32,217 nt of DNA, from contig JABSRH010000010.1 in assembly GCA_013215175.1 (NCBI GenBank), positions 1-32,217 of the forward strand. Direction: 5' to 3'. The notes under the pieces were generated by a model, which was not told the DNA's origin, ran no database searches, and saw only the letters and a list, made by a program, of their open reading frames with translations. Source of the DNA: Parvularculaceae bacterium (GTDB lineage: Bacteria > Pseudomonadota > Alphaproteobacteria > Caulobacterales > Parvularculaceae). The position numbers were made by a program, and so were the translations under genes. Positions within the stretch are counted from its first letter, which is position 1, and each line of letters begins with the position of its first letter. This document shows positions 1 through 32,217 of the stretch, piece by piece.

Positions 1-159
1 TGCATGGACGGATTCCAAAACCCGCTCCTTCGTGGACTCGCGGACGCTCGCCTCGCCGTTTATGACGCGCGATACCGTCATGGGAGAAACCCCCGCGTGC
101 CGTGCAACGTCACTCAGCTTGACGGTTCTGTCCCGTCTGGGTTCAGCGATGTTTGACAC
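1..159 (-). CDS. LacI-family transcriptional regulator, N-terminal part (runs off the window)
   Basis: Only the first 53 residues are in the window. They hold a textbook LacI-type helix-turn-helix: KLSDVARHAGVSPMTVSRV at residues 14-32, followed by the ING hinge-helix region. The start is a GTG at 157-159 with a weak GGAAGA just upstream. No ATG or TTG lies between it and the in-frame TGA further upstream. The gene points away from xylA, and a near-perfect palindrome lies between the two, so it is probably the local repressor of the xylose genes and of itself. The sugar-binding domain is outside the window, so ligand and exact identity (XylR-like) are inferred from context only. Confidence 0.9.
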   Translation of the reverse strand, partial: MSNIAEPRRDRTVKLSDVARHAGVSPMTVSRVINGEASVRESTKERVLESVHA

Positions 160-523
160 GAGTCTTCCATTCCAGGTCGCACGACTGAAAGTGCGCCATG
201 GCCCTAGCTGGGATCAAGTCCCAATTGACTAGGACAAATGTTAGCGCTACCATTTATATAGAGATAGCGGGCGTTCAGCGAAATGTACCTTTGGACTCAA
301 CATCTAAACGTCAGCGAGAAACTCCGTGGGCGACAGCGGAATGACACCGGAGCAACCTTGAGCCGCTCTGCCTACGCATCGACCGCTTCCTTTGTACTCA
401 AAACAACACCCAGCCGATTGGTGACAGCGCCGAAGAAAGCCACGCCAGTGGTGGTCAGCGGCGATCCATCTTTCAGAAGCCCTATCAACGCCTTACCCTG
501 ATCTTTGAGGAGAATTCCTTACA
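160..523. other. Divergent intergenic region, LacI-type gene / xylA
   Basis: This gap holds the palindrome at 236-255 and an AT-rich TTTATATAGAG stretch just after it that could be a promoter core. The remaining roughly 260 bases before xylA contain no convincing gene. If transcription starts near the operator, xylA would have a long 5' leader. A GAGGAG ribosome binding site lies at 507-512. Confidence 0.5.
236..255. promoter_or_regulatory. Probable LacI-family operator
   Basis: The 20-base sequence AAATGTTAGCGCTACCATTT is a palindrome with a single mismatched pair (positions 6 and 15), centred on AGCGCT. This is the usual form of a LacI-family operator. It lies 76 bases from the start of the LacI-type gene and about 270 bases from xylA, so it could control both. 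The half-site symmetry is seen directly; the assignment to this repressor is inferred. Confidence 0.7.
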
Positions 524-1840
524 ATGGAAAGTCATTTTGCTGACATCCCGAACATCAAGTTTAAGGGCCCGGACAGCCGTGATCCGTTCAGCTACCAGTA
601 CTACGACCCAAAGCAATCCGTTCTCGGAAAGAGCATGGAGGAGCACTTGCGTTTCGCGACATGCTACTGGCATACGTTCTGCTGGGACGGATCGGACATT
701 TTCGGTTCAGGGACATTCGACCGTCCATGGCAAGGCGGTGTCCTCGACCAGAAGGCGGCAGAGCACAAACTCGACGAAGCGTTCGAGTTTTTCACTCGGC
801 TCGGCGTCCCCTACTTTTGCTTCCATGATGTCGACATTATGGCATCCGCAGAGACGCCTGCGGAGCATATCAAGAACCTATCGTTGATCACTGAGCGCAT
901 GGCCCGGAAGATGTCGGATACCGGCATGAAGTTGCTGTGGGGCACCGCGAACCTCTTCAGCCATCCCCGCTACATGGCCGGTGGCGCCACCAACCCAGAC
1001 CCTGACGTTGTGTCTTATGCCGCCATGCAGGTCGCCCATGCACTCGAGGCAACTCATTCGCTCGGAGGGGAAAACTACGTTCTGTGGGGCGGCCGAGAGG
1101 GCTACGATTGCCTGCTCAACACCGATCTCCAACAGGAGCTTGACCAACTTGGCCGCTTTCTCAGCATGGTGGTCGAGCACAAACACAAGATCGGCTTTAA
1201 TGGCGCCGTTCTCATCGAGCCCAAACCTCATGAGCCTACCAAGCATCAGTACGACACGGATGTCGCTACCGTGTACGGATTCTTAAAGCGCTACGGCCTA
1301 GAGGATGAGGTGTGCGTCAATATCGAAGCCAACCATGCCACGCTGGCTGGCCATTCATTCGAGCACGAGATTGCTCTAGCGAACGATCTAGGTATTTTTG
1401 GGTCGATAGACATGAACCGTGGCGACCCTCAGAATGGCTGGGACACAGATCAATTCCCTAACGACCTTCGCGAGATCACACTGGCGCTCTACTACATCGT
1501 CAAGAACGGCGGTTTCACGACGGGTGGTTTGAACTTCGATGCAAAAGTCCGCCGTCAGAGTATCGATGCTGAAGACCTCTTCTACGCCCACATCGGCGCC
1601 ATCGACCTTACCGCACGAGCGTTGCTGAACGCAGCAAACATGATCGAAGATGGCACCCTGCAGGACACGATCGACAAACGGTACAGCAATTGGAATTCGG
1701 GGATCGGTCACCGTATCCTGTCGAAATCGGCAAGCCTCAGTGATGTCGCTTCGCATGCTGTCGAGAACAATGTTCAGCCTACGCTGCGTTCAGGGCGACA
1801 GGAGTTTCTCGAAAACTACGTCACAAGGTTTGTAAAATAG
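524..1840 (+). CDS. xylA: Xylose isomerase
   Basis: XylA converts D-xylose to D-xylulose in the cytoplasm, using two divalent metal ions. The 438-residue length matches class II xylose isomerases. Recognisable blocks in order are the [15 protein letters not shown] region near residue 46, FHDVD (catalytic His/Asp), the [15 protein letters not shown] block, [30 protein letters not shown] and [22 protein letters not shown], which carry the metal ligands. The ATG has GAGGAG 11 bases upstream. The transaldolase gene follows after 10 bases, so the two are probably co-transcribed under the divergent LacI-type regulator. No xylulokinase gene is visible in the window. Confidence 0.97.
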
Positions 1841-1850
1841 GGGCTGCCAA

Positions 1851-2504
1851 GTGAAGTTCTTTGTAGACACTGCGGACACTCAAGACATTAAGGCACTTGC
1901 AAAGGCTGGCTTAATTGATGGCGTCACCACCAACCCGACGCTCATCAAAAAGTCGGGGCGTGACTTTAGGGATGTGATCCTCGAAATTTGTGCGCTCATC
2001 GACGGTCCGGTCAGCGCAGAAGTGACCTCGCTTGCAGCTGACGGGATGATCAAGGAAGGCCGGACACTCGCCAAGTTGGCTCCCAATGTAACAGTCAAGC
2101 TTCCCTTGACCGTAGACGGATTGGCAGCTTGCCGCGAACTCTCTTCGTCCGGCATTCAAACCAACGTCACCTTGTGCTTTTCAGCCAACCAAGCGCTTCT
2201 TGCGGCGAAGGCTGGAGCGACATTCATTTCACCGTTCGTCGGAAGGTTGGACGACATCCATATCGATGGCATGTCATTGATCGAAGATATTCGAACGATT
2301 TATGATAACTATAATCTGCAGACTGAAATTCTAGTCGCATCGATACGCTCGCCTAACCACATCAAGGAAAGCGCGCTTGTCGGCGCTGACGTTGCAACAG
2401 CGCCGCCAAAGGTTATCTGGTCCCTCAGCGAGCATCCTTTGACCAAAAGCGGCCTAGACACCTTCATGAAAGACTGGGCGGAGACCGGCCAAGCAGCCGT
2501 CTAG
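1851..2504 (+). CDS. tal: Small transaldolase / fructose-6-phosphate aldolase family protein
   Basis: This 217-residue protein belongs to the short transaldolase family (Fsa/TalC type), which works through a Schiff-base lysine. The lysine is visible at residue 83 in the TVKLPLT motif. GVTTNPTL (24-31) and the [17 protein letters not shown] segment (from residue 107) are family signatures. It starts with GTG at 1851, ten bases after xylA, which implies one transcript. In this context it would move carbon from xylulose 5-phosphate through the non-oxidative pentose phosphate pathway. Sequence alone does not separate transaldolase from fructose-6-phosphate aldolase activity; members of this size in alphaproteobacteria are usually annotated as transaldolase. 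Confidence 0.92.
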
Positions 2505-3258
2505 CACCTGAGCGCGCAAGATTCGACCGGAGCAGTCCACCGTGAGCGACCGCTGAACCCGCCTTTTTGTGCGGTCTCTGTAGTGTCGGGTTTTACGGAA
2601 CCACAATCGCTAGACCAATCGAGAACGAACCGGGCAGACCTACGGTCTGCTTGCTCTGCACCTCTCCGCTGGACTTCTAACACACCGCAGGCATTCGTCA
2701 GTCCGTAGGCAGAGCGCAAGGTGCTTGGACTGCGCGCGGCGGACTACCTGGTCCACCGGTCCTTCAGCCGGAGGGGTCGGTGATTGATGCCGCATCCCTT
2801 TGAGATGGAAGGAGACCGTAAAGACCAGACCGACGGATTACCAACAAACCGCCCTTGCGGCGGCTGCGCAACACAGGCTCGGTCTGCTCTTTGATTAGAA
2901 GGTCATTGCGAAGGCTACGCTGCGGATCGGCTCCTTAAGATGACAGACCTCCCGCTCCGATGGACAGACCAGGAAGCACTCTCGAGCTAAGACCATCCGA
3001 CTGACCGTTCGCCTTCATCCATCGCCACGCCGCCTGCTTCCCCAAGGCGGCGTTCTTCGTTCCACGATCGCCACCAACCAAAAGCGCACCGCGAAACCGA
3101 CCGACAGAGAAAACTCATCGAGGATGCGGCCTCAGACCTGTCATCACACGCTCTCCGGGTCGCTCTGTGAAAGTAGCCTCCGCCAAAGCCCGCGCCATGC
3201 CGGCCACACAGGCGATCAACGCAGACAACAGACAAATACCAGCGATAACAGGAAATAA
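2505..3258. other. Gene-poor gap between the transaldolase and tRNA-Ser genes
   Basis: About 750 bases with no credible protein gene. It contains several short hairpins: GACCGC/GCGGTC around 2548-2576, GCAGACC-TAC-GGTCTGC at 2634-2650, and ACGCCGCCT/AGGCGGCGT at 3027-3053. The word CGGTCTGCT occurs twice (near 2643 and 2880). I looked for RNase P, tmRNA, 4.5S and 6S signatures and saw none. It could hold a small RNA or decayed sequence. Confidence 0.4.
3027..3053 (+). terminator. Possible terminator hairpin
   Basis: ACGCCGCCT and AGGCGGCGT form a perfect 9-bp stem around a 9-base loop. On the plus strand it is followed by the T-rich TCTTCGTT. No T run follows on the other strand. No plus-strand gene ends nearby, so if it works it would end an unannotated RNA from the gap. 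Confidence 0.35.
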
Positions 3259-3346
3259 TGGCGGAGGAGGAGGGATTCGAACCCCCGGGACCGTGAAGCC
3301 CAACGGTTTTCAAGACCGCCGCATTCGACCACTCTGCCACTCCTCC
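3259..3346 (-). tRNA. tRNA-Ser (anticodon UGA)
   Basis: On the minus strand the acceptor stem GGAGGAG pairs perfectly with CTCCTCC. This is followed by discriminator G and an encoded CCA. The anticodon loop reads CTTGAAAA, giving anticodon TGA, which reads UCA and other UCN codons. The T arm is GGGGG-TTCGAAT-CCCTC. A long variable arm makes the total 88 bases, as expected for tRNA-Ser. It lies 68 bases downstream of lexA in the same direction. Confidence 0.96.
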
Positions 3347-3414
3347 GGCAGAGCTGGTCGCCTAGCGTGGTCGGTCGCGATTGGGAATAGATTTTTGTCC
3401 CAACCGCCAACCGG

Positions 3415-4095
3415 TCAGTATTCGCGGATCAGCCCGGCCAAGGTGCCCTGCACTTTAACCCGGTCAGGTGAGTAGATCATCGTCTGCAGCGAATCGTTTT
3501 CTGGCTCGAGCGCGATGGAAGAGCCATTCTTTTTCAACCGCTTCAGTGTAGCTTCCTCATCGTCGACAAGGGCCACTACTATGTCACCGTTCGGGGCATC
3601 GTCACAACGGCGGATGATCACGGTGTCGCCGTCGTGAATTCCAGCATTGATCATGGAGTCGCCGTTGACCTCGAGCGCAAAATGTTCACCACCGCGCAGC
3701 ATGGAGGGCGGCACGGGTACGCGTGACTGTTCATGCTGGATAGCGCTGATCGGCGTGCCCGCTGCAATGCGGCCCAGGACCGGCACGCTATCTTCCTCAA
3801 AACCGGGTGTCTGCGGCTCGACATAGGACGTGTTTTCGATGACCGCAGGCTTGAAAGGCTTCCGCTCGGGTGCCGTGGCGGCATCGGGAAGCCGCAAAAC
3901 CTCCAGCGCCCTCGCCTTGTGCGGCAAACGGCGGATAAAGCCGCGCTCCTCAAGAGCGGAGATTAGCCGGTGGATGCCCGACTTTGACTTAAGGTCGAGT
4001 GCAACCTTCATTTCTTCAAACGAAGGCGAGACACCAGTCTCGTTTAGGCGCTGATTGATGAACAGCAGCAGCGCGCGCTGTTTGGCGGTGAGCAT
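3415..4095 (-). CDS. lexA: LexA repressor / S24 autoprotease
   Basis: LexA represses DNA-damage (SOS) genes and cuts itself when RecA is activated. The 226-residue protein has an N-terminal winged helix (starting [17 protein letters not shown]) and a C-terminal peptidase domain. The cleavage site is Ala112-Gly113 in RIAAGTP. The catalytic pair is Ser147 (GDSM) and Lys185 (ATLKRL). I chose the ATG at 4093-4095 because LexA proteins begin MLTxKQ; an in-frame start 28 codons upstream would run through the operator. A GTTC-N7-GTTC SOS box lies 28 bases upstream, so the gene is autoregulated. It follows the trp genes, as in many alphaproteobacteria. Confidence 0.97.
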
Positions 4096-4123
4096 AGAGC
4101 AACCTCGAGAACAAATCGAGACC

Positions 4124-4138
4124 GTTCTAAGGTTGTTC
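4124..4138. promoter_or_regulatory. LexA binding site (alphaproteobacterial SOS box)
   Basis: The sequence GTTC-TAAGGTT-GTTC fits the GTTC-N7-GTTC consensus known for alphaproteobacterial LexA. It sits between the trpC stop codon, which begins at the very next base (4139), and the lexA start at 4095. Confidence 0.9.
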
Positions 4139-4936
4139 TCATGGGCGGTCAACAGCCTGAACGAGACTCGCCAACTCAACGCCCGGATCGGCGGCTCTCA
4201 TGAGGTGCTCGCCAATGAGGAAACTGCGAATGCCAGCGCTGGTAAGCGTGCGCATCGCATCGGCGCCATCGACGCCGGACTCGCTCACGATGGGGATGCC
4301 TCCAGCCGCCTCTTTCAGCCGAACACTGGTCTGGATGTCGGTCTTGAACGTCTTCAAATCGCGATTGTTCACGCCCAGAAGGTCCGGCTCGAGCGGCAGC
4401 GCGCGCGCCAGCTCTTCTTCGTTGTGCACCTCAGCAAGCACGTCTAGCCCCCAGCGGCTCGCCTCCTCGCGCAGCGCCATGGCGAGATCATCGTCGAGGG
4501 CGGCGAGGATGAGCAAGATCGCATCGGCACCCCGCGCTCTCGCCTCGACGACTTGATACGTGTCCACCATGAAGTCTTTGCGCAGCAGCGGAATAGTCGT
4601 GGCCGCCCGCGCTTGCCCGAGGAAATCGATGTGTCCCTGAAAGCTTGGCTGATCCGTCAGCACCGAGAGACAGGCTGCGCCGCCGCGTTCCAGCGATGCG
4701 GCTAGCTCAGCAGGCTGAAAGTCCTCTCGGATGAGGCCCTTTGATGGGCTGGCGCGCTTGACCTCGGCAATGATGCCGAGACCGGCTTCGGCCTTGGCCG
4801 TGAGCGCAGAGGCAAAGCCGCGGGGCTCGACGGCTTCAGCTTCCTCCGCCAATTGCCCGACGGAGACCGAAGCTTTAGCCGCGGCAACTTCGTTTTTTTT
4901 GTAGGCGATGATCCGATCAAGGACGGTCACACTCAT
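4139..4936 (-). CDS. trpC: Indole-3-glycerol-phosphate synthase
   Basis: TrpC closes the indole ring, turning carboxyphenylamino-deoxyribulose phosphate into indole-3-glycerol phosphate, the fourth step of tryptophan synthesis from chorismate. The 265-residue TIM barrel shows the family motifs [13 protein letters not shown] (catalytic Lys), [23 protein letters not shown] and FLIGEHLMR. Its start overlaps the end of trpD by 4 bases (ATGA), so translation is coupled. It is a stand-alone enzyme, not fused to TrpF. Its stop codon abuts the SOS box of lexA. Confidence 0.97.
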
Positions 4937-5937
4937 ACCCCTTTGGTCAATTGTTCGAGCTTGGCCTTGGCTGCACCAGTGTCGATGCTGGCGGCAGCTT
5001 TCGCCACGCCTTCCTTGAGGTCTGCAGCCTCACGGGCAACGACCAGCGCGGCCGCTGCGTTGAACAGAACGGAATCTCTGTAGGCCGATTTTTCGCCTGC
5101 CAACAAAGCTGTCAACGCTGCGGCGTTCTCTTGCGGACCACCGCCCTTCACAGCCGACAGCGGCGCCCGAGCGAGGCCGGCATCTTCCGGCATGACTTCG
5201 AACTGCGAGACCACGCCGTCGCGCAATTGCGTCACCTGGTTCACACCAGATAGCGAAAGCTCATCGAGCCCATCAGCGCCATAGACGATCCAAGCGTCCG
5301 TGCTTCCCTCCGCCAACAGAACATCGGCGAACAGAGCGCCAAGCTCAGGCGCGAAGACGCCCACGAGCTGGCGCTTTGCCCTGGCTGGGTTGAGCAACGG
5401 GCCAAGCATGTTGAACAGAGTGCGAAAGCCCAGTGCCTTGCGCACGCCAGCCACTTCGATGAGCACGGGGTGGTGGTTCGGCGCGAAGAGGAACGCGACG
5501 CCATCATCCGCCAACCGCTTTTCAGCCTGCTCAACCGGCTCTTTGATATTGACGCCCAGCTCAGTCAGGACGTCTGACGATCCGGAGGCGGAGGACACGG
5601 CTCGGTTGCCATGCTTAGCAACGGGTACACCTGCGCCCGCTACTACTAAGGCCGTTGCCGTGGAGATGTTGTAGGTCTGCGCCCCGTCGCCGCCCGTGCC
5701 GCACGTGTCGATGGTGCCAGCGGGAGCGGCGATCATCTTGGCCTTCTGCTTGAGGAATCGAACAGCCGCGAGGACCTCTGCAGCGGTTTCACCGCGTACA
5801 CGGAGCGCCGTGAGGAAGGCTGCCGCTTGCTCGGGCACAACGTCTCCACCAAACAGAGCCGCCATCGCGACCTGCATGTCCGACCCTGACAGAACCTCAG
5901 CGCTCACGGCCTTAGCCAAAACATCCGCAAACGTCAT
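4933..5937 (-). CDS. trpD: Anthranilate phosphoribosyltransferase
   Basis: TrpD transfers a phosphoribosyl group from PRPP to anthranilate. The 334-residue length is typical. Near residue 80 the TCGTGGDGAQTYNIST segment carries the PRPP-binding glycine loop, followed by VAKHGNRAVSSASGSSDVL, the substrate-binding segment. The FRTLFNMLGPLLNPA block follows. It overlaps trpG upstream and trpC downstream by 4 bases each, so trpGDC is one translationally coupled operon. Confidence 0.97.
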   Translation of the reverse strand: MTFADVLAKAVSAEVLSGSDMQVAMAALFGGDVVPEQAAAFLTALRVRGETAAEVLAAVRFLKQKAKMIAAPAGTIDTCGTGGDGAQTYNISTATALVVAGAGVPVAKHGNRAVSSASGSSDVLTELGVNIKEPVEQAEKRLADDGVAFLFAPNHHPVLIEVAGVRKALGFRTLFNMLGPLLNPARAKRQLVGVFAPELGALFADVLLAEGSTDAWIVYGADGLDELSLSGVNQVTQLRDGVVSQFEVMPEDAGLARAPLSAVKGGGPQENAAALTALLAGEKSAYRDSVLFNAAAALVVAREAADLKEGVAKAAASIDTGAAKAKLEQLTKGV

Positions 5938-6524
5938 GCTGCAGCCCTCAGGCCGGCCAGTTGCAGAAAGTTGCCTAATAGGTGCTGGCCAACGGTGGAC
6001 GAGTAACTCTCCGGATGGAATTGCACGCCATAGATCGGTTGGCCTTTTACCTTCAGAGCCATGATCTCGCCATCGTCGGTGGCCTCAGAGAGCACCTCAA
6101 GAGTGTCAGGCACCGTCGCTGCGTCGACGGACAAGCTGTGGTAGCGGGTCGCTTCGAACGGGGCATCGATACCATCGAAAAGGGGATCATTGCCCGTCGT
6201 CATGGTGCTGACCTTACCATGCATAGGGCGCCCCGCGCGGATGATGGTCGCGCCGTAGGCCTGAGCGATAGATTGGTGACCGAGGCACACGCCGAACAGG
6301 GGCACACCCGCTGCGGCACAAACTGGCACCATGTCGAGGCAAATGCCCGCGTCATCGGGCGTGCAAGGTCCGGGCGACAGGATCACCGCCGATGGCTTGA
6401 GCGCCACCGCTTCATCGGCGGATAGCGCATCGTTCCGAACCACCCTAGTGAGGTGTTGGTATGGCGCCAGCAACTGCACCAGGTTGTAGGTGAAGCTGTC
6501 ATAATTATCGACGATGAGGATCAT
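5934..6524 (-). CDS. trpG: Anthranilate synthase glutamine amidotransferase subunit
   Basis: TrpG releases ammonia from glutamine for TrpE. This 196-residue class I amidotransferase begins MILIVDNYDSFTYNLVQ, the standard start of the family. It has the nucleophile Cys in FGVCLGHQSI and the His/Glu pair in GVQFHPES. I chose the ATG at 6522-6524 because homologues start there; upstream codons lie inside the opposing gene. Its normal partner gene trpE is 9.6 kb away in this window (16124-17632), separated by the receptor block. The identical family protein can also serve folate synthesis (PabA), but its place in trpGDC argues for TrpG. Confidence 0.95.
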   Translation of the reverse strand: MILIVDNYDSFTYNLVQLLAPYQHLTRVVRNDALSADEAVALKPSAVILSPGPCTPDDAGICLDMVPVCAAAGVPLFGVCLGHQSIAQAYGATIIRAGRPMHGKVSTMTTGNDPLFDGIDAPFEATRYHSLSVDAATVPDTLEVLSEATDDGEIMALKVKGQPIYGVQFHPESYSSTVGQHLLGNFLQLAGLRAAA

Positions 6525-6546
6525 GGTCTGCCTCGCCCTGAAAAGC

Positions 6547-7398
6547 ATGCGTCTAGCACTCGGATCGCTTTGTGCAATTGCACTGGCGGCCTGCGGTGTG
6601 GCCGAGGCGCAGCTTTGGCAAGAAAAAGCACCGCCCCGGACGCCGGAACGACCGGGCCGCCTGGAAGCCGCGCCCAGCGGCCTTCTTCTCGCCGAGCGGG
6701 ATACTCGGCCGAAAATAGCCATTGTGATCGACGATGTCGGCCTCGACTGGGAGCGCTTCCAAGCGGTAAACCGTCTGCCGGTGCCTGCGACCCTCGCGTT
6801 CTTGCCCTATGGCATCGATGCGCAGCGGATGCTCGACAGCACGGACCCGCGCCACAGCACGATCCTGCACATGCCCATGGAGCCCAAGCGGCGAAAGCAC
6901 CACGCGGGCCCTGGCGCGGTGAAAGCCGGAACTGCTGAGCAAATCCGGCGAGCCGTGAACGGGCAGATCGACAAGCTGTCGGGCTATCGCGGCGTCAACA
7001 GTCACACGGGCAGCGCCATCACTGAGAACAAGCGCGCGATGCAGACAGTGCTGAGCACCCTCTCCTCGCACGGGCTCTATTTCCTCGACAGCAAGACCAC
7101 GCCGGGCAGCCAAGCTGCTAAGGCAGGCGAAGCGATCAACACCTTCGTGCTGGAGGCCGACCTCTTTCTCGATGGCGACTTCGGCCGTAGCGGCAGCGCT
7201 CATGTGCTGAAGCAATTGGCGCTGCTGGAAGCGATCGCGAAACGGCAAGGCTCGGCCATCGGCATCGGCCACCCCTACCCCTCCACAATCCGCACCCTCA
7301 ACGATTGGGCGATGGAGAAGCGCGTTGACCTCCGCTTTGTGACGACAGATCAGCTAGCGGACGAAGCTCGGGCGTCGCGCAGTGAGGTCGGCTTTTAG
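6547..7398 (+). CDS. Divergent polysaccharide deacetylase family protein, probable lipoprotein
   Basis: The protein resembles the divergent polysaccharide deacetylase (YibQ/DUF610) family, with IAIVIDDVGLDW, ATLAFLPYG, ILHMPMEPK, GVNSHTGSAIT, YFLDSKTT and IGIGHPYPSTI as the main blocks. These are often linked to cell envelope maintenance, but the substrate is unknown. Starting at the ATG at 6547 gives 283 residues and a hydrophobic N-terminus ending in the lipobox LAAC (Cys16). A start at 6514 is possible but would overlap the trpG start, and neither has a clear ribosome binding site. The gene is divergent from trpG and convergent with the first receptor gene. Confidence 0.85.
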   Translation: MRLALGSLCAIALAACGVAEAQLWQEKAPPRTPERPGRLEAAPSGLLLAERDTRPKIAIVIDDVGLDWERFQAVNRLPVPATLAFLPYGIDAQRMLDSTDPRHSTILHMPMEPKRRKHHAGPGAVKAGTAEQIRRAVNGQIDKLSGYRGVNSHTGSAITENKRAMQTVLSTLSSHGLYFLDSKTTPGSQAAKAGEAINTFVLEADLFLDGDFGRSGSAHVLKQLALLEAIAKRQGSAIGIGHPYPSTIRTLNDWAMEKRVDLRFVTTDQLADEARASRSEVGF

Positions 7399-7423
7399 CC
7401 GCGGCTGTTCCCCGGCAAGAGAT

Positions 7424-10400
7424 CTAAAATTGCCAATCCAACTGCAGGGCGTACCGGCGACCGATGATGTCATAGTGCTGAGCCAAGACATTGCGGCCTT
7501 CATCGAAGGGTTGCGGGCTCGGCGTCCGATCTGTGATATTCGCAGCACTCAGTGTAAAGCGTAGGCGATCACTCACATGAATCCTCCAGGCCAGATCAAT
7601 GGTGGTGAACGGATCGAGGCGCTGATCCAATCGGGTGCTCACCTCAACTCGGCCACGGCGATTGGCTTGCAACGCCCACTGTTGACGCGGGCTATCGATC
7701 CCTGCCGCCAGCAGCGTGCGGTTCTGCGGATAGTCAACCGAGCCTGCGCGATCAACGTCGCCAAGATCAGCCTCGAGAATGTGCGTGTGCAAAGCAGACA
7801 ACCAAAGGCGGTCAACCGACCCCCAATCGAGCGGTCGATAAGAAAGACGGGCCTCAGCATCGAGCCCCCGCCAATGCGCGCTCGCCCCGCCCACAAACAG
7901 CGCACTGATCGACTGCAGCTCGCCGGTCTCCGGGTCGCGCTGGATCAACGGCTGACCCGTTACTGGGTTGGTGCCACAAGAGCGATCCGAAAGCCCCACG
8001 CTGCCGTAGCAATCAAGCATGGGGTCAGCGACAATGGTCAATCCGTTGGTTATCGCAAGATCAGTATACGATAGTCGGAAACGCGATGAAACTTGGCTGA
8101 AGTTCCAGATCTTCTCCGGCTCTAAAATGAGGTCGGCCCGGAACGTCACAAGCTCTTCGGGATCACGCGTCGGGTCTCCAGCGAACGACCGCTCAATCAA
8201 TAGGCCGCGGGGACTAAAGTTGTCGGGCACGCCAAGCGGCCCATCGCTGGCGCAATTCTCAACAATGTTGGGATTGTCGATGAAGGTGGGCACCTCGCAA
8301 AGGTCGAACGCCGCTTGTCTGCTGCTATTGGCGCCAACGAAAGACTCAGCGAGGTTGGCGGGGCGTTCCCCGTAGGACCCAAGCGTCCGCAAGAGCACGC
8401 CGTCGAGTGGGCGCCAATCAACGAACAGCTCGCCTTGGGTCAGAACGCCTACGCGGCTTTGGACACCCACCCGGGCGCCTGCACCCACGCTGATCTCACC
8501 CAGTACATGCCCCGAAGCCGTCACTGGCGCCACACCGCGTGCGAATACATCGGATTGATCGAGAGACCCCTGGTAGAATGGCCTGCCAGGGTCACCCACG
8601 ATTGTTTCTAGTTGCTCCTCAGTACGCGTGCTGATCTCGCTGTGGCGCGTGCTGATACCCACCAAAAGAGCGAGCGGACCGGCCTCCGTAAACGGAACTT
8701 CGCTGGCAAAGTCGGCATAGGCTTCCCACTCGGATACAGTGATCTTGGGTTGTTGGCTTTCCACCGAGAGATAATCAGCCGCCGCAGCATAGCTCTCAAT
8801 CTCAAAGGGATTAACCACGGAACAGCCGGGTGTCGCGGCGCAAGCGTCGGAGTCCAGCGCCGTGGCTAGGCGTTCTTCTGAGGTCAGTCCCCGGGACAGC
8901 GACGTGACATTCGTCTCGCCGTAACGAAGATAAGCATTCAACGAATTTCGTTCTGAAAACTGATGATCAACGCCCAAGACCAGGTCGAGAACGTCGCGAT
9001 CAAGCGCCGTACGCCGGGGGCCCAATCCCGCGAAGCGCTGACTGATAATAACCCGATCACCACCTAACTGGCTGACCACGTCGCGCATCGATTGTGGCAG
9101 CCTGTCGTCATCGACGCCGATGACGACACCGTCACCGAAGAATTCGTTCGCCCCACGTGAGCCGGTGACAGGTAGCGGCGAAAGTTGAACGTTGGTCTCA
9201 CCCGACGCAAAATTGAACTCAGCGAATAACTCTGTTTGCGGCGTGATGTCATACTGAGAGGCGACATAACCGATGACGCGGTCATTCGGCAGAATACGCG
9301 TTTGGTGCTCAGCCCAGTTGAACCGCTGATCAATAGATCCGGTTAGCGGAACCGGCTCGCCGCCGGGACCAACGGCAGATGTGTTACGGCCAAGGGAAAT
9401 ACGCCGCCCTTCTGGCGTGAGCACCGTCGTGTAAGCACCGGCTGGCGTGATGGTGGATCCGCCAAAGCCTGGCAAAAACGCTCTCGTGGCCACGTCAAAG
9501 GAGTCGTAACCGTAAGGGTTTGCGGTGAACCAACGATCCCGCCCAAACAAGGGCTCTTCAGCGGCAACTTCTAGCGCCCCAAAGATCGAACCCTTGCCCC
9601 CGGCCCAGCTCCGTCCATAGTTCAGACCAAAGAGATGTTGTTCAGCATCGCCCCGCTCCGAGATACTGGACCGGCCTTGAAACCGGAGGCCCTCTTCATG
9701 CTGATCAAGGACGATGTTGATACTGCCGATAAAGGCATCGGAGCCTAGTGCGGTTGTCTGACTAACATCCAGAACCTCGATTTGCTTGACGAAGGTTCTC
9801 GGCATGAGGGTTAGGTCCACCCCCCAAATGGAGCCATTGCCACCGGAATGCGGTGTACGCCGACGACCATTCACAAAAACCTGGGTCCGCTCATGACCGA
9901 GGCCACGCAGGTCCGCTAAATTGATGCCGGCGGTCAAACCGAACAACGCCGTGTTCGCTGAGCTGAACGACGCGAGCGCCTGCGGCAGATCAAATATCGC
10001 CTCAGCGACGCGCGCTTCGGACAGCAACTGGAGCATGTCGCCGTCGAGCGTGATCAAGGATTCCTCATGACCGATCGGCGCCGTTGCCAGCACGGCGCCC
10101 GTGACCACGATGGTGTCGACGAATGTAGCGCCAGCGGCGCCGCTAACTGCGCTCGTGTCGAGGGCAGCCAAACGCGTGTTGCCCGGCACCCGAAGACGAG
10201 GTGCCACCGCAAACGTGCTGCCGGCGATGGGTTGTAGCTCAAGATCAAAGCCGACCAGCACTTCTTCGAGGGCCTCGCGGGGTGGTGCATCGGGGTCGAT
10301 GGAGACTTGCTGATCGCCCAGCCGGCGGCCGTCGAAGATAACGACCATGCCGGCATCCTGTGCCAGTGAGCGGATCGCTTCGCGCACTGGCAACGGTCCC

Positions 10401-10516
10401 GAAGCCGCCGCCACGGATAGACCCGATGATGCTGTGGCGTCAGGCTCGACCGCCCCGGCGCTCGCGCCAGACAAGGCGAGCCAAGCCGCCCCACTCAACA
10501 TCAACGCACGCAACAC
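7424..10516 (-). CDS. TonB-dependent outer-membrane receptor with N-terminal signalling (STN) domain, FecA-like
   Basis: A 1030-residue outer-membrane receptor. After a signal peptide (residues 1-21) comes an STN signalling domain (about 41-106), then a TonB box-like DTIVVTG (134-140), a plug domain (LADLRGLGHERTQVFVNGRRR) and a large beta-barrel ending in the terminal Phe typical of outer-membrane proteins. STN receptors pass ligand binding to a FecR anti-sigma factor, and the FecR and sigma genes lie directly upstream. I chose the GTG at 10514-10516: it is one base after the fecR stop, has GGAG 7 bases upstream, and gives a good signal peptide. A TTG at 10558 would overlap fecR by 41 bases. 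The ligand cannot be told from sequence. Confidence 0.92.
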   Translation of the reverse strand: MLRALMLSGAAWLALSGASAGAVEPDATASSGLSVAAASGPLPVREAIRSLAQDAGMVVIFDGRRLGDQQVSIDPDAPPREALEEVLVGFDLELQPIAGSTFAVAPRLRVPGNTRLAALDTSAVSGAAGATFVDTIVVTGAVLATAPIGHEESLITLDGDMLQLLSEARVAEAIFDLPQALASFSSANTALFGLTAGINLADLRGLGHERTQVFVNGRRRTPHSGGNGSIWGVDLTLMPRTFVKQIEVLDVSQTTALGSDAFIGSINIVLDQHEEGLRFQGRSSISERGDAEQHLFGLNYGRSWAGGKGSIFGALEVAAEEPLFGRDRWFTANPYGYDSFDVATRAFLPGFGGSTITPAGAYTTVLTPEGRRISLGRNTSAVGPGGEPVPLTGSIDQRFNWAEHQTRILPNDRVIGYVASQYDITPQTELFAEFNFASGETNVQLSPLPVTGSRGANEFFGDGVVIGVDDDRLPQSMRDVVSQLGGDRVIISQRFAGLGPRRTALDRDVLDLVLGVDHQFSERNSLNAYLRYGETNVTSLSRGLTSEERLATALDSDACAATPGCSVVNPFEIESYAAAADYLSVESQQPKITVSEWEAYADFASEVPFTEAGPLALLVGISTRHSEISTRTEEQLETIVGDPGRPFYQGSLDQSDVFARGVAPVTASGHVLGEISVGAGARVGVQSRVGVLTQGELFVDWRPLDGVLLRTLGSYGERPANLAESFVGANSSRQAAFDLCEVPTFIDNPNIVENCASDGPLGVPDNFSPRGLLIERSFAGDPTRDPEELVTFRADLILEPEKIWNFSQVSSRFRLSYTDLAITNGLTIVADPMLDCYGSVGLSDRSCGTNPVTGQPLIQRDPETGELQSISALFVGGASAHWRGLDAEARLSYRPLDWGSVDRLWLSALHTHILEADLGDVDRAGSVDYPQNRTLLAAGIDSPRQQWALQANRRGRVEVSTRLDQRLDPFTTIDLAWRIHVSDRLRFTLSAANITDRTPSPQPFDEGRNVLAQHYDIIGRRYALQLDWQF

Positions 10517-10517
10517 T

Positions 10518-11507
10518 CTACCGCTCCGTACGCAAAACAACACCGCCGGGACGCTCAACCGCTTCTAACGAAAGCGCGACGGTCAAGCCACGAATGGCGA
10601 GGTCAGGGTCGTCCGTCGGGAACGTTCCGTCCACGGGCGCGTCCTTCGGAGCATCCTCGCCGAGCACAATCGGCGTGGGGAAATGGCGGTTCAGCTCAGC
10701 CACCACTTCCTGCAGAGGCGTGCCACGGAACACCAATTTGCCTTGGCGCCACGCCAAGACTTCGGACGGATCAAACCGGCTCTTCTCAGCCTGCTCCAGA
10801 GCGGGGCCAAACATGAGGCGATCGCCAGCGAGCAAGGTAAAGGCGACCTCGCCGCCAGGCACCACGTCCACCGCGCCCGATAGGACGGAGACGACGGTCT
10901 TGTCCGTTCTCGTACGGACATTGAACTTGGTGCCGGTGACCGTGATGCTGCCGTGGCCCGTCTCGATCAAGAAGGCACGCTGCGGCTCGCGCGCGACGCT
11001 GAAGAAGGCCTCACCTTGCGCCATGCTCACGTGGCGCAAATCGTCTGTGAGCGTGACATCGATCTCGGACACAGAACTCAAGGTCACGACACTACCGTCG
11101 GCGAGAGCAACGTTCTGGGTGTCCCCAATATTGGTGGCGTAGACGACCGAACCTTGCGGCCCCTTGAAATCGACGAGCAGCGTGAAACACGCCACGGTGA
11201 AGACAAGGCACGCTGCCAAGCCCGCAGCGAGCGGCATCCGCGAGTGCCGGTCCTCATTTTGTTGGTCGAGCGCCATGAGCTCTTCTTCGAACGATTCAGC
11301 GAGCAGCTCGTCAGCATGAAGACTGAGCCCGGCGTCACGACGCTCCGCGAGCTCGAAAGCGACGCGGTGCTCATCATGCCCCAGCCATTCGGTGAAAGCG
11401 CGCTCGTCATCGGCGGACAGGGGTCCATCCATTTGGCGCATAACCCAATAGTCGGCCTGCTCGTCAACAGACATGTTAGACACGCGATAGTGTTCAGTAT
11501 GGGTCAT
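10518..11507 (-). CDS. fecR: FecR-family anti-sigma / sigma regulator
   Basis: This inner-membrane regulator links an STN receptor to a FecI-type sigma factor. The 329-residue protein has an N-terminal cytoplasmic region of the DUF4880 type (ADYWVMRQMDGPLSADDERAF), one membrane segment at about 92-112, and a periplasmic FecR domain (about 121-218, including NVALADGSVVTLSSVSEI and VTGTKFNVR). A C-terminal STN-like segment follows. Its ATG overlaps the stop of the sigma factor gene by 4 bases, and the receptor gene starts right after its own stop, giving a sigma-FecR-receptor operon. The symbol is a family name, not proof of iron citrate function. Confidence 0.93.
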   Translation of the reverse strand: MTHTEHYRVSNMSVDEQADYWVMRQMDGPLSADDERAFTEWLGHDEHRVAFELAERRDAGLSLHADELLAESFEEELMALDQQNEDRHSRMPLAAGLAACLVFTVACFTLLVDFKGPQGSVVYATNIGDTQNVALADGSVVTLSSVSEIDVTLTDDLRHVSMAQGEAFFSVAREPQRAFLIETGHGSITVTGTKFNVRTRTDKTVVSVLSGAVDVVPGGEVAFTLLAGDRLMFGPALEQAEKSRFDPSEVLAWRQGKLVFRGTPLQEVVAELNRHFPTPIVLGEDAPKDAPVDGTFPTDDPDLAIRGLTVALSLEAVERPGGVVLRTER

Positions 11508-12106
11508 GACTGCACCTCGTCACGGCGTTTGGCTAGCGACACCACGTTATCGCTGTGCTGGGCATCGATCGCCGTTCGCAGCGCGGCTAACGCAGCCATA
11601 ATGTACTTCTCAACACTGCTGACAGAGACGCCCAACGCTTGAGCGATGCTCGCGTAGCTCTGATCTTCAAAGCGGCTCATCACGAAGGCTCGGCGCTGGC
11701 GTTCTGGCAGCGCGCGAATGGCTTCCAGGGAGACCTGCGCGTCGGCCCGCGCAACAGCGGCACGCTCCGGTGAGGGATCATCGGAAGGCACGATCTCCAT
11801 GGCATCTTCGACAATGCCGACACTGACACCCGAAGCGCGCATCCGCCCACGAGAACGAAACTCGTTCGCGGCCAAATTCGCCGCTGTTTTAAAAAGCAAC
11901 GGCTTTAGGTGCAGCACGTCGTTGTGCTCAGCATATTGCCAAACACGCAGATGTGCCTCTTGCGCCAAATCCTCAGCCAGTTCCCGATCGCCGAATTTTC
12001 TCGTCAACCAAGACACAAGCACCTTGTCGTGAGCCCGCAGCCCCCGCTCGATTAACCTTCTGTCACGACCGGGCGGCTTCTCGCCACCGTCTCTGCCACG
12101 CCACAT
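11504..12106 (-). CDS. ECF sigma factor, FecI type
   Basis: A 200-residue extracytoplasmic-function sigma factor. Region 2 is visible in SWLTRKFGDRELAEDLAQEAHLRVW, and region 4 in ALPERQRRAFVMSRFEDQSYASIAQALGVSVSSVEKYI, the helix-turn-helix that reads the -35 element. It is first in the operon with FecR and the STN receptor. By analogy with FecI it would be activated when the receptor binds its ligand, and would switch on receptor transcription. The ATG at 12104-12106 is used; the N-terminus is Arg/Gly-rich, so a slightly later start cannot be excluded. Confidence 0.93.
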   Translation of the reverse strand: MWRGRDGGEKPPGRDRRLIERGLRAHDKVLVSWLTRKFGDRELAEDLAQEAHLRVWQYAEHNDVLHLKPLLFKTAANLAANEFRSRGRMRASGVSVGIVEDAMEIVPSDDPSPERAAVARADAQVSLEAIRALPERQRRAFVMSRFEDQSYASIAQALGVSVSSVEKYIMAALAALRTAIDAQHSDNVVSLAKRRDEVQS

Positions 12107-12311
12107 TCTTTGCCACCTTTGCAGGCGCGAAAGCCCCCTGGAGAGCCGCCGAATCCTGCTCCTTCAACTGTCCCAGCCCTTAAGACGCCTGCCTGTCGAT
12201 AAGCGCGGATGCCTTTCGCGCTATCTCTTGCAATTTCTTTTGAGGGGTTTGGCCCTCTCGGTGTCTCAAGAGCAGGTTAACGACGAAGGTCGGTATCCTA
12301 CCCCAACAAAC

Positions 12312-12340
12312 GGTCGGTTCGGAGATGCCCCGGACCGACC
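12312..12340. repeat. 11-bp-stem inverted repeat / hairpin
   Basis: GGTCGGTTCGG and CCGGACCGACC pair over 11 bases with one G-T pair around a 7-base loop. It lies about 206 bases upstream of the sigma factor start and is not followed by a T run on the plus strand. It could be an mRNA leader structure or a protein binding site. Confidence 0.5.
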
Positions 12341-12408
12341 ACTCCTTATTCTTCGATATTGATCGACAAAGTGCAAGGGGAAACTTTGAAGCCGCGTAGG
12401 CTGACGTT

Positions 12409-12427
12409 CGGTATACCTAGTATACCG
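12409..12427. promoter_or_regulatory. Palindromic probable operator
   Basis: CGGTATACCTAGTATACCG has perfect 8-base arms around a 3-base spacer. It is in the middle of the divergent intergenic region, about 250 bases before the second receptor gene and 300 bases from the sigma factor gene. It has the form of a dimeric regulator site, but the regulator is not known. Confidence 0.5.
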
Positions 12428-12673
12428 GCGCAATTTGTCGTTGCGGCCAGATTACTGCTCCGCACCGTAACCTTTCGGCCACATGTTAACGCAACTGCAA
12501 TATTTATTTGAGGGCTGATCTCTCAGCTGTGTCCGAGGAGTCAACGGGCGGGTCAGCAGGGGCTGGGCTTTCAGGGTTAGACTATTCTTTCTGTACGGAT
12601 GATAAATCCGTTTGGAGAAGAATGCGCCGTGTCAGTCGTATCCGCTTTCGTTTGCAGAGGGATAAACTGTACA

Positions 12674-15600
12674 ATGATTGAACAAAAAGGCATCAAACCC
12701 AGTAAGGGATCCCTGATGACCGTAACCTCACTGCTAGCGGTGATCGTCGCGGGCACCACGCCTACTTGGGCTGTGGCGCAAGACACACCACCAGCTGAAC
12801 CGGCAGTTGAAATCGAAACCGAAGAAGAGGCTGCACAGGAAGAAGGCGATACCGTCCGGGTGACCGGCTCGCGCATTCGCCGCAATACATTCAATTCGAT
12901 CTCGCCACTCCAGGTGATCAGCACAGAGGCCAGCAACGAGATTGGTCTTTTTGACGCTGGACAGATTCTTCAGCAGTCTGAGGTCGCTGCAGGCCAACAG
13001 ATCGACGCAACGTTCTCGGGCTTCCGGACCGACAACGGACCGGGCTCACAGACCGTCAACTTGCGTGGTCTGGGTGCCCAGCGCACGTTGCTGCTGCTCA
13101 ATGGTCGCCGCGTATCGCCTGCTGGCGTGGAAGGCGCGCCTGGCGTTCCTCCGGTCAACGCGTTCCCGGCCAGTCTGATCGCGCGCTACGACTTGCTGCT
13201 GGACGGCGCTTCATCCGTCTACGGCTCCGACGCTGTGGCCGGTGTGGGCAACATCATCCTCCGCCAAGACTTCGACGGCCTTGAGCTGCAAGCTTCTGGC
13301 GACTTCGCCGAAGCCGGCGCTGGAGACGACTATACATTGTCGGCCACCTGGGGTCGCAACAACGATCGCGGCTTCTTCGGCGTTGGCGTCGAGTATGATT
13401 ACCGTGATCCGGTCCGCGTCTCCGACCGTCCTTTCTTGGATGGTTGCCGCACGGACTACGAGGTCACCGAAGACGGAGAAATCCGCACCCTCGGCATCAG
13501 CCGACAGCTCGACGCAGATGAGATCGGTCAGTTCTATCCTGCGGAAACCTGCGTACCCAGCTCGCTGGGTCGTCGTATCCGTCGCGTTCCTGGTGGTCTA
13601 GGCTTTGTCTACTACACGCCGGGCGAGACCAACGTCGGCATTCCGAACTATTCCGAAGACGTTCAGTTCGGCGTACGCGTCGATGGTGACGGCGACGGCA
13701 ACACCGATGTCGTCCTCCAGGACTACACAGGTAATGGCGCGGCTAACAACCTCTTCACCCTGATCACCGAGCAAAAGCGCTGGAACGTTGCGGCCTATGG
13801 TGAGCACACGTTTGAAGGTGATTGGGAAGTCACACCGTTCTTCGAAAGCCTCTTCACGCACGTGAGCTCTAAGGGCAACTCGGGCTATTCGCAGCTGTTC
13901 ACTGTCGTGCCAGCAAGCAACCCGTTTAACCCTTGTAACCCAAACCAACCGAACGGGGTGGATTGCGGTCTTGCAGCGGATAGCCTTCTGACGGACCCTG
14001 ACTACATAGAAAGCTTCCGTCGGTACTATTTCGACAACCGGACGACGTGTGCCTCGCGTGGTCGCGAGAACTGTACGCCCGCGTCATTCGGCTTGCTCAA
14101 CGGCGCGCTCGGCCCGCAGCGGTCAGGCGGCGGTGTAGCCGTGCAGGGCGACCGTTCGATCACTGACGTCGAGATCTGGCAAGCACGCCTCGTCGGCGGT
14201 GTGCGGTCCAAGCTGCCATTCCTCGACTTCGGCACGCTGCAGAACTGGGAAGGCGAAGCGAGCTTCGTCTATAGCTACTCGGATGGTGACTCGGTTCGCC
14301 CCGGCGTCCGTGACGACCGGCTGCACTATGCCCTCGGCTTCGATCCGAATGCGCGCAATGCGACGGGTGCACTGAATGATTTAACGGCTCCATGTACGCC
14401 TGTTCTAGCAGACGGCACGGCCATCGAGATCGACCCCGATATTGCTGCGGGCTGTGTGCCGGTCAACTTGTTCGCTCCGTCGCTGTATGAGAACATCATC
14501 GGCGAGTTCGCAACACAGGCTGAGCGTGACTACGTCTTCGACGATCGTGAATTCCGTACCGAGTACACCCAGACGATCTTCAACGCGTTCGCTACTGGCG
14601 AGCTGTTCCAGCTGCCTGCTGGTCCGGTTTCCGGCGTGGTGGGTGTTGAGTACCGTACGGATGAAATCGACTCCATCCCCGACCAAGTAGCCCGAGACGG
14701 CCTCCTGTTCGGCTTCTTCGCAGACCAAGGCGCCGTGGGTGACAAGTGGACCCAGGAAGCCTTCTTCGAGGTCGATGTTCCGATCGCGTCGAACCAGCCT
14801 CTCTTCGAGCAGTTGGACTTCAACGCATCGGCACGTTGGACCGAGGATGAGCTTTACGGTTCGGCCTGGACGTATGCGACGAAAGTCGGCTGGCGCCCAT
14901 TTGACGCTCTATTGCTGAAGGCGAGCTACGGCACGTCGTTCCGTGCACCGAACTTGCGCGAGAACTTCCTGCTTGGCACCACGGGCTTCAACAACCGCAA
15001 CGACCCGTGCGTCACGCCAGAGGAGGCCATCGGTCTCGACGGCACGTACAATGCTGCCCTCGACGATCGCGAACAGCAGACGTTGGCCAACTGTGCAGCG
15101 GAAGGCATCGACCCAACGGCGTTCGCACCGGTTGGCGAAGGTGTCGAGAACTACTCGGTTGAAATCAGCGAGGGCGGCTCGCTCGATCTGCAGGAAGAAA
15201 CGTCAGAGTCGCTGACCCTCGGCGCTTCCTTCCAGCAGCCATGGTTTGATGCCTTCGATTTCAACTTCAACGTCAACTTCTACGATGTGACCATCGACGA
15301 TACCGTCGTCGAGCCAGGATCGCAGTTCATCATCAACGACTGCTACACGCTCCAGCCGGATCGTCGTTCAGCGTTCTGTGATCGGATTTCGCGACAAGGC
15401 CCAGATGGTGTGGAACCTGGACGGATCAGCGTCGTGGATGCTGGCTTCATCAACCAGGATAGTGAGACCGTATCGGGCCTCGACTATAACATCGATCTGA
15501 GCACGGAAGTTCAGATGTGGAACAAGCCGGTCAACCTGAGCATCGAAGTTCGTGCCAACAACCTCCTAGAGCGGACGACGACGTTCATCGGTGACGATGG

Positions 15601-16054
15601 CACGGTGAATTTCGACACGTTCGAAGGGGAGCCTGGCTTCCCTGAATGGACCGGTCGCGGCACGTTCCGTGCGGATGTTGACAACTGGCGCTTTACCTAT
15701 TCGGTGCGTTACATCGGTGAGATTGAGCAAGACGCCGATGGGATCGATGCGTTCTCGGATGGTCTCGACAGCCTCGACACAGGCTTCGTCGGCAACACCT
15801 GCGCAGGCCCAGATTTGGGTGACGTCCTTTGTCGCGATGTCGGCTTCGCTGAGGAGGTATTCTACCACTCGACGTCGATCCGCTATCGGAACGATGACTG
15901 GCTGGTGATCTTTGGCGCCAACAACCTGCTCGACCGGACTCCGCCTCTGGTCGATGGTACGGAGCTGACATCACAGAACAACGTTCTGATTGGTAACGGT
16001 TATGAGATTGACGGACGCCAGTTCTTCCTGACGCTCCGGAAGTCGTTCCAGTAA
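12674..16054 (+). CDS. TonB-dependent outer-membrane receptor
   Basis: A large TonB-dependent receptor of 1126 residues. It has a signal peptide (about 1-35, cleavage after AVA), an acidic linker (EIETEEEAAQEEGD), a TonB box-like DTVRVTG (59-65), a plug with VNLRGLGAQRTLLLLNGRRVSP and SSVYGSDAVAGVGNIIL, and a long beta-barrel. It lacks the STN domain seen in the neighbouring receptor. Several cysteine pairs occur in predicted extracellular loops. I chose the ATG at 12674, which has AGAGGG upstream and gives a normal signal peptide; an in-frame ATG at 12599 would add 25 residues that do not fit. The substrate is unknown. It is transcribed away from the sigma/FecR operon and ends at a strong terminator. 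Confidence 0.93.
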   Translation: MIEQKGIKPSKGSLMTVTSLLAVIVAGTTPTWAVAQDTPPAEPAVEIETEEEAAQEEGDTVRVTGSRIRRNTFNSISPLQVISTEASNEIGLFDAGQILQQSEVAAGQQIDATFSGFRTDNGPGSQTVNLRGLGAQRTLLLLNGRRVSPAGVEGAPGVPPVNAFPASLIARYDLLLDGASSVYGSDAVAGVGNIILRQDFDGLELQASGDFAEAGAGDDYTLSATWGRNNDRGFFGVGVEYDYRDPVRVSDRPFLDGCRTDYEVTEDGEIRTLGISRQLDADEIGQFYPAETCVPSSLGRRIRRVPGGLGFVYYTPGETNVGIPNYSEDVQFGVRVDGDGDGNTDVVLQDYTGNGAANNLFTLITEQKRWNVAAYGEHTFEGDWEVTPFFESLFTHVSSKGNSGYSQLFTVVPASNPFNPCNPNQPNGVDCGLAADSLLTDPDYIESFRRYYFDNRTTCASRGRENCTPASFGLLNGALGPQRSGGGVAVQGDRSITDVEIWQARLVGGVRSKLPFLDFGTLQNWEGEASFVYSYSDGDSVRPGVRDDRLHYALGFDPNARNATGALNDLTAPCTPVLADGTAIEIDPDIAAGCVPVNLFAPSLYENIIGEFATQAERDYVFDDREFRTEYTQTIFNAFATGELFQLPAGPVSGVVGVEYRTDEIDSIPDQVARDGLLFGFFADQGAVGDKWTQEAFFEVDVPIASNQPLFEQLDFNASARWTEDELYGSAWTYATKVGWRPFDALLLKASYGTSFRAPNLRENFLLGTTGFNNRNDPCVTPEEAIGLDGTYNAALDDREQQTLANCAAEGIDPTAFAPVGEGVENYSVEISEGGSLDLQEETSESLTLGASFQQPWFDAFDFNFNVNFYDVTIDDTVVEPGSQFIINDCYTLQPDRRSAFCDRISRQGPDGVEPGRISVVDAGFINQDSETVSGLDYNIDLSTEVQMWNKPVNLSIEVRANNLLERTTTFIGDDGTVNFDTFEGEPGFPEWTGRGTFRADVDNWRFTYSVRYIGEIEQDADGIDAFSDGLDSLDTGFVGNTCAGPDLGDVLCRDVGFAEEVFYHSTSIRYRNDDWLVIFGANNLLDRTPPLVDGTELTSQNNVLIGNGYEIDGRQFFLTLRKSFQ

Positions 16055-16059
16055 CCGCT

Positions 16060-16083
16060 TAGGGCCGTTCCAGAACGGCCCTA
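16060..16083. terminator. Hairpin after the receptor gene
   Basis: TAGGGCCGTT and AACGGCCCTA form a perfect 10-bp stem with a 4-base loop, 6 bases after the receptor stop codon. There is no T run directly after it, so it may work together with the next hairpin. Confidence 0.55.
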
Positions 16084-16087
16084 GAGG

Positions 16088-16125
16088 AAGGTCGCGTGCT
16101 GCCACACCAGCCCGCGGCCTTTTTT
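16088..16125 (+). terminator. Rho-independent terminator
   Basis: AAGGTCGCG pairs with CGCGGCCTT (one G-T pair) around a 16-base loop, and a run of six T residues follows. It ends transcription of the second receptor gene. Its T tract overlaps the stop codon of the convergent trpE. Confidence 0.8.
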
Positions 16126-17632
16126 ATTGGGTGCCTTCCGCGGCGTTGGCGAAGGCGTCTTTGATGGCTCGCGACTTGGCGAGGCACTCATTTTGCTCCG
16201 CCTCAGGATCACTGTCATAGACGATGCCAGCACCCGCTTGCACGTGGACCTTGCCGTCTTTGATCACGGCCATGCGAAGGCCGATGCAGCTGTCGAACTC
16301 GCCATCAGCGCCGAAATAGCCGATCGCTCCGCCATAGGCACCACGCGCGGCAACCTCGAGCTCGTCAATGATCTCCATGGCACGGATCTTCGGTGCACCC
16401 GACAACGTGCCCGCAGGAAATCCGTTCAGCATCGCATCGAGCGGCGTGAGGTCGGATCTCAGCTTGCCCACGACATTCGAGGTAATGTGCATGACGTGGC
16501 TATAGCGCTCGACGGAAAAGGTATCGGTGGGCGTTACAGTGCCAAGCTCAGCACTCCGGCCAACGTCATTGCGGCCCAAGTCTAGCAGCATCAGATGCTC
16601 AGCGCGCTCCTTTTGGTCCGCAAGAAGTTCGGCCTCGAGCGCCAAGTCCTCCGCACGCGTTGCACCCCTTGGCCGCGTCCCTGCGATAGGCCTGATCGTG
16701 ACGTCACCATCGCGGACGCGCACCAAGATCTCCGGGCTCGCCCCCAGGAGGGTTGCAGGCTCGAAGTTCAGATAGAAGAGGAAAGGCGACGGGTTGATCC
16801 GGCGTAACTGCCGGTAGGCATCCAACGGACGCCCCTGATAATCCGCACTCCAACGTTGGCTCAGCACCACCTGGAAGATGTCGCCGGCGGCAATGTAGTC
16901 CTTCGCGGTGCCCACCGCCGCTGTGTAGGCTTCTGGCGTCATGTTCGACTGAAAGTCGGGAACCGGGGTTGGCGGCGTGGGAACGTCTTCTAACGGTTGC
17001 CGCAGCTTCTCCAGAAGTGCTTCGAGCCGCTCACCCGCCTCACGATAGGCTTGCTCTGCCGACACGCCATCGGCGGGCCGGGCCGTGGTGACGAGCACCA
17101 CTTCGCGGCGTACACTGTCGAAAGTCGCCACCACAGTTGGTCGAACCAGGTAGGCATCTGGCAGGACGAGATCGTCGTCCGCCTTGTTCGGCAGTCGCTC
17201 CACATACCGAACGAAATCATAGCTAAAGAACCCGAAGAGGCCCGACGCCATGGGCGGCAGGTCCGCCTCAGTATCGCTCGGTAGCTCAAGATACTCTTCC
17301 GACGTCAGCTCACGCAGCGATTTCAGCGCATCAGATGACGTGGCCAACACCTCGCCATCAACCGAAAGAAGTTCGGCCTCATTATCCTTACACTGCCAAA
17401 TACGGTCGGGCGCTAGGCCGATCGTCGAATAACGACCCAGCTGCTCGCCACCCTCCACGGATTCAAGAAGAAACGAGCCAGGCTGATCACCTGTCAGCTT
17501 GAGGTAAGCCGACAAAGGCGTCTCGAGATCACCAATGAAGCGGCGGTAGAGAAGCTGCGCTCGCCCCGCCTCGAAACCTTCCGAGAAGGCTTCAAACGTC
17601 GGTGCTAGAGCGCGAAAACCCTGCCCGCTCAC
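16124..17632 (-). CDS. trpE: Anthranilate synthase component I
   Basis: TrpE makes anthranilate from chorismate using ammonia supplied by TrpG. The 502-residue protein has the N-terminal LLES motif (FLLESVEGGEQLGRYS) that binds tryptophan for feedback inhibition. The C-terminal chorismate-binding domain is seen in FQVVLSQRWS, PFLFYLNF, TIRPIAGTRPRG, LLDLGRNDVGR, SGAPKIRAMEIIDELE and GAYGGAIGYFG. It starts at a GTG that overlaps the ppiD stop by 4 bases (GTGA), so the two genes are coupled. trpG is not next door but 9.6 kb away. Confidence 0.97.
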   Translation of the reverse strand: MSGQGFRALAPTFEAFSEGFEAGRAQLLYRRFIGDLETPLSAYLKLTGDQPGSFLLESVEGGEQLGRYSTIGLAPDRIWQCKDNEAELLSVDGEVLATSSDALKSLRELTSEEYLELPSDTEADLPPMASGLFGFFSYDFVRYVERLPNKADDDLVLPDAYLVRPTVVATFDSVRREVVLVTTARPADGVSAEQAYREAGERLEALLEKLRQPLEDVPTPPTPVPDFQSNMTPEAYTAAVGTAKDYIAAGDIFQVVLSQRWSADYQGRPLDAYRQLRRINPSPFLFYLNFEPATLLGASPEILVRVRDGDVTIRPIAGTRPRGATRAEDLALEAELLADQKERAEHLMLLDLGRNDVGRSAELGTVTPTDTFSVERYSHVMHITSNVVGKLRSDLTPLDAMLNGFPAGTLSGAPKIRAMEIIDELEVAARGAYGGAIGYFGADGEFDSCIGLRMAVIKDGKVHVQAGAGIVYDSDPEAEQNECLAKSRAIKDAFANAAEGTQ

Positions 17633-19491
17633 TGATCAGTTTGACCCAGACCCCGCGCCAATTCGGTCGGGTTCTGTTTCACCTCAGTGGTTTCTTGCAA
17701 GGCAGCCAAATACGCCGACTCCAGCTCGGTGCCAATTTGCTCACCGAACTGCTCAGCAATCATCGGAATGACCGACTGGGCCTGGCTGGCATCGCCGAAG
17801 CGAACAGCACCCACCTCAACGATCTTGGCCTTGCTGGCGACCGTGTCGGATAGAACCGCACGCTGATCAACCTGTAGCTCGAAGGCACGCGCGAAGGCAT
17901 CGTCAGGGATAGGACGTTCTGGCTGCGTCAGGCTCACCGAAGCCAAGACGGGCTCACCGCCCAGCTCAGTCGCGGCATCCTGGAAGGACTTGCCTTCAGC
18001 CCGCAGGGCATCGAAGCGCTCTTCAAGGCGGGTAGCAGCCTCAGTCAGTCGTTCTGCCTCGATGGCGCTGACCACCTGGGGGCGAACCTCTTCGAGAGGC
18101 AGGGGAGCCGGTGCGACGATCGCGTCCACAGCAACAAAGCCATAGCCTTCGCCCATGCGGACGGCGCTGCTCTCTTCACCTTCCGTCAGTCCACGACCTT
18201 CTGCGGCGAGAACGGCAGGGATATTGGCAATCGAACCTGTCTCCGTGAACAGTTCAGCATCTGTCGGTGCCGTGGTCTTGGAATCGACACCAATCAGTTG
18301 CGCGGCCTCCGCCAACGTCGCGCCTTCATCCCGCGCGATTTCGAGTTCGTCGACCAGGTCGACCAAGCGGTCTTCAGCGATCTCCTGACGAAGCTCAGCC
18401 TCAAGAGCTTCACGCTCATCTTCGAACACCAAGCCCTCGGTGGCGTTGATCGTCACCACCTGGCCAATCAAGAAACCGAACGGCGTCTCGACGGGCCCGA
18501 CGACACTGCCTTCTTCCGCTGCAAACACAGCCTCGCCGAATTCTTCAGCGATGAAATCGCCCTGACGCTGGTCTGTCAGTGTGGTGATCGCTGCCGACAA
18601 AGCTTCCGCAGCTGCATCGAAACCGCCCTCACCGGCTAGCGCCTCTTCCACCACGGGAAGCTGCTCAGCCGATACGCGGAACTGCTTGATGGTCCGCGTT
18701 TCGAGCGCTTGCGCTGCCCCGGCGCGTGAATCGAACAATTGCCGGACCTCTTCTTCCGTCACACTAACCTGGTCAGCGACAGCTTCCTCGTCGAGCATGA
18801 CAAAGGTAAACGTACGATATTCTGGTGACTGATAATTGGCGATGTTGGCCGCGTAATAAGAAGCGATCTCCTCATCGGTCGGTGCTTCTTCGCCCGCGCT
18901 GAGGTCTAGAGAAACGTAGCGCACATCGCGCTCTTCGAACTGACGAAGCAGCAGCAGCCTGGTCAGCTCCTGCGGCGCCGTTGACTTCGCGGTGAGCGCC
19001 CCAACGATCTGCTCACGGATCAAACCATCGGTCACCAGCTCAGCGAACGCGCTTTGCGTCAATTGCTGCTGCTGGAGCAACAAACCAAGCCGATTGGCGT
19101 CGAATTTTCCCGTCTCGGGGTTCTGAAGGGCTGGAATTCGCTCCACATAGCTGCGCACCACGTCGATCGGTGCGACCATACCCAAACGCTCAGCCTCAGC
19201 GGCGATGAGCGCCTGCACCGTGAGGGTGTAGGCCACTTGGTCGCCTAAGCCGGCGGCTAGGGCCTGATCACGGGTGAGGTCCGGGTTTTGTTCCTGCACG
19301 CGCGCCAGCTGCGTGCGGAACTCGCGCTGCACATCCAGAGCGGTGATCTTTTGCTCACCCACCTGGATGGCGGAGCGAGCGCCAAAGTTTTCAAGGGCGG
19401 GCACACCCACCACGGCAAAAGCCGCCACCAAGAGAGCGGCAAAGACCCATTTAAACGGGCCATTCATGGCCGAACGGAACAGAGTGAGCAC
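17629..19491 (-). CDS. ppiD: SurA N-terminal / PpiD-like periplasmic folding factor
   Basis: A 620-residue membrane-anchored chaperone of the PpiD type. It has a single membrane segment (about residues 13-31, in FKWVFAALLVAAFAVVGV), a SurA-like N-terminal chaperone region (ITALDVQREFRTQLARVQEQNPDLT), a parvulin-like region around FIAEEFGEAVFAAEEGSVVGPVETPFGF, and a long C-terminal tail. Such proteins help outer-membrane proteins fold after secretion, though the isomerase domain is often inactive. I chose the GTG at 19489-19491, which has AGGTAGGA with 6 bases spacing; an ATG 21 codons upstream has no ribosome binding site. It precedes trpE, a gene order common in alphaproteobacteria. Confidence 0.88.
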   Translation of the reverse strand: MLTLFRSAMNGPFKWVFAALLVAAFAVVGVPALENFGARSAIQVGEQKITALDVQREFRTQLARVQEQNPDLTRDQALAAGLGDQVAYTLTVQALIAAEAERLGMVAPIDVVRSYVERIPALQNPETGKFDANRLGLLLQQQQLTQSAFAELVTDGLIREQIVGALTAKSTAPQELTRLLLLRQFEERDVRYVSLDLSAGEEAPTDEEIASYYAANIANYQSPEYRTFTFVMLDEEAVADQVSVTEEEVRQLFDSRAGAAQALETRTIKQFRVSAEQLPVVEEALAGEGGFDAAAEALSAAITTLTDQRQGDFIAEEFGEAVFAAEEGSVVGPVETPFGFLIGQVVTINATEGLVFEDEREALEAELRQEIAEDRLVDLVDELEIARDEGATLAEAAQLIGVDSKTTAPTDAELFTETGSIANIPAVLAAEGRGLTEGEESSAVRMGEGYGFVAVDAIVAPAPLPLEEVRPQVVSAIEAERLTEAATRLEERFDALRAEGKSFQDAATELGGEPVLASVSLTQPERPIPDDAFARAFELQVDQRAVLSDTVASKAKIVEVGAVRFGDASQAQSVIPMIAEQFGEQIGTELESAYLAALQETTEVKQNPTELARGLGQTDQ

Positions 19492-19601
19492 GCTTGGTCC
19501 TACCTTTCGAATTCTCGTAACCGGACGTTTGTTATGTCGCGCGAGGCTTTGCAAGCAGAGAGGCTTCGCGCAAACGCGGGTGGAGTTGAGAGGACGGGCT
19601 T

Positions 19602-20315
19602 ATGTCACTGATTATTGGGAATTGGAAAATGCACGGGCTGAAAGATGCCCTGGGCGAAGCGCGCGCCATCTCCGGCGGAGCTGCGATGCTGCCCGAAGAC
19701 AAGCACCAGCTGGTGATTTGCCCGCCCTACACGCTGCTCGCCATGATGGCAGAGGCTCTGATGGAGACCAACGTGCTGATCGGTGGGCAAGATTGCCATC
19801 CTAGCCCGTCGGGCGCCCATACCGGGCGGATCTCAGCGGAAATGGTGGCTGACTGCGGTGCTACTTACTGTATCATTGGCCACTCCGAGTGCCGTGACGA
19901 GCTGGGCGACGACGATGAGCTGCTCAGCCGTAAGGTGGAAGGCGCCCTGCGCGCTGGTCTCGTCCCCATTTTCTGCGTCGGCGAAAGCCTCGAGATCCGT
20001 GAAACAGGCCATGCCGAGACTTTTGTGAACGGCCAGCTCGATGTGGTGGCCAAGATCGCTGACCGTGTGATCGTCGCTTATGAGCCCATCTGGGCCATTG
20101 GGACCGGCAAAGTGCCGACCGTCGAAGACATCGCCGCCATGCATGCCATGATGCGGGAGCGCCTGGGCGGTAGCACGCCCCTGCTCTACGGCGGCTCCGT
20201 CAAGCCGGGGAACGCCGCTGAGATCCTCGCCGTTGAGAACGTGAATGGCGCCCTGGTGGGCGGTGCTAGCCTTAAAGCGGAAGACTTTTTGGGGATCGCC
20301 CAAGCCGCCTCATGA
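19602..20315 (+). CDS. tpiA: Triosephosphate isomerase
   Basis: TpiA interconverts dihydroxyacetone phosphate and glyceraldehyde 3-phosphate. The 237-residue protein has the catalytic residues Lys9 (GNWKM), His94 (IIGHSE) and Glu161 (AYEPIWAIGTG), and the phosphate-binding LLYGGSV. It is divergent from ppiD with about 110 bases between starts. Its stop overlaps the next gene by 4 bases. The segment after His94 (ECRDELGDDDELL) departs a little from the usual ERR-x4-E-x-D pattern, but the key residues are intact. Confidence 0.97.
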   Translation: MSLIIGNWKMHGLKDALGEARAISGGAAMLPEDKHQLVICPPYTLLAMMAEALMETNVLIGGQDCHPSPSGAHTGRISAEMVADCGATYCIIGHSECRDELGDDDELLSRKVEGALRAGLVPIFCVGESLEIRETGHAETFVNGQLDVVAKIADRVIVAYEPIWAIGTGKVPTVEDIAAMHAMMRERLGGSTPLLYGGSVKPGNAAEILAVENVNGALVGGASLKAEDFLGIAQAAS

Positions 20316-21355
20316 CGCCACAGTTCTTCGTCCTGATGACCGCCATCCTGCTGGTCGGTCTGGTGATCCTGTCGTACTGGCAGGACCGCCGCTCTACGCG
20401 GGCTGCGCCGCCATCGGGCAAGATCATCTCCACCAGTCAAGGTGATGTGCACGTTGTAACACGGGGTGAGCCTGGAGAGGATAAGCTCCCCGTGGTCTTG
20501 CTCCATGGCAGCTTCACCAATGCCCTCGACATGGATCTCGACCTGGCTTCGGCTCTGTCGAAAGACCGTCTCGTCTTGGCCCCGGACCGGCCAGGCCATG
20601 GCTTCTCACCGCGCCAAGCCGAGAGCCACCGCCTCGACCGGCAAGTTGCCGCCATGCGCGAGGCGGTGAAGGTGGAAGGTGCTGAGCGCTACGTGATCGC
20701 AGGCCAGAGCTATGGTGCTGCCACGGCATTGGCCTGGGCCCTCGCCTATCCGGAGGAAGTGGCGGGACTCGTTCTGATCGCGCCGGTCAGCCACCCCTGG
20801 CCCTACGGCATTCGCTGGTACATCCGGGTGTCTTTGAACCCGCGCTATGGCTGGCTGTTCCGCCGGACGTTTATGGCGCTCTATGCCCGATATGGCGTGC
20901 GCCGAGGGATCGCTCGCGCGCTGAAGGGCTGCCGCGCGGCGCCTTATTATTTCAGCCGCACCCGGGCCGCGCTGTCGTTTCGGGCCGAAGAGTTCAAAGC
21001 CAATGCTGAAGACATTGGCCGGCTCTACGAACAGCTGGTGCCCCTGGCGAAGCGCTACCCGGAGATCGATGTGCCGGTGGAAGTCGTCGCCGGGACCCAC
21101 GATCTGACCGTCATTCTGCCGATCCACGGGCGCAAGCTGGCCGAAGAAGTGGCCGATGGTCATCTCGAGGTGATCGACCATGGTGGGCATGCGCTGCACC
21201 ATTCTCACACTGAATCGTGTCTGGACGCCTTCACCAGAGTGGATGAGCGGCTTGATATTTTGGCGCGCTCGCCGTTAGAGAGCGCCTTCCGAGCGATCAC
21301 GGCTGTGTTCCCGCAGCGTGACGACAAGAAACAAGAGACAAGTAGCCGTCCATGA
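20312..21355 (+). CDS. Alpha/beta hydrolase, membrane-anchored
   Basis: A 347-residue alpha/beta hydrolase with one N-terminal membrane segment (about residues 4-21). The catalytic triad looks complete: Ser133 in GQSYGA, Asp264 in GTHDLTV and His293 in HGGHALHH. The oxyanion region is VVLLHGS (61-67). The substrate is unknown. It overlaps tpiA and secG by 4 bases on either side, so it is translated with them, an unusual position between two housekeeping genes. Confidence 0.9.
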   Translation: MTPQFFVLMTAILLVGLVILSYWQDRRSTRAAPPSGKIISTSQGDVHVVTRGEPGEDKLPVVLLHGSFTNALDMDLDLASALSKDRLVLAPDRPGHGFSPRQAESHRLDRQVAAMREAVKVEGAERYVIAGQSYGAATALAWALAYPEEVAGLVLIAPVSHPWPYGIRWYIRVSLNPRYGWLFRRTFMALYARYGVRRGIARALKGCRAAPYYFSRTRAALSFRAEEFKANAEDIGRLYEQLVPLAKRYPEIDVPVEVVAGTHDLTVILPIHGRKLAEEVADGHLEVIDHGGHALHHSHTESCLDAFTRVDERLDILARSPLESAFRAITAVFPQRDDKKQETSSRP

Positions 21356-21753
21356 CCGCCATTATTTTGACCATCCACACCATGATCGTTCTCGCCCTGG
21401 TGGGCGTGGTCCTGCTGCAGCGCTCCGAAGGCGGCGCCGCGGGTATGCTCGGCGGCGGCGGCGGCGGTGGTGGCCTGATGTCAGGCCGCGGTGCCGCAAA
21501 CGCACTCACCCGCTCGACCACCGTGTTGGCCGGCTTGTTCTTCACCAGCTCGATTGTCCTGGCCCTGGTGGCCAACAGCGGCAGCGAGCCGGAGTCGATC
21601 GTTCCCATCAGCGACGAGACGACGCTCGAGGAAGACGACTTCTCCGACATCCTCGGCGCTGGCGATGAGGGCGAGGAAGAAGCGGCCCCTGATGCCTTCG
21701 AACTGCCCGACGATCTGGGCATCGAAGACGAAGAGCCTCCACAAGAGCGCTAA
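21352..21753 (+). CDS. secG: Preprotein translocase subunit SecG
   Basis: SecG is a small subunit of the SecYEG channel. The 133-residue protein has two membrane segments (about 3-21 and 55-75) joined by the Gly-rich GMLGGGGGGGGLMSGRGAANALTRST loop, which is the family signature. The C-terminal tail is acidic, as in many alphaproteobacterial SecG proteins. It is last in the tpiA-hydrolase-secG set; the pyrG gene often found after secG is not here. Confidence 0.95.
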   Translation: MTAIILTIHTMIVLALVGVVLLQRSEGGAAGMLGGGGGGGGLMSGRGAANALTRSTTVLAGLFFTSSIVLALVANSGSEPESIVPISDETTLEEDDFSDILGAGDEGEEEAAPDAFELPDDLGIEDEEPPQER

Positions 21754-21764
21754 GCGCTTACTGA

Positions 21765-21787
21765 GGAGCGGGGCCAAACCCCACTCC
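21765..21787. terminator. Possible shared hairpin between convergent genes
   Basis: GGAGCGGGG and CCCCACTCC pair over 9 positions with one mismatch around a 5-base loop, between secG and the convergent sorting-tail protein gene. There is no T run, so its role is uncertain. Confidence 0.35.
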
Positions 21788-21802
21788 CCCACCTCTCGTT
21801 AC

Positions 21803-22387
21803 TCAGCGCTTGCGGCGACGCAGCATGCCTGCAGCGAGCGGCGCGAAGAGCATCGCGGCAGCAGGTACCGGCACCGGGGCCACGGCGTCGCCGATGATCA
21901 GGGTGACCGTCTCACCGTTCATCAGTGAATAATTGTAGGTACCCGCAGCCAAGTTCAGGGCCACTAGATCGGTCGCGGAGAACACAATGTTCTCGGTCAA
22001 CTCGCTTCCGCTGTAGTCGATCGGCACCCACAGCAGGCTAGCCGTTGGGTTGAGACGGAAATTGAAGCTCTCAACACCGGGGTTGATCGTTTGCACAGCG
22101 ACGGCGTCGAGCGCGAAGTCTGCGGGTCCGGTAATGGAAAACTGCTCATACGCAAATGTATTGTCGGTAAACTGAATAAGGTCAGAACTGAAGCCCGCGC
22201 GGATCCGGGTGTCGGACGGACGACTACCCGTTACGGAAACCCCGCCTGCACCGACAGGGTTAAAGCTGCCGGACACGGACAGCACGACATCGCTGCCAAC
22301 TTCTTCAATGTTGACCATGAGGCCCGCGTGCGCGCTGGCCAGCAGCGCAGAGCCCGCAACAGCGATGGTGGTGAAAAGTGTCTTCAT
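21803..22387 (-). CDS. Exported protein with VPLPA/PEP-CTERM-type sorting tail
   Basis: A 194-residue protein of unknown function. It has a clear signal peptide (MKTLFTTIAVAGSALLASAHA) and ends with a VPVPAAA motif, a short hydrophobic segment and the basic RRRKR tail. This is the three-part signal used by exosortase systems (VPLPA-CTERM/PEP-CTERM), which place proteins at the cell surface or in the extracellular matrix. The middle is beta-rich and has no known catalytic motif. I chose the ATG at 22385-22387 because GAGGGAGAG precedes it and the signal peptide starts there. No exosortase gene is in the window. Confidence 0.85.
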   Translation of the reverse strand: MKTLFTTIAVAGSALLASAHAGLMVNIEEVGSDVVLSVSGSFNPVGAGGVSVTGSRPSDTRIRAGFSSDLIQFTDNTFAYEQFSITGPADFALDAVAVQTINPGVESFNFRLNPTASLLWVPIDYSGSELTENIVFSATDLVALNLAAGTYNYSLMNGETVTLIIGDAVAPVPVPAAAMLFAPLAAGMLRRRKR

Positions 22388-22908
22388 TGTTCTCTCCCTC
22401 GATAAACCATACCTCGAAATAGCGTTCGTCAGCGCGGGAGCCATTCTTCTCTGCAGTTGCGGCGTCTGAACCGGGGCAGGCGAAAGCGGCGCCCCTGGTG
22501 CGTTTTGAGAGAGATGGGAACCTGGCGCGCGCGTCATCGCGGCGAGAGGTTGAATGTGACTGTACCGCGATGCGAGGGATCCTACCCCGCCGCGCACGCC
22601 AGTTCGCCTGAGGTCACAGCGCCCGTGCGGCCAATCCTTAGCTCACGCACGAAACGACACCGTCGAGGACCCGCCCCCTCACCGGCCTAAGCGGTGAGAG
22701 CACGGCGGCACGCCAGCAGCGCACCCGTCCAAGAGGACCCAAACGAAGCAACAGGCCGAAAGGCGACGGTACCAGCCAGTCCCAACCCTGCTGCGTGTGG
22801 GGGGTATTATGGGGTGGTTTTTGGGGAGGGGGACAAGGTGGTTCGAAAGCTCTAAAACCGCGACTTGCAAAAGAACAAAACAAGAACTATGGAAAACGAG
22901 TGGTGGCA
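22388..22908. other. Intergenic region before the restriction-modification genes
   Basis: About 520 bases with no convincing gene. It contains an inverted repeat CTCACCG/CGGTGAG at 22678-22698 and a G-rich tract at 22799-22832. The left part may hold the promoter of the minus-strand sorting-tail gene, and the right part that of the plus-strand R-M operon. Base composition becomes visibly more AT-rich from about 22850 on. Confidence 0.4.
22799..22832 (+). other. Putative G-quadruplex tract
   Basis: Four runs of at least four G are separated by loops of 6, 8 and 1 bases (TATTAT, TGGTTTTT, A). This fits a relaxed G-quadruplex pattern. It lies about 80-110 bases upstream of the endonuclease start, on the coding strand. 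Confidence 0.45.
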
Positions 22909-23526
22909 ATGCGGCACCGAATCGTTAGCAATCAGCAGATGTCCGTCGAAAGCCTCGTCCCCAGCGATATCAAAAGTCGGTATGACGTCTACGAATGGCG
23001 CAATGGTCTGGCTGTTCTTCATACGGCACACGCTGAGTGTTTTCGCGATATTCTAACCGTTTTACGTGAGTTCTCCTTTGCAAGAAGCGATGTGCTTACA
23101 CCGGGGGGAAGCAAATCTGGTATCGCAAGAAAGATTGATAGCCGATTTTATGAGCTGGGTTGGCAAGAGAAGACTTACCAAACAGCAGTAATCGTAGATG
23201 ACCAAAGGCTGGACTCCCCAACACACAGTGTTGATTGTGTAAAGGGGAAAGTTGCGCTCGAACTGGAATGGAATAACAAGGACCCATTTTTCGATCGTGA
23301 TTTGAATAACTTTCGACAGCTCTTTGATCTGCGTGCTATCGAAGTTGGGGTTATCGTCACACGAGCTACCGAGCTTCAAAAGATATTCGTCGAGCTGGGC
23401 CGGGGGTCCAGTTTCGGTAATTCTACAACACATGTCGCAAAGCTTTTGCCGCGCTTGGAAGGCGGCGCCGGCGGAGGCTGCCCAATAGTCGTGTTCGGGA
23501 TCACGGAGAATTGCTATGTCGGCTGA
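22909..23526 (+). CDS. Type II restriction endonuclease, BglII/BstYI-like
   Basis: A 205-residue protein that resembles the BglII/BstYI endonuclease family. The segment HSVDCVKGKVALELEWNNKD followed by DLNNFRQLFD fits the active site. Asp109, Glu118 and Glu120 keep the D-x8-E spacing known for BglII, with Glu in place of the Gln of BglII. Its recognition site, if BglII-like, would contain GATC, but this is inference. The start is uncertain: ATG at 22909 or 22939. The end overlaps the methylase start by 11 bases. The coding sequence looks more AT-rich than its neighbours, which suggests horizontal transfer. It is encoded upstream of its methylase. Confidence 0.82.
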   Translation: MRHRIVSNQQMSVESLVPSDIKSRYDVYEWRNGLAVLHTAHAECFRDILTVLREFSFARSDVLTPGGSKSGIARKIDSRFYELGWQEKTYQTAVIVDDQRLDSPTHSVDCVKGKVALELEWNNKDPFFDRDLNNFRQLFDLRAIEVGVIVTRATELQKIFVELGRGSSFGNSTTHVAKLLPRLEGGAGGGCPIVVFGITENCYVG

Positions 23527-24163
23527 TACAGTTGTACCCCTTTCTAACGCAAGCAGGTCACTCTTAGCTACGGCTAACGGTCAGAAATTTGGGACAATAT
23601 TAGCAGATCCGCCGTGGCAGTTTGCAAACAGAACAGGCAAGATGGCTCCCGAGCACAAACGCTTGAATCGTTATTCGACGATGACACTGGAAGACATATG
23701 CGAGTTACCAGTCGCGCAAGTCTGTCAGGAGCCATCTCATTTGTATCTTTGGGTACCAAATGCGCTTCTTCCAGACGGTTTACGCGTCATGCAGGCTTGG
23801 GGCTTTGAATACAAATCAAATATAGTCTGGCATAAAGTGAGAAAAGATGGCGGTTCGGACGGCCGGGGCGTGGGTTTTTACTTTCGCAACGTAACTGAGT
23901 TAATTTTGTTCGGGGTGCGTGGAAAGAATGCACGCACGTTGGACTTAGGGAGGCGGCAAGTTAATTTGCTCGCAACTCGAAAGCGCGAACATTCCCGGAA
24001 ACCAGATGAACAGTACGACTTAATTGAAGGGTGTTCCTGGGGACCTAGGCTGGAACTCTTCTCGCGCGGCGCCCGGCCAGGTTGGACTGTATGGGGAAAC
24101 CAAGCGGACGAGAGTTACGCGCCTGATTGGAAAACATACGGTTATAACTCCGCCACCGCTTGA
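23516..24163 (+). CDS. MT-A70 family adenine DNA methyltransferase
   Basis: A 215-residue adenine-N6 methyltransferase of the MT-A70 family, with the catalytic DPPW motif at residues 31-34 (ILADPPWQF) and blocks LYLWVPNALL, FEYKSNIVWHK and ELFSRGARPGWTVWGNQ. Next to a restriction enzyme gene it would protect host DNA by methylating the same site. The start codon lies inside the end of the endonuclease gene (11-base overlap), so the two are coupled. BglII's own partner is a cytosine methylase, so an adenine methylase with a BglII-like nuclease is a different pairing. Confidence 0.9.
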   Translation: MSADTVVPLSNASRSLLATANGQKFGTILADPPWQFANRTGKMAPEHKRLNRYSTMTLEDICELPVAQVCQEPSHLYLWVPNALLPDGLRVMQAWGFEYKSNIVWHKVRKDGGSDGRGVGFYFRNVTELILFGVRGKNARTLDLGRRQVNLLATRKREHSRKPDEQYDLIEGCSWGPRLELFSRGARPGWTVWGNQADESYAPDWKTYGYNSATA

Positions 24164-24268
24164 TGCCGTGGTATCACTTTGTTTAGCTACCCGGCGTACT
24201 GGAAATTTTCCCTGGACTAGGGCCCTGATTCATTTTGGACGCCTACGCAGTAAAATGCGACAAGGTGG

Positions 24269-24302
24269 ATCCCGGATAACCCTTTGGGTTTCCGGGATGA
24301 CG
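24269..24302. repeat. Palindromic repeat A (copy in intergenic space)
   Basis: A 34-base element: arms ATCCCGGA and TCCGGGAT enclose an inner AACCC-TTT-GGGTT stem, with GACG at the end. It matches repeat B in hflX at 30 of 34 positions. Confidence 0.85.
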
Positions 24303-24312
24303 TTTCTTCTGG

Positions 24313-24348
24313 GGGGCTGACCACGGCTTGGCCGTGGTGCCCCGCTTT
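24313..24348 (+). terminator. Probable terminator of the R-M operon
   Basis: GGGGC and ACCACGGC pair with GCCGTGGT and GCCCC in a 13-bp stem with a two-base bulge and a TTG loop, followed by GCTTTT. It lies 150 bases after the methylase stop. Confidence 0.6.
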
Positions 24349-24382
24349 TGGTTTCTCCGCCTTCTTGTGGGTTCGGTTATGG

Positions 24383-24420
24383 GCTCCACGGTCTTCGGCT
24401 TTGCCTTCGCCGTGGAGAGC
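24383..24420. repeat. Palindromic repeat C (copy just past the hflX stop)
   Basis: A 38-base element beginning GCTCCACGG and ending CCGTGGAGAGC, forming a hairpin. It is identical, base for base, to repeat D inside hflX. It begins 19 bases after the hflX stop codon on the minus strand. Confidence 0.9.
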
Positions 24421-24439
24421 CGTTGGGGGCGGTGTTTTG

Positions 24440-25918
24440 TTAGAGAGCTGTGCTGAACTCTTTTTCGAAGCGGCCCACGTCTCTGTTTTCTAGCCGTACA
24501 CTGAGCCTCCGTGCACCGTCTTCGGCAGTTTCGTCGGCTAGGACGTCGCCGTTGCGGTAGAGCCAGGCGGCGGCTTCTCCGTCCGAAGCTTTGAGGGTGT
24601 ACGTCACTTCGGTACGGAAGGCGGTGAGCTCGGCGTCGATGAGGTCGAGGAGATCCGTGACGCCCTCGCCTGAGATGGCGCTGAGAGCTACGGTTAGGGG
24701 GTCGTTGGGGGTGCCTTCTGCGGTGGCGGCTCGTTGTTTCGCTTGGTCGCGTAGGGATTGTTTTGTTGGGAGATGGGTCCCGGATAATCCTTCGGATTTC
24801 CGGGATGACGGGGGTTCCGAGCTTTGTTCTTGCTCGCCGGTTGGGAGATGAGCTCCACGGTCTTCGGCTTTGCCTTCGCCGTGGAGAGCGTTCTCCGAGG
24901 GTAGCGCGTCGACTTTGTTCCAGGCTTCGATGAAGACGGCGTCGCTTTCGTCGGTGAGGCCTAGCTCAGCCAAGACTTTGAGAACATCCGCTCGCTGAGC
25001 GTCGGATTCTTCGTGGCTGATGTCGCGCACGTGGACGACGATGTCCGCCTCCAGCACCTCTTCCAAGGTCGCGCGGAACGCGGCCACGAGGTGGGTGGGC
25101 AGGTCGGAGATGAAGCCCACCGTGTCGGACAGGATGGCATCGGCGCCGGAGGGTAGCTCCATCTGCCGCATCAGCGGGTCGAGGGTGGCGAAGAGGAGGT
25201 CCTTGGCGAAGGTCTCCTGCCCAGTGATCCGTTTAAAGAGCGTCGACTTGCCCGCGTTGGTGTAGCCGACGAGGGCGATGACGGGGCTGGGCGCCCTCTT
25301 CCGCTTGCGCCGCTGGAGGTCTCGGGTGCGGCGAACCTCGTCGAGTTCCTTCCGTAGGCGGTCGATCTTCTCTTGCAGGATCCGACGGTCGCTCTCGATC
25401 TGGCGCTCACCAGGACCGCCGAGGAAGCCCGCGCCGCCGCGCTGACGCTCCAAGTGGGTCCAGGACCGCACGAGGCGCGAGCGCTGGAACGTGAGGTGCG
25501 CGAGGGCGACTTGCAGCGTGCCCTCTTTCGTCTGCGCACGCTCGCCAAAGATTTCGAGGATGAGTGCGGTGCGGTCGAGGACCTTCACCTTCCACGCGCG
25601 CTCCAGGTTGCGGTGCTGGACCGGCGAGAGCTGGGCGTTGACGATGACCAGGCCGACGCCCTCGGAGGCGGGCTCTTTCAGCCAGCCTTCGATCTCGTCG
25701 ACCTTACCCTGGCCGAGGAAGGTGGCGGGCTTGGCCTCAGCCAAGTTGGCGATTTCCGCGCGCACGGTCTCGATGCCGATCGCCTGGGTCAGCGAAGCTG
25801 CTTCTTCGAGAGCGCCCTCAGCGGAGCGGAGAGAGCGGCCCGTGCCGGACAGCTCACAGTGAATGACAAAGGCTTTTTCAGCCGGGCGGGCCGTTTCAAA
25901 CGGTTCTTTGGTAGCCAG
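24440..25918 (-). CDS. hflX: GTPase HflX, with repeat-derived insert and apparent CTG start
   Basis: HflX is a ribosome-associated GTPase that splits stalled ribosomes. With the CTG start it has 492 residues: an N-terminal HflX domain (FVIHCELSG, ATFLGQGKVDEI), a coiled region after GGPGERQIESDRR, and the GTPase domain with G1 GYTNAGKST (218-226), G3 DTVGF and G4 NKVD (334-337). Between G4 and the G5 SA motif (413-414) lies a roughly 45-residue insert (about 342-386) encoded by repeats D and B. No ATG/GTG/TTG is in frame upstream of a GTG at 25763-25765, yet conserved coding sequence runs to the hfq stop. A CTG at 25916-25918 has AGAGG with 6-base spacing. The conservative annotation would start at 25765 (441 residues). 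Confidence 0.9.
   Translation of the reverse strand: MATKEPFETARPAEKAFVIHCELSGTGRSLRSAEGALEEAASLTQAIGIETVRAEIANLAEAKPATFLGQGKVDEIEGWLKEPASEGVGLVIVNAQLSPVQHRNLERAWKVKVLDRTALILEIFGERAQTKEGTLQVALAHLTFQRSRLVRSWTHLERQRGGAGFLGGPGERQIESDRRILQEKIDRLRKELDEVRRTRDLQRRKRKRAPSPVIALVGYTNAGKSTLFKRITGQETFAKDLLFATLDPLMRQMELPSGADAILSDTVGFISDLPTHLVAAFRATLEEVLEADIVVHVRDISHEESDAQRADVLKVLAELGLTDESDAVFIEAWNKVDALPSENALHGEGKAEDRGAHLPTGEQEQSSEPPSSRKSEGLSGTHLPTKQSLRDQAKQRAATAEGTPNDPLTVALSAISGEGVTDLLDLIDAELTAFRTEVTYTLKASDGEAAAWLYRNGDVLADETAEDGARRLSVRLENRDVGRFEKEFSTAL
24765..24775. repeat. Short direct repeat, copy 1 (in hflX)
   Basis: GTTGGGAGATG (plus strand) directly flanks repeat B. It encodes part of the HLPT peptide in the hflX frame. 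Confidence 0.75.
24777..24810. repeat. Palindromic repeat B (inside hflX)
   Basis: A 34-base palindromic element within the hflX coding sequence, matching repeat A at 30 of 34 bases. The differences include a C to T and G to A change at paired positions, so the stem is kept. In the hflX frame it encodes the stretch around SSRKSEGLSG. Confidence 0.88.
24840..24850. repeat. Short direct repeat, copy 2 (in hflX)
   Basis: A second GTTGGGAGATG, 75 bases (25 codons) from copy 1 and directly flanking repeat D. It encodes a second HLPT peptide. Confidence 0.75.
24852..24889. repeat. Palindromic repeat D (inside hflX)
   Basis: A 38-base hairpin-forming element identical to repeat C and lying in frame in hflX, where it encodes ALHGEGKAEDRGA. 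It begins about seven residues after the NKVD motif. Confidence 0.9.
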
Positions 25919-25930
25919 AGGAGGCCTCTT
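25916..25930 (-). promoter_or_regulatory. Ribosome binding site and CTG start of hflX
   Basis: On the minus strand, AGAGG (25925-25929) is followed by six bases (CCTCCT) and CTG (25916-25918), directly after the hfq stop codon. The spacing is ideal for a ribosome binding site. CTG as a start is rare; the case rests on the conserved N-terminal HflX sequence it opens. Confidence 0.55.
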
Positions 25931-26167
25931 TTACGCGTCGGTCACGTCCTCATGCAGGTCAAGCGGACCTTGGGGCATGACGGTGGAGATCGCGTGCTTA
26001 TAGACCAGCTGTGTTTGGTCGTCACGGCGAAGGAGGACGCAGAAGCTGTCGAACCAGGTCACAATGCCCTGAAGCTTGACGCCGTTCACGAGGAAGACCG
26101 TGACGGGAACCTTCTGCTTGCGAATTTCGTTCAGGAAGATGTCCTGAAGCGGTCTTGGCTTGTCCAT
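25931..26167 (-). CDS. hfq: RNA chaperone Hfq
   Basis: Hfq is a hexameric Sm-like protein that pairs small RNAs with mRNAs. The 78-residue protein has the Sm1 region ([27 protein letters not shown]) and the Sm2 motif YKHAIST. I chose the ATG at 26165-26167, where homologues begin (M-x-LQDxFLN); a TTG 21 bases upstream would add 7 residues. hfq followed by hflX is a widely conserved order; hflX begins 12 bases after the hfq stop. Confidence 0.97.
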
Positions 26168-26258
26168 CGCCTTGGGCCCTGTCTTCAAACGCGAAACGCA
26201 CGTGTGTGCACTGCAATGCCTTTAGGCAGGGCTGTGCCATTGATGCAAGGGCTACGCA

Positions 26259-27674
26259 TTATCCTGCCCAGAATTCTCGGTCAAATAGGAGAAGTAGGAG
26301 CACGAGCTCTAGCCGACCAGCGATCATGCCGAGCGCGAGGAGCACGCGCAGGGGCTCGGCGAACAGGACGAAATCCGTGGTGGCCTCTGGCGCTGCGGCT
26401 ACCAAGGGGCCGGCGTTGGTGACCACAGCGACGGCGGTCGCGGCGGCGAGCTCGAGGTCGTAGCCGAAGAAGGCTACGGTGAGGACTAAAGCGGCGAGCA
26501 CGATGGTGAAGGCGATGGTGTGAATCCAAACGCCGAACTCGAACACGAGCGGGCGCTCCTTCTGGAGGATGCCGCCGGGGTGCGTCAGTTGCCAAAGCTC
26601 CTGCCCTGCCCGCTGAAAGGTGATGAGCCAACGTAGCAGTTTGATGCCGCCTGCCGTGGACACAGCAGCGCCGCCGATGGCGGAGGTGACGAGTAGCACG
26701 GTCAGCGCCGGGGTCTCGCCGACGATGAAGCCGCTGGTCGACATCAGCGAGACGGCATTGCCGATTTGGGCTGGGAATAAGGACCAGTCGCGGTCGCCTA
26801 AGCTGAGCCAGAAGACGAGCGCTAGGGGTAGGATGAGGAGGAGGAAGGTTGGCGTTTCACGGTCATTGCTGCCGATGAAACGCCCGCGGCCCTGGAGGGC
26901 CCACCTCGCCACGAAGACGAAATTGATGGCCGCCATAATCATGGTGGCACAGCCAACGCCCACAGCGCCGGGGCCGAAGCTCTCAATACCGCCAGGTGCA
27001 GGAGCGAAGCCGCCAGTGGCCATGAAGCTGAGCGCGAGGGTGGCGGACTCGAGCACCGGCACGCCAGCGAAGAGAAAGCCTGTATAGCTGAGCAAGGTCA
27101 GGCTGGCGTAGACCGGCGCGAAGGTCTTGGTAGCCGTGGCGAAGGCGCGGAGATAGCTGTCGCCTTTACCGCGCGCGAACGGCGGCGTTGGCGGCTGGAT
27201 GCCAATGAACTCGGGGCGCACGAAGACAGCGGCGGCGGTGGAAAGGCTGGCAAGGCCACCGATCCATTGCAGCGACGCGCGATAGATCATGCCGCTGGCC
27301 GTGGACCGGGCGAAAGGCTCGCTGAGCCAGGCACCGGTGGTGGTGAGCGCCGAGACAGCCTCGAACCACCCGTTCACAAAGCTGAAGCCGCGGCCGATGA
27401 AGGGCAGCGCAGCCAGGCACGGAACGGCAAGCCAGAATAACGCCAAGGCCAACACCAACTCGCGAAACCCAGACCGGGCCAGGCGCTGGCGCGGCATGGA
27501 CTTGCTGACCAAGAAACAGCAGCCACCGACGAACACAGCGAGAAACAGGCCGAGCGCGAAGGCACCCGTGTCGGGCTCATCCATGGCAACTGTCAGCGCG
27601 AGCGGCGCCAGCATCGCGATGGCGAGGGCGAAGAGCGCGAAGCCTAAGACACGAAAGAGCGGAGCCACGGACAT
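26259..27674 (-). CDS. trkH: Trk-type potassium uptake channel subunit TrkH
   Basis: The integral membrane subunit of the TrkAH potassium uptake system. The 471-residue protein is highly hydrophobic with about ten membrane segments. It shows selectivity-filter regions such as ALTTTGAWL, MATGGF, LMSTSGF and VTNAGP, and the GGAAVSTAGGIKLLR block. I chose the ATG at 27672-27674, with AGGGG upstream at 7 bases; an ATG 30 bases further up has no ribosome binding site. The partner gene trkA lies 1.3 kb away on the same strand, separated by an opposing peptidase gene. Confidence 0.95.
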   Translation of the reverse strand: MSVAPLFRVLGFALFALAIAMLAPLALTVAMDEPDTGAFALGLFLAVFVGGCCFLVSKSMPRQRLARSGFRELVLALALFWLAVPCLAALPFIGRGFSFVNGWFEAVSALTTTGAWLSEPFARSTASGMIYRASLQWIGGLASLSTAAAVFVRPEFIGIQPPTPPFARGKGDSYLRAFATATKTFAPVYASLTLLSYTGFLFAGVPVLESATLALSFMATGGFAPAPGGIESFGPGAVGVGCATMIMAAINFVFVARWALQGRGRFIGSNDRETPTFLLLILPLALVFWLSLGDRDWSLFPAQIGNAVSLMSTSGFIVGETPALTVLLVTSAIGGAAVSTAGGIKLLRWLITFQRAGQELWQLTHPGGILQKERPLVFEFGVWIHTIAFTIVLAALVLTVAFFGYDLELAAATAVAVVTNAGPLVAAAPEATTDFVLFAEPLRVLLALGMIAGRLELVLLLLLFDREFWAG

Positions 27675-27762
27675 GGCAGCGCCCCTAGCCGTGTTCCGCC
27701 CCATTGTCGCGGGTCATGGAAATATGGAAAGCTCGTCCGCGAAGATTCTGCGAGAGACGACG

Positions 27763-29016
27763 ATGAAATTGAACAAACGAGATTTTTTAGTCGGTTCAGG
27801 CTTGGTGGCAGGCCTGGCCACGCTGAGCGCCACAGCAACTGCTCAAGAGGCTAGCACTTCCTCCATCCTTCCCTCGGTCGCCGCAGCGAAGCCGATTGGC
27901 CGTGACGAGCATCTGGCGCGCTTGGCCAAGGTTCAGGGTATCATGCGGGACAAGAATGTCCGCATGCTGGTTATCGAACCGGGTGCAGCCATGACGTATT
28001 TCACCGGCTTGCGCTGGTGGCGCTCCGAGCGTCCCATCATCGCCCTGATCCCCGCTGATGGTGAAGTGGGCATGGTGGCCCCTGCGTTTGAGGCACCGTC
28101 GATCGAGGAGACGATGGCGGTCCCCTTCTCCATCCGCACGTGGGAGGAGAATGAGGACCCCTTCGCCGTGGTCAAGACGTATGCCGACGACTGGAAAGTC
28201 GGTCGCGGTCAGATCGGCATCGACGAGACGGTTCGCTTCTTCATCGCCGACGGTATTCGCAACGCGGTGAAGCGGGCGAAGACGATACCCGGTGCACCGA
28301 TCATTCGTGCGTGCCGGATGATCAAATCACCGGCGGAGCTGGCCTTGATGCAAGCCGCCACCGACGTCACCATTGCTGCGTATGCCGATGTGGGCCGAGC
28401 CGTGGTGCCGGGCATGAGCGCCGACGAAATCAAGTCCCTCATGAACGCGCGCACCCGCGCCTATGGCGGCACGCCTCAGTTTTCCATTGCCCTTCCTAAT
28501 GAAGCGAGCGCCTATCCGCATGGAACGGACAAGGTCGACCCTATCGGCGAAGGTAGCATCCTCTTGATGGACTGCGGTTGCTCCGTTCACGGCTATAAGA
28601 GTGACGTGTCCCGGACATGGGTCATTGGTGAGCCCACGAAACGTCAGAAAGAGGTTTGGGCAACGGTGAAGCGTGGCCAGGAGCTCGCCATGGAGGTCGC
28701 CGTGGTGGGTAACGAGGCTGGCCTGGTCGATCGGACGGTTCGTCAGTACTATGAGAGCCAGGGTTGGGGCCCGCGCTATGCCACGCCGGGCCTTTCGCAC
28801 CGCCTGGGCCATGGAATCGGCATGGAGGGGCATGAGCCCATCAATCTCGTCGAGAACGAGACTACGAAGCTGCAGCCCGGCATGTGTTTTTCCAACGAGC
28901 CGGGCCTCTACAGCTTTGGCGAGTTTGGCGTGCGGCTTGAGGACTGTTTCACCGTGACCGAAGACGGGCCGAAGCTGTTCAGCGGCTTTCAGAAGTCGAT
29001 CAGCTCGCCCGCTTAG
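27763..29016 (+). CDS. M24 family metallopeptidase (Xaa-Pro aminopeptidase-like), exported
   Basis: A 417-residue peptidase of the M24 (Xaa-Pro) family. The five metal ligands are all present: Asp270 (LLMDCG), Asp281 (GYKSDVSRTW), His350 (RLGHGIG), Glu379 (FSNEPGLY) and Glu393 (GVRLED). The N-terminus is a signal peptide with an NKRDFLVGSG stretch, which resembles a twin-arginine signal with Lys in place of the first Arg, followed by a hydrophobic segment and ATATAQ. It would act outside the cytoplasm, trimming Pro-containing peptides. It is divergent from trkH and its end overlaps trkA convergently by 4 bases. Confidence 0.92.
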   Translation: MKLNKRDFLVGSGLVAGLATLSATATAQEASTSSILPSVAAAKPIGRDEHLARLAKVQGIMRDKNVRMLVIEPGAAMTYFTGLRWWRSERPIIALIPADGEVGMVAPAFEAPSIEETMAVPFSIRTWEENEDPFAVVKTYADDWKVGRGQIGIDETVRFFIADGIRNAVKRAKTIPGAPIIRACRMIKSPAELALMQAATDVTIAAYADVGRAVVPGMSADEIKSLMNARTRAYGGTPQFSIALPNEASAYPHGTDKVDPIGEGSILLMDCGCSVHGYKSDVSRTWVIGEPTKRQKEVWATVKRGQELAMEVAVVGNEAGLVDRTVRQYYESQGWGPRYATPGLSHRLGHGIGMEGHEPINLVENETTKLQPGMCFSNEPGLYSFGEFGVRLEDCFTVTEDGPKLFSGFQKSISSPA

Positions 29017-30386
29017 AAATAGCTGATCCCGACGCGGAACATTTTCTCCACGTCGCGGACGGCTTCACGCATGGCGAGCAGAACCACACGGTCGCCCGCG
29101 AGGACGACCGTTTCCTTGTCCGGTAAGATGACCTCCGGCCCTCTCACAATGGCGCCGATGACGACGCCGCTGGGCAGTTCGGCATCCGCCAAGGGGGTGC
29201 CCACAAGGCTCGACGTTTCAAGGGCGATCGCGTCCACGACCTCCGCTTGGCCTTCCAGGATGGAATAGACGGATTTGATCCGTCCACGGCGCACATGCTG
29301 AAGGATCGTCGAAATGGTTGTGGCACGCGGATCGATGAAACGATCGATGCCCACGGACTGAGCCAGCGGGCCGTATTCGGGCTCGTTGGTGAGGACCATG
29401 GCGCGGCGTGCGCCGCCTCGCTTACCGATCACGCCCGCGAGGAGGTTGGTCTGGTCGCTGTCGGTGAGTGCCACCATGGTCTCGGCTTCGGCGATCCCGG
29501 CCTCCGCCAAGAGATCACGATCGAGGCCTGAGCCTCGCAGCACGATGGTGCGCTTGAGCCGCTCGGCCACGAACGTGGCGCGGTCGGCGTCTTGTTCGAT
29601 GATGCGGATCTTGTAGCGGCCGGCGTCTTCGAGCTCTCTCGCCACATCCAGGCCGATATTGCCGCCGCCCACGATGACGATACGGCGGGCTTGGCTCTGG
29701 CCGAGGCCCATGATCGCCACAGCGCGGTCCACGTTCTGCTTGGCAGCAACGAAGAAGATTTCGTCGCCTTCCTCAAGCTGGTCGTCAGCACCCGCGCGGA
29801 AGAAATGGTCGTTCCGGTGCACACCGACGATCGTCACGCGCAAGTCTGGGAAGAGCTCCCTCACCTGGCGCAGCGGCGTATCGAGGATGGGCGAGTCCTC
29901 CTTGAGGCGCAAGCCGAGGAGCCAGACCTTGTCGTCCGCAAAGCTCTTCACATCGAAGGCTGCGGGGATTGTCAGGCGCTGCATGACGGCGTCAGCCACC
30001 TCGCGCTCGGGCGAGATGATCACGTCGATCGGGATGTTGTCGCGACTGAACACATCCGCATACCGCGTTTGCAGGTAGCTGCGGGCCCGGATGCGGGCGA
30101 TCTTGGTGGGGACTTTAAAGACCGAGTGGGCGATCTGGCAGGCGACGATGTTGACTTCGTCCGAGTGCGTCACGGCGATCAGCATGTCTGCCTCACGCGC
30201 GCCTGCTTCGGTCAGCACGTCCGGGTAGGAGCCGCTGCCCACCACGCCGCGCACGTCGAGGCGCTCGGTGATGGCGCGGATGAGATCGGCTTGGTGGTCG
30301 ATGACCGTGACCTGGGCGTCTTCCTCAGCGAGCCGCTGAGCAATCCCGGTTCCCACACGGCCCGCACCGCAAATGATCACACGCAT
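29013..30386 (-). CDS. trkA: Trk system potassium uptake regulatory protein TrkA
   Basis: The cytoplasmic regulator of TrkH that binds NAD(H) and nucleotides. The 457-residue protein has two RCK modules, each with a Rossmann nucleotide-binding domain (GAGRVG at 7-12 and VGGGNIG) and a TrkA-C domain. It starts 4 bases after the small lipoprotein gene's stop and ends in a 4-base convergent overlap with the M24 gene. It appears to be transcribed with the lipoprotein and glutathione reductase genes rather than with trkH. Confidence 0.97.
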   Translation of the reverse strand: MRVIICGAGRVGTGIAQRLAEEDAQVTVIDHQADLIRAITERLDVRGVVGSGSYPDVLTEAGAREADMLIAVTHSDEVNIVACQIAHSVFKVPTKIARIRARSYLQTRYADVFSRDNIPIDVIISPEREVADAVMQRLTIPAAFDVKSFADDKVWLLGLRLKEDSPILDTPLRQVRELFPDLRVTIVGVHRNDHFFRAGADDQLEEGDEIFFVAAKQNVDRAVAIMGLGQSQARRIVIVGGGNIGLDVARELEDAGRYKIRIIEQDADRATFVAERLKRTIVLRGSGLDRDLLAEAGIAEAETMVALTDSDQTNLLAGVIGKRGGARRAMVLTNEPEYGPLAQSVGIDRFIDPRATTISTILQHVRRGRIKSVYSILEGQAEVVDAIALETSSLVGTPLADAELPSGVVIGAIVRGPEVILPDKETVVLAGDRVVLLAMREAVRDVEKMFRVGISYF

Positions 30387-30389
30387 GGC

Positions 30390-30737
30390 TTAGCCCTCCC
30401 TGCCCTGGCGGCAGGCTTGCGAGGCATCATTTGCCATGGAGAAGTTCATTTGTTGTGACCCCTTGGCCATGGTCATCTCACCCGCAAAGAACGGGGGACG
30501 CTCGGAAACGAGCTTGAGCTGACCGTCCCACACGTTCTCGATGAGAACCGGGCGAAGAGCGCCCGGCTCCACCTGATCGAGGCGGAAAACGATGGTCTCG
30601 CTGCCGTTGCGTGGGTTGACCTTAAGACCTGTGAGATCTTTGTACTGACAGCCTGTGTCGTTGGCGATGGTGAGGATGGTCCGCTCCGAGCAACCGGCGG
30701 CGGCGAGCGCCAACCCAAGAGCGAGGACACGGAGCAT
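30390..30737 (-). CDS. Small lipoprotein of unknown function
   Basis: A protein of about 115 residues with a lipoprotein signal: a hydrophobic N-terminus ending in AAAGC, the lipobox Cys. No known domain was recognised. Three ATG codons in a row (30743, 30740, 30737) follow AAGGG; the third has the best spacing (8 bases), so I used it, and the first would add two Met. It lies 12 bases after gor and 4 before trkA, in one operon. Confidence 0.8.
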   Translation of the reverse strand: MLRVLALGLALAAAGCSERTILTIANDTGCQYKDLTGLKVNPRNGSETIVFRLDQVEPGALRPVLIENVWDGQLKLVSERPPFFAGEMTMAKGSQQMNFSMANDASQACRQGREG

Positions 30738-30748
30738 CATCATGTCCC

Positions 30749-32113
30749 TTAGTCCTCAACCTTGCTTGCGAGCGTCACGAACTCCTCGGCGACGGAGGGG
30801 TGGAGGGCGCAGGTAGCGTCCCAGTCGGCTTTGGTGAGGCCTGCCTTCACGGCGATGGCGGCGATCTGCATGACCTCGCCCGCTTCGGTTCCAGCCATGT
30901 GGCAGCCGAGCACTTTGTCCGTGTCTTGATCAACGATCAGCTTCATCACCACGCGCTCTGGATTGTCGGCGAGGATGTTCTTCATGGCGCGGAAGTCGGC
31001 CTTGTAGACGTCCACCTTGTGACCCGAGGCACGCGCTTCCTCGGCGGTGGCACCCACTGATGCCACTGGTGGCTGAGCGAAGACGGCTTTGGGGATGCAG
31101 TGATAGTCCATCTGGCGTGGATTGTCTTTGAACTGTGTATCGACGAAGGCTGCCGCCTCGCGGATCGCGACGGGGGTGAGGTTCACGCGGTTGGTGACGT
31201 CGCCCACGGCAAAGATGTTGGATTGGCTGGTGCGGCTATCAGCATCGACGACGATGGCGCCTTGGCTGTCGACGTCGATACCCGCCCGCTGAACGCCGAG
31301 GCTCTCCGTGTTCGGCTTACGCCCGATGGCCCAGAAGACGAGATCGGTCTCGATGACATCTCCGTTGAGTAAGTGGACGCGGGTGCCGCTTTCGTCCTTA
31401 TCGATCTTGGTAAAGACGGTGTTGTTGACGTAGGTGATGCCTGCCCGCTCGAAATTGCCTTCAACATAATTGCGGAGATCTTCGTCCCACCCACGCAGGA
31501 CTTTCTCGCCGCGATAGACGAGGGTCACGTCAACACCGAGACCCGCCATGATGAAGGCGAACTCGAGCGCGATGTAACCGCCACCGGCGATCACGGCTTT
31601 CTTAGGAAGCTCGGGCAGCAAGAAGGCATCGTCGGAGACAATACCATGCTCTGCACCCGGAATGCCTTCGTCAATGAAAGGGCGACCGCCGACGGCCACG
31701 AGGATCTTGTCCGCTGTGACCTGGCGGTCCTCGTCAACGATATGGATCGTGTGCGCATCAACAAGCACAGCGCGCGAGCGGATGTGATCGACGCCGTTCT
31801 TCTCGAGAATGTTCGAATAGATGCCCGACAGGCGGTTCACTTCATTCTGGACATTGTCGCGGAGGGTATTCCAATTGTGCGTCGGGGCTTTGCCGAACTC
31901 CCAGCCGTAGCCCTTGGCGTCTTCCATGGCGTGGCCAAACTCCGACGCGAAGACGAAGAACTTCTTGGGCACACAGCCGCGGACCACGCAGGTGCCGCCG
32001 GGTTTGCTTTCCTCAGCGCAGGCCACTTTCAGGCCAGCCTGAGCCGCGAGGCGCGCAGCCCGGACACCGCCGGAACCTGCACCAATAACGAAGAGATCAT
32101 AATCGTAAGCCAT
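30749..32113 (-). CDS. gor: Glutathione-disulfide reductase
   Basis: Gor reduces oxidised glutathione with NADPH and FAD. The 454-residue protein has the FAD-binding GAGSGG (11-16), the redox-active cysteine pair Cys42 and Cys47 in GGTCVVRGCVPKK, the NADPH-binding GGGYIALEFA with the Arg-containing VYRGEKVLRGWDED, the second FAD motif IFAVGDVTN, and the C-terminal catalytic HPSVAEEF. The RG in place of NV in the cysteine motif is typical of alphaproteobacterial enzymes. It is read with the downstream lipoprotein and trkA genes. Confidence 0.96.
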   Translation of the reverse strand: MAYDYDLFVIGAGSGGVRAARLAAQAGLKVACAEESKPGGTCVVRGCVPKKFFVFASEFGHAMEDAKGYGWEFGKAPTHNWNTLRDNVQNEVNRLSGIYSNILEKNGVDHIRSRAVLVDAHTIHIVDEDRQVTADKILVAVGGRPFIDEGIPGAEHGIVSDDAFLLPELPKKAVIAGGGYIALEFAFIMAGLGVDVTLVYRGEKVLRGWDEDLRNYVEGNFERAGITYVNNTVFTKIDKDESGTRVHLLNGDVIETDLVFWAIGRKPNTESLGVQRAGIDVDSQGAIVVDADSRTSQSNIFAVGDVTNRVNLTPVAIREAAAFVDTQFKDNPRQMDYHCIPKAVFAQPPVASVGATAEEARASGHKVDVYKADFRAMKNILADNPERVVMKLIVDQDTDKVLGCHMAGTEAGEVMQIAAIAVKAGLTKADWDATCALHPSVAEEFVTLASKVED

Positions 32114-32143
32114 GCGGCCTCCTTCGTGGCAGCGCCAGCAAGG

Positions 32144-32217
32144 TTACTCGGTCGTGGAAGGAACGAAGCCGAGCTGGTGTTGGTAACGGGCATCACCGAA
32201 ATCGGCGAGCTCGCGGC
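32144..32217 (-). CDS. C-terminal end of an unrecognised gene
   Basis: Only the last 23 residues are present (RELADFGDARYQHQLGFVPS then TTE), ending at TAA 30 bases upstream of gor in the same direction. I cannot identify the family. In many alphaproteobacteria rpiA or a DUF2059 protein gene precedes gor, but the tail does not clearly match either. Confidence 0.5.
   Translation of the reverse strand, partial: RELADFGDARYQHQLGFVPSTTE

Follow-up and report, generated by a model that had tools for sequence, protein, structure and literature searches.

REPIN/RAYT systems are built on GTAG REPs, which occur as inverted hairpin pairs and reach high copy numbers in some species. Most REPs lie between genes, and those tagged with CGTC are found mainly in alphaproteobacteria, apparently without a dedicated transposase (Di Nocera, De Gregorio, Rocco 2013, PMC3733652). 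The same paper describes REPs placed in frame in various genes, where dimers or groups add 20–30 residues and clusters add 43–82. In that paper Rickettsia conorii has the highest number of intragenic CGTC repeats, and its RPE-4 and RPE-6 are assigned to this super-family (CGTC-4 / CGTC-1). In recB of Xanthomonas campestris and X. oryzae different REPs occupy about the same site. The loop of REPs differs in length in some species, and it is argued that many REPs are transcribed and are possible RNA elements (PMC3733652). Intragenic REPs, CGTC ones included, and different REPs at one site were thus already described in 2013 in the text of that paper.

We analysed a stretch of 32,217 nucleotides (hereafter, the window) from a Parvularcula MAG of 3.08 Mb (322 contigs, 89.65% complete). 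Its hflX gene carries an insert that very probably consists of extragenic palindromes, one CGTC-tagged REP and one palindrome of a CCACGG type, lying in frame in the loop that follows the G4 motif of HflX. What appears unusual here, judging from the sequences compared, is that different palindrome families sit at this one HflX loop in three species. The recB case already shows related species bearing different REPs at about the same position of a gene; it involves two species, whereas hflX involves three, more than one type of palindrome and mixed inserts. Neither HflX nor Parvularcula occurs in the main text of PMC3733652, whose supplementary list of intragenic REPs may hold HflX, and the parts consulted showed no case of a single loop with palindromes of different types in three species. 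A literature search for palindromes with HflX and for repeats with Parvularcula returned nothing relevant by title or opening of the abstract.

Palindromes inside and just past hflX

The hflX open frame spans positions 24440 to 25930 on the minus strand (496 aa from stop to stop). We identify its product as HflX because all four Pfam domains found in it (GTP-bdg_N, GTP-bdg_M, MMR_HSR1, HflX_C) exceed their cut-offs. The palindrome-derived insert is encoded at 24764–24889 (minus strand, ends set by eye) by 42 in-frame codons, residues 344–385 of the 492-aa translation. It sits between the G4 (NKVD) and G5 (SA) motifs, flanked by NKVDALPSEN and the helix before G5.

The insert contains two palindromes, both on the minus strand. 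Element A (24771–24810, core 24778–24805) is a CGTC-tagged REP whose loop is enlarged and pairs with itself; it encodes SSRKSEGLSGTHLP, its tail included. Element B (CTCCACGG..CCGTGGAG, 24853–24886) encodes LHGEGKAEDRG. Beyond the stop codon of hflX lies an intergenic array. It comprises a match to the in-gene A (24263–24302, core 24270–24297), the core of a third palindrome, C (CCACGGCTTGGCCGTGG, 24321–24337), a linker (24343–24383), and a B copy with the same sequence as the one in the gene (24384–24417). C is the first half of a C-linker-B dimer, and the linker contains GGTTTCTCCGC, which is also present in the in-gene dimer of the congener G004 (see below). The two A copies are 88% identical over 40 nt and the two B cores are identical at 34 of 34 positions; the B match extends to 51 nt at 92% identity (24370–24420 against 24839–24889). 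Allowing up to three mismatches, exactly two matches apiece were obtained in the window for the B core and for an A pattern with an unspecified inner stem, against none in 100 shuffles. At the same tolerance the B core has no further match in the window's genome, so that its only copies are those in hflX and just past it. Between the two A cores there is one paired change, C-G to T-A, in the inner stem and one different loop base.

The first-pass annotation had proposed that two palindromic elements past hflX recur in frame between G4 and G5, and this holds: both pairs were matched and the hflX frame is open through both elements. In the window neither A nor B has a stop codon in any of its three sense frames, so the open frame alone is little proof. 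The annotation also gave the order as the same in both places, which is right for A and B but overlooks C, the intergenic order being A-C-B and that in hflX A-B. It further regarded GTTGGGAGATG as a flank of each in-gene copy. The sequence is indeed present before A (24765–24775) and before B (24840–24850), both on the plus strand, but in the window's genome it is otherwise seen on B/C elements. It resembles the tail of a B/C-type element more than a flank of a target site, since it also precedes the B/C hairpins at two other loci of this genome (L008 and L013).

A MAG in 322 contigs with two identical B cores raises the question of whether intergenic repeats were mis-assembled into hflX. Such an assembly or binning artefact is very improbable, given that in-frame palindromes are found at the same place in P. 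mediterranea (3 contigs) and in a further congener, G004 (10 contigs), and that the window's frame is open with HflX domains on both sides of the insert.

Repeat families in the genus

We counted A elements in ten congener genomes with a strict pattern and a reversed-pattern control. P. maris BGMRC 0090 (G002) had 150 copies, P. mediterranea ZS-1/3 (G009) had 42, the window's genome (G000) 10, and G004 five, with no control match in any of them. The six other congeners had 0, 0, 0, 1, 2 and 4 copies; the control gave no match in nine of the ten genomes and one in G006. The marks of CGTC REPs are frequent in this family. The tag occurs in 122 of 151 copies, as GACG one base beyond the stem, and reads TGACGG at the in-gene copy of the window and AGACGG at both in-gene copies of P. 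mediterranea. In 129 of 151 copies, among them all three in-gene ones, ATGGG or ATGGA precedes TCCC, which on the tag strand is CCCAT or TCCAT after the stem. By these tag and tail sequences, element A would belong to the CGTC REP super-family. The stem of 8–9 bp beginning with AT and the loop of 4–5 bases of such REPs are matched by P. mediterranea copies such as TCCCGGATCAAGTCCGGGATGACG. The in-gene copies differ from the typical REP in that their first stem pair is changed and their loop is much longer and self-paired. Many P. maris copies form inverted pairs about 90 bases apart; their inner stems are diverse yet mostly self-complementary, and the outer stem is constant (both by eye).

The A family shares with CGTC-tagged REPs the tag, the CCA-type tail, the dispersal mostly between genes, the frequent inverted pairs, the lack of a known dedicated transposase and the presence of some in-frame copies; the enlarged self-paired loop and the altered first stem pair set the in-gene copies apart. 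With REPIN/RAYT it shares inverted hairpin pairs and many copies in some species, but A carries a terminal CGTC in place of GTAG. Of the ten genomes of the genus, one, that of P. maris, gave a match to the Y1 transposase family (PF01797; L075:1237-1923, MPDHLH motif, 27.9 bits for the open frame). The search, confined to this family, gave no match in the three carriers of the insert, G000 (89.65% complete), G004 and G009. A RAYT as the mobiliser of the carriers' elements was therefore rejected, the only Y1 transposase found in the genus being that of P. maris. P. maris is also the congener with the most A copies.

B and C are less easily followed. Counts of the CCACGG..CCGTGG pattern stood well above the control in P. 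maris (79 against 16) and in G007 (94 against 19), barely above it in G000 (29 against 22) and G004 (28 against 20), and below it in the other six congeners. As far as these counts tell, B/C is clearly a dispersed family in P. maris and G007 only. In the window's genome, where the counts hardly exceed the control, B/C elements were recognised by the heads and tails of a few copies. Neither a CGTC nor a GTAG tag was seen on B or C, whose borders are GCGCT-like heads and CCCATC-like tails (few copies, by eye).

We then asked how often the elements lie in genes, by comparing codon statistics on both sides of each A copy (strict pattern only). This was done for 152 distinct copies read with their flanks: 97 of the 150 P. 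maris copies, all 42 from P. mediterranea, 8 of the 10 in G000 and all five in G004. A coding signal was present on both sides of 135 copies (strong in 115); at least one flank lacked a clear signal in the other 17, for which the test says little. Three of the 152 copies were found in a gene, and in all three cases the gene was hflX. Element A is therefore dispersed and mostly intergenic. Some other candidates were dropped. At L163 and L064 of P. maris, stop codons part two tandem genes in the same frame. The translations of L054 of P. maris and of some weaker candidates resembled antisense shadows of their neighbours (by eye), and the best-frame test discarded them. Of the 23 B/C-pattern matches that were read, three lie in hflX and one more (L080) in a coding region; the latter has no B/C heads or tails and was set aside as a chance match.

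These results bear on the comparison with Rickettsia made in the first-pass annotation. The comparison is sound. The assertion that the element is different from those of Rickettsia claimed too much, since the CGTC tag and CCA tail of A are those of the super-family to which RPE-4 and RPE-6 are assigned in the text of PMC3733652; the traits in common are the palindrome, the CGTC tag and the in-frame position in genes. The genomes do differ in extent. R. conorii has the highest number of intragenic CGTC repeats in that paper, and in-frame insertion in many genes is a trait of Rickettsia palindromic elements; in Parvularcula the genome search proposed by the annotation yielded hflX as the sole gene among the 152 A copies matched by the strict pattern in four genomes.

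The loop in relatives and its history

All of the 61 genomes searched have an HflX match, although that of G017 (E 5.9e-5) is too weak for an orthologue. Among the 30 HflX proteins that were aligned, the insert is present in three (G000, G004 and G009) and absent from 27. Segment coordinates, judged by hand, indicate its absence in 29 of the remaining 31 genomes and allow no judgement in G017 and G059. Overall, 56 of the 61 genomes lack the insert, P. maris among them, three have it and two are not judgeable, in agreement with the earlier statement that HflX proteins normally have a short loop here. The distance from NKxD to SA is 22–24 residues in 19 of 26 open frames (32 named loci); the other seven values include errors in which an earlier SA was taken, as in P. 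maris and P. mediterranea. Counted by hand against P. maris HflX, the window's protein has 44 additional residues, close to the 45 first estimated, that of G004 has 48 and that of P. mediterranea 60.

The content of the insert is not the same in the three carriers. In protein order, the window has B followed by A, G004 has a B-type element, a linker and then C, i.e., a C-linker-B dimer, and P. mediterranea has A twice. The two copies of P. mediterranea have the same orientation and identical cores, which match none of the 40 other A copies listed in that genome. The annotation had held that relatives with the same insert in diverged DNA would speak against its reading. Two relatives do have an insert at the same place, but it is made of other palindromes or of other copies.

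Different content in all three carriers and the absence of any insert from P. maris are what one would expect if the loop were a preferred target in which each species acquired its own elements, with no ancestral insert. The hflX DNA trees also fail to unite the carriers, grouping G000 with P. maris (support 67 with codon positions 1+2, 38 with all positions). Several observations point the other way. In the protein tree the three carriers form a group, with support 80, that leaves P. maris outside. A has the same frame and orientation in the HflX of the window and of P. mediterranea, and its C-terminal end falls on the same codon, with 15 residues from the last T to EGTP in both (by hand), which favours one shared insertion. 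The window and G004 agree in the frame and orientation of B, although its residue position is not exactly equal, and the in-gene linkers of these two genomes are weakly similar (shuffle p 0.0135). We regard independent repeated insertion as possible but less likely than not. The one grouping that recurs across the hflX trees is that of G004 and P. mediterranea (80–84); protein and DNA trees disagree on the root of the four species. Hence, a single gain followed by a change of content, a single gain with loss in P. maris, and repeated gains are all candidate histories.

The linkers give a further hint. Of the window's two linkers, the intergenic one is closer to the in-gene linker of G004 (shuffle p 0.0015) than the in-gene one is, and the window's own in-gene and intergenic linkers do not match each other (shuffle p 0.30). 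Part of this likeness is a property of the family, because other dimers match as well: the linkers of L013, L068 and L090 match that of G004 in the same orientation, with scores of 24, 23 and 28 where the intergenic linker reaches 36 (each equalled by no more than one of 300 shuffles). In addition, the alignment of a P. maris dimer to the window's intergenic dimer runs through the linker at 71%. With this qualification, the match of the intergenic C-B linker to G004 hints that the copies at the hflX locus are related. Two sequence marks were also considered. GGTTTCTCCG after CCGTGG occurs once in G000 (here), twice in G004 (in hflX and at one other place) and once in G005, with two occurrences in the control. 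A GTTGG tail as a mark of common descent of the in-gene A copies proved weak, being shared by three other A copies of P. mediterranea.

The earlier suggestion that the repeats moved from the intergenic region into hflX went too far: two congeners also have palindromes in the gene, and nothing in these data tells which copy came first. Our own reading, which we put forward tentatively, is that the loop after G4 may be a standing site of palindrome turnover, where one ancestral REP was followed by hairpins that were swapped, duplicated or joined by other families, with paired stem changes passing into the protein and copying between the gene and its 3' side. Because the three sense frames of A and B are free of stops, any copy of suitable length would add a stretch of hydrophilic peptide of predicted disorder, and the GTPase should be able to accommodate it in a surface loop. 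The likeliest course would be the arrival of one element in the loop, after which copying among repeats would have brought in, duplicated or exchanged others. Such local copying is supported by the B core, present only in hflX and just past it, and by the in-gene A cores of P. mediterranea, identical only to each other among the copies listed in that genome. If this turnover is real, REPs from a changing pool add to the loop of a conserved GTPase. To the proteins already known to have grown through palindromic repeats, the Parvularcula example adds a ribosome-associated GTPase. Since one loop carries different palindromes in three related species and none in a close relative, the group offers a natural series in which to study how CGTC REPs spread when no transposase for them is known, and how the added peptides affect a protein.

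Predicted peptide, mRNA hairpins and flanking DNA

The AlphaFold model of the window's HflX (25-sequence alignment) has a mean pLDDT of 77.5 and a pTM of 0.71. The pLDDT is below 50 at residues 347–381, i.e., in most of the insert, and in two other stretches (1–8 and 238–244). The neighbours of the insert are modelled as folded, with a strand (328–334) and a helix (342–346) before it and a helix (386–399) after it. The insert is thus predicted to be a disordered loop in an otherwise mostly folded GTPase. Its peptide is hydrophilic (GRAVY -1.26). Low predicted order and hydrophilicity fit a tolerated loop and are no evidence for a function; that the insert is translated is itself inferred.

The hairpins might instead act in the hflX mRNA, through stability, pausing or attenuation, the peptide being a by-product. 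Read in the mRNA sense, each palindrome folds into a hairpin (no shuffle control), the inner stems of A vary among copies with complementarity kept (by eye), and the window's two A cores are separated by a paired change and a loop base. The main text of PMC3733652 argues that many REPs are transcribed and could work as RNA elements. Yet paired stem changes are equally expected from swaps of whole hairpins between copies, and the elements differ among species, so that no specific signal is conserved. We consider a role in the mRNA unlikely.

Some features around hflX deserve mention. The earliest ATG, GTG or TTG of the open frame is a GTG at 25765, at about residue 55. Upstream of it (25765–25930) the frame encodes conserved HflX N-terminal residues, although an in-frame ATG, GTG or TTG is absent. 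The start region of hflX in P. mediterranea reads alike (by eye). In the window, hfq directly precedes the putative hflX start region.

The DNA 3' of hflX has a lower GC content than hflX itself in the three insert carriers (0.514 vs 0.637, 0.476 vs 0.670 and 0.550 vs 0.657; window 22795–24163, L016 and L017), and the contrast is smaller in P. maris (0.641 vs 0.668). In the window this low-GC DNA encodes a BglII-family restriction endonuclease and an MT-A70 methyltransferase. In P. mediterranea, a second copy of the final ~197 bases of the hflX end region (4381–4575) lies about 880 bases downstream (L123:5259-5455, 84% identity) and also gives a partial HflX match, as though DNA added on its 3' side had supplied hflX with a new terminus.
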